Below the pieces are notes generated by a model. It worked only from the letters and a program-made list of their open reading frames with translations, was not told where the DNA came from and did not search any database. 50,626 nucleotides of DNA, from positions 1 through 50,626 of the forward strand of contig JAGVOT010000021.1 in the NCBI GenBank assembly GCA_020052615.1, read 5' to 3'. Positions 1-50,626 of this stretch are shown piece after piece. Positions within the stretch are counted from its first letter, which is position 1, and every line of letters begins with the position of its first letter. This DNA is from Nitrospirota bacterium. GTDB taxonomy: Bacteria; Nitrospirota; UBA9217. Both the position numbers and the translations under genes were made by a program.

Positions 1-2344
1 CCTGGATGCCGTACGACTTGTCCGCGCCGCCCTCGATGACCTTCCGGAGGAATATGATCTGGTCGTTCCATTCCTTGATGGCCACGTTGAAGTTCTTTAC
101 CCGGTCCATGGTCAGCGCCAGGTCCGTCAGTTCGTGGTAATGGGTGGCGAAGAGCGTGCGCGCCCTGAGCTTTTCATGGATGAACTCTGCCACGGCCCAG
201 GCGATGCTGATGCCGTCGAAGGTGCTGGTCCCCCTGCCGATCTCGTCGAGGATGATGAGGCTCTTGTCCGTGGCGTTGTTCAGGATGTTGGCGGTCTCGT
301 TCATCTCCACCATGAAAGTGCTCTGGCCCCGGGCGATGAAGTCCGATGCGCCCACGCGCGTGAACACCCGGTCAACGATCCCGATACAGGTTTCCTTCGC
401 CGGGACGAAGCTGCCCATCTGGGCCATGATGGCGATGAGCGCCACCTGGCGCATATAGGTGGACTTGCCGGCCATGTTCGGACCGGTGATGATGATCAGC
501 TGGTTCTCGTTCGTATCGAGCAGCGTGTCGTTCGACACGAAACGCTCTTCAGTGAGCTGTTCGATCACCGGGTGCCTTCCCTCAACGATGCGCAGGACGT
601 CGCCGTCGTCGATCACGGGACGGGCATAGTTGTTCTTCGCCGCTGCCTCGGAAAGCGAAGCGATGCAGTCGAGTACGGCAAGCCTTCGCGCCATGTCCTG
701 GATGCGCACGGTCTGTGCGGCTACCTTCTCGCGGATCTCCTGGAAAAGCCGGTACTCGAGGTCCAGGATCTTTTCCTCGGCGCCCAGCACCTTCTCTTCG
801 TATTCTTTCAGCTCCGGCGTAATGAACCGCTCAGCGTTCGCCAGGGTCTGCTTCCGGATATAGTCCTGCGGCACGTTCGCCAGGTTCGTCCTGGTCACTT
901 CGATGTAATAGCCGAAGACCCGGTTGTAGCTCACCCGGAGGGAATTGATGCCTGTGCGCTCCCGTTCGCGCTGCTCGATGGCGGCAATGAAGCCTTTCCC
1001 CTCGGTGCTGATCGACCGGAGTTCGTCCAGTTCAGGGCTGTGGCCTTTTTTGATGAGCTTTCCTTCGCGAAGGGTGTAGGGAGGATCGTCATGGATGGCG
1101 TTCTCGATGAGTTGATGGACGTCCTGCAGGTCGTCCCATCCGTCATGTACTGTCTTGAGCAGGCCGGCGGCGCTGGGGGCGAGGAAGTTCCTGAGGTCCG
1201 GCAGGACAATGAAGGACTGGCGCAGGGCAACCAGGTCGCGTGCATTCGCCATGCCGAGGGAGGCTCGGCTGATGAGCCTCTCAAGATCGTAGACCCTCCC
1301 GAGGGTGTTCCGGAGGCTCGCGCGCACCTGGTGGCGTTCCTTCAGTTCGGCCACGGCGGTCAGCCGGGCATCGATCTCCCGTACGTCCAGGAGCGGGTTC
1401 AGGAGCCATTCGCGAAGCTTCCGGCCCGCCATGGAAGTGACCGTGTGGTCGAGCACCGACAGGAGCGTGCCTTTGCTCGAGCCGTCGTAGATGTTCTTCA
1501 CCAGTTCGAGGTTTCGCTGGCACGGCCCGTCCAGGACCATGAAGGACCGGACGAGGAACGGCCTGACGCCGCGTATGTTCGCAAGCGCTGTCTTCTGGGT
1601 CTCCTCGATATACCGGAGGGCGGCGCCGGCAGCCGAAACGCCCAGGGTCATGTCGCCGCATCCGAACCCTTCGAGCGTAGCCGTCTTCAGGTGGTCGAGG
1701 AGGGACTTCTTCGCGGTCTCCCGGTCGAAGGTCCAGTCATCGTAGGGATTGATCGCCTGCGTGTACTGCCGGAGGAGGGCCGTAAGTTCCGATGCGGTCT
1801 CCTGTCCTTTCGGCAGAACGATCTCGCGCGGCGTGAACCGTGAGAGCAGGGTGTCAAGCTCTGCTAGATTGCCCGATCCGTCCACCTCGGCCATGAAGAA
1901 ATCGCCTGTGGAGATATCGAGGAAGGCCGCGCCGTAGCCTTCTTTCGCGGGATAGAGCGAGGCGAGATAGTTGTTGTCCTTGGCCTCCAGCAAGTTCGCG
2001 TCGAGCACGGTCCCGGGCGTCACGACGCGGATGACCTCGCGCTTCACGATGCCCTTGGCGAGCTTCGGGTCCTCCACCTGCTCGCAGATCGCCACCTTGA
2101 AACCCCGCCGGATGAGCTTGGCGACGTAGCCTTCGACCGCATGGTACGGAAACCCGCAGAGGGGAGTCTCGATTCCCTTGGACTTGTTCCGCGCCGTAAG
2201 GGTGATCTCAAGGACCTTGGACGCCGTCACCGCGTCCTGGTCGAACATCTCGTAGAAGTCGCCCATGCGGAACAGCAGGATCGCGTCAAGGTGCTGACGC
2301 TTGATCTCGCGGTATTGTTTCATGAGGGGAGTAAGATCGGTCAT
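1..2344 (-). CDS. mutS: DNA mismatch repair protein MutS (C-terminus cut by window edge)
   Basis: MutS recognises mismatches and small loops and, through its ABC-type ATPase, recruits MutL. About 781 residues are visible and the extreme C-terminus lies beyond position 1. The N-terminal mismatch-binding domain carries the FRMGDFYEMF motif that supplies the mismatch-wedging Phe and Glu. The connector, lever and clamp regions follow. The ATPase has Walker A GPNMAGKSTYMRQ (near positions 430-490) and Walker B/signature IILDEIGRGTSTFDG, then an ATHYHELT switch. The ATG at 2344 opens MTDLTPLMKQYREIK, the usual start for the family. A large unrelated ORF on the plus strand of this stretch is only its shadow. 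The gene is intact as far as visible. Confidence 0.97.
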   Translation of the reverse strand, partial: MTDLTPLMKQYREIKRQHLDAILLFRMGDFYEMFDQDAVTASKVLEITLTARNKSKGIETPLCGFPYHAVEGYVAKLIRRGFKVAICEQVEDPKLAKGIVKREVIRVVTPGTVLDANLLEAKDNNYLASLYPAKEGYGAAFLDISTGDFFMAEVDGSGNLAELDTLLSRFTPREIVLPKGQETASELTALLRQYTQAINPYDDWTFDRETAKKSLLDHLKTATLEGFGCGDMTLGVSAAGAALRYIEETQKTALANIRGVRPFLVRSFMVLDGPCQRNLELVKNIYDGSSKGTLLSVLDHTVTSMAGRKLREWLLNPLLDVREIDARLTAVAELKERHQVRASLRNTLGRVYDLERLISRASLGMANARDLVALRQSFIVLPDLRNFLAPSAAGLLKTVHDGWDDLQDVHQLIENAIHDDPPYTLREGKLIKKGHSPELDELRSISTEGKGFIAAIEQRERERTGINSLRVSYNRVFGYYIEVTRTNLANVPQDYIRKQTLANAERFITPELKEYEEKVLGAEEKILDLEYRLFQEIREKVAAQTVRIQDMARRLAVLDCIASLSEAAAKNNYARPVIDDGDVLRIVEGRHPVIEQLTEERFVSNDTLLDTNENQLIIITGPNMAGKSTYMRQVALIAIMAQMGSFVPAKETCIGIVDRVFTRVGASDFIARGQSTFMVEMNETANILNNATDKSLIILDEIGRGTSTFDGISIAWAVAEFIHEKLRARTLFATHYHELTDLALTMDRVKNFNVAIKEWNDQIIFLRKVIEGGADKSYGIQ

Positions 2345-2477
2345 AAGAATCAGTCAAGAGACAGTCGATATTCGTGATGCAGTCGTCAATCGCAGTGCAG
2401 TCGCAAGTATCTCATGCTTAATGCAGTCATCCCCGTGCAAGCGGAACGGTTCATGCAAAACCCAACGCATTGTGTAA

Positions 2478-2539
2478 GACTAACAACGCGGGTCACGCGC
2501 CGCCTTAAGGCGCGTCGCTGTGGACCCGCCTCGTTAGAA
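2478..2539 (-). other. attC-like recombination site (integron cassette end)
   Basis: Read on the minus strand, this 62-base imperfect palindrome starts with TTCTAAC and ends with GTTAGTC, each 6/7 to the attC consensus boxes RYYYAAC and GTTRRRY. Inside, GCGGGTC pairs with GACCCGC, then further pairs lead to a TTAA-centred loop. The unpaired extra bases are all on the 5' arm of this strand (C, A, A, G), so the opposite strand bulges G, T, T, C; bulged G and T on the folded bottom strand are characteristic of real attC sites. It lies 65 bases after the stop of the small ORF at 2605-2853, in the expected orientation. No covariance search could be run. Confidence 0.6.
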
Positions 2540-2604
2540 TCATCGACCGATTTTACTCGTACTACCTGCCTTACCATTGCACCTTGTCTGTTAATAAAGA
2601 GGTG

Positions 2605-2853
2605 TCAAAGAATGTGTTTCTTTATGTTGTTGATTCCGTTTCCCAGAAGAATGCAGCCAACAATTGATATAAGGCCCGTTGTTGCCGTAATCATTAATGT
2701 ACTTTCACGCAACGGATATCCAAACCAAAATAATCTTATAAGATCTGTCAATGAATAACCAATTGTGAAGCAGACACCGGTAACCACCATGGATGCAGGT
2801 ACTTTTAATTTATTGAACATCTCAAGAGCAACTTTATTGTTTTCATCTGCCAT
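2605..2853 (-). CDS. small two-helix membrane protein, probable cassette gene
   Basis: 82 residues, family not recognised. A hydrophilic start (MADENNKVALEMFNKLK) is followed by two likely membrane helices, about residues 19-36 (MVVTGVCFTIGY...) and 50-70 (TATTGLISIVGCILLG). The ATG at 2853 is chosen because GGAGG sits nine bases upstream; a longer frame to 2910 lacks such support. The gene has its own ribosome site and no convincing promoter. It is bracketed by GTTAGAC (minus strand, 2892-2886) and the attC-like palindrome at 2478-2539, the layout of a roughly 358-base integron cassette. Codon use is more AT-rich than in the neighbours. Function unknown. Confidence 0.7.
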   Translation of the reverse strand: MADENNKVALEMFNKLKVPASMVVTGVCFTIGYSLTDLIRLFWFGYPLRESTLMITATTGLISIVGCILLGNGINNIKKHIL

Positions 2854-2885
2854 AGCGCTATGCCTCCCAACACGATTGCTTTCGG

Positions 2886-2892
2886 GTCTAAC
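2886..2892 (-). other. GTTRRRY core site at cassette 5' boundary
   Basis: The minus strand reads GTTAGAC, a full match to the integron core site GTTRRRY, 33 bases before the start codon of the small membrane-protein gene. If the cassette was cut between G and TTAGAC, its circular form would pair TCTAAC with GTTAGA over six bases, better than the pairing with the GTTAGTC now at the far end. That is what cassette integration predicts. A seven-base match alone is weak; the support comes from its position and orientation. Confidence 0.45.
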
Positions 2893-2902
2893 CAGTATAT
2901 AT

Positions 2903-2920
2903 CTATCCATATATGGATAG
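2903..2920. promoter_or_regulatory. 18-bp perfect palindrome
   Basis: CTATCCATATATGGATAG is a perfect inverted repeat just upstream of the presumed cassette boundary. A TATACT hexamer follows on the minus strand, so it could be an operator or part of a promoter region for the small membrane-protein gene, but the matching -35 is poor. Confidence 0.35.
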
Positions 2921-2978
2921 GAAAGAACGAATTTTCGGTCTTAGCGAATTTAGCAAAAACAATGTCGGTCTCTTATAA

Positions 2979-3782
2979 CTACCCCTTCGTGGGCACCTGC
3001 ATTCCAAGCTTCTTCAACACATTTTTGATATCCACCCAGACCCACTTCTTCTCCCCCGGGCTCCGGAGGAGATAGGACGGATGGAAAGTCGGCATGACGG
3101 GGATGCCCTCGTACTCCTGCCAGACGCCGCGCAGCTTCGTGATGCCCTGCTTTGTGTTGAGCAGGTTCTGTGTCGGCACGTTCCCGAGCGTAACGATGAC
3201 CGTGGGATGGATGGCCCGTATCTGCTGCTTCACGAAACCTATGCAGGACTCGACCTCGTCGGGTTCGGGATTTCTGTTGTTGGGGGGCCTGCACTTGACA
3301 ATATTGCAGATATAGACCTCGGCCCTCTTGATGTTCATGCCCTTTTCGATGATGTCGGTAAGGAGCTGTCCGGCCGCGCCGACAAAAGGCCTTCCCTGCT
3401 GGTCTTCCTCGAACCCCGGTCCTTCTCCGACGAAGACGATCACGGCTTTCGGGTTGCCTTCGCCGAAAACTATGTTCGTCCTGCCCTTGTGCAGTTTGCA
3501 CCGTCTGCAATCCCCGATCTCTTCGCGGATGGATTCCAGCGTGAGCGGCTGTCCTGTCTGAGACGGCGCAACGGTCTTCTCAGGCTCTTTGGCGACAGGA
3601 GGAGCGCCCGGTGTTAATATGATCTGTTCTTTCGGTAGAGAGGCCACAGCAGGTTGCACCACCGGGATCTGGATATTCGGCGCCCCTGCTTCAATGGACT
3701 TGACGCCAAGCGCGCGCTGATACTCAAGGTGCGCCCGCACGTCGGTAAGGATGTCGAGGAATTGCTTCTGAATGTCACTCAT
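2979..3782 (-). CDS. family-4 uracil-DNA glycosylase (Fe-S)
   Basis: Removes uracil from DNA to start base-excision repair. 267 residues: an N-terminal extension of about 95 residues rich in Pro/Ala, then the glycosylase core. Family-4 hallmarks are visible: CRRC near the start of the core and C-x15-C (KCRPPNNRNPEPDEVESC), together the four cysteines of the 4Fe-4S cluster; the uracil-binding motif GEGPGFEED; and HPSYLLR near the C-terminus. The ATG at 3782 (MSDIQKQF) is preferred over a TTG at 3830. The N-terminal extension is typical of the DNA polymerase-related annotation given to this family. Convergence of mutS and this gene on DNA repair may be coincidence. Confidence 0.93.
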   Translation of the reverse strand: MSDIQKQFLDILTDVRAHLEYQRALGVKSIEAGAPNIQIPVVQPAVASLPKEQIILTPGAPPVAKEPEKTVAPSQTGQPLTLESIREEIGDCRRCKLHKGRTNIVFGEGNPKAVIVFVGEGPGFEEDQQGRPFVGAAGQLLTDIIEKGMNIKRAEVYICNIVKCRPPNNRNPEPDEVESCIGFVKQQIRAIHPTVIVTLGNVPTQNLLNTKQGITKLRGVWQEYEGIPVMPTFHPSYLLRSPGEKKWVWVDIKNVLKKLGMQVPTKG

Positions 3783-3846
3783 TATTTTGTCTGGTAGTAT
3801 CTGTAGTGAGGTGGCGGTTTTAATCCGCAATCCGCAATTGAGAAAT

Positions 3847-4698
3847 TCAGTTCCCCCACTTCAGCTTCGTCCGCAGGATCTCGTAGTAGTTCTTGGTGGG
3901 ATGTTTGATAAGTTTGACGCGGTATTTGGCCTTCCTCACCTCGACGATATCGTTCAGACGCAGAGGGCTCACCACCTGGCCGTCCAGGGAAAGGGAAACA
4001 CCTTCACTATGGGAAACAAGCTTCACCCGGACGATCGCGCTGTCGGGGATCGCGATGGGGCGGTTCGAGAGGGTATGAGGACAGATGGGCGTCACGACGA
4101 AGCACTGGAGCGCCGGATGGATGATCGGACCGCCGGCTGACAGGGAATAAGCCGTGGAGCCTGTAGGCGTCGCGAGGATCAGCCCGTCAGCGCGGATCGA
4201 GGTGAGATAATCCTCCCCCACCGACACCTCGAGCGATACCATGCGGGCAATGGCGCCCTTGCTGATGACCGCGTCGTTCAGAACGTTGTATTCGGAGACC
4301 TTTTTCCCTCTGCGGATGATGCCTGCCGTCAGCATCATGCGTTCCTCGGCCTGCAGCTTCCCGGCAAGGGCCTTTTCCAGGTTCGCGTAAAGTTCATTGA
4401 GCGATACCTCGGCCATGAAGCCCAGGCTCCCGAGGTTCACGCCGAAGATAGGAACGTTCTTCTTTGAGTCGGCAACGAGCCGGGCCGCGGAGAGGAGCGT
4501 TCCGTCGCCGCCAAGGACGATGATCATATCGACCAGGGACGGAAGGTCGCATAACGCGACGCCCGCCATGCCCAGATCGGAAGCGGTCCGCTCGTCGAGA
4601 AAGACCTTCTTCCCTCTCGCCGACAGCCATTTCGAGAGCTTTCTGACGGCACCATGCGCCCTGGGTATGTTCTTTGCGATGATCCCGATCTTTTTCAT
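3847..4698 (-). CDS. nadK: NAD kinase
   Basis: Phosphorylates NAD to NADP in the cytosol. 283 residues, normal for the family. Motifs: LGGDGTLLSAAR with the GGDGT catalytic Asp, FGVNLGSLGFMAE, NVLNDAVI, and TPTGSTAYSLSAGGP. The C-terminal beta region includes SLSLDGQ. The ATG at 4698 starts MKKIGIIAKN, a standard start. A GTCCCGC/GCGGGAC hairpin at 4721-4737 lies in the leader just upstream. It belongs to the minus-strand housekeeping run with the glycosylase 64 bases downstream. Confidence 0.95.
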   Translation of the reverse strand: MKKIGIIAKNIPRAHGAVRKLSKWLSARGKKVFLDERTASDLGMAGVALCDLPSLVDMIIVLGGDGTLLSAARLVADSKKNVPIFGVNLGSLGFMAEVSLNELYANLEKALAGKLQAEERMMLTAGIIRRGKKVSEYNVLNDAVISKGAIARMVSLEVSVGEDYLTSIRADGLILATPTGSTAYSLSAGGPIIHPALQCFVVTPICPHTLSNRPIAIPDSAIVRVKLVSHSEGVSLSLDGQVVSPLRLNDIVEVRKAKYRVKLIKHPTKNYYEILRTKLKWGN

Positions 4699-4720
4699 AA
4701 GAATACCAATATAACCACGG

Positions 4721-4737
4721 GTCCCGCGAAGCGGGAC
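4721..4737. repeat. short GC-rich hairpin upstream of nadK
   Basis: GTCCCGC-GAA-GCGGGAC is a perfect seven-base stem with a three-base loop, 23 bases before the nadK start. It has no T-tract in the nadK direction, so it is more likely a dispersed palindrome than a terminator. Confidence 0.5.
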
Positions 4738-4786
4738 GCACGGATGAGCACAGATTTAAACCGCTGAACGGTGAATTCGATATAGG

Positions 4787-4950
4787 TCCTAACCCGGACA
4801 AGCCGGAAAATCTAAAGGCGTTTCTCGCAAAGCTCGCAAAGTACGCCAAGAAAAGCAGGTGAGGCTTTTGTTTTCAAATAAAAGCGGCTAAAGCTTTGGA
4901 CTTTCTTTGCGACCTTTGCGCGCTTTGCGAGAAATATTCTTGCCATTTTG
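4787..4950 (+). repeat. 164-bp dispersed hairpin element, copy 1
   Basis: This segment is repeated in opposite orientation at 25319-25482 with only a handful of differences over the same 164-base length. Its interior carries opposed arms, TTTCTCGCAAAGC near 4816 and GCTTTGCGAGAAA near 4922-4934, so the transcript would fold into a long hairpin. It contains no ORF of note and fills most of the 318-base gap between nadK and tsaE. Behaves like a MITE or REP-type structured repeat. Confidence 0.85.
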
Positions 4951-5016
4951 AGAAGAATATAATTCGTAACTAACTAACCGTGTGCGGCGCAGCCGCCTGT
5001 GGTTACAAGCAGTCTG

Positions 5017-5508
5017 TCATTTGATTTCGATGACCTTCTTGTCTCCTATCGTCTTCTTGAGATCGGCAAGCAGTTTCTCGTATCGTTCCCCTTCGGCAAA
5101 GAACCCGAGTTCCCTGCTGTTTTCCGACACGTCTGAGAAATAGACGTTGAGCTTGTCTGCGGGAAGCTCGTCTTCCGCCTGTTCGGCCCATTCTATCACC
5201 GTTGCTCCGTCGGAATCAATGTACTCCTCGAACCCGATGGATTCCAGCTCCGACGGGTCCTTCAGCCGGTAGAGGTCGATGTGATAAAAAGGGATCCGTC
5301 CCCGGTACTCGTTCACGAAGGTGAACGTGGGGCTCGTGATGTACTGGTCCCGGACCTGGAGCCCCTGGGCGATGCCGAAGGAGAAGTGGGTCTTGCCGGC
5401 GCCGAGGTCGCCGAACAGGCAGACCAGGTCGCCGGGTTCAAGCATCGATCCCAGGACCCGCCCGACCTCTTCGGTCTGTTCCGTGTTCGAGGTGATGATG
5501 CTGAACAT
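5017..5508 (-). CDS. tsaE: tRNA threonylcarbamoyladenosine ATPase TsaE
   Basis: TsaE is the small P-loop ATPase that works with TsaB/TsaD to make t6A37 on ANN-reading tRNAs. 163 residues. Walker A GDLGAGKTHFSFGIAQGL is followed by TSPTFTFVNEY and HIDLYRL, then a Walker-B-like TVIEWAEQ; all are typical of the YjeE family. The C-terminus is slightly longer than average. The ATG at 5508 overlaps the TGA stop of the upstream CBS gene by one base, which implies translational coupling. A TTG one codon earlier is ignored for that reason. Confidence 0.94.
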   Translation of the reverse strand: MFSIITSNTEQTEEVGRVLGSMLEPGDLVCLFGDLGAGKTHFSFGIAQGLQVRDQYITSPTFTFVNEYRGRIPFYHIDLYRLKDPSELESIGFEEYIDSDGATVIEWAEQAEDELPADKLNVYFSDVSENSRELGFFAEGERYEKLLADLKKTIGDKKVIEIK

Positions 5509-5966
5509 CAACCCGCCTGTTGTGCGACGGCCCTGACGACATCACGCTTTCCCACGATGCCGACGACCTTCCCGGAACTGACCACGGGAAGGAGATGCGC
5601 TTTTTTTTCGGACATGATCGTGGCGATGTCGGTGAGCGTGGTGTCCTCGGTGATCGTGACGACCTTCTTGGTGCTGATATCGCCGACCTTTGTCGCCGTC
5701 AGCCGTTTAACATCCTCGGCGAACTTCTTTGAGCTCTCGAGGTAAATGACCGCGTCCAGGAAGCTGACCACGGTCGGGATATGGAGGCGCTTGTTCCTGC
5801 TGATGAGATCGTTCTCGGTCACGATGCCGACAACGGCGCCACGCGCGTCGACGACCGGCACGCCGCTGATCTCGTTCGCCACGAGAAGGCTGGACAGTTC
5901 CTCGATGGAGGTGTCGGGCGTTACGGTCACTACGTCCTTGGTCATGATGTCTTTCGCGGTCAGCAT
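5508..5966 (-). CDS. tandem CBS-domain protein
   Basis: 152 residues made entirely of two CBS motifs: residues about 1-60 (MLTAKDIMTKDVVTVTP ... GIVTENDL) and 90-150 (VGDISTKKVVTITEDTTL ... GIVGKRDVV). Such Bateman modules bind adenine nucleotides such as AMP, ATP or NAD(H) and regulate partners; the partner here is unknown. The start at 5966 has AAGGAGGG six bases upstream. Coupling to tsaE and nearness to nnr and nadK suggest a sensor tied to nucleotide metabolism, but that is inference only. Confidence 0.92.
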   Translation of the reverse strand: MLTAKDIMTKDVVTVTPDTSIEELSSLLVANEISGVPVVDARGAVVGIVTENDLISRNKRLHIPTVVSFLDAVIYLESSKKFAEDVKRLTATKVGDISTKKVVTITEDTTLTDIATIMSEKKAHLLPVVSSGKVVGIVGKRDVVRAVAQQAG

Positions 5967-6054
5967 AAGCCCTCCTTCAGAATTCTGCCACAGAGGCGCA
6001 GAGAAGAACAGATTCGTATTCCAACGCTATTGGTAAATGCTTCAGCTTCTTTTT

Positions 6055-6127
6055 CCGTCATTCCCGCACAAGCGGGAATCCAGGCTTATCAGGCTGTCAC
6101 TGGATCCCCGTTTTCACGGGGATGACG
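6055..6127. repeat. dRS3-like palindromic repeat
   Basis: Two arms, CCGTCATTCCCGC...GCGGGAATCCAG (6055-6083) and CTGGATCCCCG...CGGGGATGACG (6100-6127), are complementary to each other, and each contains its own small palindrome. The ATTCCC-N8-GGGAAT core matches the form of dRS3 elements, first known from Neisseria and seen in many Gram-negative genomes. It sits between nnr and the CBS gene and holds no gene. Confidence 0.8.
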
Positions 6128-6152
6128 AAAAAGGCTGCAAAAGTTGTTTACA

Positions 6153-7703
6153 TTATTCGCTGGTTTCAATCGTCCGCTTCATTGCTTCCGGTATCCTCTC
6201 GATCAGATCCCCGGCGATCATCCCGGCTTCGCCCTTCTCTTCCGCTGCCAGGTCGCCGGCAAGGCCGTGGAGATAGACGGCAAGGCACGCGGCCGGTGTC
6301 GGGCCGTATCCCTGGGCGAGCAGGCTCCCGATCATGCCCGTCAGCACGTCGCCCGTACCGCCGCTCGCCATGCCGGGGTTGCCCGTCGTATTGACGAACA
6401 CCTCCCCGTCGGGCGTTGCGATGACCGTCCCCGCTCCCTTGAGCACCACGGTCACACCGAACTTTGCGGCAGCGTCAGAGGCCATGCCTATCCTGTCACT
6501 CTGGACATCGTCGGTCGAAACACCCAGGAGCCTCGCCATTTCCCCGGGATGAGGCGTCAAGACCACGGGCGCCTTTGCCTTTTTCAGCGCGGCAACGGAC
6601 CCCGCAAAGGCATTAACCCCGTCGGCGTCGATCACCAGCGGGATGGACATGCGCTGGACCAGGTTGATGACGACCTGGACGGTCTCATAGTGCGTCGTGA
6701 GCCCCGGGCCGATCGCACAGGCCGTCATGCTGCCTGATGCCTTGAGGAGCTCATCCTCCGAACCGATGCCGAGCGTGCCGTCAATGCTCTCACCGGCGGG
6801 AATGCACATGGCCTCCATGACCTGCTGCTGGATGAGGGGAATGATCCCCATGGGCGCGGCGACGCTCACCAGGCCCGCGCCGGTCCGCAGGCCCCCTCGC
6901 GCTGCCATCACCGCCGCACCGGCCTTGCCCAGGGAGCCGGCAATGATCATGAGATGCCCGAAGTCTCCCTTGTGGGAATCCCGGTCGCGCTCGCCCGTCA
7001 ACCCCCAGGCCAGGCCGTGTTCCAGAAGACCGACGCGTATCTTTTCCTTCTCGATGACCTCCGTCGGGATGCCGATGTCCGCCACCCGCACCTGCCCCGC
7101 GAAGGCGGCCCCGGGATACAGCACCAGCCCCCGCTTGGGCACTACCATGGTCACCGTAAGGTCCGCCCGAACCGCAGCACCCATCACCTCGCCGGTATCG
7201 GCGTTAACGCCCGTGGGGATGTCCACGGCCACGACCGGCCGCCCGGCCATGTTCATAAGCTCCGCGGCGATCGCGTAGTTCCCTTTGAGCGGCGAAGAAA
7301 GCCCCACCCCGAGCATGGCATCGACAAGCACGTCGGACCACGCTATCAGCTCCGCGATAGCCGGGGACGCGGCATTCGGGATGATCTCCACATCCATCTT
7401 CCTGAGGATCGCGAGGTTCAGCTTTGCTTCGCCCGTGAGGGCCGCGAAGGACGCAAGGAGGCATACCCGCACGGGAATGCCGCGGATCCGGAGCCTGCGC
7501 GCCAGGGCGAGCCCGTCGCCGCCGTTGTTCCCCTTGCCGCAGAGGATGCCCACCTTCACGCCGTCAAGGCCTTCGAAGAAGCGCTCCATCTCGAAGACGA
7601 CGGCGGACGCCGCGTTCTCCATCAGGACCGGCCCGGGTATGCCGAACTCCCGTATTGCCCGGCGGTCGATGTTCCCTATTTGTTTTGCAGTGGCGATCTT
7701 CAT
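6153..7703 (-). CDS. nnr: bifunctional NAD(P)HX epimerase / ADP-dependent dehydratase
   Basis: Repairs hydrated NADH and NADPH. 516 residues with both halves: the N-terminal YjeF_N epimerase domain (about 1-215; GNNGGDGLALAR, DAMLGVG, VAVDIPTGVNADTGEV) and the C-terminal ribokinase-like dehydratase (about 235-510; KGDFGHLMIIAGS, ACAIGPGL, VIDADGVNAF, LTPHPGEMARL, NTTGNPGMASGGTGDVL with the catalytic Asp). Start ATG at 7703 (MKIATAKQIGNIDRRAI). It lies downstream of acpS in the order pdxJ, acpS, nnr, CBS, tsaE. Several plus-strand frames over it are shadows. Confidence 0.96.
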   Translation of the reverse strand: MKIATAKQIGNIDRRAIREFGIPGPVLMENAASAVVFEMERFFEGLDGVKVGILCGKGNNGGDGLALARRLRIRGIPVRVCLLASFAALTGEAKLNLAILRKMDVEIIPNAASPAIAELIAWSDVLVDAMLGVGLSSPLKGNYAIAAELMNMAGRPVVAVDIPTGVNADTGEVMGAAVRADLTVTMVVPKRGLVLYPGAAFAGQVRVADIGIPTEVIEKEKIRVGLLEHGLAWGLTGERDRDSHKGDFGHLMIIAGSLGKAGAAVMAARGGLRTGAGLVSVAAPMGIIPLIQQQVMEAMCIPAGESIDGTLGIGSEDELLKASGSMTACAIGPGLTTHYETVQVVINLVQRMSIPLVIDADGVNAFAGSVAALKKAKAPVVLTPHPGEMARLLGVSTDDVQSDRIGMASDAAAKFGVTVVLKGAGTVIATPDGEVFVNTTGNPGMASGGTGDVLTGMIGSLLAQGYGPTPAACLAVYLHGLAGDLAAEEKGEAGMIAGDLIERIPEAMKRTIETSE

Positions 7704-7744
7704 ACGTTATGTACCGATCAAAATCCAAATTAAAAAGGCAGGAG

Positions 7745-7856
7745 TGTTTCTCGCAACCAGAAGTAGGCGCTTCTAAGCGAGGCGCCAAGCTCGCAAAGAA
7801 AAACGAAGCTTGTTTGTCTTAAACCTTTGCGTCCTTTGCGTGCTTAGCGAGAGACG
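7745..7856. repeat. hairpin repeat downstream of acpS
   Basis: The 220-base gap between acpS and nnr holds opposed arms (TTTCTCGCAACC near 7747, CTTTGCGTGCTTAGCGAGAGA near 7835) plus a 25-base block, 7761-7785, repeated perfectly and inverted at 8476-8500 on the other side of acpS. Related to the elements at 4787-4950 and 25319-25482 in the TCTCGCAAAG/CTTTGCGAGA arms but not in the loop. Confidence 0.75.
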
Positions 7857-7923
7857 CACTTTGTTCTGACTTGCCCGGCTCAGATTGTGCTTATTGCATA
7901 TCTCGAATCAGCGCCCGATCCCG

Positions 7924-8337
7924 TCACGCCTCGTGGTGGACCTCGGTGGCGCCATACCGCGCTCCGCCGATAAGCACCGCGTGGGCAACGGCATACCCCT
8001 CGTCGTGGGAATAGCTGAGCATGATCTGGCTGACGCCCTTGAGGTCGGCGAGGTCCTTTGCCGCGCCCGTGATGTTCACAATGGGCCCGCCGCCTTCGCC
8101 GTGCAGCACCTCGATATCGGTCCACTTCATCCCGGCCGAGAGGCCGGTGCCGAATGCCTTCAGGACGGCCTCTTTTGACGCGAAGCGCGCCGCATAGTGC
8201 TGGGCAGGGAACTTCTGGCGGCTGCAGTACTCCCGTTCCTTCTGGGTGAACACCCGCTCAAGAAATCCGGGATGGTCTCCCCCCGCCTTCTCGATTCGAC
8301 TGATCTTCACCAGGTCAGTTCCAATGCCAATGATCAT
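7924..8337 (-). CDS. acpS: holo-[acyl-carrier-protein] synthase
   Basis: Transfers 4'-phosphopantetheine from CoA to ACP for fatty-acid synthesis. 137 residues. Motifs: MIIGIGTDLVKISRIE with the metal-binding Asp, FTQKEREYC, and the active-site helix YAARFASKEAVLKAFGTG. ATG 8337 is chosen because the family begins at IIGIGTDL; the frame is open further upstream but reads repeat sequence. The C-terminus is about ten residues longer than many homologues. The gene is framed by inverted copies of a hairpin repeat. Confidence 0.96.
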   Translation of the reverse strand: MIIGIGTDLVKISRIEKAGGDHPGFLERVFTQKEREYCSRQKFPAQHYAARFASKEAVLKAFGTGLSAGMKWTDIEVLHGEGGGPIVNITGAAKDLADLKGVSQIMLSYSHDEGYAVAHAVLIGGARYGATEVHHEA

Positions 8338-8370
8338 GGTTTTCTCTCCAACCTTATTTATACAAACATC

Positions 8371-8515
8371 AGAGACACGGCGTCTCTCGCAGAGCACGCT
8401 GAGGACGCAGAGTAAATCCAAACCCCACCGGTCCCGGTGTTTAACCCAATTTTTTTAGCCTTCTCTGCGAGCTCTGCGCCTCGCTTAGAAGCGCCTACTT
8501 TTGGCCGCGAGAAAT
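8371..8515. repeat. hairpin repeat upstream of acpS
   Basis: Contains opposed arms TCTCGCAGAGCACGC (about 8386) and TTCTCTGCGAGCTCTGCG (about 8461), then the inverted 25-base block 8476-8500 shared perfectly with 7761-7785. It belongs to the CTCTGCG-arm variety also seen at 15089-15177. No gene in it. Confidence 0.75.
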
Positions 8516-8552
8516 CGTCTTTTCCTTTGAATAGAATTTGATCCTTCCTGCA

Positions 8553-9269
8553 TTAAGTCTTGATCAGTTCGATCATATCCCGCACCGCTCGCCCGATCCC
8601 CACGAGAGACGCCCGGGAAATGATGCTGTGGCCGATGTTCAATTCCTCGACCTCGCGGATCCGGACGATCGCCTTCACGTTGACGTAGTTGAGACCATGC
8701 CCGGCACCCACCCGGAGTCCCAGGCTTGCGGCAAGCTGCGCCGACTCCACGATCTTCCCGTACTCTTTATTTCGTTCCTGTTCGTTCTTTGCGTTCGCAT
8801 AGGCGCCCGTGTGGATCTCGACCCAGAGGGCCCCTGCTTTTTTCGCCGCGGAGATCTGCTGCTTGTCGGGATCGACGAAGAGGCTTGCGGGAATGCCGGC
8901 GTCCTGGATCGGTCCGACGAACTTCTTCACGGCCTCCACGCGGGCGAAGACCTCAAGCCCGCCCTCGGTGGTCAATTCCTCACGCTTTTCCGGGACCAGG
9001 GTCACGATGTCGGGCTTCACGTCAAGAGCGATGCGCTGCATCTCATCGGTGGCGGCCATCTCCAGGTTCAGCTTCGTCCTGACGACCTGACGGGCGAGGC
9101 GCAGGTCCCGGTCCTGAATATGCCTCCGGTCCTCCCGCAGATGGACGATGATCCCGTCGGCGCCGGCAAGTTCGGCAAGCACTGCAGCCGCGACCGGATC
9201 GGGCTCGTCACCCCTCCTCGCCTGACGGATCGTCGCGATGTGATCGATGTTCACAGACAGCCTGGGCAC
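8553..9269 (-). CDS. pdxJ: pyridoxine 5'-phosphate synthase
   Basis: Condenses 3-amino-2-oxopropyl phosphate with 1-deoxyxylulose 5-phosphate to pyridoxine 5'-phosphate, so the organism uses the DXP-dependent vitamin B6 route. 238 residues from the GTG at 9269: [15 protein letters not shown] at the N-terminus, [38 protein letters not shown], and [12 protein letters not shown] near the end. The GTG start is preferred to the ATG at 9287 because AGGAGG lies nine bases before it and gives the family's normal N-terminus and length. PLP from this pathway serves ArgD and HemL in the same window. Confidence 0.94.
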
Positions 9270-9426
9270 CCTGACATTCCTCCTCATCGCCGCGGTAAAT
9301 TACTGAGGACCCGTCTCGGACGCGGGGTCTCAGACGGACAAATTCTATCATCTCTCCCCCGAAATATCCAGCAGTTTATGCGCACCCTGCCCGCTGTGCA
9401 GGCCATCTGCGCGGTTCTTTCCTCCC

Positions 9427-9455
9427 TTGACCCCGTCTCGGCTCTCTGGTATAGT
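9427..9455 (+). promoter_or_regulatory. sigma-70 type promoter
   Basis: TTGACC (9427-9432), a 17-base spacer and TATAGT (9450-9455). Predicted start near 9462, about 43 bases before the ATG at 9505 of the FlgT-N-like gene. Confidence 0.65.
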
Positions 9456-9504
9456 TCCCCTACCGCACAGTACTTACTTTTTTCGTTCCCTCAAGGAGGC
9501 CTCC

Positions 9505-10692
9505 ATGGTCCGCGTTAGCCGTTTCGCTCTTCGTATGCTTCCCCTGCTGCTGCTCGTTTCCCCGGTCTTTGCCCAGGAATCGAAGACCGTCACCTCCGAA
9601 GGCGTTGCCGTGGTCCAGGGCGCCAATATGGACATCGCCCGCGATGCGGCCATCTCTGACGCCCAGCAGAAGGCCGTTGAGCAGGCCATAGGCATCCTGA
9701 TCGATTCCCAGACGCAGGTCGAGAACTTCCAGGTCATCAGCGACAGCATCCTCTCCCAGACCAAGGGTTACATCAAACGCTACAACGTCGTCAGGGAGGC
9801 CCAGGAAGACAACCTCCTGCGCGTAACCATCACCGCCGAGGTCGCACTCGGGAAGTTGGGTGACGACCTCTCCGCCATAGGCATCCTCATGGGCCAGATG
9901 CACAAGCCGCGCACCATGATCCTGGTGGCCGAGCAGAACATCGGCCAGGAATGGGTCGCCTGGTGGTGGTACGGTTCCGGGCACGTGCACGCCCAGCAGA
10001 CCGACATGGCCATCATCGACAATACCCTTATGGACAAGTTCAACGAAAAAGGGTTCGAAATGATCGATCATCAGGCGGCCGCCCAGGATATCAAGGTCAC
10101 GCAGGCATACAGCGTTCAGGACCTCTCTGTCCAGCAGGCACGGACACTGGGCAATCAGGCCCATGCCGAGGTCGTCATCACCGGCAAGGGACTGGCGAAA
10201 TTGTACGGGAACGTGGGCGGTGGACTCAAGTCGGTGCAGGCCGACCTGTCGCTCCGGGCAGTCCGCACCGACACAGGCCAGGTCCTCGCAACGGCCATGA
10301 CCCACGCAGCCGCGGTACATATCAGCGAGACCGCCGCAGGGAACGACGCGCTCAAGAAGGCGGCCACGGAAGCGGCAGAGCAGCTGACCACGAAGATCCT
10401 GGCGCAGTATTCCAAGGAAGTGGGCGGCACGCGTTCCGTCAACATCACCGTCAATGGCCTGAACAAGACCCAGTTCGTCAAGTTCAAAGACGTGCTCCGG
10501 AACCAGGTGCGGGGCATCAAGGGCCTGAACGAACGGAGCTTCACAAACGGCGTCGCCAAGATGTCGGTGGACTCCAAGAACAGCGCCCAGATCATCTCCG
10601 ACGAACTGTCGCTCAAGGACTTCGGGACGTTCAGTGTCGAGGTCGTCAGCTCAACGGCAAACCAGCTTGAGCTCAGGGTCGTACCGAAGTAA
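9505..10692 (+). CDS. secreted protein with FlgT-N/LPP20-like domain
   Basis: 395 residues. Signal peptide MVRVSRFALRMLPLLLLVSPVFA, cleavage before QES. The region about 24-120 (VTSEGVAVVQG ... RDAAISDAQQKAVEQAIG ... LLRVTITAEV) resembles the N-terminal domain of flagellar protein FlgT and of many DUF4384 proteins, including the one at 25546-26406 here. The middle (about 135-290) looks like a TolB/CsgG-type curved fold with VVITGKGLAKLYG; the last 70 residues are a further small domain. The start is fixed by AAGGAGG at 9493-9499. A promoter and a terminator make it a single-gene unit. Role unknown; envelope or flagellar assembly is possible. No flagellar gene is nearby. Confidence 0.8.
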   Translation: MVRVSRFALRMLPLLLLVSPVFAQESKTVTSEGVAVVQGANMDIARDAAISDAQQKAVEQAIGILIDSQTQVENFQVISDSILSQTKGYIKRYNVVREAQEDNLLRVTITAEVALGKLGDDLSAIGILMGQMHKPRTMILVAEQNIGQEWVAWWWYGSGHVHAQQTDMAIIDNTLMDKFNEKGFEMIDHQAAAQDIKVTQAYSVQDLSVQQARTLGNQAHAEVVITGKGLAKLYGNVGGGLKSVQADLSLRAVRTDTGQVLATAMTHAAAVHISETAAGNDALKKAATEAAEQLTTKILAQYSKEVGGTRSVNITVNGLNKTQFVKFKDVLRNQVRGIKGLNERSFTNGVAKMSVDSKNSAQIISDELSLKDFGTFSVEVVSSTANQLELRVVPK

Positions 10693-10720
10693 CGCTGCAT
10701 ACACGATCCACAAAACACGA

Positions 10721-10753
10721 AAGCCTGTCAGAGCGTCCTGACAGGCTTTTTTA
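10721..10753 (+). terminator. intrinsic terminator
   Basis: AGCCTGTCAG / CTGACAGGCT, ten-base stem with a six-base loop, followed by a run of T. It ends the FlgT-N-like gene. An almost identical hairpin is duplicated at 11529-11562. Confidence 0.9.
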
Positions 10754-11065
10754 TTACATCAATAAGTAGGGAAGAGCGTATAAGGATGCAAAATACGATT
10801 TGAAATGTGCGTACCGTCAGGTATACACAGCGTGATATGCTTTGATTAACCTTTGCTGTTGCGCGATTTAGCACATATAACTGGTCTTTTCACCAGGTCC
10901 GTTGATCTTGAATCGATCAATTGCCGCGTAAGCGCTTAATTTATATACAATAACATAATAGGCATACTAATTGCTTTATTCTATAGCAGCGTTCCAATGC
11001 CGTTACCTTATTCATTGCATCAGACTTGCCGGTATGTGCGCACGAAGGGGCAAACCTCAATTACC
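10754..11065. other. AT-rich gap with possible regulatory dyads
   Basis: 312 bases without a gene, more AT-rich than the surroundings. It holds an inverted repeat TTGATC-N7-GATCAA (10902-10920) and a candidate promoter TTGCCG (10921-10926), 17-base spacer, TATACA (10944-10949), leaving a leader of about 110 bases before the triheme cytochrome gene. Confidence 0.45.
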
Positions 11066-11404
11066 ATGAACTACTCTCTGATCCTGATCATGATTAGCAT
11101 GATCCTTGGCTTGCATGCCGGAAATGCATCTTCGAAGGGATGCGAGGACAACATCGTGTTCGAGGGAGGGGGCGCGGGACAGGTGGTTTTTAATGCTGCC
11201 GTTCATACCTCCAGGGGTTATACTTGTTCTTACTGCCATGAGGGACGCGGCTTTTCATTTGCGCTCTTCGATATGAAAAAGGGTTCCGACACGATCACCA
11301 TGAGAAAGATGGCGTTAGGGTCGTCCTGCGGTTATTGTCATGACGGGAAGAAAGCTTTTTCCACGACAGACAACCTCGGCTGTTCAAAATGCCATCGTAA
11401 ATAA
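11066..11404 (+). CDS. periplasmic triheme cytochrome c7-type protein
   Basis: 112 residues with signal peptide MNYSLILIMISMILGLHAGNA. Three haem sites: CSYCH, CGYCH and CSKCH. Spacing and the block FDMKKGSDTITMRKM match the triheme protein at 34051-34359 (FAMKKGGAAITMKDI), so both belong to the small c7-like triheme family that shuttles electrons in the periplasm. The ATG at 11066 is chosen because it starts the signal peptide; no strong SD is present and the frame is open upstream to 10997. The stop lies four bases before the duplicated tail of the preceding gene, suggesting this gene arrived with a rearrangement. Confidence 0.88.
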   Translation: MNYSLILIMISMILGLHAGNASSKGCEDNIVFEGGGAGQVVFNAAVHTSRGYTCSYCHEGRGFSFALFDMKKGSDTITMRKMALGSSCGYCHDGKKAFSTTDNLGCSKCHRK

Positions 11405-11407
11405 GAT

Positions 11408-11497
11408 ACTGTCGCTCAAGGACTTCGGGGGATGTTCGGCGTCGAAGTTGTCAGCCCAACGGCCAACCAGCATGAGCTCAGGGTCGAGCCGAAGTAA
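11408..11497 (+). pseudogene. remnant of a second FlgT-N-like gene (3' end only)
   Basis: The sequence from 11408 repeats 10605-10692, the last 29 codons of the FlgT-N-like gene. One extra base after the codons for SLKDFG shifts the frame, after which FGVEVVSPTANQHELRVEPK and a TAA follow in frame, against FSVEVVSSTANQLELRVVPK in the intact gene. Many differences are synonymous third-position changes, so the copy was probably once a selected paralogue that later lost its 5' part. Not translated as it stands. Confidence 0.85.
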
Positions 11498-11528
11498 CGA
11501 ACGACTGAAAGGGTTACGAAAAACACGA

Positions 11529-11562
11529 ACGCCTGTCAGCATTGTCTGACAGGCGTTTTTTC
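11529..11562 (+). terminator. intrinsic terminator, duplicated copy
   Basis: CGCCTGTCAG / CTGACAGGCG stem with T6 tail. It is the duplicate of the terminator at 10721-10753 and now probably serves the triheme cytochrome gene. Confidence 0.88.
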
Positions 11563-11647
11563 TTCGCCGAGATATGCGTTTTCAAAAGCGTATTGGGAGA
11601 TGGCGACTGCTGGATTCGGACTGAACAAATGACGATTCCCGTTCCTT

Positions 11648-11959
11648 TTATCGAAGAATAAAATAGACCAGCCCAAGGAAAAGGACCGTTGAGATCAATA
11701 ACGATATTTTCAACCTGGCGTTGAGCACTTGAATGCTCTGCACCAATATTTCCTGACGTTCGGCCATGTTCTTTATCAATTCCGCCTGGTCTTTTTCGTT
11801 CTGTTCAAGCCGGGCAATTCGTGATTCCATGGTATCAGCAGGATCGACCCTGACCGATCTGTTCCTTGAAAGCAGACCGGAGGCCTTGTCAATAATGACC
11901 GGGCCGTATTTCAGGATATCCTTCCAGGGAATTTTGGCGAGGACACTGATGATATTCAA
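11648..11959 (-). CDS. small coiled-coil protein with C-terminal membrane anchor
   Basis: 103 residues, family not recognised. An amphipathic start (IISVLAKIPWKDILKYGP), a heptad-rich stretch at about 45-80 (MESRIARLEQNEKDQAELIKNMAERQEIL) and one C-terminal helix (LLISTVLFLGLVYFIL) with a short basic tail. The TTG at 11959 is preferred because GGAGG lies eight bases upstream; a GTG at 11968 would put that SD directly against the start. Lone gene, or second in a unit with the DUF4442 gene 75 bases upstream. Function unknown. Confidence 0.7.
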   Translation of the reverse strand: MNIISVLAKIPWKDILKYGPVIIDKASGLLSRNRSVRVDPADTMESRIARLEQNEKDQAELIKNMAERQEILVQSIQVLNARLKISLLISTVLFLGLVYFILR

Positions 11960-12033
11960 TGCGGCCACCTCCGAATGTCTGTGTGCTCGTTTGCGGCTTC
12001 GGATGCCGATCGGCAGAGATCGTGCATCGCATC

Positions 12034-12498
12034 CTATCCGCTTTTCTCCTTCTTCCGTATATAAACGACTTTTTCGATAGACGCATGCACCGTTCCCTGT
12101 TCGTCTGTCAGGTCCACATGATAGGTCCGGTCCACATGCCGGGCGTGCTCCAGCTCTCCTTTGATCAGGTCAAGCTCATTTCCGTCCAGCAGGAACCGCG
12201 CGAAGAGGGCGGTCCTGCCCGGTTTCTTGAAGTTGATGCAGGCCGACTTGTCCCATACGACATAGTCCTTGCCCAGGTTCATGATCAGCATGAGCATGTA
12301 CACCGGGTCGACCGCAGCGTACATGCTGCCGCCGAAGATGGTCCCGACGTAGTTCCTCGTCTGCCAGGAGAGCGGCAGCCTGATGCGGACCTCGCGGAAA
12401 TCTCCCGCCACGTAAGTGATGCGCGCGCCGGTGGAGCAGTAGGCGGGAAAGAGGTTGAAGCCCCAGCGCAGCAGCCTTGTTTTTAGGGACTCAGGCAT
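12034..12498 (-). CDS. DUF4442 hotdog-fold protein
   Basis: 154 residues from the ATG at 12498, chosen for a GGGAG site nine bases upstream and because homologues start MPES.KTRL.RW.FNL; an ATG at 12519 would add seven residues. The family is a PaaI/YiiD-like hotdog fold (TRNYVGTIFGGSMYAAVDPVYMLMLI is its signature) related to acyl-CoA thioesterases, but its substrate is not established. It sits between an unknown membrane protein and the CheW-LysM fusion, with no pathway partner nearby. Confidence 0.88.
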   Translation of the reverse strand: MPESLKTRLLRWGFNLFPAYCSTGARITYVAGDFREVRIRLPLSWQTRNYVGTIFGGSMYAAVDPVYMLMLIMNLGKDYVVWDKSACINFKKPGRTALFARFLLDGNELDLIKGELEHARHVDRTYHVDLTDEQGTVHASIEKVVYIRKKEKSG

Positions 12499-12594
12499 GG
12501 AATGCCACTCCCGGAACATTCATGATTTACCATGGCAAGCCGGAGCAAAGGCCTCTCTCGCAGGGAACGCGGAGGACTAATCTGACGATCGGGA

Positions 12595-15042
12595 TCAGTG
12601 CTTCTCCCGAACGAGCTTGATCCTCTGGCCGGGGAAGATAAGATCGGGCGTGGCAATGCTGTTGTCCCTGGCGACGCGGGGATAGTTGAACGGATTGCCG
12701 GTAAATCGTTTTGCAATGTCCCACAGGGTATCGCCCTTCACCACGGTATAGATGTTCTGTTCCGGTACGGCCATCTCCGGCGGCACGGTCAGATAGAGCG
12801 GAGGCGGCATCGCTGGCTCCGGTATTATCTTTTGGTCAGCCGTTGGAGCTTCCTTTTTTTCCGTGACCTGCGGTGGCGACAATTTCTGAACTACAGCCGG
12901 CGAGTCCTTTTTAACTGCAGGCTCAACGGGTTGTTGTACCTGCGAGTTCATGAAGTAAATGATGAGGATCAGGGCCGCTGCCAGCACGGCCGCGATAGTC
13001 AGGCGGTTACTTCGCTTTCGTTCAACAAGTTGCTGGTCCTGTTCGCGTCGCTGTTTCTCGACGATCGGAGCTTCCGGCTTTGGCAATTCTGTGACCTTGG
13101 TCTGTTCCGCGGCCAGCCGTTCTGCTTCCACTTTCTGTCGCTTCTGAGCTTCTTCGGCAGCCGTTCTCCGCGCAGTTTCCCGCTCCTGCTCCCGGGCTTC
13201 TTCTTCAGCGCGGGCGGCAGCTTCTGCCTCCGCCTGTATCCTTATTTTCTCTTCGGCCTTGCGCTGTTCATCAAGGGCCTTCTGCTTCGCTTCTGTTTCT
13301 GACTGAAGACGCGCCTGTTCAGCGGCCCGCAGGCGTGCTTCATCTTCCCTCCGGCGTTGTTCAGCCTCTTCCCGCCGACTGGCATCTTCCTTGGCCTTCA
13401 TTGCTTCCTGGTATCTCCGATCTTCTTCCGCCAAACGTGTCTGTTCTTCCAGCACGCCCGCGTCTTCAGTGCTCTCCGCCTGGACAACCGGCTGAGGCTC
13501 GGCCGAAGACGTGCCGACGACAGCAGGTACCGGCTCCGGGACCGCAATGCGTTCCGGTGCTGCCGATCCCGGGAGAGCGACGGGAGACGGTCCCGCCTCA
13601 ACGGAGATGTCCTTTGCGGCAGGGACTTCCCTCTCGGGAGACAGGCTGGTCACGAGTTCGCGGACGGACGGATTCTCAAAGTGAACAGCCAGGGACTGCA
13701 CGTTCATGATCAGCCGGACCATGCCCGCATCGAGATAGCAGCCGTACAGCACCTGATGGGGCAGCGCCAGGGGAAGCTGCTTCTGGTCCTCGCGTGAAAG
13801 CCTGCGGTCTCCCTTGACCGCTTCAGAGACGACGAGGCATTGGAAGTCCCCGTTGGCGATGCGGAGCATTCTCCATTTCCGGTTCACTGCCGACCGCCTG
13901 CCGAAGACCGCGGCAAGGTCCAGGACCGGCAGCAGTTCTCCCTTCAGGTCGGCGACCCCAATGACGATCTCCGGAGTATGAGGGATACGGCTGATGGGGA
14001 GCAGCGCATGGACCTCTTTGACCTCTTCCTTCGGGACCGCGTGATTTGTGCCCAGAAGCGAGAATTCGACGACATCCACCTCGCTCGTTCGGAAGCGGCT
14101 GGAAAATCCTGAAGCGGGAGAGAACGAACGCTGGGGATCCTGTTCATTCTCCCCTGGACGTTCCGATATGATCCTTCCCGCTTCAATGAGCGGATAGACC
14201 GTCCCGCTGCTCACCGCAGCTGACGGCATCCATGCCTGCCGGGCCAGGGCGGGCAGATCGGATATCCGGAGGTCCTGCTGCTCGATGATGCCCAGGTCCT
14301 CGTCAACCAGGAGGCCATGCCGTCCCCCGTCGACACCGGCGATCAACATCCCGCTCTGTCCCGGGCGCGCTTTGATATCAAGGCGGTCGTCAAGACGCAC
14401 CAGGGGAAGGATGGCATCCTTGTACACAGTGATCCCGGCAAGCCAGTCGTTCTTTTCAGGAAGCCGGGTGATCACTTCCCCGGAGATCGCCTGAAAGACC
14501 GTACCCGCAGCCCTGACGCAAAACCGCTCGTTACCCAGGGAGAACGCCCGGACCGGGAAGGCAGGATCGGGATCGAGATGGGAAGTCACGGCAAAGACGC
14601 CTGCCGCCTTCGGAAGGTCAAGGTTGCCCTGTTTTAACCGTTTATGGAGCACCCGGATATTGATGATCGGGACCACCCCATCCTCGATGACGACGCAGGT
14701 GTCGATCACCTCCGTTCGCACCGCGTCCGGCACGGCACGGATCTGATCTTCAGGCTGTTCTACCCTGTTGACCGCGCCCTCCACGGCAAAGCCGGCGATC
14801 TTTTCCCCCGCGTCGACGATCAGGAACGTTCCGTTCCCCCCGTCCTTCATCGCCGGAGACCCGAGACATGCTGCAAGGTCGGCAATGACGGCACTGCGGT
14901 CATCAAGGACGGCTATCCCCGCGATCGCGGGCGGGCTGAGCGGAAGCCGATGGAGCGGCAGGGCTCCCCGGACGGAAACGAGAGAGTCCTCCCAGAGACC
15001 GTAGCGGGCATCAGCGAAGTTGATCAGCAGAAGATTTTTCAT
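12595..15042 (-). CDS. triple CheW-like, coiled-coil, membrane-anchored LysM protein
   Basis: 815 residues. Three CheW-like beta-barrel regions are visible, about 1-150 (LINFADARYGLWEDSL ... PIINIRVLHKRL), 160-310 (VRAFSLGNERFCV ... ILPLVRLDDRL) and 325-475 (VVEFSLLGTNHAVP ... LLPVLDLAAVFG). A Pro/Ala linker precedes about 130 residues of Glu/Ala/Arg-rich coiled coil (545-670). One membrane helix (LTIAAVLAAALILIIYFM, about 681-698) is followed by a LysM domain (YTVVKGDTLWDIAKRF ... PDLIFPGQRIKLV, about 767-812). The likely topology puts the CheW part in the cytoplasm and LysM in the periplasm on peptidoglycan. CheW proteins normally bridge CheA and receptors; no che gene is nearby. The combination is unusual; see findings. 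Confidence 0.85.
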   Translation of the reverse strand: MKNLLLINFADARYGLWEDSLVSVRGALPLHRLPLSPPAIAGIAVLDDRSAVIADLAACLGSPAMKDGGNGTFLIVDAGEKIAGFAVEGAVNRVEQPEDQIRAVPDAVRTEVIDTCVVIEDGVVPIINIRVLHKRLKQGNLDLPKAAGVFAVTSHLDPDPAFPVRAFSLGNERFCVRAAGTVFQAISGEVITRLPEKNDWLAGITVYKDAILPLVRLDDRLDIKARPGQSGMLIAGVDGGRHGLLVDEDLGIIEQQDLRISDLPALARQAWMPSAAVSSGTVYPLIEAGRIISERPGENEQDPQRSFSPASGFSSRFRTSEVDVVEFSLLGTNHAVPKEEVKEVHALLPISRIPHTPEIVIGVADLKGELLPVLDLAAVFGRRSAVNRKWRMLRIANGDFQCLVVSEAVKGDRRLSREDQKQLPLALPHQVLYGCYLDAGMVRLIMNVQSLAVHFENPSVRELVTSLSPEREVPAAKDISVEAGPSPVALPGSAAPERIAVPEPVPAVVGTSSAEPQPVVQAESTEDAGVLEEQTRLAEEDRRYQEAMKAKEDASRREEAEQRRREDEARLRAAEQARLQSETEAKQKALDEQRKAEEKIRIQAEAEAAARAEEEAREQERETARRTAAEEAQKRQKVEAERLAAEQTKVTELPKPEAPIVEKQRREQDQQLVERKRSNRLTIAAVLAAALILIIYFMNSQVQQPVEPAVKKDSPAVVQKLSPPQVTEKKEAPTADQKIIPEPAMPPPLYLTVPPEMAVPEQNIYTVVKGDTLWDIAKRFTGNPFNYPRVARDNSIATPDLIFPGQRIKLVREKH

Positions 15043-15088
15043 GGTCAGCCGGATAAGATCAGACCCTTCTCAAAACGGAAACAATTGC

Positions 15089-15177
15089 TCGCAGAGACGC
15101 AGAGTTCGCAGAGAAAGCTAATGGAACCAGCACGAAGACGTTCTGTTCTACTCTGCGTTCTCCGCGTGCTCTTTGAG
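15089..15177. repeat. CTCTGCG-arm hairpin repeat
   Basis: Opposed arms GCTCGCAGAGACGCAGAG (about 15088) and CTCTGCGTTCTCCGCG (about 15151) form a long imperfect hairpin in the gap between folD and the CheW-LysM gene. Same variety as 8371-8515; a half copy is visible at 12553-12575. No gene in the 195-base gap. Confidence 0.7.
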
Positions 15178-15237
15178 AGATGCCCTTGTGGTTCTGGTTT
15201 TTTCTCGCTGTATTCCTTATGCATGATGGGAATGGAG

Positions 15238-16137
15238 TTATTCCATCCCCACCATGCGCTTCGCCGAGATGACGGTGTTCTTGAGCACGATGGCGATGGT
15301 CACCGGCCCCACGCCTCCCGGCACCGGCGTGATGAACGATGCCTTTTTCGCCGCCCCGTCGAAGTCCACGTCGCCCACGGTGTGACCGTTCGGAAGAACG
15401 TTGATGCCGATGTCAACCACCACGGCCCCCTCCTTCACCATGTCGCCGGTAATGAGGCCGGTCCTGCCGGTCGCCGTGCAGAGAATATCGGCCTGCCGCG
15501 TCTCGGCGCCAAGGTCCTTCGTCTCGCGGTGGCAGACCGTGACCGTTGCCTCCTTGACGAGCAGCATCATGGCGAGCGGCTTTCCCACGGCAAGGCTCTT
15601 GCCCACGACCACGGCCTTCTTCCCTTTCGGGTCGATGCCGTAGCGCTCCAGGAGCCGCATGACCCCATAAGGCGTGCAGGGCAGAAACGTCGACTTGGCC
15701 GAGAGCGTGAATCCCGGCTCGAAGAGCTGGGTCGTGGATTCGTCCGCCGAGAGACGGCCCACGGAGATCGATCCCTGGCCGTCCACATCCTTTTCCGGAG
15801 CGATCGCGTTCATGACCTTGCGCGTATCGATGTGGCGCGGCAGCGGCAGGAAGATGAGGATGCCGTTGATCCGCTCGTCGCTGTTCAGGTTCTTCACGAG
15901 GTTCAGGAGCTCGTTCAGCGATACGGACGCCGGCAGAGTGTGGTTGTAGACGTCGACGCCCGCGCGGACCGCGCCATTCTGGGTCGCCTGGTAATAGAGG
16001 TACGATGATTTGTCGTCGCCGGTGAGGACCAGGGCAAGCCCCGCCCTGATGCCGTGCTTCGCGAGGCGGCCCGTCTCCTCCTTCACCGCTCCGATGATCT
16101 TCGCCGCCAGCTCCGTTCCCTTCATCAACGTGGCCAT
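15238..16137 (-). CDS. folD: FolD-type methylene-THF dehydrogenase, atypical active site
   Basis: 299 residues, full length. The fold is clear: PCTPYGVMRLLERYGID, VVVGKSLAVGKPLAMML (NADP-binding loop), VVVDIGINVLPNG, ASFITPVPGGVGPVTIAIV and KDVDG. In ordinary bifunctional FolD the motif YVxxK supplies a catalytic Lys and VQLPLP a Gln; here they read YLYYQ and LIFLPLP, so Lys is Gln and Gln is Phe. The Lys is known to be needed for cyclohydrolase activity, so this enzyme may be a dehydrogenase only, or a divergent paralogue. Start ATG 16137 has GGAGGGG upstream; a longer frame reading into argD is shadow. A promoter lies at 16169-16197. Confidence 0.9.
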   Translation of the reverse strand: MATLMKGTELAAKIIGAVKEETGRLAKHGIRAGLALVLTGDDKSSYLYYQATQNGAVRAGVDVYNHTLPASVSLNELLNLVKNLNSDERINGILIFLPLPRHIDTRKVMNAIAPEKDVDGQGSISVGRLSADESTTQLFEPGFTLSAKSTFLPCTPYGVMRLLERYGIDPKGKKAVVVGKSLAVGKPLAMMLLVKEATVTVCHRETKDLGAETRQADILCTATGRTGLITGDMVKEGAVVVDIGINVLPNGHTVGDVDFDGAAKKASFITPVPGGVGPVTIAIVLKNTVISAKRMVGME

Positions 16138-16168
16138 ATCCCCTCCGTGCCGATGGATTCGCACACCA

Positions 16169-16197
16169 ACTATAGCATGAGAGCGGCCCGGATACAA
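16169..16197 (-). promoter_or_regulatory. folD promoter
   Basis: On the minus strand TTGTAT (16197-16192), a 17-base spacer and TATAGT (16174-16169), about 25 bases before the folD SD. Confidence 0.6.
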
Positions 16198-16216
16198 CGA
16201 GGAAGCCAATTTCCAT

Positions 16217-16245
16217 TTGATTTTCCCGATGTCTTGTGCTAATTT
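16217..16245 (+). promoter_or_regulatory. argD promoter, near-leaderless
   Basis: TTGATT (16217-16222), 17-base spacer, TAATTT (16240-16245). The predicted transcript start is only a few bases before the argD ATG at 16255, and no SD is present, so the mRNA may be leaderless. Confidence 0.5.
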
Positions 16246-16254
16246 TAACGCTCG

Positions 16255-17448
16255 ATGATCACGAACGATATTATCAAGGACGGCCAGTCCTACCTGATGA
16301 ACACCTACAGCCGCCAGCCCCTGGTGCTCGTGAAGGGACGGGGCGCGACCGTCTACGACTCCGACGGAAGGGAGTACCTCGATTTCCTCGCCGGTGTCGC
16401 GGTGAACAACCTCGGCCATTGCCATCCGAGGGTCGTCGTGGCTCTCCAGAAGCAGGCGCAGCGGCTCATGCACGTCTCGAACCACTTCCACATCGAGCCG
16501 CAGGTGAACCTGGCGAAGGCGCTGGTGAAGAATTCCTTCGCCGACAAGGTCTTCTTCTGCAACTCCGGCGCCGAGGCGATCGAGGCCGCGATCAAGCTCG
16601 CCCGGCGGTACAGCCGCGAGGTGCTGAAGAAGGACCGGTTCGAGGTCATCACCTGCTTCGGGTCGTTCCACGGACGGACCTACGGCGCCGTCTCCGCGAC
16701 GGCCCAGGAGAAGTTCCACCAGGGATTCGAGCCCATGGTACCGGGCTTCCGGTTCGTGCCGTTCAACGACGTCAAGGCCGTCGAGGAAGCGGTCACTGAA
16801 AAGACCTGCGCCATCCTCGTGGAGCCGGTCCAGGGCGAAGGCGGCGTCAACGTTCCCTCGCCCGGCTACCTGAAAGCGCTCCGGGAGATCTGCGACAAGC
16901 ACGGCCTGCTCCTGCTGCTGGACGAGATCCAGACCGGCATGGGCCGGACCGGAAGGCTCTTTGCCTGCGAGCACGAGGGCGTCACACCCGACGTCATGGC
17001 GCTTGCCAAGGGCCTCGGCTCGGGCATGCCGATCGGAGCGCTTCTCGCCTCGGACAAGGCCGCCCAGGGATTCACACCGGGGTCCCACGGATCGACCTTC
17101 GGCGGCAATCCCCTTGCCTGCGCGGCAGGACTTGCCTCGCTCGAGACGCTGCTCGAGGACGACATCATCATACAGAACGTCGGGGAGCTGGGGTCGCATT
17201 TCGTCAAAGGCCTGGGGTCGCTCAAAGGCAGATATCCCTTCATCAGAGACGTGCGGGGAAAAGGTCTTCTGATCGGCATGGAACTGGACTTCGACGGCAA
17301 GGAGATCGTGACGGAGTGCCTCAAGCAGGGATTCCTGATCAACTGCACCATGAACACGGTCCTGCGGTTCATTCCCCCGCTCATCATCAGCGTGGAAGAG
17401 ATCGACAGGCTCGTGAACGCGCTGGACGGGATATTCAAAAAGCGCTGA
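16255..17448 (+). CDS. argD: acetylornithine aminotransferase
   Basis: PLP enzyme converting N-acetylglutamate semialdehyde to N-acetylornithine in arginine synthesis. 397 residues. Landmarks: FLAGVAVNNLGHCHP, NSGAEAIEAAIKLAR, GSFHGRTYGA, VEPVQGEGGV, LLLDEIQTGMGRTG with the pyridine-binding Asp, and ALAKGLGSGMPIGA with the Schiff-base Lys. Followed after 194 bases by argF, the next-but-one enzyme of the pathway. Strong GC3 bias makes both strands appear open here; the minus-strand frames are shadow. Confidence 0.95.
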   Translation: MITNDIIKDGQSYLMNTYSRQPLVLVKGRGATVYDSDGREYLDFLAGVAVNNLGHCHPRVVVALQKQAQRLMHVSNHFHIEPQVNLAKALVKNSFADKVFFCNSGAEAIEAAIKLARRYSREVLKKDRFEVITCFGSFHGRTYGAVSATAQEKFHQGFEPMVPGFRFVPFNDVKAVEEAVTEKTCAILVEPVQGEGGVNVPSPGYLKALREICDKHGLLLLLDEIQTGMGRTGRLFACEHEGVTPDVMALAKGLGSGMPIGALLASDKAAQGFTPGSHGSTFGGNPLACAAGLASLETLLEDDIIIQNVGELGSHFVKGLGSLKGRYPFIRDVRGKGLLIGMELDFDGKEIVTECLKQGFLINCTMNTVLRFIPPLIISVEEIDRLVNALDGIFKKR

Positions 17449-17478
17449 TCAAATTTGAAGATCGACCATTTTCTTTAA

Positions 17479-17510
17479 GGCGGCTTTCGCTGAGGCCGCC
17501 TGTGCTTTTT
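17479..17510 (+). terminator. possible terminator after argD
   Basis: GGCGGC / GCCGCC six-base stem followed by TGTGCTTTTT, 30 bases after the argD stop. If active, argF would need its own promoter. Confidence 0.5.
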
Positions 17511-17582
17511 AGAAGTAGCAGCCGCGGATGACCACAAGCAGGCGGCCACTCGGCGACGCGGTACGATGATCCCGGGCTTTTT

Positions 17583-17618
17583 CATTCGTGCCATTCGTCC
17601 CATTCGTGACATTTGTGT
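17583..17618 (+). repeat. 9-bp tandem repeat
   Basis: Four successive nine-base units CATTCGTGC, CATTCGTCC, CATTCGTGA and CATTTGTGT lie just upstream of argF. Low-complexity array; no gene. Confidence 0.8.
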
Positions 17619-17642
17619 TCAAGATTTGCTCAGGGAGAACCT

Positions 17643-18563
17643 ATGAAAAAAGACCTGCTCACCGTCAATGATCTCGCGGCCGGGGACATCGACCGGATCC
17701 TTGAACGGTCCGCCTGGCTCAAGAAGGCCTTGAAGGACGGCGTCACGCACCACCCCCTCAAAGGAAAGTCCCTCGGCATGATCTTCGAGAAGTCTTCAAC
17801 GCGCACAAGGGTGTCCTTCGAGGTCGGCATGTACCAGCTGGGGGGCCAGGCCCTTTTCCTGTCGCCTGCAGATCTCCAGATGGGCCGCGGCGAGCCCGTC
17901 GCCGACACGGCAAGGACCCTTTCCCGCTATCTCGACGGCATCATGATCCGCACCTTCGCCCAGTCGATGGTGGAAGAACTGGCGAAATACGCGACGATAC
18001 CGGTGATCAACGGTCTCACCGATCTGCACCATCCCTGCCAGGCGCTGGCGGACCTGTTCACGATCCGGGAAAAACTCGGTACCCTGAAAGGCCTGACGTT
18101 CGCGTACGTGGGGGACGGGAACAATATGGCCCATTCCCTCATCGAGGCCTGCGTCAAGGCAGGCATGCGCGTCGCCCTGGCCTGCCCTGCCGGCTATGCG
18201 CCGGACGCGTCCATCATGCGCGAGGCAAAGCAGGCCGCTGCTGGATCGGGCGCGGAGCTTTCGCTGACCGATGATCCCAGGAAGGCGGTCAAAGGCGCCG
18301 ACATCGTCTATACCGACGTCTGGGCCAGCATGGGCCAGGAAAAAGAGCATGAACTTCGGGTTCAGGCGTTCAAGGGATACGAGGTCGATGAGAAACTGGT
18401 GAAGCTTGCCGGACCGAAGGCCATCGTCATGCACTGCCTGCCCGCCCACCGCGGCGAAGAGATCAGCGCAGGGGTCATCGACGGTCCCCAGTCCGTGGTC
18501 TTCGACCAGGCCGAGAACCGCCTGCACACCCAGAAGGCCATTATGGAGCTCCTCATGGGATGA
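17643..18563 (+). CDS. argF: ornithine carbamoyltransferase
   Basis: Forms citrulline from ornithine and carbamoyl phosphate in arginine synthesis. 306 residues. Motifs: carbamoyl-phosphate loop SSTRTRVSFEVGM, HPCQALAD, DVWASMGQE and the ornithine-side HCLPAHRGEE. ATG 17643 (MKKDLLTVNDL) is preceded by GGGAG; ten more codons are open upstream without support. Pairs with argD upstream; the remaining arg genes are outside the window. Confidence 0.96.
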   Translation: MKKDLLTVNDLAAGDIDRILERSAWLKKALKDGVTHHPLKGKSLGMIFEKSSTRTRVSFEVGMYQLGGQALFLSPADLQMGRGEPVADTARTLSRYLDGIMIRTFAQSMVEELAKYATIPVINGLTDLHHPCQALADLFTIREKLGTLKGLTFAYVGDGNNMAHSLIEACVKAGMRVALACPAGYAPDASIMREAKQAAAGSGAELSLTDDPRKAVKGADIVYTDVWASMGQEKEHELRVQAFKGYEVDEKLVKLAGPKAIVMHCLPAHRGEEISAGVIDGPQSVVFDQAENRLHTQKAIMELLMG

Positions 18564-18653
18564 TGCTGTTTCAGACCACTGTCATCCCCCCTTACACCTG
18601 CCTGCAAACGGCAATGCTGTGCCGAGCAATAAACCTCAAATTTGAATATCACG

Positions 18654-18682
18654 CTGACAACCCCAAATATTTATGGTATATA
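18654..18682 (+). promoter_or_regulatory. promoter of the C26-type hydrolase gene
   Basis: CTGACA (18654-18659), 17-base spacer, TATATA (18677-18682), about 45 bases before the ATG at 18727. Confidence 0.5.
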
Positions 18683-18726
18683 GTATGCTTAGGAAATGTG
18701 CCATGGACACACGGGGAGGTGTGCGC

Positions 18727-19449
18727 ATGAAACCATTGATCGGCATCACCATGAACCTCGATGAGCAGCTGTCACGCAGCCTCAACATCCTTGATCAGGA
18801 TTATGGGAAGGCAATATTGCAGGCAGGCGGCATCCCGGTCCCCCTCCTCGGCATCAACCAGTCGGTCCCCGACCTGGTGAAACGGCTCGACGGGTTCCTT
18901 TTTACCGGCGGTGATGATATCCATCCCCGTTACTATAAGGAAAAACCCCTCTCGGGCGCACAGATACGACTCGCATCGGACAGCCGCATAAAGTTCGAGA
19001 CCAGGCTTTTCAGGGCCGCGGCCAAGGCAAAGAAGCCGGTACTTGCCGTGTGCTACGGCACTCAGCTCGTCAACGTGGCGCTCGGCGGCACGCTCTACCA
19101 GGACATTGCCCTCCAGATCCCCAAGGCCATCAAACACGGTCCGACGATATCAGGAGAAAAGGTATTTCATACGGTCAGCGTCTTTGAGGGGACCAGGCTT
19201 TGCCAGATCATGGGCAACTGCAGCACCGGTGACTGCTCGCTCCGCGTCCGGAGCGCACATCACCAGAGCATCAAGAATCCCGGAAAGGGCCTCAGGCTCT
19301 CGGCCGTATCGCCGGACGGCGTGTTCGAAGCGCTGGAGTCCCGCGGCAAGAACTTTCTTGTGGCCGTCCAGTGGCATCCCGAGAAGACCCCGGCGGACGG
19401 CGCTTCATCGGCCCTCTTTAAAGCGCTCATCCAGGCGTCGCGGAGATAG
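18727..19449 (+). CDS. gamma-glutamyl-GABA hydrolase-like class I amidotransferase (peptidase C26)
   Basis: 240 residues. MKPLIGITMN start, FLFTGGDDIHPRYY, nucleophile elbow AVCYGTQLVNVALGGTLYQD with the catalytic Cys, and VAVQWHPEKT with the catalytic His-x-Glu are the hallmarks of the PuuD/C26 family, which cleaves gamma-glutamyl bonds. GGGGAGG before the ATG at 18727 fixes the start. The peptide-binding lipoprotein begins nine bases after the stop, so the two are likely co-transcribed and may handle imported gamma-glutamyl peptides, though putrescine-degradation genes are not seen. Confidence 0.9.
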   Translation: MKPLIGITMNLDEQLSRSLNILDQDYGKAILQAGGIPVPLLGINQSVPDLVKRLDGFLFTGGDDIHPRYYKEKPLSGAQIRLASDSRIKFETRLFRAAAKAKKPVLAVCYGTQLVNVALGGTLYQDIALQIPKAIKHGPTISGEKVFHTVSVFEGTRLCQIMGNCSTGDCSLRVRSAHHQSIKNPGKGLRLSAVSPDGVFEALESRGKNFLVAVQWHPEKTPADGASSALFKALIQASRR

Positions 19450-19458
19450 CTCCAACCG

Positions 19459-21048
19459 ATGATCCTCCGGTACCGTCAACGCATTCCGTTCCTCACCATC
19501 GTCGTTCTTCTTGGCTTTCTCGCCGGCTGCCTGCCGTCACCGGAAAGCAAAGCCCCCGGCTTTCTCTACCTCCGGCTCTCCACCAATCCCACGACCCTTG
19601 ATCCGGCGCTCATCACCGACGTGATGGGCGGCGGGATCGCAGCCAAAATATTCAACGGACTCGTGAGGTTCAACGACAACCTTGACATCGTTCCTGATAT
19701 CGCCGAGTCCTGGCAGATCTCGCGCGACCACCGCACCTACACCTTCAAGCTCAGGACGGACGCCGCCTTCAGCAACGGCAGGAAAGTGACGGCCCATGAT
19801 TTTCAGTACTCCTTTGAGCGGGTGCTGTCCCCGGGAACGAAAGCGCCGATGACCTGGGTCCTGGACCGGATCAAAGGGGCCAGGGACGTCATTGCCGCCA
19901 GGACAACCCATGCGACGGGCATCCGGGTCATTGACGACCGAACCATCGAATTGACCCTGGAAAGGCCCTTTGGTCCGTTCCTCTCGCTTCTCGGCATGTC
20001 GGCAGCCTACGTGATACCCCGCGAGGCGGTGGCGCAGTTCGGCCAGGACTTCGGAAGTCACCCTGTCGGATCAGGACCCTATGTGCTCTCCGAATGGATG
20101 CACGGCCAGATCCTTACCCTCTCCAGCCGGGACGACTATTTTGAAGGCCGCCCCCGCCTGAAAGGCATCGTCTACCGCGTCATCCCCGAGGACCTCACGG
20201 CGGTCATGGAGTTCGAGACCGGCGGCCTCGATGCGCTCCAGATACCGGCATCGGAACACCGCCGCTATCTGTCCTCGGCGACATGGCGCGGCCGGATCGT
20301 CAGCAGACCCGGGCTCAATTGCTACTATCTCGGCCTCAATACCCGCAGGGCGCCCTTCCAGGACGTACGGGTCCGGCAGGCCGTGAACATGGCCATCGAC
20401 CGGCGCCGCCTGCTGGAGACGGTCTTCGAAAAACGGGGCATCCTCGCTGCCGGACCGGTCCCTCCGCCCCTATGGAAATTCGGCAGGGGGCCAAAGGATG
20501 CGGACGGATACCGTTATGATCCGGAGCGGGCGAAACAGATGATCCGTGAAGCGGGAATGGCAGGCAAGCGCATCAAGATATACATCTCCGCCGACCCCGA
20601 GGTCCTTGACATCCTGGAGGTCATCCAGCAGTACCTCTCCCGTGCGGGGCTCTTCGCCGAGATCGTCCAGCTGGATTGGAGCGCCTTCAAAGAGGCGTTG
20701 AACAAAGGTGAGGCCGATGCCTTCTGGCTGTCCTGGTGGGCGGATTACCCGGACCCTGAAAATTTTTTCTACCCCATGTTCTATTCGTCCAATGCCGGGC
20801 CTGCCGGGAACAGAACCTGGTACAATGACCGCGAATTCGACCGTCTGATCGAACAGGCCCAGTCCACAACGGACGAGCGGAAACGGTTTTCGCTCTACCA
20901 GCGGGCCAACGCGCACATCGTCAAGAACGCCCCCTGGGTCTTCATGTGGCACCGGTCCGACTTTTACGTTATCCAGCAGCGGGTCGGGGACTTCAGGATA
21001 TATCCCCTCTATTCCGTGGACAAGGGAATGGAGGTCTCCCTGAAATAG
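19459..21048 (+). CDS. peptide ABC-transporter substrate-binding lipoprotein (SBP family 5)
   Basis: 529 residues of the OppA/DppA fold. Lipobox LAGC at about residue 24 in FLTIVVLLGFLAGCLPSP predicts a lipid-anchored periplasmic protein. Family signatures: TLDPALITDVMGG, IAESWQISRDHRTYTFKLR, VTAHDFQYSFERVL, GSGPYVLSEW, VRQAVNMAIDR, FWLSWWADYPDPENFFYPMF. No permease or ATPase gene follows, so the transporter partners are elsewhere or it is an orphan receptor. Co-transcribed with the hydrolase upstream. Confidence 0.93.
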   Translation: MILRYRQRIPFLTIVVLLGFLAGCLPSPESKAPGFLYLRLSTNPTTLDPALITDVMGGGIAAKIFNGLVRFNDNLDIVPDIAESWQISRDHRTYTFKLRTDAAFSNGRKVTAHDFQYSFERVLSPGTKAPMTWVLDRIKGARDVIAARTTHATGIRVIDDRTIELTLERPFGPFLSLLGMSAAYVIPREAVAQFGQDFGSHPVGSGPYVLSEWMHGQILTLSSRDDYFEGRPRLKGIVYRVIPEDLTAVMEFETGGLDALQIPASEHRRYLSSATWRGRIVSRPGLNCYYLGLNTRRAPFQDVRVRQAVNMAIDRRRLLETVFEKRGILAAGPVPPPLWKFGRGPKDADGYRYDPERAKQMIREAGMAGKRIKIYISADPEVLDILEVIQQYLSRAGLFAEIVQLDWSAFKEALNKGEADAFWLSWWADYPDPENFFYPMFYSSNAGPAGNRTWYNDREFDRLIEQAQSTTDERKRFSLYQRANAHIVKNAPWVFMWHRSDFYVIQQRVGDFRIYPLYSVDKGMEVSLK

Positions 21049-21137
21049 AAAAACCGGGAATGACCTTATCGGGTCCCCTCCCGGCATCGAGTCCTTGTCT
21101 GTCTTTATACTTCTTACTTCTTACTTTCTTTTACACC

Positions 21138-21521
21138 TCACCCCTTCCAGGGCTGAAGGGCCTTTTCCACCTTCACCTTCATCTCGTGGCTGAATTCCTT
21201 GACGCCGTGTTTTTCCCGGGCATGGACAGCGACCCCGTCAACGATGAGTTCCTCGGTCTGAGCGATATATTTCCAGGAGCAGCCCTTTTCCAGGTCGCAG
21301 CGATAGACCTTGAGCTCCAGCATCTCTGCTTCCCTGGCCTCGACAGGAGACGGATTGCTGAAGGAATTCTTGATCTTTGCCACCATGTCGCTTCCCAGGG
21401 ACTGGTGACCATGAATGTCCCGCATATGGACCGCCACGACATCGGCGAGCAGTTCCTCGGTCTTCGCTATATGCCGCCATGAACATTTGTTCCCCATGCT
21501 GCTGCACTTGAACTCTTTCAT
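21138..21521 (-). CDS. tandem DUF1059 protein
   Basis: 127 residues containing two copies of the DUF1059 unit: about 1-60 (FKCSSMGNKCSWRHIAKTEELLADVVAVHMRDIHG) and 68-127 (YRCDLEKGCSWKYIAQTEELIVDGVAVHAREKHG). Each keeps a Cys-x5-7-Cys-x-W pair and a C-terminal His, a layout compatible with a small metal- or zinc-binding fold, but function is not established. GGAGG upstream supports ATG 21521. Most family members have a single unit. Confidence 0.88.
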   Translation of the reverse strand: MKEFKCSSMGNKCSWRHIAKTEELLADVVAVHMRDIHGHQSLGSDMVAKIKNSFSNPSPVEAREAEMLELKVYRCDLEKGCSWKYIAQTEELIVDGVAVHAREKHGVKEFSHEMKVKVEKALQPWKG

Positions 21522-21654
21522 AGAACATCCTCCTTTCCAGGCCTGTCGTCGCCGTTCTCTTCCTTAATTCTTAGTATAGCACTTTTTTAGAGGAGGATAT
21601 TTGTCCGCAATAACCCGAAGACAGGATGCAAAGGTTGGCGGGAGATAGCCGTGA

Positions 21655-22317
21655 TCAGCGGGGAGATCGTTTGACGATACGGGGGCCAAGATATCCACCC
21701 CAATCGTCCATCAGCTTTTTCGGGTCGAGTTCGGTGAGGACCTTGCCCGAAGGGACCTCGATGATATAGCCCCAGGGGGCATTCTTTTCACTGCACGGAG
21801 CGTGGGCGGGCACTTCCGCAGCAAGAAGAAGGCTCTTCGACTCTTTCAGCCACTTGATGGCCCCGAAATTCGGCTCGCCGTCTGCCAGGCAGGCAAAATG
21901 CTCCTTGAACTTGGCGGCGGCCTCCGACGTAACGTCATAATAATTCACCCGGTCGAATTCGAGTTTGAACACGGTGACGTACCACGCCTCGTCCTGCCCT
22001 CCCTCGTTCGCCGTAAGAGCAAAGGCCTTTGAATCGGGCGCCCAGGATATCTCCGCGGGGAGAATGATCGTGTACCCTTCGATCCCCGTGACCGGCATTC
22101 CGGCCTCGGTCACCGCGAGCATCATGTCCTGGACCAGCACGGTCTTTTTCCGGTCCGGCGAAGGGACCTTGAACGCACGCTGGCGGGGTACGGAGAACGA
22201 CTGTTTAGACCAGGCCCCCTCTTCTGCGGAAGCCGGGCTTCCGGCCCCAGCCAGGAGGAATAAAAGGATAAGCGCGGTCAACCGGGGCCGCCGTACGATG
22301 TCCAGGCACAAGCGCAT
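21655..22317 (-). CDS. secreted protein of unknown function
   Basis: 220 residues. An N-terminal segment with a hydrophobic core (LTALILLFLLAGAGSPASA, cut before EE) indicates export. The mature part carries a WD/TolB-like phrase, IILPAEISWAPDSKAFALTANEGGQDEAWYVTVFKL, which may be one or two beta-propeller blades, and two Cys. I do not recognise the family. SD GGAGGG supports ATG 22317. It lies downstream of ccsB but beyond that gene's terminator. Confidence 0.75.
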   Translation of the reverse strand: MRLCLDIVRRPRLTALILLFLLAGAGSPASAEEGAWSKQSFSVPRQRAFKVPSPDRKKTVLVQDMMLAVTEAGMPVTGIEGYTIILPAEISWAPDSKAFALTANEGGQDEAWYVTVFKLEFDRVNYYDVTSEAAAKFKEHFACLADGEPNFGAIKWLKESKSLLLAAEVPAHAPCSEKNAPWGYIIEVPSGKVLTELDPKKLMDDWGGYLGPRIVKRSPR

Positions 22318-22332
22318 GGATCCCTCCGATAG

Positions 22333-22369
22333 AAAAATTAAAAGCCGGGGCAGTATTCCGCCCCGGCTT
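22333..22369 (-). terminator. terminator of resB-ccsB
   Basis: AAGCCGGGGC / GCCCCGGCTT ten-base stem followed on the minus strand by TTTAATTTTT, 27 bases after the ccsB stop. Confidence 0.85.
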
Positions 22370-22395
22370 CAAGAGCATCGTTCGTTCCCGTCCCG

Positions 22396-23643
22396 TCAGT
22401 TCATCCCGCCGTAGGAGTGGAGGCCAGACAGAACGAGGTTCACGCCGAGGTAGGTGAAGATAACGGCCAGGAAGCCGACGGCGGAAATGACCGCCATCTG
22501 GGTCCCCTTCCAGCCCCGAACATAGCGCGAATGGAGGTAGATGGCGTACACGAACCAGGTGATGAGCGACCAGGTTTCCTTCGGGTCCCAGCCCCAGTAG
22601 GTGCCCCAGGCGCTGTTCGCCCATACCGCGCCGGTGATGATGCCGCCCGTGAGAAGCGGCCAGCCTATGGCGATCATCCGGTAGGTCACATCGTCAAGGA
22701 TTTCCTGGCTGGGGACATACTGGACCAGGAGCTTTTTGAGCGACATGCCCTTCGACCAGATGAACCAGAACAGGCCGGCGATGAGGCCCCACGCGACGAC
22801 CACGTTGACCAGTGACTTGCTCAGGAACGAGGCCTTGAAGAGGTGCTGCTTCATGGATTCGCCCGGCTGGAGCGTATGGGTCAGGTTCAGATACACGATG
22901 TCGAAGCCCATGGCGACCATGAGGCCGATCGCCAGGGTGACGCACATTGACCAGAACAGGTACACCTGCGGCTTGTTCTTCGCTCCGCGCATGACCAGAT
23001 AGAGGAACCAGACGAGGACCAGCACGCCGAGGCCCATCCAGAAAATAAGTTTCATCCGTTCGCCGGCCGCGGCCATGGCATAGCCTATCACCGCCAGCGC
23101 CGCCATCGCTCCCAGCCCGATCCCCAGGTCGCGGACCGGACCACGGTCCTCCATGTCGATCAGCAGGAAGATCATGCTGACGGCGAAGGCGACGCCGAAT
23201 GCGGCATAGCCCAGGAAGCTGATCAGCACATGGTAGAAGAGCCAGTTGCTCTTGAGTGCCGGCACGAGCGGGGAGATATCGGTGCTGATACCCGCGAAAT
23301 TGATGAACGCCAGCGCCAGAAAGGCGACGGGCATGACGAACGCGCCGAAGGCGCGGGTCTTGTACTTCCACTCCACAAGGAGGTAGATAAGCACGGTGCT
23401 CCAGGTGAAAAAGACGAGCGACTCGTAGAGGTTCGACAGGGGAACGCGGCCGATCCCCATCTGATACGACTCGATCCAGCGCATCGCCAGGGCGATGGTC
23501 TGCAGAACCAGTCCGGCGTAGGTGACATACGAGGCAACCTTGCCGATGCCCTCGTTCCGGAACGCCAGATAGCTGATGTAGCCCACCATGGAAACCAGGT
23601 AAGCGACCGTTGCGAAATTGAACAGCTGAGCACTCTCCATCAT
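22396..23643 (-). CDS. ccsB: System II cytochrome c biogenesis protein CcsB/CcsA (haem handling)
   Basis: Multi-spanning membrane protein that, with ResB, delivers haem to the periplasm and ligates it to apocytochromes. 415 residues with at least eight hydrophobic segments. The haem-binding WWD-type motif is visible as WGTYWGWDPKETWSLITWFVY. ATG at 23643 is followed immediately by a second ATG; GGAGG spacing fits the second slightly better. The gene follows resB by 14 bases. This pair explains how the multiheme cytochromes in the window would be matured. Confidence 0.95.
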   Translation of the reverse strand: MMESAQLFNFATVAYLVSMVGYISYLAFRNEGIGKVASYVTYAGLVLQTIALAMRWIESYQMGIGRVPLSNLYESLVFFTWSTVLIYLLVEWKYKTRAFGAFVMPVAFLALAFINFAGISTDISPLVPALKSNWLFYHVLISFLGYAAFGVAFAVSMIFLLIDMEDRGPVRDLGIGLGAMAALAVIGYAMAAAGERMKLIFWMGLGVLVLVWFLYLVMRGAKNKPQVYLFWSMCVTLAIGLMVAMGFDIVYLNLTHTLQPGESMKQHLFKASFLSKSLVNVVVAWGLIAGLFWFIWSKGMSLKKLLVQYVPSQEILDDVTYRMIAIGWPLLTGGIITGAVWANSAWGTYWGWDPKETWSLITWFVYAIYLHSRYVRGWKGTQMAVISAVGFLAVIFTYLGVNLVLSGLHSYGGMN

Positions 23644-23657
23644 TTCCTCCGTGGTAA

Positions 23658-25166
23658 TTACTTCGCTATTGCTTCTACAATACTATTGAACTCCCGCTCG
23701 AAGGCGAGCCGGTTCCGGTTCGAAGATCCCCCCACCAGGACCGCGGCCTGCCCCTTCCGGTCCTGAATGCGCACCCAGAGCTTGCGGTGCGAGCCGAAGA
23801 AGGCGATGAGCGGCCCGACGCAGAGCATGATGAACCCGGCATAGACGATCCACACACCGGGGTCCTTCGTTACCTGCAGCCCCGTGTACCGCGCCCCCCA
23901 ATAATCGACATAGCTGATCCGGTAATCCTCCGGCATGGAGGGTTCGGAAGAATCGACCTTCATCACCTGCGTCTTGTAGGCGAGCGACTTCCCGCGGTAT
24001 ACTTCAAGCTCTACCGTGGGGTTGATCAATTCCTCGTTCCGGGCTTGATAATACTGGACCTGTCCCGTCGCGGCGTCACGCATGCCGAAGGGCGCCAAGC
24101 CGGCGGCCTTGATGGTCCGGTCGATCGACTTGACATAGACCGACGTGCCCGGCATCAGGACGACGGTCTCGCCCGGCCCCGGGGAGTTCTTCTGACTGAC
24201 ATTCAGCACGATCCGTCCGGTTGCGTTCGGGATCGTCCCGTAGCTTGACTGGTAGAACGTGATGCCGTGATGGGTCAGCGGATCGTTCACGCGGATGCGT
24301 TTTTCCAGGACCTTCTGCTGCTGCAGGTCATAGACGGACAGGATGCTCCAGTACTCCGACGGCATTCCCGTGGGACGGCCGGCGTTCGCATAATAGTCCA
24401 CTTCGAAGTCGTCGGTGCGGACATAGTAGCCCAGCGGCATGGCGGGCACGCCGCCCCGGGGGTCATGGATCACGGGGCTCTTGCTTATGCCGAACCCGTC
24501 CATGATCTGGTCCCACAGGGGCTCGTTCCGCAGGTAGACGACGGCCGACGCCTCTCCCTCCGGCAGGTTCAGAAAACCCTTGAATCCGAAAAAGGCCCCG
24601 ATGAGCGCCCCGACGAATATGAGGATGATGCTGACATGGGTCACATAGACGCCCATGCGGCTGTAAGCCCCCTTCTGCGAGGCCAGGTGCGTGACCCCCT
24701 GCTCTTTCGTCAACTGGTGCGTGTATCTCTTTCCCTGAAGGGCCCTGAGCGCCGCTGTCTCGGCGGCTTCCATCCCTCCCTTGATCATGATCTCTTTTTT
24801 GTAGGGGACCGCCTTGAAGCCGTCATCCTCCAGGGGTTTCAGCGGCGCGCGCATGGCCTTCCAGGCATGGGGGAAGCGTTCGAGCGTGCAGATGGTAAGG
24901 TTTGCGGTCAGCAAGAGCAGGAGCAGGACGAACCACCATGTATGGTACAGATCAAAGAACCCGAGGGTCTCGAACCATTGCACCGTGGTCAGGCTGTACT
25001 CCTTAAGATACTCCTCCGGAGCCTGGTTCTGCTGGATCACCGTGCCGATGACCGATACCACCGCGAGAATGATCAGAAGCACCACGGCAAGTTTTACCGA
25101 GGAGAAGAACTTCCATATTTTGTCAGCAACGACCTCTACCATGCCCTGCTGGTCCTGTTTTTCCAA
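23658..25166 (-). CDS. resB: System II cytochrome c biogenesis protein ResB
   Basis: 502 residues. Three N-terminal membrane helices (LAVVLLIILAVVSVIGTVI, WFVLLLLLLTANLTICTLE, HVSIILIFVGALIGAFFGF), a large periplasmic domain and a C-terminal helix (VWIVYAGFIMLCVGPLIAFF), the classical ResB/Ccs1 plan. It chaperones apocytochrome c and forms the haem-ligation complex with CcsB. The start is a TTG at 25166 with GGAGG nine bases upstream; ATG 25142 is an alternative. A promoter lies at 25206-25235. Confidence 0.94.
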   Translation of the reverse strand: MEKQDQQGMVEVVADKIWKFFSSVKLAVVLLIILAVVSVIGTVIQQNQAPEEYLKEYSLTTVQWFETLGFFDLYHTWWFVLLLLLLTANLTICTLERFPHAWKAMRAPLKPLEDDGFKAVPYKKEIMIKGGMEAAETAALRALQGKRYTHQLTKEQGVTHLASQKGAYSRMGVYVTHVSIILIFVGALIGAFFGFKGFLNLPEGEASAVVYLRNEPLWDQIMDGFGISKSPVIHDPRGGVPAMPLGYYVRTDDFEVDYYANAGRPTGMPSEYWSILSVYDLQQQKVLEKRIRVNDPLTHHGITFYQSSYGTIPNATGRIVLNVSQKNSPGPGETVVLMPGTSVYVKSIDRTIKAAGLAPFGMRDAATGQVQYYQARNEELINPTVELEVYRGKSLAYKTQVMKVDSSEPSMPEDYRISYVDYWGARYTGLQVTKDPGVWIVYAGFIMLCVGPLIAFFGSHRKLWVRIQDRKGQAAVLVGGSSNRNRLAFEREFNSIVEAIAK

Positions 25167-25205
25167 CGTTCAATCCCTCCGCTCTGTACGAACAAATGAC
25201 CCGGT

Positions 25206-25235
25206 AAAATAACATACCGGTACAAACGCTGTCAA
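25206..25235 (-). promoter_or_regulatory. resB-ccsB promoter
   Basis: Minus strand TTGACA (25235-25230), then TATTTT after 18 or TTATTT after 17 bases. The -35 is perfect, the -10 weak, which would suit an activator-dependent promoter. Confidence 0.5.
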
Positions 25236-25261
25236 GGAGATTTGGCAAGATTATCAATAAC

Positions 25262-25291
25262 AAAAAGGCCCGGGAACCCATCCCCCGGGCC
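25262..25291 (-). terminator. terminator facing resB
   Basis: GGCCCGGG / CCCGGGCC stem with a nine-base loop and TTTTTG tail on the minus strand. It would stop read-through from the DUF4384 gene before resB. Confidence 0.8.
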
Positions 25292-25318
25292 ATAGTAAGT
25301 TGCGAATCAAAATCTACC

Positions 25319-25482
25319 CAAAACGGCAGGAATATTTCTCGCAAAGCGCGCAAAGGTCGCAAAGAAAGTCCAAAACTTTAGCCGCTTTTATTTGAAAACA
25401 AAAGCCTCGCCTGCTTTTCTTGGCGTACTTTACGAGCTTTGCGAGAGACGCCTTTAGATTTTCCGGCTTGTCCGGGTTAGGA
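25319..25482 (-). repeat. 164-bp dispersed hairpin element, copy 2
   Basis: Inverted near-identical copy of 4787-4950, same length. It occupies much of the 379-base gap between resB and the DUF4384 gene. A second GC-rich hairpin (GCCGCCGG / CCGGCGC) follows at about 25508-25531. Confidence 0.85.
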
Positions 25483-25545
25483 TGAACTGATCCGGCCGAC
25501 CATAAGCGCCGCCGGTCCTTTGGCCGGCGCGCGTCCGTAGGGCGG

Positions 25546-26406
25546 TCATTCCTTCTTCGTCGTGACCGTGACACCGTTCTCGTTGAACTCGGACACTGCC
25601 GGGACCGATGTCCCGGACTTCTGCGTTATTCTGACCCCCCGTGTCTTGACGCCAACGTCCTCGGTCTTCGTCTGCACCTGATACACGCCACCCTCCGCCT
25701 TCAGACCGATCTCTCCCAGGGGCGCGGTGCTCGCGTACACGATGATGCCCTCCTCGCCGAAGGGAGCGCCCACTTCCAGGTCGAACTTGTCCTCGCCCGA
25801 CGGCAGCTCATATACCGTCCCGCCGTTAAAGTAACTGGTGCTTCGGAAAGGGTTCGGCAGGATCTGGACCAGACCGCCGGCGGCGTCCTTGTACACGACC
25901 CGCGCAAAGAACGGCTTGTTCCCCTTCAGATAGACCTTGATCTTGTCGCCGCTCTTGTACTCCTTCTTGTCGGTCCAGATCTTGATGGTCAGCGGCGCCG
26001 CGGGATCATCCGGCGCGGCCGCGCTTTTTGTCAGTGCGGTCATCGCCTTCTCGTCCGGTATGACCTCCGCCTTGATCTTGATGCGGAGGCAGTCGCCCGA
26101 AGCCGGGTCTTTGTACCACGCCTTCTCCTGTTCCTGGATGATCTTGACCGTGGCGCTGGCGAACGCGGAGACCAGGTCCTTCTCGACCACGAAGTTCTTG
26201 ACGTCCGTCTCGCTCTTCAGGTAGGTAGAGGCGAACTCGACAGCCCTCTTCTTGGCATCGGACAGGGCCGCCTGTTCGGTCTGCTTCCGGGTCCGGTCAT
26301 CACCCATGCATGCCGTTCCCTCGGCGTCAACGACCGTGGACTGCGCTGCATAGACATCTGCTATGATGAGCACGGCCAGAAATATCGCAGCAAGCGTCTT
26401 CTTCAT
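25546..26406 (-). CDS. secreted DUF4384 protein
   Basis: 286 residues. Signal peptide MKKTLAAIFLAVLIIADVYAA. Residues about 22-125 (VVDAEGTACMGD ... AALSDAKKRAVEFA ... LRIKIKAEVIP) form the FlgT-N-like domain shared with the protein at 9505-10692. Residues about 140-240 (IKIWTDKKEYKSGDKIKVYLKGNKPFFARVVYKDAAGGLVQILPN) are the DUF4384 beta domain. In other bacteria DUF4384 is often fused to or beside caspase-like proteases, and here the divergent neighbour is exactly that. AGGGGGG supports ATG 26406. Its promoter at 26503-26531 overlaps a perfect dyad. Confidence 0.88.
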   Translation of the reverse strand: MKKTLAAIFLAVLIIADVYAAQSTVVDAEGTACMGDDRTRKQTEQAALSDAKKRAVEFASTYLKSETDVKNFVVEKDLVSAFASATVKIIQEQEKAWYKDPASGDCLRIKIKAEVIPDEKAMTALTKSAAAPDDPAAPLTIKIWTDKKEYKSGDKIKVYLKGNKPFFARVVYKDAAGGLVQILPNPFRSTSYFNGGTVYELPSGEDKFDLEVGAPFGEEGIIVYASTAPLGEIGLKAEGGVYQVQTKTEDVGVKTRGVRITQKSGTSVPAVSEFNENGVTVTTKKE

Positions 26407-26500
26407 AATTGTCCCCCCTCATGGTAGATATCTCTGGAGAAGCTGGTACGGCGAGATCGGCATGTCACCGTGATCGTGCGCACGTCCTGTTCTTTCCCGT

Positions 26501-26517
26501 TCTTTATAGTATAAAGA
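26501..26517. promoter_or_regulatory. 8-1-8 palindrome over the DUF4384 -10 box
   Basis: TCTTTATA-G-TATAAAGA is a perfect inverted repeat that covers the minus-strand -10 TATAAA. Position and symmetry suggest an operator for a dimeric repressor. Confidence 0.5.
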
Positions 26518-26531
26518 AGCCGGCAGTTCAA
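26503..26531 (-). promoter_or_regulatory. DUF4384 gene promoter
   Basis: Minus strand TTGAAC (26531-26526), 17-base spacer, TATAAA (26508-26503), giving a leader of about 90 bases before ATG 26406. Confidence 0.6.
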
Positions 26532-26608
26532 GGTAAATTTCACCAGCATTTCTTCATGAGCTGCCCACGAGACCTGATGAGTCGAGTGGTACACGATTAA
26601 TCCGTAGA

Positions 26609-26626
26609 GTTGCATCATATTGCAAC
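26609..26626. promoter_or_regulatory. inverted repeat in divergent intergenic region
   Basis: GTTGCA-N6-TGCAAC, a perfect six-base dyad midway between the DUF4384 and caspase genes; GTTGCA occurs once more at about 26671. It could be a shared operator. The rest of this 332-base gap (26407-26738) is AT-rich and holds only the two promoters. Confidence 0.4.
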
Positions 26627-26704
26627 GGGGGGAATCGAACGATAATAAATATTTGCACATTATTATAGGTAGTTGCAGCTTACCAACACATGAACAATAA
26701 ATAC

Positions 26705-26733
26705 TTGACAAGCACGGCTGTTTTTTGTAATCT
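26705..26733 (+). promoter_or_regulatory. caspase-gene promoter, near-leaderless
   Basis: TTGACA (26705-26710), exactly 17 bases, TAATCT (26728-26733). Transcription should start near 26740, at or just before the start codon (26739 or 26748). No SD is present. Confidence 0.7.
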
Positions 26734-26738
26734 GTGCC

Positions 26739-27920
26739 ATGATCACTATGAAAAAGATCTGCCCTTTCGCGGCCGTCATACTCCTCTTGTCCATTCCCCT
26801 GATCTCGCTTTCCCAGGAACAGTCGCGCGGAATTGCCGTCAAGGGAACAAGCCAGCACGGAGACATCACGATCGACGGCAATTACTGGGCCTTGATCATC
26901 GGGATCAATGAATATCCGAACCTCCCTGAGAACATGCAGCTCCAGGCGGCCCGGGCGGACGCCCAGGAGGTCGCCACGGTCCTCCAGAAGCGCTACGGCT
27001 TCGCCAGGGAGCGGATGATCCAGCTCTATGATAAGAAGGCGAGCAGGGACGAGATCATCATGGCCCTCGAAAGCCTCGGCGGGGCAGTAAACGAGAAAGA
27101 CAGCCTGCTGATCTACTACGCCGGCCACGGGGAATTCAATAAGATCAACAAGCGCGGGTTCTGGATCCCCTCCGACGCCGTGAAGGACAAGCCATCCACC
27201 TTCGTCAGCAACGCTGACATCAAGGATTATCTGGAAAGCATCAGGGCCAAGCATATCTACACCATCTCGGACTCCTGTTTCAGCGAGTCGCTTATGGGAA
27301 AGACCCGCAGCCTCGGAGGCGACCGGGCCATCAAGGAGCTTTTCAGCGTAAAGTCACGGTGGATCCTCACGTCGGGAGGCCTCTACCCCGTCCCGGACAA
27401 GGCAAAGGGAAATCACAGCACGTTCGCCTACCATCTGATCAGGCTCCTGGAGAAGAACGAGAACCAGTACCTGACGCCGATGCAGATCATCAACGAGATC
27501 ATGCCTCTCGTATCGAATGAATCCCCCCAGACCCCCAAGAGCGCCCCGGTCGCCATGGCCGGTGACGAGGGCGGACAGTTCATCTTCACGCTTGCCTCCT
27601 ACAAGAGGCCGGAAGCGCTGAAACCCGCGGCCCCTGTTGTCTCGCCGGAAGAGGAAGCAAAGCGGAAGGAAGAAATGAAGAAGATGCTTGAGGACAAGGC
27701 CCGCCTGGAGGAGGACGCGAAGAAGCTCAGGGAGGCCGAACAACGATTACGCGATAAAGAGCAGCAGATGGAAAAAGAACGCTTAGCCAAGGACCTTGAA
27801 CAGCAAAGAAAGATGGACGAAGAAAGGAGACGGATCGAGCGGGAGAAGCGAGAGATCGAGGACAGCAGGAAGCGCGAAAAGAAGAAAGCAGAACCGGTGT
27901 TCGTACCGCCGACGTTCTGA
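26739..27920 (+). CDS. secreted caspase-like cysteine protease (peptidase C14, orthocaspase type)
   Basis: 393 residues (390 from the second ATG at 26748). Signal peptide MKKICPFAAVILLLSIPLISLS, so it acts in the periplasm or outside. Caspase fold at about 45-290: WALIIGINEYPNL, ARADAQEVATVLQKRYGF, catalytic His in LLIYYAGHGE and catalytic Cys in TISDSCFSESL. The tail (about 300-385) is a highly charged Glu/Lys/Arg coiled coil. Substrate preference of such proteins is usually Arg/Lys, but this is not determinable here. Divergent from the DUF4384 gene and followed after 51 bases by two barrel proteins. Confidence 0.92.
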   Translation: MITMKKICPFAAVILLLSIPLISLSQEQSRGIAVKGTSQHGDITIDGNYWALIIGINEYPNLPENMQLQAARADAQEVATVLQKRYGFARERMIQLYDKKASRDEIIMALESLGGAVNEKDSLLIYYAGHGEFNKINKRGFWIPSDAVKDKPSTFVSNADIKDYLESIRAKHIYTISDSCFSESLMGKTRSLGGDRAIKELFSVKSRWILTSGGLYPVPDKAKGNHSTFAYHLIRLLEKNENQYLTPMQIINEIMPLVSNESPQTPKSAPVAMAGDEGGQFIFTLASYKRPEALKPAAPVVSPEEEAKRKEEMKKMLEDKARLEEDAKKLREAEQRLRDKEQQMEKERLAKDLEQQRKMDEERRRIEREKREIEDSRKREKKKAEPVFVPPTF

Positions 27921-27971
27921 CCTTATCCATTCACAAAACGTTCGTACTATCTGAGATTGCAAGGAGGATCT

Positions 27972-28820
27972 ATGAGAAAAACATGGTACTTCAGCCTAAT
28001 CTTGTTGCTTGCCCTCCTGGCGGCAGCCGGTCCATCCGTTGCTGAGGAGCAATCCACCCCGATCGGGAAGGATGTTACCCTCGCCATCGGAATAAAATTC
28101 TGGCTCCACTCGTGGCAGTCGGCGAACGGCTCCGCATGGAGCACCGTTAACAATTACTCGGAGGGTACCAACGTCAGGACCTACGTGTCCGATGCTAACG
28201 TTGCCTTCATCCCTTCCATCAGTCTCAAGATCAAGGATTTCTTCATTTCGACGAGTTACCTTGGCGCACCGGAATATACCTTCCCTGAATATACAGATGT
28301 ATTCGTCTCATCGGTCTCTGGTACCCAAACAGCCTACACGAAAACGCACAAGACAACAGCAACACGGTCCGAATCAGACACGAATATCGGCTGGTATGTC
28401 ACGCCGAACTTGGCCCTCACCCTTGGCTACAAAATCGTGACTCAGGAAATTACCGATAAAATGAGCTGTGCTCCTCTCGTCTGCGGGACTGTAGTGGACA
28501 AACCAACCTATAAGGGTCCGACCATCGGCTTCATCGGCAGCGTACCCGTGGGCGAGGGTTTCGGCCTGTATGGCAACCTGGCGTTCGGCAAGTTGGACAT
28601 GAAATACGAAGGCGGCACGACGTCCTATGACACTGATTACATCTCGACCGAACTCGGAATCGGGTACAAAGGACAGGGCATCCCCATCTCCTTCACCCTT
28701 GGATACCGCTTCCAGAGCATCGAGCAGAAACTTCCTTCGTACAATATCGGCGGTGCCGGAACTCCCATTTCCCCGGACGTCACAAAGGGTTTGACAATCG
28801 GCATGAACTTCATCTTTTAA
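27972..28820 (+). CDS. outer-membrane beta-barrel protein, paralogue 1
   Basis: 282 residues. Signal peptide MRKTWYFSLILLLALLAAAGPSVA. The rest is alternating polar/aromatic beta strands ending in GLTIGMNFIF with the C-terminal Phe typical of barrels inserted by BAM. It shares GKDxxxxxGxKxWxHxWQ, SxxLKxxxFxxx, IGxxGxxPVGxGFxxYGNLxxGxxxxxYEG and STELGIxY with the next gene; the pair is a tandem duplication. Family not recognised. AAGGAGG at 27961-27967 fixes ATG 27972. No terminator separates it from the caspase gene. Confidence 0.8.
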   Translation: MRKTWYFSLILLLALLAAAGPSVAEEQSTPIGKDVTLAIGIKFWLHSWQSANGSAWSTVNNYSEGTNVRTYVSDANVAFIPSISLKIKDFFISTSYLGAPEYTFPEYTDVFVSSVSGTQTAYTKTHKTTATRSESDTNIGWYVTPNLALTLGYKIVTQEITDKMSCAPLVCGTVVDKPTYKGPTIGFIGSVPVGEGFGLYGNLAFGKLDMKYEGGTTSYDTDYISTELGIGYKGQGIPISFTLGYRFQSIEQKLPSYNIGGAGTPISPDVTKGLTIGMNFIF

Positions 28821-28841
28821 CGAACTAATCAAGGGGGCTTT

Positions 28842-29669
28842 ATGAGAAAACCACATATCGTGATACTGATGCTCCTGATGCTGTTGGTAATGGGCCTCGC
28901 GGCCACCGCCTTCGCAGCAAACACTGAAGAGACGACTAAGGTCGGGAAGGATACATATTTTACGCTGGGATACAAGGCTTGGTTTCATACCTGGCAGACT
29001 CCATTTAACACCTGGGCTCCTGAAGGCGGGGCGAATATCATGTCGTATACCTCCGAGCGGGTGACGGCTGACATTTTCTCGGCCAGCCTAAAGATGAGCA
29101 ACTTTCTGATTGCAGGGAGTTTTATGACAACACCTGTCTATAAGTTCCCGAACAATGAAGATGTACTGACGACCGGGCCTACTCCTACAATTGCGCCCAC
29201 ACCCTTTTTGGAATCCGCCATCTCGGCCGAACGCAAGGAGTATGACATCAACCTCGGTTATTACCTGAGCCCTGCGATTGCCCTTACCGTCGGGTTCAAA
29301 GATATCAAGCAGACCTATAATGACCTCGACACTACCACTGGTGCTATCAACTTTTCATCCTGGACCAAGTATTCCGGTCCCATTGTCGGCATCACCGGCG
29401 GCGGCGCATTAGGTGCCGGCTTCGCTTTCTATGGCAACCTGTCCTACGGTTTCCTGAAAGGTGAGTTCGAGGGCGACCCGGAGAAGTTCGATGCGACCTA
29501 TTCGTCGACCGAGTTGGGTATCGCCTACCGGCCCGTCAGTTTCCTGTCGTTCCTGGTGGGATACAAGTATCAGACCATCGACACGGAGATCACCGACCCC
29601 GCGTTCAACGGCCAGGTCGCGCTGGACGTTACGAAGGGATTCATCCTGGGTGCGAACCTGACGTTCTAA
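28842..29669 (+). CDS. outer-membrane beta-barrel protein, paralogue 2
   Basis: 275 residues. Signal peptide MRKPHIVILMLLMLLVMGLAATAFA, then a barrel ending VTKGFILGANLTF (C-terminal Phe). Clearly homologous to the preceding gene in length, strand pattern and the motif GKDTYFTLGYKAWFHTWQ. The genes are 21 bases apart, so they are co-transcribed; a strong terminator follows at 29701-29749. Function unknown; could be a porin or an adhesin-like barrel. Loop sequences differ most, as expected for exposed parts. Confidence 0.8.
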   Translation: MRKPHIVILMLLMLLVMGLAATAFAANTEETTKVGKDTYFTLGYKAWFHTWQTPFNTWAPEGGANIMSYTSERVTADIFSASLKMSNFLIAGSFMTTPVYKFPNNEDVLTTGPTPTIAPTPFLESAISAERKEYDINLGYYLSPAIALTVGFKDIKQTYNDLDTTTGAINFSSWTKYSGPIVGITGGGALGAGFAFYGNLSYGFLKGEFEGDPEKFDATYSSTELGIAYRPVSFLSFLVGYKYQTIDTEITDPAFNGQVALDVTKGFILGANLTF

Positions 29670-29700
29670 AGAGCGGGAACCAAAACATGGAATTTGCACG

Positions 29701-29749
29701 GCCCCTGATAGTAAGGATAACTTCCTGATCGTCAGGGGCTTATTTTTTG
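29701..29749 (+). terminator. intrinsic terminator
   Basis: GCCCCTGA / TCAGGGGC stem with a 23-base loop and TTATTTTTTG tail; ends the caspase-barrel run. The next gene's SD is only nine bases further on. Confidence 0.8.
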
Positions 29750-29762
29750 TGGAGGTGCCAAA

Positions 29763-31544
29763 ATGAACATCTATCTACGAACAGCTTTGGCGGTTGCTCT
29801 GGGCGTGGTCCCTCTTCTTCTTTCCTGCGGCGGGGGCGGCGGAGGGTCGGCACCGGTCACGAAAGCGCCGGGCATATATGGCACCGCGGCATCCGGCCTG
29901 GGGCATAGCGGCGGGAAGATCGATGTCGTCGATGGTGATGGAAATTCGGACGGTGGACAGGCCGACGGCAACGGCGATTTCATAATCCCTACCACAATAG
30001 TAAAAACGCCGCCCTACCTCCTTAGGGTCACCACGGCCACGCTGCCGACGACAACCCTGTACAGCGTGAGTGCAGATGAACATTCGGCAACGACCATCAA
30101 TATCACACCGCTTACGGACCTGATCATCCGCTCGTGGTACAGCGCGCAGACGCCGTCGATAACGATAGAAGACGCATTTGCCGATCCAGTGACGCATCCT
30201 GCGCCAAAGCCTGATTCAGTTTCCCTTATTCACAATCTGATCAAGAACGTCGTCCAACTCTGGCTGGACAAGAACGGGGTAACCTCGAACGACTTCAATC
30301 TCATTTCTACGCCCTTCACCGCAGGCACGATCACGGTCCCCGGGACCGGCCTCGACAAGGTGCTGGACCAGGCATGGGTCAATGCTGCGACCGGCCAGAT
30401 CGTGATCTCCAACGGAACGACCACCCAGAACACGACGCTGAATGCCTTCCTAAGCTCGCTCACAGCTTCAACTACGACCGTGTCTCAGGTCACCGGGTCG
30501 ACGGTGGAGAGCGGAAACAACGACATTACCTCTGTGCCGACAACGACGGTCGAGCTAGCCGCGCTCGCAGGCATTAACACGACGCTGGCAAATATTGCGA
30601 ATACCATCAACGCCAGGGGCCTGTTCCTGTCGGCAGCCGATCTACTGCCGTACCTGGACCCGAGCCTGGTGAATGATGGTTTCAATCAGGCGCAGTTTGC
30701 GCAGATATTAAGAATGATGGCGCTTTCTGCAAGAGCTTCCGGACAGACCGTTCTTTACACCCTCAAGGTGATCAAATCGCTCGATACAACGACCAATGTT
30801 GCTGAAGTGAGGCTTGACGGCATCGGGCCGGCTTTTTTCAGGAAAGTATCTGGAACCTGGTTGATATCCGGAAATGGACGCATTGCCAACATAGCCGTTT
30901 CGGCTGTCATGAATACCCGCCAGGGGATCAATCCCTGTCCGGGCGTTTGTGACGGCACGAAGATGACGGTGAAGGTTGACGCGCTTCAGGGGATGATAAG
31001 CAACGTGACGGTAACGGGTGGAGGTTTCTGGAATAGTGCTACTGTTCCTTGGGTTTCGAACGTTGCAGTTACCGGGACGGTCATTAATCTTGACAGGTTC
31101 TGGCTGGACAGCAACCACCTGGCAAGTCTTCCGGCGAAGGACACGCCTTTTCAGGTCATAGTGACCCCGGTGAGCGGGCCGACCGTAACGTACACGATCA
31201 TGAGCAATGCATACACCACAGAGCCGATCAGCATCACCAATCTCTCAGGATCGACGATAGGCGTTGCCAACCTTAATAATCCGCTGACAGTGAACTGGAC
31301 AAAACCGATTTCATTTCCTATTCAAGGGATGATTTTTGGCTATCAGGCCTACGCTCCGTCTCGAACCGATCCAAACCCTTTGGTCTGCACAGGAGGGGTG
31401 AACTTGAGCGGCACCGCGGCCCCTTCGGCTACGGTCACTATTCTTCCGACATGTCAAGGGACTAACGTTGGATCGGTCAATCTGGACGTGGTTGTCAACG
31501 GAGTAAACGGGGAATCTTCGACCATAACCTACGTCATCAATTAA
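29763..31544 (+). CDS. large lipoprotein of unknown function
   Basis: 593 residues. Signal peptide and lipobox LLLSC followed by a run of six Gly (CGGGGGG), common in exported lipoproteins of delta-type bacteria. The region about 35-110 (GIYGTAASGLGHSGGKIDVVDGDGNSDGG ... FIIPTTIV) looks like a carboxypeptidase-regulatory/Big-like beta fold; the remainder is Thr/Ser/Val-rich beta with no catalytic motif that I can see. SD GGAGGTG gives ATG 29763. It sits after the terminator of the barrel genes and has its own terminator at 31571. Confidence 0.75.
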   Translation: MNIYLRTALAVALGVVPLLLSCGGGGGGSAPVTKAPGIYGTAASGLGHSGGKIDVVDGDGNSDGGQADGNGDFIIPTTIVKTPPYLLRVTTATLPTTTLYSVSADEHSATTINITPLTDLIIRSWYSAQTPSITIEDAFADPVTHPAPKPDSVSLIHNLIKNVVQLWLDKNGVTSNDFNLISTPFTAGTITVPGTGLDKVLDQAWVNAATGQIVISNGTTTQNTTLNAFLSSLTASTTTVSQVTGSTVESGNNDITSVPTTTVELAALAGINTTLANIANTINARGLFLSAADLLPYLDPSLVNDGFNQAQFAQILRMMALSARASGQTVLYTLKVIKSLDTTTNVAEVRLDGIGPAFFRKVSGTWLISGNGRIANIAVSAVMNTRQGINPCPGVCDGTKMTVKVDALQGMISNVTVTGGGFWNSATVPWVSNVAVTGTVINLDRFWLDSNHLASLPAKDTPFQVIVTPVSGPTVTYTIMSNAYTTEPISITNLSGSTIGVANLNNPLTVNWTKPISFPIQGMIFGYQAYAPSRTDPNPLVCTGGVNLSGTAAPSATVTILPTCQGTNVGSVNLDVVVNGVNGESSTITYVIN

Positions 31545-31570
31545 GGTTCATTCAAATGGAAAGCAAGATA

Positions 31571-31602
31571 GGCCTGCAGGAAACTGCGGGCCTTTTCTTT
31601 TT
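31571..31602 (+). terminator. intrinsic terminator
   Basis: GGCCTGCAG / CTGCGGGCC stem, four-base loop, then TTTTCTTTTT, 27 bases after the lipoprotein stop. Confidence 0.85.
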
Positions 31603-31648
31603 CAAAGGGGTCTTAAAAGAAAAGGAAGCTTCTTGCGATAAGAATAAT

Positions 31649-31747
31649 TGGCGGGAGAGCATGCGAATCGAACGCACCATTCCTGACCAAGGCCAGGAAC
31701 CACCGGATTTGAAGTCCGGGACGGGCACCAGCTCCATAACCTCTCCC
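31649..31747 (-). tRNA. selC: tRNA-Sec (anticodon UCA)
   Basis: 99 bases including an encoded CCA. The acceptor GGGAGAG pairs with CTCTCCC before discriminator G. The anticodon arm CCGGA-CTTCAAA-TCCGG gives anticodon TCA. A long variable arm TTCCTG...CAGGAA and a T-arm with GTTCGATTC complete the selenocysteine-tRNA plan. The eighth acceptor pair is G opposite G, and the D-stem is imperfect. Presence implies UGA-selenocysteine coding somewhere in the genome; selA, selB and selD are not in this window. selC genes are frequent integration sites, but no integrase is seen next to it. Confidence 0.92.
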
Positions 31748-31878
31748 GAGGAGAACAACAATTGAAAATTGCAGGTTGGAATTTGGAAATTGCTTTTGTT
31801 GAAAGGATTATACCCAAGGCCATCGCTGTTCGCAACAATATTCTATTGTTTTGTCCGCTTGTTATCTGCCGTGTTCTG

Positions 31879-31982
31879 AAGTTCTCCCCGCGTCCCCGTG
31901 TCCCCGCGTCTCCGTGTCTGCCGTATCCGTGTCCCCCTGTCACCTTGTCTCCTTGTCTGACGTATTCGTCCCCGCGTCTGCT
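31879..31982 (+). repeat. degenerate CCCCGYGTCTCC-type low-complexity array
   Basis: About a dozen irregular short units such as CCCCGCGT, CCCCGTGT, CTCCGTGT, CACCTTGT and CTCCTTGT follow one another. The array runs into the 3' end of the antiporter gene (31940 onward), so the last residues of that protein (about DAGTNTSDKETR) are repeat-encoded. Similar wording recurs at 49195-49222. Confidence 0.7.
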
Positions 31983-33964
31983 TCGCTCTCTCCCCTCTTC
32001 AACAGATCAGCCGCCGAATCGAGCTCCCGGTGAGCTCCCAGCAGCACCAGGATGTCGTCTACCTGGAGGGTGAACTCCGCGCCCGGATTGGTGAGCGCTT
32101 CTCCGCCCCGCACGATGGCGATGACCGTGGCTCCCGACGACCGTCTGATGTCCAGGTCCCTCAAGGTCTTCCCCAGGCAGGCCCAGTCCGGCTGGACCTG
32201 GAGGTTGTCGACCGTGGCCGCGGCGAACAAAGCGGCGATCCGGCCGATCTTCTCCTGGTCCAGGGAGATGCCCCGCAGCATCTTATACCCGTCGAACCGC
32301 ACGAGGCTGATCTGGTTGGCGATGATGTTCCCCGGCACATGGTAGAGATGGAGGACCCGGGAGAATATCTCGATGGAGGTCTCGAACTCCTCGGCGATGA
32401 CCTGGTCGGCGCCGAGATCCTTGAGCTCATCGACCTCGGCGGAATATCGCGTCCGGACGAGAATAAAAATAGCGGGGTTCAGCCTTCGCACGATCCGGAT
32501 CGCCAGGCGCGTGGCGGCGAAGTCCGAGATCGCGAACACGATTGCCCGGGCGCAGGGGATGCCGGCCCGTACGAGAACATCCTCCCGCGTGATGTCGCCG
32601 TAGATGATGGGTTCGCCTTCATCGCGCGCCTTCCGGATGGTGTCGGCATTCACCTCGAGCACGCTGTAGGGAATGCGTGTGGCCTTGAGGGTCCGGGCGA
32701 GGTTCCTGCCGTTGAGTCCGTATCCGGCGATGATCGTATGTCCCGTGAGGGCGCAGATGGCGGGCTGCTCGGAGGTCTCGGGCTTGAACAGACGGAGGCG
32801 GTTCACGACCCAGGGCGCCGCCTGCATGATGAAGGGCGTCCCTATCATGGTGAGGATCGAAGTGTTGATGAACGCCTGAAAGGTATCGCCGCCAATAAGG
32901 CCGAACCGGGCGCCCTGGTCTGCGAGGAGAAAGGAAAATTCCCCGACCTGGGCGAGGGCGAGGCCTGCCAGGAGCGCTGAGCGGACGGGATACTGGAGGA
33001 CGGCGGCGGTTGCGGTCACGAGGCCGGTCTTGAGCAGGGCGAGGCAGGTCGTCAGGCCGATGAGGAGCGGCCAGTGCGCCAGAAAATAATCCGTCTTGAG
33101 CAGCATCCCGATGGAGATGAAGAAGATGCTGGCGAAATAGTCCCTGAAGGGAAGGATGTCGGCAACGATGTGGTGACTGTACTCCGATTCCGCGATGATC
33201 AGACCGGCGAGGAACGCGCCCAGTGCCAGGGAAAGTCCGAGGCTGAAGGTGATCCAGGCGGTGCCGAGGCAGAGCAGGACCACGAGGAGGAACAGCATCT
33301 CCCGGTTCCTCAGGCGGACCACCTGGTGAAGCAGGAGCGGAACGACCTGCCGGGCGGCCAGGAACACGACCACCAGCCCCAGGACGGCCTTGCCCAGGCT
33401 TGTGACGATGGAAAGCGGGGTGATGGCGCCGGCAGACCCTGCTTCGCCCAGGATGGGCAGCAGGAGCATCATCGGCACGACGGCCATGTCCTGGAACAGC
33501 AGGACGCCGATGGCGAGCCTGCCGTGAGCCGTGTCCAGCTCGGCCCGGTCCGAATACATCTTGAGCACGATGGCGGTGCTGCTGAGCGAAGCGAGGAACC
33601 CGAAGAACAGCGCCTGGGTCATCGGATAGCCAAAGAGCAGCGCGATGCCCATGACCGCTGTGGTTGTCAGAACGACCTGGGTCCCGCCGCCGAAGAGGAA
33701 CTGCCGGCCGGATCGCATGATGTCCTCAAGGGAGAACTCGAGCCCCACCGTGAAAAGAAGCAGGACGACGCCGACATCGGCCAGCCGCTCGACGACCCGG
33801 GTCTCGGTGATGACCGCCGCCCCGTGGGGGCCGATGAGCACGCCGGTAATGAGGAATCCGACCAGCGCCGGCAGCTTCGCTTTATGAAAGAGGAAGGTGA
33901 TCGGGAGCGATACGGCAAGGAGGATGATGAGCTCCCGGAGGATGGTGATCTCGCTGTCCTGCAT
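31940..33964 (-). CDS. KefB/KefC-type monovalent cation:proton antiporter (CPA2)
   Basis: 674 residues. About 385 residues of membrane domain with 12-13 helices (PALVGFLITGVLIGPHG, LFFGFLASLSSTAIVLK, GVLLFQDMAVVP containing the conserved FQD, SLGLSLALGAFLAGLIIAES) then a TrkA-N/RCK domain (HTIIAGYGLNGRNLARTLKAT, about 415-535) and a TrkA-C domain (about 580-660). It exchanges K+ or Na+ for H+ under nucleotide control. ATG 33964 is preferred to an upstream TTG at 33973; no SD is visible. The very C-terminus is derived from a low-complexity array. Confidence 0.93.
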   Translation of the reverse strand: MQDSEITILRELIILLAVSLPITFLFHKAKLPALVGFLITGVLIGPHGAAVITETRVVERLADVGVVLLLFTVGLEFSLEDIMRSGRQFLFGGGTQVVLTTTAVMGIALLFGYPMTQALFFGFLASLSSTAIVLKMYSDRAELDTAHGRLAIGVLLFQDMAVVPMMLLLPILGEAGSAGAITPLSIVTSLGKAVLGLVVVFLAARQVVPLLLHQVVRLRNREMLFLLVVLLCLGTAWITFSLGLSLALGAFLAGLIIAESEYSHHIVADILPFRDYFASIFFISIGMLLKTDYFLAHWPLLIGLTTCLALLKTGLVTATAAVLQYPVRSALLAGLALAQVGEFSFLLADQGARFGLIGGDTFQAFINTSILTMIGTPFIMQAAPWVVNRLRLFKPETSEQPAICALTGHTIIAGYGLNGRNLARTLKATRIPYSVLEVNADTIRKARDEGEPIIYGDITREDVLVRAGIPCARAIVFAISDFAATRLAIRIVRRLNPAIFILVRTRYSAEVDELKDLGADQVIAEEFETSIEIFSRVLHLYHVPGNIIANQISLVRFDGYKMLRGISLDQEKIGRIAALFAAATVDNLQVQPDWACLGKTLRDLDIRRSSGATVIAIVRGGEALTNPGAEFTLQVDDILVLLGAHRELDSAADLLKRGESEADAGTNTSDKETR

Positions 33965-33995
33965 AGAATTCAATCATATCATACTTTGAACAAAT

Positions 33996-34030
33996 AAAAA
34001 AACCCTCACGGGAATCCCGTGAGGGTTTTT
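33996..34030. terminator. bidirectional terminator
   Basis: AACCCTCACGGG-AAT-CCCGTGAGGGTT is a perfect 12-base stem with A-runs on one side and T-runs on the other. It lies between the triheme cytochrome gene and the antiporter start. Confidence 0.9.
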
Positions 34031-34050
34031 GCTGCCGGATAATGACATGC

Positions 34051-34359
34051 TTACTTCTTGTGGCACTTTGCGCAATCCTTTGCACCAAAGGCCTTGCCGC
34101 CGTCCTTGTGGCAGGTGCCGCAGAACTTGCCGGCATTGATGTCCTTCATGGTGATTGCGGCGCCGCCCTTCTTCATGGCAAACACGCCCGGATGACAATC
34201 AGCGCACTTCAGGCCCTTGTCCGCATGAGCCTTTCCGTCGAACACGACCTTGCCGCCCTTTGCGTACTCCACGGTCTTGCCGGCCGGAACTGCGAAGGCC
34301 GTCATGGCCAGCGCGAACGAAACAACAACTACGATCGCAAATACGAATATCTTCTTCAT
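34051..34359 (-). CDS. periplasmic triheme cytochrome c7-type protein
   Basis: 102 residues. Signal peptide MKKIFVFAIVVVVSFALAMTAFA. Haem sites CADCH, CGTCH and CAKCH with the extra His ligands expected for bis-His haems (GKAHADKG, HPGVFAMKKG). Closely related to the triheme protein at 11066-11404. Small c7 cytochromes of this type carry electrons between inner-membrane quinol dehydrogenases and outer conduits. AGGAGG before ATG 34359. It follows the 11-heme gene by about 80 bases and ends in a strong terminator, so the two are probably one unit. Confidence 0.93.
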   Translation of the reverse strand: MKKIFVFAIVVVVSFALAMTAFAVPAGKTVEYAKGGKVVFDGKAHADKGLKCADCHPGVFAMKKGGAAITMKDINAGKFCGTCHKDGGKAFGAKDCAKCHKK

Positions 34360-34439
34360 CTGTGTTTCACCTCCTTTCGCTGTAAAATGGAATTCCGCTT
34401 GATTCCTATGCTCTTGAGACACCGTAAATCATAAAAGGC

Positions 34440-35456
34440 CTAGAAGAAAGCCTTGGGGCTTCTGTATGCATGGCACTGGACGCAGTCCCTCTTGGCCGAG
34501 GCTTCGGTGACCCTCCAGAGGTGCGGCTTATGGCAGTCCTTGCACTGCATGTCCATGGCAAGGTGGACGGCATGCTTGCCGACCTTGGGCACATTGGAAT
34601 GACAGCTGAGACAGTGGCCGCTCCCCGGCTTGACCTTGCCCTGGGTATGGGGCTTGTGACATTCATAGCAGTAGAACTGCATGGGCGCCTTTTCGTCGAA
34701 GGTGATCTTCACGGCCTTCTTGATCGTGGCGGCCTCAGGCTGGAAGAACCGCACGTCCATGGTCGCGTCATCCTTCAAACGCTTCTTGATGCTCTCGTCG
34801 GCGCTGTGACAATAGAGGCACTTCATGCGCCCCGGTTTCAGGTCCTTGGTGCGGTCCGTATGGCAGTTGAGGCAGGCCAGGCCCCCCATACCCTCGCCGT
34901 GCACCATCTTGCCTTCATGGCATTTCGTGCAGAACTTTTCCGTCGGAAGAAAATGATGGAGGCCCGATTTGTCGGCCTTTACCTCGCCGTGACATTCGGT
35001 GCACTCGAGCTGTTCCATGTATACATGCTTGGCATGGAACAGCGACTTGTTGATCCGCGTCGCCTTCTTCGAGGTGTGACACTCGTTGCATATCTTCGAG
35101 GGAACGATCACATTCTCTTTATGACGCTCGGGCACCTTGGTAGGCCGGTGCATCACGAAGCTGATGAGCAGCTGGTTCTGCTCCGGGATCGTCAGGTGGT
35201 GACAGTCATGGCAGTTGAGCTTCGAGTGTTCGCTCTTTGCCCAGCTGTCATAGGCCTCCTGCATAAGGTGGCAGCCGACGCAGAACTTCGGATTGTTCTG
35301 CGTGAAATCGTAGAATTTGTATGCAACGAATCCGCCCCCCCCGACGATGATCAGGAACAGCGATACGATCAACACCTTTGCCTTGAGCGTCAGCGGCTCC
35401 TGAAGCCGGTCCTTCGCCCATTGAAGCTTTTCCTTGGACCAATCGAAAACCTTCAT
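34440..35456 (-). CDS. membrane-anchored 11-heme cytochrome c, NapC/NirT-like N-terminus
   Basis: 338 residues. One N-terminal helix (AKVLIVSLFLIIVGGGGFVAY, about 28-48) then eleven CxxCH sites: CVGCH, CHDCH, CNECH, CTECH, CTKCH, CLNCH, CLYCH, CYECH, CLSCH, CKDCH, CVQCH. The first part (FCVGCHLMQEAYDSWAKSEHSKLNCHDCHH) resembles NapC/NrfH quinol dehydrogenases, which take electrons from menaquinol; the rest extends the haem chain. A fused quinol dehydrogenase and electron wire is the likely role. The gene is separated from the NrfD unit by about 220 bases. Confidence 0.92.
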   Translation of the reverse strand: MKVFDWSKEKLQWAKDRLQEPLTLKAKVLIVSLFLIIVGGGGFVAYKFYDFTQNNPKFCVGCHLMQEAYDSWAKSEHSKLNCHDCHHLTIPEQNQLLISFVMHRPTKVPERHKENVIVPSKICNECHTSKKATRINKSLFHAKHVYMEQLECTECHGEVKADKSGLHHFLPTEKFCTKCHEGKMVHGEGMGGLACLNCHTDRTKDLKPGRMKCLYCHSADESIKKRLKDDATMDVRFFQPEAATIKKAVKITFDEKAPMQFYCYECHKPHTQGKVKPGSGHCLSCHSNVPKVGKHAVHLAMDMQCKDCHKPHLWRVTEASAKRDCVQCHAYRSPKAFF

Positions 35457-35612
35457 TCCCCCCCCTGTATCTTCCAGACTAAGCCCGAGTTTATATCATG
35501 AAGGACCGGCGATGTCAATAGCTATCATACTGGAGCATTGACAGGGTCCGGCTTTCCTAATATTATTTGTTTGGCAGAAAATCAAAGGATTTCCCGTCCT
35601 TGGAACCAAGGA

Positions 35613-35639
35613 AAGGGCGGGGTACGATACCCCGCCCTT
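35613..35639. terminator. hairpin after the NrfD gene
   Basis: AAGGGCGGGGTA-CGA-TACCCCGCCCTT, perfect 12-base stem 37 bases past the NrfD stop. The T-tract is weak, so termination is probable rather than certain. The rest of 35457-35675 holds no gene. Confidence 0.65.
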
Positions 35640-35675
35640 CTGGTAAATATGTGGCCGCTGAGCGTCCGCGCAGTT

Positions 35676-36926
35676 TTAATGTTCCTGTTTTGCGTCCCCG
35701 AACACCGGGAACACATAACTGATCAAATAGAACAACACAAAGGGCATGGCAAAGATGCTGAGCGCCCCGCCCAATCCTTCTTTAAAGGTCTCCCAGTCAT
35801 GCGGTATGATCGGAAGGGTGTAATGCATGAATCCGGCAAAGGTCAGCGAGAAGGCCTGGCCGCCGATCACGACGTTCCACCGCATCATGAAAACGCCGAA
35901 CAGCACGAGCAGCACGCCCAGGATCGATCTCTTCACCGTGAGCCCGGGGACCAGGAACAGGATCAGCGGGATCAGGTTGCCGATGCCGTACTGCATGATG
36001 AAGATATCATAGAAGTCGCGCTCATAGATGACCGTGCGCAGCACGTCCCAGGACTTGACCGCCGTGTATCCCCGGAAGATGAGGTCCAGCAGCTCCAGGG
36101 TGATCGCCAGGACCAGGAAGAGCACCAGGTACTTCGACGTCATCTTGACGACATGCATCTCGGCGCCTTTCACCTCTTCCAGCGACATCTGCCAGGGCTT
36201 TCGGGCCCGCTTGATCATGAACTTCCGGTACTCCATCACGACAATATACGTGAGCATGCAGAGGGCGATGCCTGACACAATCGCCGACATGATGAAGATG
36301 ACCGGCATGAGGGGCGTCATCCAGAGTGCATTCGCCTTGACCGAGCCGAAAATGAAACCGGCGTAGCCGTGGAGGAAGCAGGCGACCGGAATGCCGACGC
36401 CGGCAAGGACCTTGATCGCCTTCTCGTCCCGGTGGAGAGCCTCTTCGCTCACATCATAGACGCCGAGGGTCAGCGTGCAGTACAACAGGTATTCCAGCCA
36501 CTGGATCATGTTCTTGTCCTGCAGCTCCCGCAAGGCCAGGGCCTTGACAACGAAATGCTTGCGATAGAGGAACCAGAGCTCCGAGGCAACGATGGCCCCG
36601 TAGGTGAAGAACACGATGCCGAATGCGGCGATGGCCGACGTGAAGTGCGGCGTCATCATGACATTGATGCCCCGGAAGGGATACTGGAGATGGAGCATGA
36701 TCGGCATGGGGGCGGCGAACAGCAGGGCAAAGGAGAACACCAGGGCGAACCGGGCGATCTCCTTGAGCTCCTTGATGCCGAACACGTGGTACAGCGACGA
36801 CAGCACGAAGGCGCCCGCCACGAGCCCCGTCATGAACGGGTACATGACGATCTGGACGCTCCAGTAGATGTACTCATTGGGATAGGTGAACAGCTCTTTC
36901 AGGGTCCATATTTCACCGTGTACCAT
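35676..36926 (-). CDS. NrfD/PsrC-type integral membrane subunit
   Basis: 416 residues with about ten hydrophobic helices, beginning near WSVQIVMYPFMTGLVAGAFVLSSLYH. It is the quinone-interacting subunit of a complex iron-sulphur membrane oxidoreductase. The gene starts two bases after the ferredoxin gene, which itself is two bases after the tetraheme gene, a tightly coupled trio. Length is greater than minimal NrfD (about 320), closer to the HybB/DsrP/ActC side of the family. No catalytic molybdopterin subunit is present. Confidence 0.9.
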   Translation of the reverse strand: MVHGEIWTLKELFTYPNEYIYWSVQIVMYPFMTGLVAGAFVLSSLYHVFGIKELKEIARFALVFSFALLFAAPMPIMLHLQYPFRGINVMMTPHFTSAIAAFGIVFFTYGAIVASELWFLYRKHFVVKALALRELQDKNMIQWLEYLLYCTLTLGVYDVSEEALHRDEKAIKVLAGVGIPVACFLHGYAGFIFGSVKANALWMTPLMPVIFIMSAIVSGIALCMLTYIVVMEYRKFMIKRARKPWQMSLEEVKGAEMHVVKMTSKYLVLFLVLAITLELLDLIFRGYTAVKSWDVLRTVIYERDFYDIFIMQYGIGNLIPLILFLVPGLTVKRSILGVLLVLFGVFMMRWNVVIGGQAFSLTFAGFMHYTLPIIPHDWETFKEGLGGALSIFAMPFVLFYLISYVFPVFGDAKQEH

Positions 36927-36928
36927 GA

Positions 36929-37705
36929 TTATTTCACCTCCTTGCTGAGTCCGATATAGTAGACCTGCGGTTTGGTGCCGTATTCTTCCTTGAGGACCGA
37001 TACACGTTCATCCTCGATGATCCGCGTGACCGGGTCGTTCGGGTCGAGCAGGTTGCCGATGCGCCGCGCGCCGAAGGGACAGGCATCCACGCAGGCGGGT
37101 TTCATGCCCGCGCCGAGCCGGTGGTAGCAGAAGGTGCATTTTTCCGCGGTGTGGTAGACGGGATGGAAGAACCGGACGCCGTAGGGGCAGGCCATGATGC
37201 AGTAGCCGCAGCCGATGCACCAGGTGCGGTCCACGAGCACCACGCCGTCCTTTGCCTGGTAGGTCGCGCCCACGGGGCAGACCTGCACGCAGGGGGGGTT
37301 CTCGCACTGGTTGCAGAGCTTGGGAACGAAGAAGGCCTTGGAGATGTCCTCGGGCTTGATGACCCTCTTATGCCCGTGCCCTTCGTCGATGTCGGGACTG
37401 GTGAAGCCGTCCCGCGCCGCCTTGGGAGAGTCGGCATGGACCTTGCCGTCCTTGGTGACAACGTACCGCTCGACCCAGGTCCGCGAGACGTTGGCGTCGT
37501 AGGGGATCTCGTTCTCCTGTTTGCACGCCTTGACGCAGAGGCCGCATCCGACGCATTTATGGGTGTCGACGAGGAAGACCCAGCGCAGGCCCTTCTTCTT
37601 TGCCTCCTCGGGCGTACCGCCGTGCACAACGGTCAGACCCGTGGGGACGGCCATGCCGGCGGCGCCGATGAGAGAATATTTCAGGAATTTCCGTCTCGTG
37701 ATCAT
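36929..37705 (-). CDS. Tat-exported four-cluster ferredoxin subunit (NrfC/DsrO/HybA type)
   Basis: 258 residues. N-terminus MITRRKFLKYSLIGAAGMAVPTG has the twin-arginine motif RRKFLK. Four cysteine clusters: CVGCGLCVKACKQEN; CNQCENPPCVQVCPVGA; CIGCGYCIMACPYG; and CTFC with PACVDACPFGA. It would pass electrons between the NrfD subunit and the tetraheme cytochrome on the periplasmic face, folded and exported by Tat; tatA and tatC are in the same window. Confidence 0.95.
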   Translation of the reverse strand: MITRRKFLKYSLIGAAGMAVPTGLTVVHGGTPEEAKKKGLRWVFLVDTHKCVGCGLCVKACKQENEIPYDANVSRTWVERYVVTKDGKVHADSPKAARDGFTSPDIDEGHGHKRVIKPEDISKAFFVPKLCNQCENPPCVQVCPVGATYQAKDGVVLVDRTWCIGCGYCIMACPYGVRFFHPVYHTAEKCTFCYHRLGAGMKPACVDACPFGARRIGNLLDPNDPVTRIIEDERVSVLKEEYGTKPQVYYIGLSKEVK

Positions 37706-37707
37706 GG

Positions 37708-38202
37708 TTAGGCACCTCCCAGCCTGGGACTATGGGGATTGTGGCACGCCACGCATTCCATGCCCGGATTATGCTTTTCCGGATCGGCAAATCCCCTGAT
37801 CTTCGCCCGGTCGCTGGTGGGATAGGCCAGTTTTACATGGCAGCGGTAGCACTGTTCCCTGCTCCTGTCGATGGCGAGCTTGGGCAGCTTGTCCGCATCG
37901 TAATGGAGGACCCCTTCTTCCGTGCCGGCGGGACCGTGGCAGTTCTCGCACATGATGATGCGATGGGCGGACTTGTTGATGCTGGCGTACTTGTCGGAAT
38001 GGCAGTCCTTGCAGTACTCCTTGCCCTGGTACTTGATCTTGAAATCCTTCCAGAACTGCTCGTCACTTTTCCGGTGCCAGCTGTACATGTAGCCGCGCTC
38101 GTACACACCGAAGTCCTTGGGCACGTAGAAGTACCGGGCGACGAGGATCAGGGCCACGATGCCGATCACGACGATCAGCGGCCGGAACACATGGTTGTTC
38201 AT
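37708..38202 (-). CDS. membrane-anchored tetraheme cytochrome c
   Basis: 164 residues. N-terminal anchor (FRPLIVVIGIVALILVARYF) followed by four haem sites: CKDCH, CENCH, CYRCH, CVACH, with additional His available as distal ligands. First of the cytochrome-ferredoxin-NrfD trio, and likely the electron exit or entry site. GGGGAGG upstream fixes ATG 38202; a longer open frame upstream overlaps atpI and is not used. Confidence 0.93.
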   Translation of the reverse strand: MNNHVFRPLIVVIGIVALILVARYFYVPKDFGVYERGYMYSWHRKSDEQFWKDFKIKYQGKEYCKDCHSDKYASINKSAHRIIMCENCHGPAGTEEGVLHYDADKLPKLAIDRSREQCYRCHVKLAYPTSDRAKIRGFADPEKHNPGMECVACHNPHSPRLGGA

Positions 38203-38252
38203 GAAGCGCCTCCCCTTCCTATAATTGATGATTTTCGCATATGGTGCGGAAA

Positions 38253-38693
38253 TTACGTCAGGTCTTTCTTTTGTCCCGCCACCAGGCCGTATCCCTGCCA
38301 CAGGATCGCGCCGAAGCAACAGGTCAATCCGAGAACGAGACCGACGAGGTGGACCCACTCGTTCTTGATGACCACGAACAGGACAACGAATATCGCGGAA
38401 AGCTTCAGGACATTGAGGACGGCTGCGGCGATGTTGGCGAGCAAGCTCGATGTCCCCTGCCGCAGGTAGACGCGTTCCACGGCATAGGCAAGCCACCGGA
38501 AATTGAGCACCCCCAGGCCGCCGCCCACGAGCACTCCGGCGGGCACGGTCCACGGTGAAAGCCCCGGCCACGCGGTCATCTGGACGGCAACGGCGGCTGC
38601 GGTGCCGAAACCGGTCAGGATCGCGGTCTTCTTCGCGACGCCCGTTGCAACAGCAGTCGCCGAATGTTGAACCGTTGTGGTCTTACCGGTCAT
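38253..38693 (-). CDS. atpI: AtpI-like ATP synthase accessory protein
   Basis: 146 residues with four hydrophobic segments (TAILTGFGTAAAVAVQM, GVLVGGGLGVLNFRWLAYAVE, VLNVLKLSAIFVVLFVVI, LVGLVLGLTCCFGAILW) matching the ATP synthase I chain family. AtpI aids assembly of the c-ring. Its start overlaps the end of atpZ by 11 bases. Unusually, atpB and atpE do not follow; the cytochrome operon does, 50 bases downstream. Confidence 0.8.
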   Translation of the reverse strand: MTGKTTTVQHSATAVATGVAKKTAILTGFGTAAAVAVQMTAWPGLSPWTVPAGVLVGGGLGVLNFRWLAYAVERVYLRQGTSSLLANIAAAVLNVLKLSAIFVVLFVVIKNEWVHLVGLVLGLTCCFGAILWQGYGLVAGQKKDLT

Positions 38694-38934
38694 GGTGCCC
38701 CTTGTCGTCCGGCTTGTCCAGGTCCATGAGCCTCCGGGTCTGATCGTAAAGGTTCTTGAAGCCGGCTGCAATACCGAGCAGCAGAAAGGCCAGCGTGAGC
38801 CACGGTGTCGTGTTGAAAAGGCCGTCGAGATAATGCCCGGCATAGTACCCGATGACCGTGGCGACCACCAGGGTGATGCCGACCGTGCTCAGCGCGCCGA
38901 GCGAACGGAGAAGCTTTCGGTCCTTTTCTTCCAT
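38683..38934 (-). CDS. atpZ: AtpZ-like small membrane protein
   Basis: 83 residues. Two membrane helices (LSTVGITLVVATVIGYYAGHYLD and LTLAFLLLGIAAGFKNLY) flanked by charged ends, the layout of AtpZ, often found upstream of atpI. AtpZ with AtpI is linked to ATP synthase function and Mg2+ handling in some bacteria. No SD is visible before ATG 38934. A G-quadruplex motif at 38949-38963 lies 15 bases upstream. Confidence 0.8.
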   Translation of the reverse strand: MEEKDRKLLRSLGALSTVGITLVVATVIGYYAGHYLDGLFNTTPWLTLAFLLLGIAAGFKNLYDQTRRLMDLDKPDDKGHHDR

Positions 38935-38948
38935 GGTTCAAGACCCGA

Positions 38949-38963
38949 GGGTGGGAGGGTGGG
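38949..38963 (+). other. G-quadruplex motif
   Basis: GGGTGGGAGGGTGGG: four G3 tracts with one-base loops, the most stable arrangement for a parallel quadruplex. It is in the plus strand, the template for the leftward atpZ transcript, close to its start codon. The whole gap 38935-39052 is low-complexity, G-rich on the left and the complementary C/T-rich (CCTACCTTCTTACC) on the right. Confidence 0.75.
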
Positions 38964-39052
38964 ATGCTGGGAAGGTATGAAGCCGCTGCAGCCCCATTTG
39001 CCCTTACCCGGAGTCCTACCTTCTTACCTTCCTACCATCTCACCTTCTGCCG

Positions 39053-40336
39053 TTATAGTGCTTTCAGGCTCTTCCGCGCCGCTTCGACGGTCTTGTTGAT
39101 GTCCGACTTCGAATGGGCCAGGGACAGGAACGCGGCTTCGAACTGCGACGGAGCCAGGTTCACGCCGTTCGCGAGCATGGAACGGAAGAACTTGCCGAAC
39201 CTCGCCGTGTCCGAGGTCTTGGCGCTTGCGAAGTCCTTCACCTTCTGGTCCGTGAAGAACGTGGTGAACATGGAGCCGACGCGGTTGATAGTCGCGGGAA
39301 TGCCGGCTTCGTTCGCGGCGACCCGGAGCCCCTTTTCGAGGTCGGCGGACATCTTTTCAAGGGTCTTGTACACGCCCGGTTTGGAAAGGAGCTTCAAGGT
39401 CTCGATGCCGGCCGTCATGGCGAGGGGGTTCCCTGACAGCGTGCCGGCCTGATAGATGGGCCCGAGGGGCGAGATCTTCTCCATGATCTCCCGTTTTCCG
39501 CCGTAAGCGCCCACCGGCAGGCCGCCGCCGATCACCTTGCCCAGCGTGGTCAGGTCGGGTTTGATCTTGTAAAGCTGCTGTGCGCCGCCATAGGCAACGC
39601 GGAAGCCGGTCATCACCTCGTCGAAGATCAGGACAATGCCGTACTGATCGCAGACCTGGCGGAGCCCTTCATGGAAACCCGGCTCGGGCGGCACGCAGCC
39701 CATATTCCCCACCACGGGCTCCACGATGATGCAGGCGATCCGCTCGCCCTCCCGCGAACAGATGTCCCGAACGGCCGCAAGGTCGTTGAACGCCACGGTC
39801 AGCGTATGCATCGCCAGGTCGGCCGGCACGCCCGGGCTGTCCGGAAGGCCGAAGGTCGCCACACCGCTGCCGGCCTTCACGAGCAGGCTGTCGCCATGAC
39901 CGTGATAGCAGCCGTCGAACTTGAGGATCCTGTCCCTTCCCGTGAACCCTCGGGCCGCGCGGATGGCGCTCATCGTCGCTTCCGTGCCGGAGCTCACCAT
40001 GCGCACCAGCTCGATGGAGGGAACCGCCTTCTTCACCATCTTCGCCAGGATGATCTCGAGTTCCGTCGGCGCGCCGAAGCTCGTTCCGTCGGCAATGGCC
40101 TTTTTCAGCGCTGCGGTCACTTTCGGGTGTGCGTGCCCCAGGATCGCGGGGCCCCAGGAGAGAACGTAGTCGATGTAGGATTTGCCGTCGGCGTCGTAGA
40201 CCTTGGATCCCTTCGCCCGCTTGATGAAGATCGGATCGCCGCCCACCGAACAGAACGCGCGGACGGGGCTGTTCACGCCTCCGGGGATGTGCTTCTTCGC
40301 CTCTTCGAACAGCTTCTTCGATCGTGTTCCTGCCAT
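39053..40336 (-). CDS. hemL: glutamate-1-semialdehyde 2,1-aminomutase
   Basis: Makes 5-aminolevulinate in the C5 route to haem and other tetrapyrroles. 427 residues. [83 protein letters not shown] and the PLP Lys in [17 protein letters not shown] are all present. ATG 40336 is used (GGAGG 11 bases upstream); an in-frame GTG six codons earlier overlaps that SD. Promoter at 40397-40425. Confidence 0.97.
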
Positions 40337-40396
40337 GACGGTCAATTCCTCCACGCGCTGATCTCGTACTGCGGAACGAATGATTATATCCTATGT

Positions 40397-40425
40397 GTTA
40401 TAAATGAACCGCCGATAAGAGTCAA
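40397..40425 (-). promoter_or_regulatory. hemL promoter
   Basis: Minus strand TTGACT (40425-40420), 17-base spacer, TATAAC (40402-40397). Confidence 0.6.
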
Positions 40426-40474
40426 CGAAAAAGGAAATTTCGCGAAGTAACCAGAGGTGAAAAAGATCTGACAA

Positions 40475-40957
40475 TTACAATTTGGCAATGAAGTCGGCAA
40501 CAGCCGCCGCGTCGTTCCAGTCGAAGCGCGGCACCGGGGCATCGAACGGGGCGCTGCTCACCAGCGCGATGATGGAAGGATCGTTCAGGCAGAGCGGCTG
40601 CCGCCCCGAGACGCCGCTGCGGAAGACCTCGATGCGGTTCGGGCCGTCCAGCTTGAAGCCTTCCCGGATCACAATGTCGGCGTCCTCAACGAACGGCGCC
40701 AGTTCTTCCAGCGCCGGCTGCGTCACCGGCCGCTTCATCACCGCCACGCTGTCCGGACCCACCAGCACCACCGTATCAGCGCCCGCCTCCCGGAACCGCC
40801 ACGAATCCTTGCCCGGCCGGTCGAGGTCGAAGCCCTTCGATGCGTGCTTGATCACGGCCACGCGCAGGCCGCGCGCCTTCAGGATGCGCACGACCTTCTC
40901 GATGAGGGTTGTTTTGCCGCTGTTGGACGATGCTGCGATGAAGGAAACGGTCTTCAT
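40475..40957 (-). CDS. mobB: molybdopterin-guanine dinucleotide biosynthesis protein B
   Basis: 160 residues. P-loop ASSNSGKTTLIEKVV at the N-terminus and the MobB signature VAVIKHASKGFDLDRPGKDSWRFREAGAD, then a Walker-B-like DADIVIREGFK. MobB binds GTP and assists MobA in attaching GMP to molybdopterin, so molybdoenzymes should exist elsewhere in the genome. It lies between hemL and tatC without tight coupling. Confidence 0.92.
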   Translation of the reverse strand: MKTVSFIAASSNSGKTTLIEKVVRILKARGLRVAVIKHASKGFDLDRPGKDSWRFREAGADTVVLVGPDSVAVMKRPVTQPALEELAPFVEDADIVIREGFKLDGPNRIEVFRSGVSGRQPLCLNDPSIIALVSSAPFDAPVPRFDWNDAAAVADFIAKL

Positions 40958-41080
40958 GGGTGTTTTGCATAAGCATACTGCAGGGCTGCGACAAAGCTAA
41001 CCACGGAGTCAGGGACTGGCCTTCACTGTTTGGGAACCATGTCGTTCATTCCACACTCCGCACTTCGAACTCCGCAATTC

Positions 41081-41890
41081 CTATATCTCCGTCAGGTCCG
41101 TGGAACCGAGGTCTTTCTTTCTGCCGAGGATCCGGACACCCAGGATGCCGAGTTCATAGAGAAGGTAGATGGGAATGGACATGATGGTCATGTTGAACGC
41201 GTCCGGCGTCGGCGTAAGGATGCCGCCGATGACGAATGAGCCCAGGAAGGCGTACTTGCGGAACGACCTGAGCGCCTCGACATTGATGACCCCCATCCGG
41301 CCAAGCACGATCATGATCAGAGGAAGTTCGAACACCGCGCCCGCCGCGAGCATGAACATGAGGGTGAAGTTGATGTAGTCGCCGATCTTGATGATGGGTT
41401 TCAGGTGCTCGGTTTTATAGCTAACGAGGAACGGGATGGCGAAGGGAAGCAAAAAGAAAAAGCAGAAAAGCACGCCGATGCCGAAGAAGATCGTAGCAAA
41501 GACAACGAACTGGCTCGCGTACTTTCGCTCCTGCCGCAGGAGACCGGGCGAGATGAACTTCCATATCTGATAGAGGATGACCGGGAGCATCAGCATCATT
41601 CCGGCGACGAACCCGATCTTCAAATGGGCCATGAAGGGCTCGGTGAGAGCGGTAAAATGCAGTTCCTGGACGATCTCATGCGGCGTGAACGTAACAAAGG
41701 GAAAGGAGCCCTGAAAAACCGCGGCGGCGTTCAAGGGCAGCAGCAGAATGCCGAGAATGTCCTCGGAATAATTGAAGCACGCGATGAAGCCCACGCCGAC
41801 GGCGATGGAAATAGAGACGATCCGCTTCCGGAGCTCATCGAGATGGGACCAGAACGACATCTTTCCGTTTTCAGGATTTGCCGTACTCAT
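41081..41890 (-). CDS. tatC: Sec-independent protein translocase TatC
   Basis: 269 residues with six membrane helices. [17 protein letters not shown] is the conserved N-terminus, followed by [43 protein letters not shown] in sections typical of the signal-recognition loop. TatC binds the twin-arginine signal and recruits TatA. The ATG at 41890 overlaps the tatA 3' end by 20 bases; ATG 41860 (MSFWSHL) is an alternative. Confidence 0.95.
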
Positions 41891-42188
41891 CCGGTCCCTT
41901 CTCCGCCTCAGCGGCCTTCTTCGCATCCTGCGTCGACGCGGGCTCATCGGAGGCCTTGGGCCCGGTTACCGTACCCTCAACGTCGGACTTGAGCTTCGCC
42001 AGATCGATAGAGCTCTCAGCGGCGCGCACCTCGGTCTCGATGGTATCCTTCACTTCCTGCGAGGCCCGTTTGAACTCGGCGATCCCCTTGCCCAGGGCCT
42101 TGCCCAGGTCAGGCAGTTTCTTGGGACCGAAAACGACCAGGGCGATCACGAAGATCACGATCAATTCAGGTATTCCGAGACCAAACAT
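41871..42188 (-). CDS. tatA: Sec-independent protein translocase TatA/TatB
   Basis: 105 residues. One N-terminal helix ([26 protein letters not shown]), the [17 protein letters not shown] hinge and an amphipathic helix, then an acidic tail ([16 protein letters not shown]). With tatC it suffices for the minimal TatAC system. It would export the Tat-signal ferredoxin encoded at 36929-37705. The HtrA gene lies 45 bases upstream. Confidence 0.94.
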
Positions 42189-42233
42189 GAAGTATCTCCT
42201 TCTTTCTTCTCTGCTCTTTCTTCTGTCCTCCGG

Positions 42234-43289
42234 CTACTTCTCCGGCCGTTTTTCGACCAGGGCCTTGATCTCCAGGGTCTTGCCCTGCCGGAGCACCTTG
42301 AAAGTGACGGTCTTGCCGATGTGGCCGAAGGCCACCATCCGCGGGAGTTCGCCGGCGGCAAGGATCTTCTTCCCCTCCAGTTCGACGATCACGTCGCCCT
42401 TCTTCAGGCCCGCCTTGTCGGCCGGTCCGTCCTTGGTCACCGACCGGATGATGGCGCCGACGGGGTCGGACATCCCCAGGGCCTCGGCGATCTCGGGCGT
42501 GATCGCCTGCGCGTCAACGCCGAGCCAGCCCAGGTCGGGCTTGCCCGTTGCCTTAATGGACGGCAACACCTCTTTCACCATATTGATGGGCACGGCGAAT
42601 CCCAGGTTCTGCCCCGTGGCGATGATGATCGTGTTGATGCCGATCACCTCACCCGTCATGTTGAAGAGCGGACCGCCGCTGTTGCCGGGGTTGATCGCCG
42701 CGTCGGTCTGGATGAGGTCATCGTAGGGCCCCACGCCGATGACCCGCCCTTTCGCGGACACGATGCCCTTCGTTACCGTATGGGACAGGCCGAAGGGATT
42801 TCCGATCGCCATGACCCAGTCCCCCACTTCCAGCGCCTCGGAATCGCCGAGGGTGACCGCGGGCAGGCCCATTGCCTCGACCTTGATGAGCGCGATATCG
42901 ATCTCCGGCGATCTGCCGATGAGCTTCGCCTCAAGGACGCGGCCGTCGTCAAAGGACACCTTGATGTCCTTCGCCTTGTCCACCACGTGATTGTTGGTCA
43001 GGATATAGCCGTCTGCGCTGATGACGAAGCCGGAGCCGAGGCTCTGGCGCACCTGTTCCTTCTGCGGGGCCTGGCCGCCGAAGAACCGGTAGAAGAACTG
43101 GTCCATCTGCGGGTCGCCGAAGGGCGACGGCTGTTTCACTTTGACGACCTGGCGGGTGGAGATATTGACCACCGAGGATTTCTGCGATTTGACGAGGGGA
43201 GCAAATGTCTGCGGAACGGGCTGTGCAGGTGCGTTGACGGCAATCGAGAACAGGACGAATGCGGATACAGCGGCGAACCAGGACCTCAT
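42234..43289 (-). CDS. periplasmic HtrA/Deg-family serine protease with one PDZ domain
   Basis: 351 residues. Signal peptide MRSWFAAVSAFVLFSIAVNAPAQ. The trypsin-like domain has the triad His (TNNHVVD), Asp (DIALIKV) and Ser (NPGNSGGPLFN). One PDZ domain follows (LGWLGVDAQAITPE ... GPADKAGLKKGDVIVELEGKKI, about 250-345). DegP has two PDZ domains; the single one makes this more like DegS or HhoA in plan, though it is soluble rather than anchored. SD GGAGG supports ATG 43289. Promoter at 43317-43345. Confidence 0.93.
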   Translation of the reverse strand: MRSWFAAVSAFVLFSIAVNAPAQPVPQTFAPLVKSQKSSVVNISTRQVVKVKQPSPFGDPQMDQFFYRFFGGQAPQKEQVRQSLGSGFVISADGYILTNNHVVDKAKDIKVSFDDGRVLEAKLIGRSPEIDIALIKVEAMGLPAVTLGDSEALEVGDWVMAIGNPFGLSHTVTKGIVSAKGRVIGVGPYDDLIQTDAAINPGNSGGPLFNMTGEVIGINTIIIATGQNLGFAVPINMVKEVLPSIKATGKPDLGWLGVDAQAITPEIAEALGMSDPVGAIIRSVTKDGPADKAGLKKGDVIVELEGKKILAAGELPRMVAFGHIGKTVTFKVLRQGKTLEIKALVEKRPEK

Positions 43290-43316
43290 GATTGACCTCC
43301 GTTGTGAAGTGTAAAA

Positions 43317-43345
43317 TTCATAACATGGCGTCGAGGAATAGTCAA
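43317..43345 (-). promoter_or_regulatory. htrA-type gene promoter
   Basis: Minus strand TTGACT (43345-43340), 17-base spacer, TATGAA (43322-43317). It may read through into tatA and tatC. Confidence 0.5.
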
Positions 43346-43418
43346 GGGATTTCCACGAGTTGCAGACGGCAGCGGCGTCGGCGGGACAAGGGGACAACTT
43401 AAGGAAGGTACGTCGGGA

Positions 43419-43796
43419 CTACAGCACCACGCGGATGACGGTCTTGACGTTGCCCCGGACGTTAAAGTCGCCCACAACCTCGAGCCTGCGGGGTTTGAGG
43501 CTCTTGTTGAGCACGTCGAAGATACGGTTGGTCACGGCTTCGTGTGAGACGCTCGTATCGCGAAAGCTGTTCAGCCACAGTTTCAGGGCCTTGAGCTCAA
43601 CGACCTTTTTGTTGGGCACATAGGAGATCCTTATCGCGGCGAAATCAGGGTAGCCCGACCGCGGGCAGAGGCAGGTGAACTCGGGATAGGAGATCTCGAT
43701 CGTGTAGTCGCGGTCCGGGTTCGGATTGTCCCAACACTCCAGGACGGCCTCTTTGATCGCCTTGGCACCGTATTTCATGGATCGAATAGTACTCAT
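43419..43796 (-). CDS. queF: preQ1 synthase (NADPH-dependent 7-cyano-7-deazaguanine reductase)
   Basis: Reduces preQ0 to preQ1 in queuosine synthesis. 125 residues, the short unimodular type. The catalytic Cys is in [15 protein letters not shown] with its Asp; [14 protein letters not shown] and SHEAVTNRI complete the substrate and NADPH sites. No preQ1 riboswitch fits in the 30 bases before it. The gene upstream on the same strand is an unrelated secreted protein. Confidence 0.96.
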
Positions 43797-43826
43797 TTCA
43801 TGACAACAAGTAAAGGATTTTCCTGC

Positions 43827-44465
43827 TCACGGTCTCTTCTTCGGCTGAAAAGAGCCGGTGACGTCATCGAATATTTTCTGATATTCACCGGCGCCTTCTT
43901 CGGGCGCCCGGTAGTGCAGGACATAGAAGCCCTTTCCGGCGGGCAGGACGATGAAACGCTCGGCCATGATCACTTTTTTCGAAGGCGGCACGATCTCGTA
44001 GATCCTCGATCCGTCATCGGGCTTGGGCGGCATATGCCGCTCGGAAGGTCGGGAGACCAGCTCAAAGGTCTTCATGGAGAACGTCACTCCCGTCAGCCCC
44101 GCGACTGCAACAGGGACCATCTCCTTGTTATCATCATAGTCTTCCCTTATCATGGAGTTCAATCGTGCGTTAATGTACTGCCGGTGATCGGTAAAGAACT
44201 TTTCTCCGCTGTAGTACAGGAGGGATATCGTTGCCGCAGCGCTGTCCCGGTCTTCCGGATCGCTCAGTTTCACCCCGTACACCTTCGTCAGGTCGCCGTA
44301 GGGATGGCCCTGTTCCGTCCGCGACCAGTCCCTGGGGACCGACGCGCTGAAGTAGCCGCCTTCGCACACATAGCGCTCATAGGGCGGCAGGGCCCCGGCT
44401 GCCGCGGCGAGCAGCATGATGAACGACAAGCCAATAAACGTGTTTTTCATTTTTCCCGCGCGCAT
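43827..44465 (-). CDS. secreted protein of unknown function
   Basis: 212 residues. N-terminus MRAGKMKNTFIGLSFIMLLAAAAGA is a signal peptide. The mature part starts PPYERYVCEGGYFSASVPRDWSRT, a phrase seen in PsbP/DUF1795-like exported proteins that share a small alpha-beta fold, but I cannot assign a family firmly. ATG 44465 has GAGGG upstream; ATG 44450 (MKNTF) is possible. No partner suggested by neighbours. Confidence 0.72.
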   Translation of the reverse strand: MRAGKMKNTFIGLSFIMLLAAAAGALPPYERYVCEGGYFSASVPRDWSRTEQGHPYGDLTKVYGVKLSDPEDRDSAAATISLLYYSGEKFFTDHRQYINARLNSMIREDYDDNKEMVPVAVAGLTGVTFSMKTFELVSRPSERHMPPKPDDGSRIYEIVPPSKKVIMAERFIVLPAGKGFYVLHYRAPEEGAGEYQKIFDDVTGSFQPKKRP

Positions 44466-44633
44466 AGCGCCCTCAGGGCTCAGGGATCGTGCCGTACCGG
44501 CACCGGTGGAAAGCATACAATACCGCATCTCTATTGGCAAGGGAATAGTCGGCGGCGGTCTCCGACGGATACGACTGACCCCGGATATCGCCCCTTTCCC
44601 TGCTGTTTTTTTTGGTCGTTGACACTTTTCTTA

Positions 44634-44662
44634 TTGACTGCGCTGATGATATTCGCTACACT
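44634..44662 (+). promoter_or_regulatory. promoter of the MetA_deg-like barrel gene
   Basis: TTGACT (44634-44639), 17-base spacer, TACACT (44657-44662), 35 bases before ATG 44697. Confidence 0.55.
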
Positions 44663-44696
44663 TTCCTATCATTCATGGTCTGAAGGAGCGTATGGT

Positions 44697-45587
44697 ATGA
44701 GAACAGCGATCTCGACGATGGCATGGTGCATCCTTCTTTTGTTCACCAGCAGTCATGCCCTCTCTCAATACAGCCTGCAGCCGGAAAGGGAGTACCGGGA
44801 CGATCCCTCCGTAGTGGTGAACCGGCCGGCCAATGTTCAGGGTTTGACGGGGCTGATCATCACGAACTCCGCCTACACGCAGCGAAAGGGCCGCATCGTC
44901 GCGGGCCTCGCGGCCATCGCCGAGAACAGCCAGGAGCCTGACTTCAGCATTGCGCAGGGCATCGCGACGGTCACCGCGGGCGTCACGGACAGGATCGAGG
45001 TCGGGTTGAAGGCACAGGTTGTCGGGACCAATTTCGGCAGCAGTGAGACGCGAGAGATCGGCGTCGGGGACACCGACCTCCTGTTCAAATGGAGGATCTC
45101 GACGCAGGGGGAAACGCTGCCTTCTATAGCCTTGGGACTGGCGTACACGCTGCCCACGGGAGAGGAATCGAAGGGGTTCCGAAGCGTTGAACATGAAGCC
45201 ATCCGGTTCATGGTTATCGGGACTTCCGAGCAGGAGATGCCCGGCGACTATTTTATCGGGATCTATTTTGAAGGACAGATCGTGAACACCGACCGGTTGC
45301 CGGGAGAGGACGCAAAACCCTATTCCGAAAAATACGGTGTTGTTAACGTCGGCCTGCTCTTCCCGCTCACGGAAAGCCGCAGTCTGCAGGCGATCTTAGA
45401 ATATAATACCGTGGTCAAAAAGGACATCCCCTCCGTCTACGAACAAAACCACAAAGCGTACATGCCGGGGCTGCGGTACGTGACCGAGAATTTCAACATC
45501 AGTCTGGGCCTGCAATTCATTAACCGGGAAGATCCCGTCTTCGAGGACGATCTGCGGTACATCGGCACGCTCAGCTATGCGTTCTGA
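44697..45587 (+). CDS. outer-membrane barrel protein (phenol MetA-degradation-like)
   Basis: 296 residues. Signal peptide MRTAISTMAWCILLLFTSSHALS. Beta-rich, with VTDRIEVGLKAQV, DTDLLFKWRI, LPSIALGLAYTLPTGEES and a terminal ...YIGTLSYAF ending in Phe, the pattern of the Phenol_MetA_deg/transporter barrel family. AAGGAG eight bases upstream fixes ATG 44697, although the frame is open much further upstream through shadow sequence. The 3' end overlaps the convergent flavoprotein gene by 17 bases. Confidence 0.8.
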   Translation: MRTAISTMAWCILLLFTSSHALSQYSLQPEREYRDDPSVVVNRPANVQGLTGLIITNSAYTQRKGRIVAGLAAIAENSQEPDFSIAQGIATVTAGVTDRIEVGLKAQVVGTNFGSSETREIGVGDTDLLFKWRISTQGETLPSIALGLAYTLPTGEESKGFRSVEHEAIRFMVIGTSEQEMPGDYFIGIYFEGQIVNTDRLPGEDAKPYSEKYGVVNVGLLFPLTESRSLQAILEYNTVVKKDIPSVYEQNHKAYMPGLRYVTENFNISLGLQFINREDPVFEDDLRYIGTLSYAF

Positions 45588-46584
45588 CCTCGCTCCCGGG
45601 CTTCATGCTGCCTGAGCCGCCGGCCGGACCTTCTGCCAGCGAACAGACCTCGCCGCTCAACTGCTGCTCCTCGAGAAGCCGTTTGTTGATGTCAATTGCC
45701 GCTGTCGCCCCTTCACCGGCCGCGATCACGACCTGGTCCTGTCCGGTGTTCAACGGACCGACGATGTACAGGCCGCGAAGGGATGATTCGTACACGCTGT
45801 TGGTCACATAGTAGACCTTCTCAGCATCCTTCTTGAGGGACAGGTCTTTCAGAAAATCATCGTTCAGCCTGGCCCCGAACGAGGCCATTACCGCTTCGCA
45901 CGCCACACGCGTCCCGTCCGCAAGTTCCAGTCCCTCCAGTGCTTTTTCACCGACGATGCGCACGGGCCTGCCGGTCACGACAGGGATGCCTTCGTCTGCG
46001 AGCACTTCTGCCGATGACGCGGGGAGGTCCATATCGCAAGGGAGGAACGTCGTGTCCCTGGTGAACAGCTGTTTCATGGCAAGGGCGAGGTTCACGGCAT
46101 TGAGCGAATTCCCCGTGACGACCAGTTTCCTGTTCGTGGTGCGGTATCCGTCGCAATCGATGCAGGTGAAGTAGCTCGTCCCGAGAAAGCGGTGGACCCC
46201 CTCGATCGACGGGAACACATCGGACACGCCGGTCGAAACGATGACGGTCCGGGATCGATATACCGTCCCGCCGTCGGACACGGCATAAAAGCTTCCCTGC
46301 TTTTCCACTTTCGTTACCCGGCCCTTCAGGATCTGCACGTTGAAGCTTTTCGCCTGATCCAGACCCCGCCGGATGATCTCGGCGCCGGAAATAAGCCGGT
46401 GGGTCAGGACGTTCTCGATGGAGTGGGCGTGGCTCGTGCGGCCTCCCCCCCGGTCGATCAGCAGAACATCGCGGTTGTAGCGGCCGAGGTAGATGGATGC
46501 CTGCAAACCACCCGGCCCCGCGCCGATGATGATGCAGTCGAAGACATGGTCCCCCTCTTTCGGTGAAATGAGATCAATTCCCAT
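45571..46584 (-). CDS. thioredoxin-reductase-like FAD/NAD(P) oxidoreductase
   Basis: 337 residues. FAD-binding GAGPGGLQASIYLGRYNRDVLLID, a mid-chain CIDCDGY that matches the CxxCDG of TrxB, and a C-terminal GLYIVGPLNTGQDQVVIAAGEGATAA. The NAD(P) site is degenerate (VVTGNSLNAVNLALAM rather than GGGDSA), so its donor may differ. Last gene of the riboswitch-led operon, 54 bases after the GNAT gene; a true trxB is two genes upstream. Substrate unknown. Confidence 0.87.
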   Translation of the reverse strand: MGIDLISPKEGDHVFDCIIIGAGPGGLQASIYLGRYNRDVLLIDRGGGRTSHAHSIENVLTHRLISGAEIIRRGLDQAKSFNVQILKGRVTKVEKQGSFYAVSDGGTVYRSRTVIVSTGVSDVFPSIEGVHRFLGTSYFTCIDCDGYRTTNRKLVVTGNSLNAVNLALAMKQLFTRDTTFLPCDMDLPASSAEVLADEGIPVVTGRPVRIVGEKALEGLELADGTRVACEAVMASFGARLNDDFLKDLSLKKDAEKVYYVTNSVYESSLRGLYIVGPLNTGQDQVVIAAGEGATAAIDINKRLLEEQQLSGEVCSLAEGPAGGSGSMKPGSEVRTHS

Positions 46585-46638
46585 GGTGACCCTCCCTTTT
46601 GGAGCCCCTTGCCTCCCGGGGATCGTGCGCGTTCCGCG

Positions 46639-46938
46639 TCACCGTTCCGGACCCGCGTGTTCCATCATATGTTCCGCGATCAGGGAGCCAAGTCCGCTTC
46701 CCCGGCGAAGGTCCCTGACGGTGATGCACGGGGTCAATCCGCCGCGCTGCACGATGCCGAATCCGATCATCCGGTCCTGCTCGACCGCGATGACCGCATC
46801 GGCGCCTTCCAGAGCGCAGGGCACACGATGCCGTGCCAGATATGCTCTGATGTCGATCAAATCCCGCTCAGTCGCATGACGGATGGACACCATTTTCCCC
46901 GTTATGTTCGATATACCCGTACGATACGGATCACTCAC
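46639..46938 (-). CDS. short GNAT-family N-acetyltransferase
   Basis: 99 residues, about two thirds of a normal GNAT. VSIRHATERDLIDIRAYL begins the fold, DAVIAVEQDRMIGFGIVQRG gives the central strands, and VRDLRRGSGLGSLIAEHMM carries the acetyl-CoA pyrophosphate loop RxxGxG. The usual C-terminal strands are missing, resembling compact YjdJ/ArgA-like forms. The GTG at 46938 is chosen for AAAGGGG eight bases upstream; it lies just past the trxB stop at 46944. Acceptor unknown. Confidence 0.8.
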   Translation of the reverse strand: MSDPYRTGISNITGKMVSIRHATERDLIDIRAYLARHRVPCALEGADAVIAVEQDRMIGFGIVQRGGLTPCITVRDLRRGSGLGSLIAEHMMEHAGPER

Positions 46939-46943
46939 AACGA

Positions 46944-47927
46944 TCACCCCTTTCCACTGCTGACCCCGAACCTCGGATCGGATGCGAGGATGCCGGTTTT
47001 CTGCACTTCCACATAGTGCGCCGCTGCCAGCGCCGCGATGGACCCGTCGGCTGCCGCGATCACGATCTGGTTGGCGAACTTTCTCCTCAGGTCCCCGACG
47101 GCGAAGATGCCCGGAACGGATGTCTCGCATTTCTCATCGGTCATGACGTAGCCCTCATCGTTTGTCCGGACCTCGAAGGGAACTAGAGAGTTATTAGGGA
47201 TAGAACCGATGAATATGAAAACGCCGTCTGCGCGCATCTCTTTCTTTTCCCCGGTTTCGCTGTTCTCGAGCGATACGGCAGTGACACTCTCTCCGTTCCC
47301 TTTGATCTCCCTGACCAGGGTGTTTCCCAGCACTTCGATGCCCGGATCGGCCCGCAGCCGGTCCTGCAGCAGCCTGGCCGCCCTGGGCGTACTGCCGCGG
47401 TGAACAAGGGAGGTCTTCTTCGCCAGTCTGGACAAGTGAAGCGCCTCCTCCACAGCCGTGTCTCCCCCGCCCACGACGACGACGGTACGATCCCTGAAAA
47501 AGAAACCGTCGCAGGTGCCGCAGTAGGAAACGCCGCTCCCGAGGTATTCAGCTTCTCCGGGAACGCCGAGCTTGCGGACGGTGCTTCCCACGCCGAGGAT
47601 GAGGGCGACGGCCTCGTGCCGGTCGCCATTGGCAAGCCTGACCGTGTGAAGATCTGTTCCCGCGGTCACCTCCACAACCTCTTCCTGCATGATACGGAGG
47701 CCAAACGATTGTGCATGGTGAAGCATCCTCTCCGCAAGATCGAACCCGGTTATCCCTTCCACGCCCGGGTAGTTCTCCACCTCCTTCGAGATTGCTATCT
47801 GGCCGCCGGGCAATCCTTTTTCGAAGAGAATGGTCTTCAACGCGGCGCGCTGACAGTAGAGCCCGGCAGCGAGCCCCGCCGGCCCTCCCCCCACAATGAT
47901 GACCTCGTGGGCCTCTCTCATCGCCAT
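46944..47927 (-). CDS. trxB: thioredoxin reductase
   Basis: 327 residues. FAD site IIVGGGPAGLAAGLYCQRAALKT, redox-active CGTCDG, NADPH site VVVVGGGDTAVEEALHLS with HRGSTPRAA, and C-terminal GIFAVGDLRRKFANQIVIAAADGSIAA. It keeps thioredoxin reduced in the cytosol. AAGGAGG supports ATG 47927. It follows the DCC-family gene by 36 bases. The active-site spacing and length are normal. No thioredoxin gene adjoins it. Confidence 0.95.
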   Translation of the reverse strand: MAMREAHEVIIVGGGPAGLAAGLYCQRAALKTILFEKGLPGGQIAISKEVENYPGVEGITGFDLAERMLHHAQSFGLRIMQEEVVEVTAGTDLHTVRLANGDRHEAVALILGVGSTVRKLGVPGEAEYLGSGVSYCGTCDGFFFRDRTVVVVGGGDTAVEEALHLSRLAKKTSLVHRGSTPRAARLLQDRLRADPGIEVLGNTLVREIKGNGESVTAVSLENSETGEKKEMRADGVFIFIGSIPNNSLVPFEVRTNDEGYVMTDEKCETSVPGIFAVGDLRRKFANQIVIAAADGSIAALAAAHYVEVQKTGILASDPRFGVSSGKG

Positions 47928-47963
47928 GATAAGCCTCCTTAAATGAAATGCATGCGGCCGATA

Positions 47964-48383
47964 TTACGCCGCGTGTTTCCTGTTGCCTGCCAGATGGGAC
48001 AGGATCGCCGCGATCCGGTATCTTCTGTCAGCGAACCAGCGGTATGCGATCCGGGAAAGCGGCGCCGCTCCCGGCAATTTGAACAGCGGAGCCGCAAAAC
48101 GGAAGCCCTTGATCCTGGCGAGGATTTGGGGCATCGCCTGTTCTCCAACCAGCACGGTGCCGTCGGGCAATACAAGGTGCATGGCCTTCATGCAATCAGC
48201 CCGATTGACCCCGGGATGGAGCGAACGCCGCTGTTCCGACTGGCACGGCATCATCGTAAAGGAACCGCTGATCTCATGCTCCCTTATCAATTTCACCGTA
48301 CCGGCGCAAACCGGGCACTTGCCGTCATAGATCAGCGTCGCAGGCGCCTTGCTGTTGCGCGCCTTTCGTTTTCGTTCTCTCAT
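47964..48383 (-). CDS. DCC-family thiol-disulphide oxidoreductase (DUF393)
   Basis: 139 residues. After a basic start (MRERKRKARNSKAP) comes LIYDGKCPVCAGTVKLI with the CxxC of the family (often DGxCxxC), MMPCQSEQ, and LPDGTVLVGEQAMPQIL. The fold is thioredoxin-like and predicted to act on thiols; physiological partner not established. SD GGGAG upstream of ATG 48383. Between DUF309 and trxB in the operon, so a thiol-related role is coherent. Confidence 0.9.
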   Translation of the reverse strand: MRERKRKARNSKAPATLIYDGKCPVCAGTVKLIREHEISGSFTMMPCQSEQRRSLHPGVNRADCMKAMHLVLPDGTVLVGEQAMPQILARIKGFRFAAPLFKLPGAAPLSRIAYRWFADRRYRIAAILSHLAGNRKHAA

Positions 48384-48440
48384 GCTCCCTCTCCCGGAAC
48401 ACTGCCGGTCATTTCGCGACTGCCGGCCGGATCATTACGG

Positions 48441-48824
48441 TCAGCGTTGGACCGCCATCCGCGCAATCTTGGGCAATGCATCAAGGGAAACGCGCAATGA
48501 ACAGCTCTCGAACTCATCGAGGACATCTTCGAGGGCCGCGGAAAGCTCGGCAAGACACAGGTCCGGATGCGTGCTGATACTGCTCCGGACAAGGGGCAGG
48601 CCCTTTTTCACGAGCAAAGCCGCTCCTTCGCACTCCCGGCGGAGGTAATGATGAAACGCCCCGGCAACCATGACCAGCCCCTGGAGAAAACGCTTTTCTC
48701 CGGCATCGGTCGCAGTGAGCCAAGGGACCTCCCAGGCTTCCTGGGCCTCGAAGTATCTGCCCTGGTTAAAAAGGGCAATGCCTTTCTCGATCAGGTCGTT
48801 CTCCGTGAGCACATCGTCCTTCAT
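48441..48824 (-). CDS. DUF309 protein
   Basis: 127 residues, all helical. The family signature is ALFNQGRYFEAQEAWEVPWL (usually ending HExWE) and EKRFLQGLVMVAGAFHHYLR. The function of DUF309 is not known. AAAGGAG five bases upstream supports ATG 48824. First gene after the riboswitch and terminator; the frame is open upstream through the leader but is not coding there. Confidence 0.9.
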   Translation of the reverse strand: MKDDVLTENDLIEKGIALFNQGRYFEAQEAWEVPWLTATDAGEKRFLQGLVMVAGAFHHYLRRECEGAALLVKKGLPLVRSSISTHPDLCLAELSAALEDVLDEFESCSLRVSLDALPKIARMAVQR

Positions 48825-48868
48825 GACCGCTCCTTTCCGCACGCTCCCCTGCTGCCGGAGCCGACAAT

Positions 48869-48915
48869 AAAAAAGGCCAAGCTGCCCGCTCGTAGCATCC
48901 GTCGGCAGCTCGGCC
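48869..48915 (-). terminator. riboswitch expression platform (terminator)
   Basis: On the minus strand, GGCCGAGCTGCC pairs with GGCAGCTTGGCC (one mismatch) and is followed by TTTTTT. The 5' arm is also the 3' end of the GEMM aptamer, so ligand binding should prevent terminator formation. Confidence 0.85.
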
Positions 48916-48988
48916 ATCTTCCTCTGCGGGAAGATTCGTGACTTTCCGTCCCCCCCTCGCGGAGGGTTTGGCTTTATCGGGACAATAT
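48902..48988 (-). ncRNA. GEMM-I-like cyclic dinucleotide riboswitch
   Basis: Minus-strand leader of the DUF309 operon. Conserved blocks: GCCAAACC, a CCTCC-GCGA-GGGGG stem with a GNRA loop, GGGACGGAAAGTC, a long ATCTTCC/GGAAGAT stem, and GATGGCCGAGCTGCC as the receptor side. Against the Vc2 c-di-GMP riboswitch the key pair G21-C46 is C-G here, a compensatory change, while the A47 and G20 positions are kept. The retained G20 favours c-di-GMP, but cGAMP cannot be excluded because the alignment was made by eye. Confidence 0.8.
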
Positions 48989-49001
48989 ATATCCTGTTAT
49001 A

Positions 49002-49030
49002 TTTATACCTCCCGTTCCCGGTCCTGTCAA
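49002..49030 (-). promoter_or_regulatory. promoter of the riboswitch-led redox operon
   Basis: Minus strand TTGACA (49030-49025), exactly 17 bases, TATAAA (49007-49002). Predicted start near 48995, just before the aptamer. Confidence 0.8.
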
Positions 49031-49057
49031 GACGGGACAAGGAGCTTATGCCTCATC

Positions 49058-49225
49058 ATGGCAGGGGGAAGTGCCGGCCTCAAAGGCCATTGCACCGGCC
49101 CCCTCACCTTCGGCATCACCGTGAAGGACAGAGACGGCAGAGACATCGTCTACCAGGAGGGAAGTGTCGGACAGGATGCAGAAGAAAATATCGACGCGGT
49201 GACACGGGGACGGGAGACACGGTGA
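49058..49225 (+). pseudogene. remnant of a MetE-like gene
   Basis: A 55-codon frame contains GLKGHCTGPLTFGITVKD and DGRDIVYQEGS, clearly homologous to FIKGAVTGPLTAGISFKD and TGKDIIHND in the intact gene at 49310-50353, but divergent enough to come from another paralogue. Nothing else of the gene survives; the frame ends in low-complexity sequence. It lies directly behind the redox-operon promoter. Confidence 0.8.
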
Positions 49226-49239
49226 AAAGAATCTTTCCG

Positions 49240-49268
49240 TTGTAATTTCCCGTTGCCGAATATATAAT
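49240..49268 (+). promoter_or_regulatory. promoter of the MetE-like gene
   Basis: TTGTAA (49240-49245), 17-base spacer, TATAAT (49263-49268), about 35 bases before ATG 49310. Confidence 0.65.
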
Positions 49269-49309
49269 GAAAATTGCGGTGATTACACCGGCGAAAGGAT
49301 CAACGTTCA

Positions 49310-50353
49310 ATGTCCCATGACTTCAATTGCATAGCAACCGGCATCGGCAGCCTGCCGGTCACCGACCCCGATGAAGCGGCAAAGCTGTCGCTCCAGTACC
49401 TCCCCGAAGCGCCCATCTGGCCCCAGCTCCCCCAGCGGAGCTTCCACGAGCACATGGACGGCCAGTACAGCGAGTCCCTCCCCGGCATCGTCGTGGACGA
49501 AAAGAAACAGCGCTTTTCCTTCGACACGTCGAAGGACCTCACGCCTGAGCTGGAGAAGTTCTTCGGGAAATATATTGAGAAGGACTATGGCTTCTTCAAG
49601 ATATCGGAGGACTACGCGGCCGGGTTCTACGGCTTCCAGCGGGCCGTCGCGAAAGGCCTGCCGAAGCAGGCGCGGTTCATCAAGGGAGCCGTCACCGGCC
49701 CCCTTACCGCGGGGATATCGTTCAAGGACGAGACCGGCAAGGACATCATCCACAATGACGTCATGTTCGACGCCGTCGTGAAGGGCCTCGCCATGAAAGC
49801 GGCCTGGCAGATCGAAGCGTTCAGGCCCCTCGGTCTTCCGGTCATCATCTTCATCGACGAGCCGGCCATGGAGTCCCTGGGGTCGGCCTTTTCCGCCGCG
49901 TCGCCCGCCATGGTCGCCGAGAAGTTGAACGAGATCATCGACACCATCCACGAGCTGGGCGGCATCGCCGGCATCCACTGCTGCGGGAACGCGGACTGGC
50001 CCATGATCTTCAACACCCGGGTGGACATCGTGAACTTCGATGCCTTTGGATACGTCGAGAAGGTCCTGCTCTACCCCGACGACATCAGGAAGTTCTACGC
50101 CCGCGGCGGGTCCCTCGCCTGGGGCATCGTGCCCACGGGCGCCTTCACCGGCAAGGAAACAGCCGCCCTGCTCATCGAATGGCTCGAATCGAACATGAAG
50201 CGTCTCGAAGAAGCGGGCATCGACAGGAAGACCATCCTCCGGCAGTGTCTTATCACGCCGTCCTGCGGCATGGGCAGCCTCACGCCAGGCCAGTCGCTGG
50301 CTATCCTGAAGCTGACCCGGGAAGTCTCGGACCGGATGCAGAAGAAGATCTAG
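49310..50353 (+). CDS. short MetE-like (UROD/cobalamin-independent methionine synthase fold) protein
   Basis: 347 residues: only the C-terminal catalytic barrel of MetE, lacking its N-terminal half. ATGIGSLP near the start, KGAVTGPLTAGISF, IIFIDEPAME, the zinc site HCCGN (His, Cys), WGIVPTG and a C-terminal Cys in LITPSCGMGSL. Such core-MetE proteins are thought to take methyl groups from corrinoid proteins rather than folate, or to act in other methyl transfers; the donor here is unknown. SD is weak (AAAGGA, 12-13 bases away). Confidence 0.88.
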   Translation: MSHDFNCIATGIGSLPVTDPDEAAKLSLQYLPEAPIWPQLPQRSFHEHMDGQYSESLPGIVVDEKKQRFSFDTSKDLTPELEKFFGKYIEKDYGFFKISEDYAAGFYGFQRAVAKGLPKQARFIKGAVTGPLTAGISFKDETGKDIIHNDVMFDAVVKGLAMKAAWQIEAFRPLGLPVIIFIDEPAMESLGSAFSAASPAMVAEKLNEIIDTIHELGGIAGIHCCGNADWPMIFNTRVDIVNFDAFGYVEKVLLYPDDIRKFYARGGSLAWGIVPTGAFTGKETAALLIEWLESNMKRLEEAGIDRKTILRQCLITPSCGMGSLTPGQSLAILKLTREVSDRMQKKI

Positions 50354-50442
50354 ACGCGGGGAAACTGCTGAACATGCATCGAACGATACTCGGATCCCGG
50401 ATTCCGGACCCCGGACCCCTGCCCCCTGACCCCCGGGATATT

Positions 50443-50626
50443 ATGCTTCGCTCCCAGCATTTCACGCCGTTCATCATCGCCTCCATCGGCCTGCACCTCC
50501 TGCTCGTTGCCGCCGCGGTATATGTAGCGGGCCGTGCGGACCTGTCCCTGCCGATGCTTACGCCCGTGGACATCGTGAATCTGCCGCAGAACGTCGTTGC
50601 GAAACTGCCGCCCGTCGACACGCGGC
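50443..50626 (+). CDS. TonB-like energy transducer, N-terminus only
   Basis: 61 codons before the window ends. Short cytoplasmic start (MLRSQHFTPF), one membrane helix (IIASIGLHLLLVAAAVYVAG) and then TPVDIVNLPQNVVAKLPPVD, which resembles the N-terminal anchor and the beginning of the Pro-rich linker of TonB-family proteins. The domain that would prove it is outside. An in-frame ATG at 50374 would add 23 residues encoded by low-complexity CCGGA repeats and is less likely. Confidence 0.5.
   Translation, partial: MLRSQHFTPFIIASIGLHLLLVAAAVYVAGRADLSLPMLTPVDIVNLPQNVVAKLPPVDTR

Follow-up and report, generated by a model that had tools for sequence, protein, structure and literature searches.

A leader on the minus strand of the stretch of DNA analysed here (the window, 50,626 nucleotides, contig C50 of a Nitrospirota genome of 3.99 Mb) is very probably a c-di-GMP-I riboswitch that acts as a transcriptional ON switch for an operon of five genes, DUF309-DCC-TrxB-GNAT-flavoprotein. 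The riboswitch class is already known and the element is ordinary within its genome, which holds eight GEMM-I elements. It is the target set, a cytoplasmic thiol-redox operon, that is unusual for the class and differs from the targets of c-di-GMP-I (RF01051), since c-di-GMP riboswitches have mainly been found at genes for motility, biofilms, pili and cytochromes, and no report of c-di-GMP riboswitch control of a disulfide-reduction operon was found in the open-access literature searched.

The leader and its switching direction

The leader is located between a divergent gene, which begins at 49310 on the plus strand, and the operon start at 48824 on the minus strand. The strong promoter claimed in the first-pass annotation is present at 49030-49002 (−) and is near-consensus, with the −35 hexamer TTGACA lying exactly at 49025-49030, the −10 hexamer TATAAA at 49002-49007, a spacer of 17 nt between them and a match to the consensus at 11 of 12 positions; it is absent from the list of a simple promoter scanner because the scanner requires the final T of TATAAT. 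The aptamer, of class I of the cyclic-dinucleotide (GEMM) riboswitches, occupies 48981-48900 (−) and contains all the blocks that the annotation had described, namely GCCAAACC, a stem of 6 bp (48951-48966, from the Rfam consensus structure) with the GNRA cap GCGA at 48960-48957, GGGACGGAAAGTC and the receptor stem. At 48915-48904, the aptamer 3′ strand GGCCGAGCTGCC is at the same time the 5′ arm of a terminator, the 3′ arm of which, GGGCAGCTTGGCC (48887-48875), is followed by T6 (48874-48869), again as claimed.

The proposed check with RF01051 and related models on the minus strand was run, and both Rfam models scored above their gathering cut-offs: RF03167 (c-di-GMP-I-GGC) gives 62.6 bits (E 1.7e-12, gathering 59) in a cmscan of the whole window and RF01051 (c-di-GMP-I) gives 54.4 bits (E 1.1e-9, gathering 35) in a search of the own genome. 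Our own covariance model, R2, gives the window aptamer 77.3 bits, the window sequence being part of the R2 training set. The cmscan of the whole window found no other riboswitch family above cut-off, and 14 control genomes gave no match to RF03167 or RF01051. A Guanidine-III candidate at 49010-49037 (+), with 15.9 bits against a gathering cut-off of 36 and E 0.4, was rejected as a chance match. In 32 aligned relatives, 91.7% of the paired cells hold standard pairs, compared with 80.0% in shuffles, double changes occur in 12 of 20 pairs, and none of 500 shuffles reached either the observed standard-pair share or the double-change count, while controls with a slid structure gave 29-47% standard pairs. 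We regard the element at 48981-48900 as a genuine c-di-GMP-I (GEMM-I) riboswitch, with c-di-GMP as its probable ligand. With the class prototype Vc2 (RF01051) it shares the fold, the GNRA-capped stem, the receptor stem, G20, A47 and a score above gathering; it differs by its very short P1 and by C21-G46 in place of G21-C46.

This last difference, C21 at 48971 pairing with G46 at 48946, had been read in the first-pass annotation as a sign of RNA constraint. The alignment bears out both the swap and its reading. Among 115 Nitrospirota elements (75 from 14 same-order genomes, with those of other families of the phylum then added), the pair 21/46 is kept complementary, as C-G or G-C, in 111, with no clear exception, the position being unclear in the other 4 owing to local indels. 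The C-G form is present in 61 elements (50 with G20, 10 with A20 and 1 with U20) and the G-C form in 50 (32 with G20 and 18 with A20); in alignment A2, with 32 sequences, the counts are 20 C-G, 12 G-C and no mismatch. The swap is thus no oddity, C21-G46 being the commonest form in Nitrospirota.

As the aptamer 3′ strand doubles as the 5′ arm of the terminator (12 bp, T6, predicted −27 kcal/mol), the folded aptamer and the terminator are mutually exclusive, which gives the layout of an ON switch. Based on this layout, the switching direction is most likely ON. With no ligand, GGCCGAGCTGCC would be transcribed and would pair with GGGCAGCTTGGCC, so that transcription would end at T6. With c-di-GMP bound, the aptamer would keep GGCCGAGCTGCC in the receptor stem and P1, thereby blocking formation of the terminator, and the DUF309-DCC-TrxB-GNAT-flavoprotein operon would be transcribed. 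In physiological terms, high c-di-GMP may then raise the disulfide-reducing capacity of the cell.

Moreover, the claimed layout is not confined to the window. The overlap was evaluated in ViennaRNA with the last 22 aptamer bases and the downstream sequence up to the T-run, and a threshold of 12 pairs was chosen because one of 8 pairs lets 40% of the shuffles through, which is too lax. At least 12 pairs between the aptamer 3′ strand and the terminator 3′ arm are formed in 42 of 54 C21/G20 elements, compared with 8.3% with shuffled downstream sequence, and in 5 of 31 G21/G20 elements, compared with 4.8% with shuffled sequence. Compensatory changes are also seen, with the aptamer strands GGCCGAG, GGCCGGG and AACCGGG standing opposite the arms CTCGGC, CCCGGC and CCCGGTT. 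The recurrence in 42 of 54 elements together with the co-varying arms supports the view that members of the C21/G20 subtype are commonly built as ON switches. In free folding, calculated with neither tertiary contacts nor ligand, the terminator has −55.7 kcal/mol versus −27.7 kcal/mol for the enforced aptamer; because the terminator is so strongly favoured by free energy, switching has to be under kinetic control while the RNA is being transcribed. Note also that the very short P1 of the window aptamer counts against the ON-switch explanation.

The ligand

In the cmscan alignment the pocket of the window aptamer consists of G20 (48972), on the 5′ side of C21-G46, and A47 (48945), on the 3′ side of it, which is the canonical c-di-GMP-I arrangement. 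At the selectivity position, c-di-GMP is favoured by a G and c-AMP-GMP by an A (PMC9481103, PMC9262584). The host genome has 30 GGDEF matches, so it is very likely that c-di-GMP is made in the host. Since G20 is a selectivity factor but no hard filter (PMC9262584), 3′,3′-cGAMP must be considered as a possible ligand, with the aptamer belonging to GEMM-Ib and the operon controlled by the same ON-switch mode. We consider this very improbable. It is true that the GEMM-Ib riboswitches of Geobacter have the same fold as the window aptamer, and that the own genome contains three A20-type GEMM-I elements and two GGDEF proteins in which Ser replaces Asp, the change that distinguishes the cGAMP-making Hypr enzymes (PMC6456294), so that cGAMP signalling may exist there. 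However, the window has G at the selectivity position, where cGAMP riboswitches (PMC9481103), those of Geobacter included, have A, and both Ser GGDEF proteins carry GGEEF, a combination reported to be inactive in GmGacA (PMC6456294). The Geobacter riboswitches control cytochrome, pilus and polysaccharide genes (PMC6456294). Another ligand might also be expected if the element were a variant of the c-di-GMP-I-GGC type, as could be thought because RF03167 is the top-scoring Rfam family; this we consider very improbable. RF03167 elements resemble the window element in their short P1 and in aptamer length. At position 47, however, the consensus of RF03167 is G and the window aptamer has A; A47 is present in all scored Nitrospirota elements in which the position is readable, with no clear G47, so that the high RF03167 score probably comes from a general likeness in sequence. 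We infer that the name GGC denotes the pocket residues G20-G47-C92; if so, the window element with its A47 is not a GGC variant despite the score, and c-di-GMP stays the preferred ligand.

A few observations on the own genome belong beside this question. The two Ser GGDEF proteins (L254 and L259, at G000:C90:23907-24389 and G000:C30:21724-22209) have GHLEGS for GHxxGD together with the GGEEF motif. One A20-type element (L085 5810-5917(−), G000:C113:124309-124416) is a candidate cGAMP sensor that adjoins a GGDEF domain and lies upstream of a family-conserved lipoprotein gene. The other two form a tandem (L086 6160-6236(−) and 6339-6415(−), G000:C76) before a cytochrome-like lipoprotein; they are of the type A20/C21-G46 with an UACUCAACC block, and are likewise candidate cGAMP sensors.

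The operon and its conservation

The five genes, all on the minus strand, are collinear with short gaps, and the thiol-redox content claimed for them is borne out by Pfam, NCBIfam and PDB searches. The first gene (48441-48824) encodes a DUF309 protein of 127 aa (PF03745, E 2.6e-18), and it is followed by a DCC1-like thiol-disulfide oxidoreductase of 139 aa (47964-48383; PF04134, E 2.3e-24) and a TrxB thioredoxin-disulfide reductase of 327 aa (46944-47927; TIGR01292, 349.6 bits, equivalog cut-off 343.45). The next protein (46639-46938, probable GTG start) has no Pfam match of its own and is called GNAT-like via its orthologue in L074, which is 47% identical to the window copy and matches Acetyltransf_7 with E 2.6e-7. 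The last gene (45571-46584) encodes a flavoprotein of 337 aa, for which 5N0J (Gll2934) is the best match in the PDB, with E 6e-39; its best solved relatives include Gll2934, the ferredoxin-flavin thioredoxin reductase (FFTR/DTR) of Gloeobacter, and Slr0600, the DDOR. It had been described as a second TrxB-like flavoprotein; the likeness to TrxB stands, and the description is refined in that the NADPH GxGxxA/G motif is absent, VTGNSLNAVNLA being found where TrxB has it, while the FAD motif GAGPGG and a CxxC (CIDC, with C141 and C144 conserved) are present. An FAD GxGxxG motif and a CxxC with no NADPH binding are the criteria given for the FFTR/DDOR group (PMC9025218). The flavoprotein is accordingly nearest to FFTR/DDOR-type enzymes, with a putative activity of that kind: it has the FAD site, the CxxC and the loss of the NADPH motif in common with Gll2934 and Slr0600 but is distant from them in sequence. 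Against plasmids it gave only distant matches of <60% identity.

Two further genes in the window may be recorded. The divergent gene (49310-50353 (+)) encodes a 347-aa protein that looks by eye like a methionine-synthase/UroD fold and matches no family of Pfam or NCBIfam at E 0.001. A tRNA-Sec gene at 31653-31747 (−), with 64.1 bits, suggests selenocysteine use in the host genome.

A contig of 3.6 kb (L091) carries DCC-TrxB-GNAT-flavoprotein in the window order, with protein identities of 77, 80, 64 and 78%, and ends short of the DUF309 position; it is binned as Bacteroidetes CTSoil_037 and may be a mis-binned Nitrospirota fragment or may have been transferred. A search with DUF309 found no orthologous operon among 60 relatives. 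The flavoprotein is present at 56-66% identity in the genomes G008-G013, with GNAT upstream of it in G008, G009, G012 and G013, and a recognisable aptamer precedes GNAT only in G008, the contig of G009 being too short to judge. For the G008 aptamer RF03167 gives 30.0 bits and R2 gives 36.7 bits (E 1.2e-9). This aptamer has C21 and G46; its conserved AAA and GGA core is lost, so it may be non-functional. In the G012 and G013 leaders no aptamer was found with Rfam or R2, and what remains is a TTGACA box together with a T-run that resembles a terminator. At the other flavoprotein loci (L094, L096 and L099-L102) no aptamer was found with Rfam, and the R2 matches were weak. Thus, in the relatives searched, this switch is not followed by a conserved DUF309, DCC or TrxB, and GNAT plus flavoprotein stands behind a related switch once, with the degenerate aptamer of G008. 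The distribution in G008-G013, with so few genomes, suggests weakly that GNAT-flavoprotein is the older target and that DUF309-DCC-TrxB was either added later in the window lineage or lost elsewhere.

The degenerate aptamer of G008, and the G012 and G013 leaders with their promoter box and T-run and no aptamer, would also be expected if the leader were decaying or already non-functional, with the operon constitutive or under another promoter. For the window we judge this to be very improbable as well, because its copy retains the pocket nucleotides as well as the core blocks and still overlaps the terminator, and the functional ON switch stays the reading that we prefer.

Subtypes and targets in Nitrospirota

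The first genes behind the G20/C21-G46 elements include those for CBS-pair proteins, alpha/beta hydrolases, NAD(P)-binding proteins of the NmrA-like kind, an isochorismatase-domain protein, a PP2C phosphatase and a PAS-MCP protein, and also for exported proteins. With a hydrophobic N-terminus as a crude proxy for export, 15 of 35 genes behind G20/C21-G46 elements are positive; for G20/G21-C46 elements the figure is 24 of 27 (Fisher p 2e-4). The contrast is exploratory because the genes are phylogenetically non-independent, with CBS occurring repeatedly, were called automatically and were scored with a threshold set by eye. Read in this exploratory way, C21-G46/G20 elements would often precede genes of cytoplasmic proteins and G21-C46/G20 elements mostly those of exported ones. 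Small CBS-pair proteins are found behind c-di-GMP-I elements at L088, L122, L149, L153, L168, L201, L205 and L216, and CBS-pair proteins are a possible conserved riboswitch target in several Nitrospirota families. In G008, three near-identical tandem c-di-GMP-I riboswitches, with one terminator each (L127, G008:C53:17499-18168), precede a gene for a protein of 1112 aa, the start of which resembles a signal peptide.

We put forward tentatively, as a generalization that is rather less likely to hold than to fail, that the C21-G46 elements of Nitrospirota are a distinct ON-switch subclass, with the terminator within the aptamer 3′ strand and a regulon consisting partly of cytoplasmic redox, stress and regulatory genes, whereas the G21-C46 elements mostly serve exported proteins, e.g. 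cytochromes. The pattern that links subtype to target deserves a test.

With a disulfide-reduction operon directly under its control, c-di-GMP would be tied to intracellular redox control, and the sister elements before CBS, NmrA and hydrolase genes would extend the c-di-GMP link in a largely uncultured group. If the subtype pattern is true, a single second messenger would act through two switch designs that differ physically and in the gene sets they serve, both designs being possibly tuned to different ligand levels.
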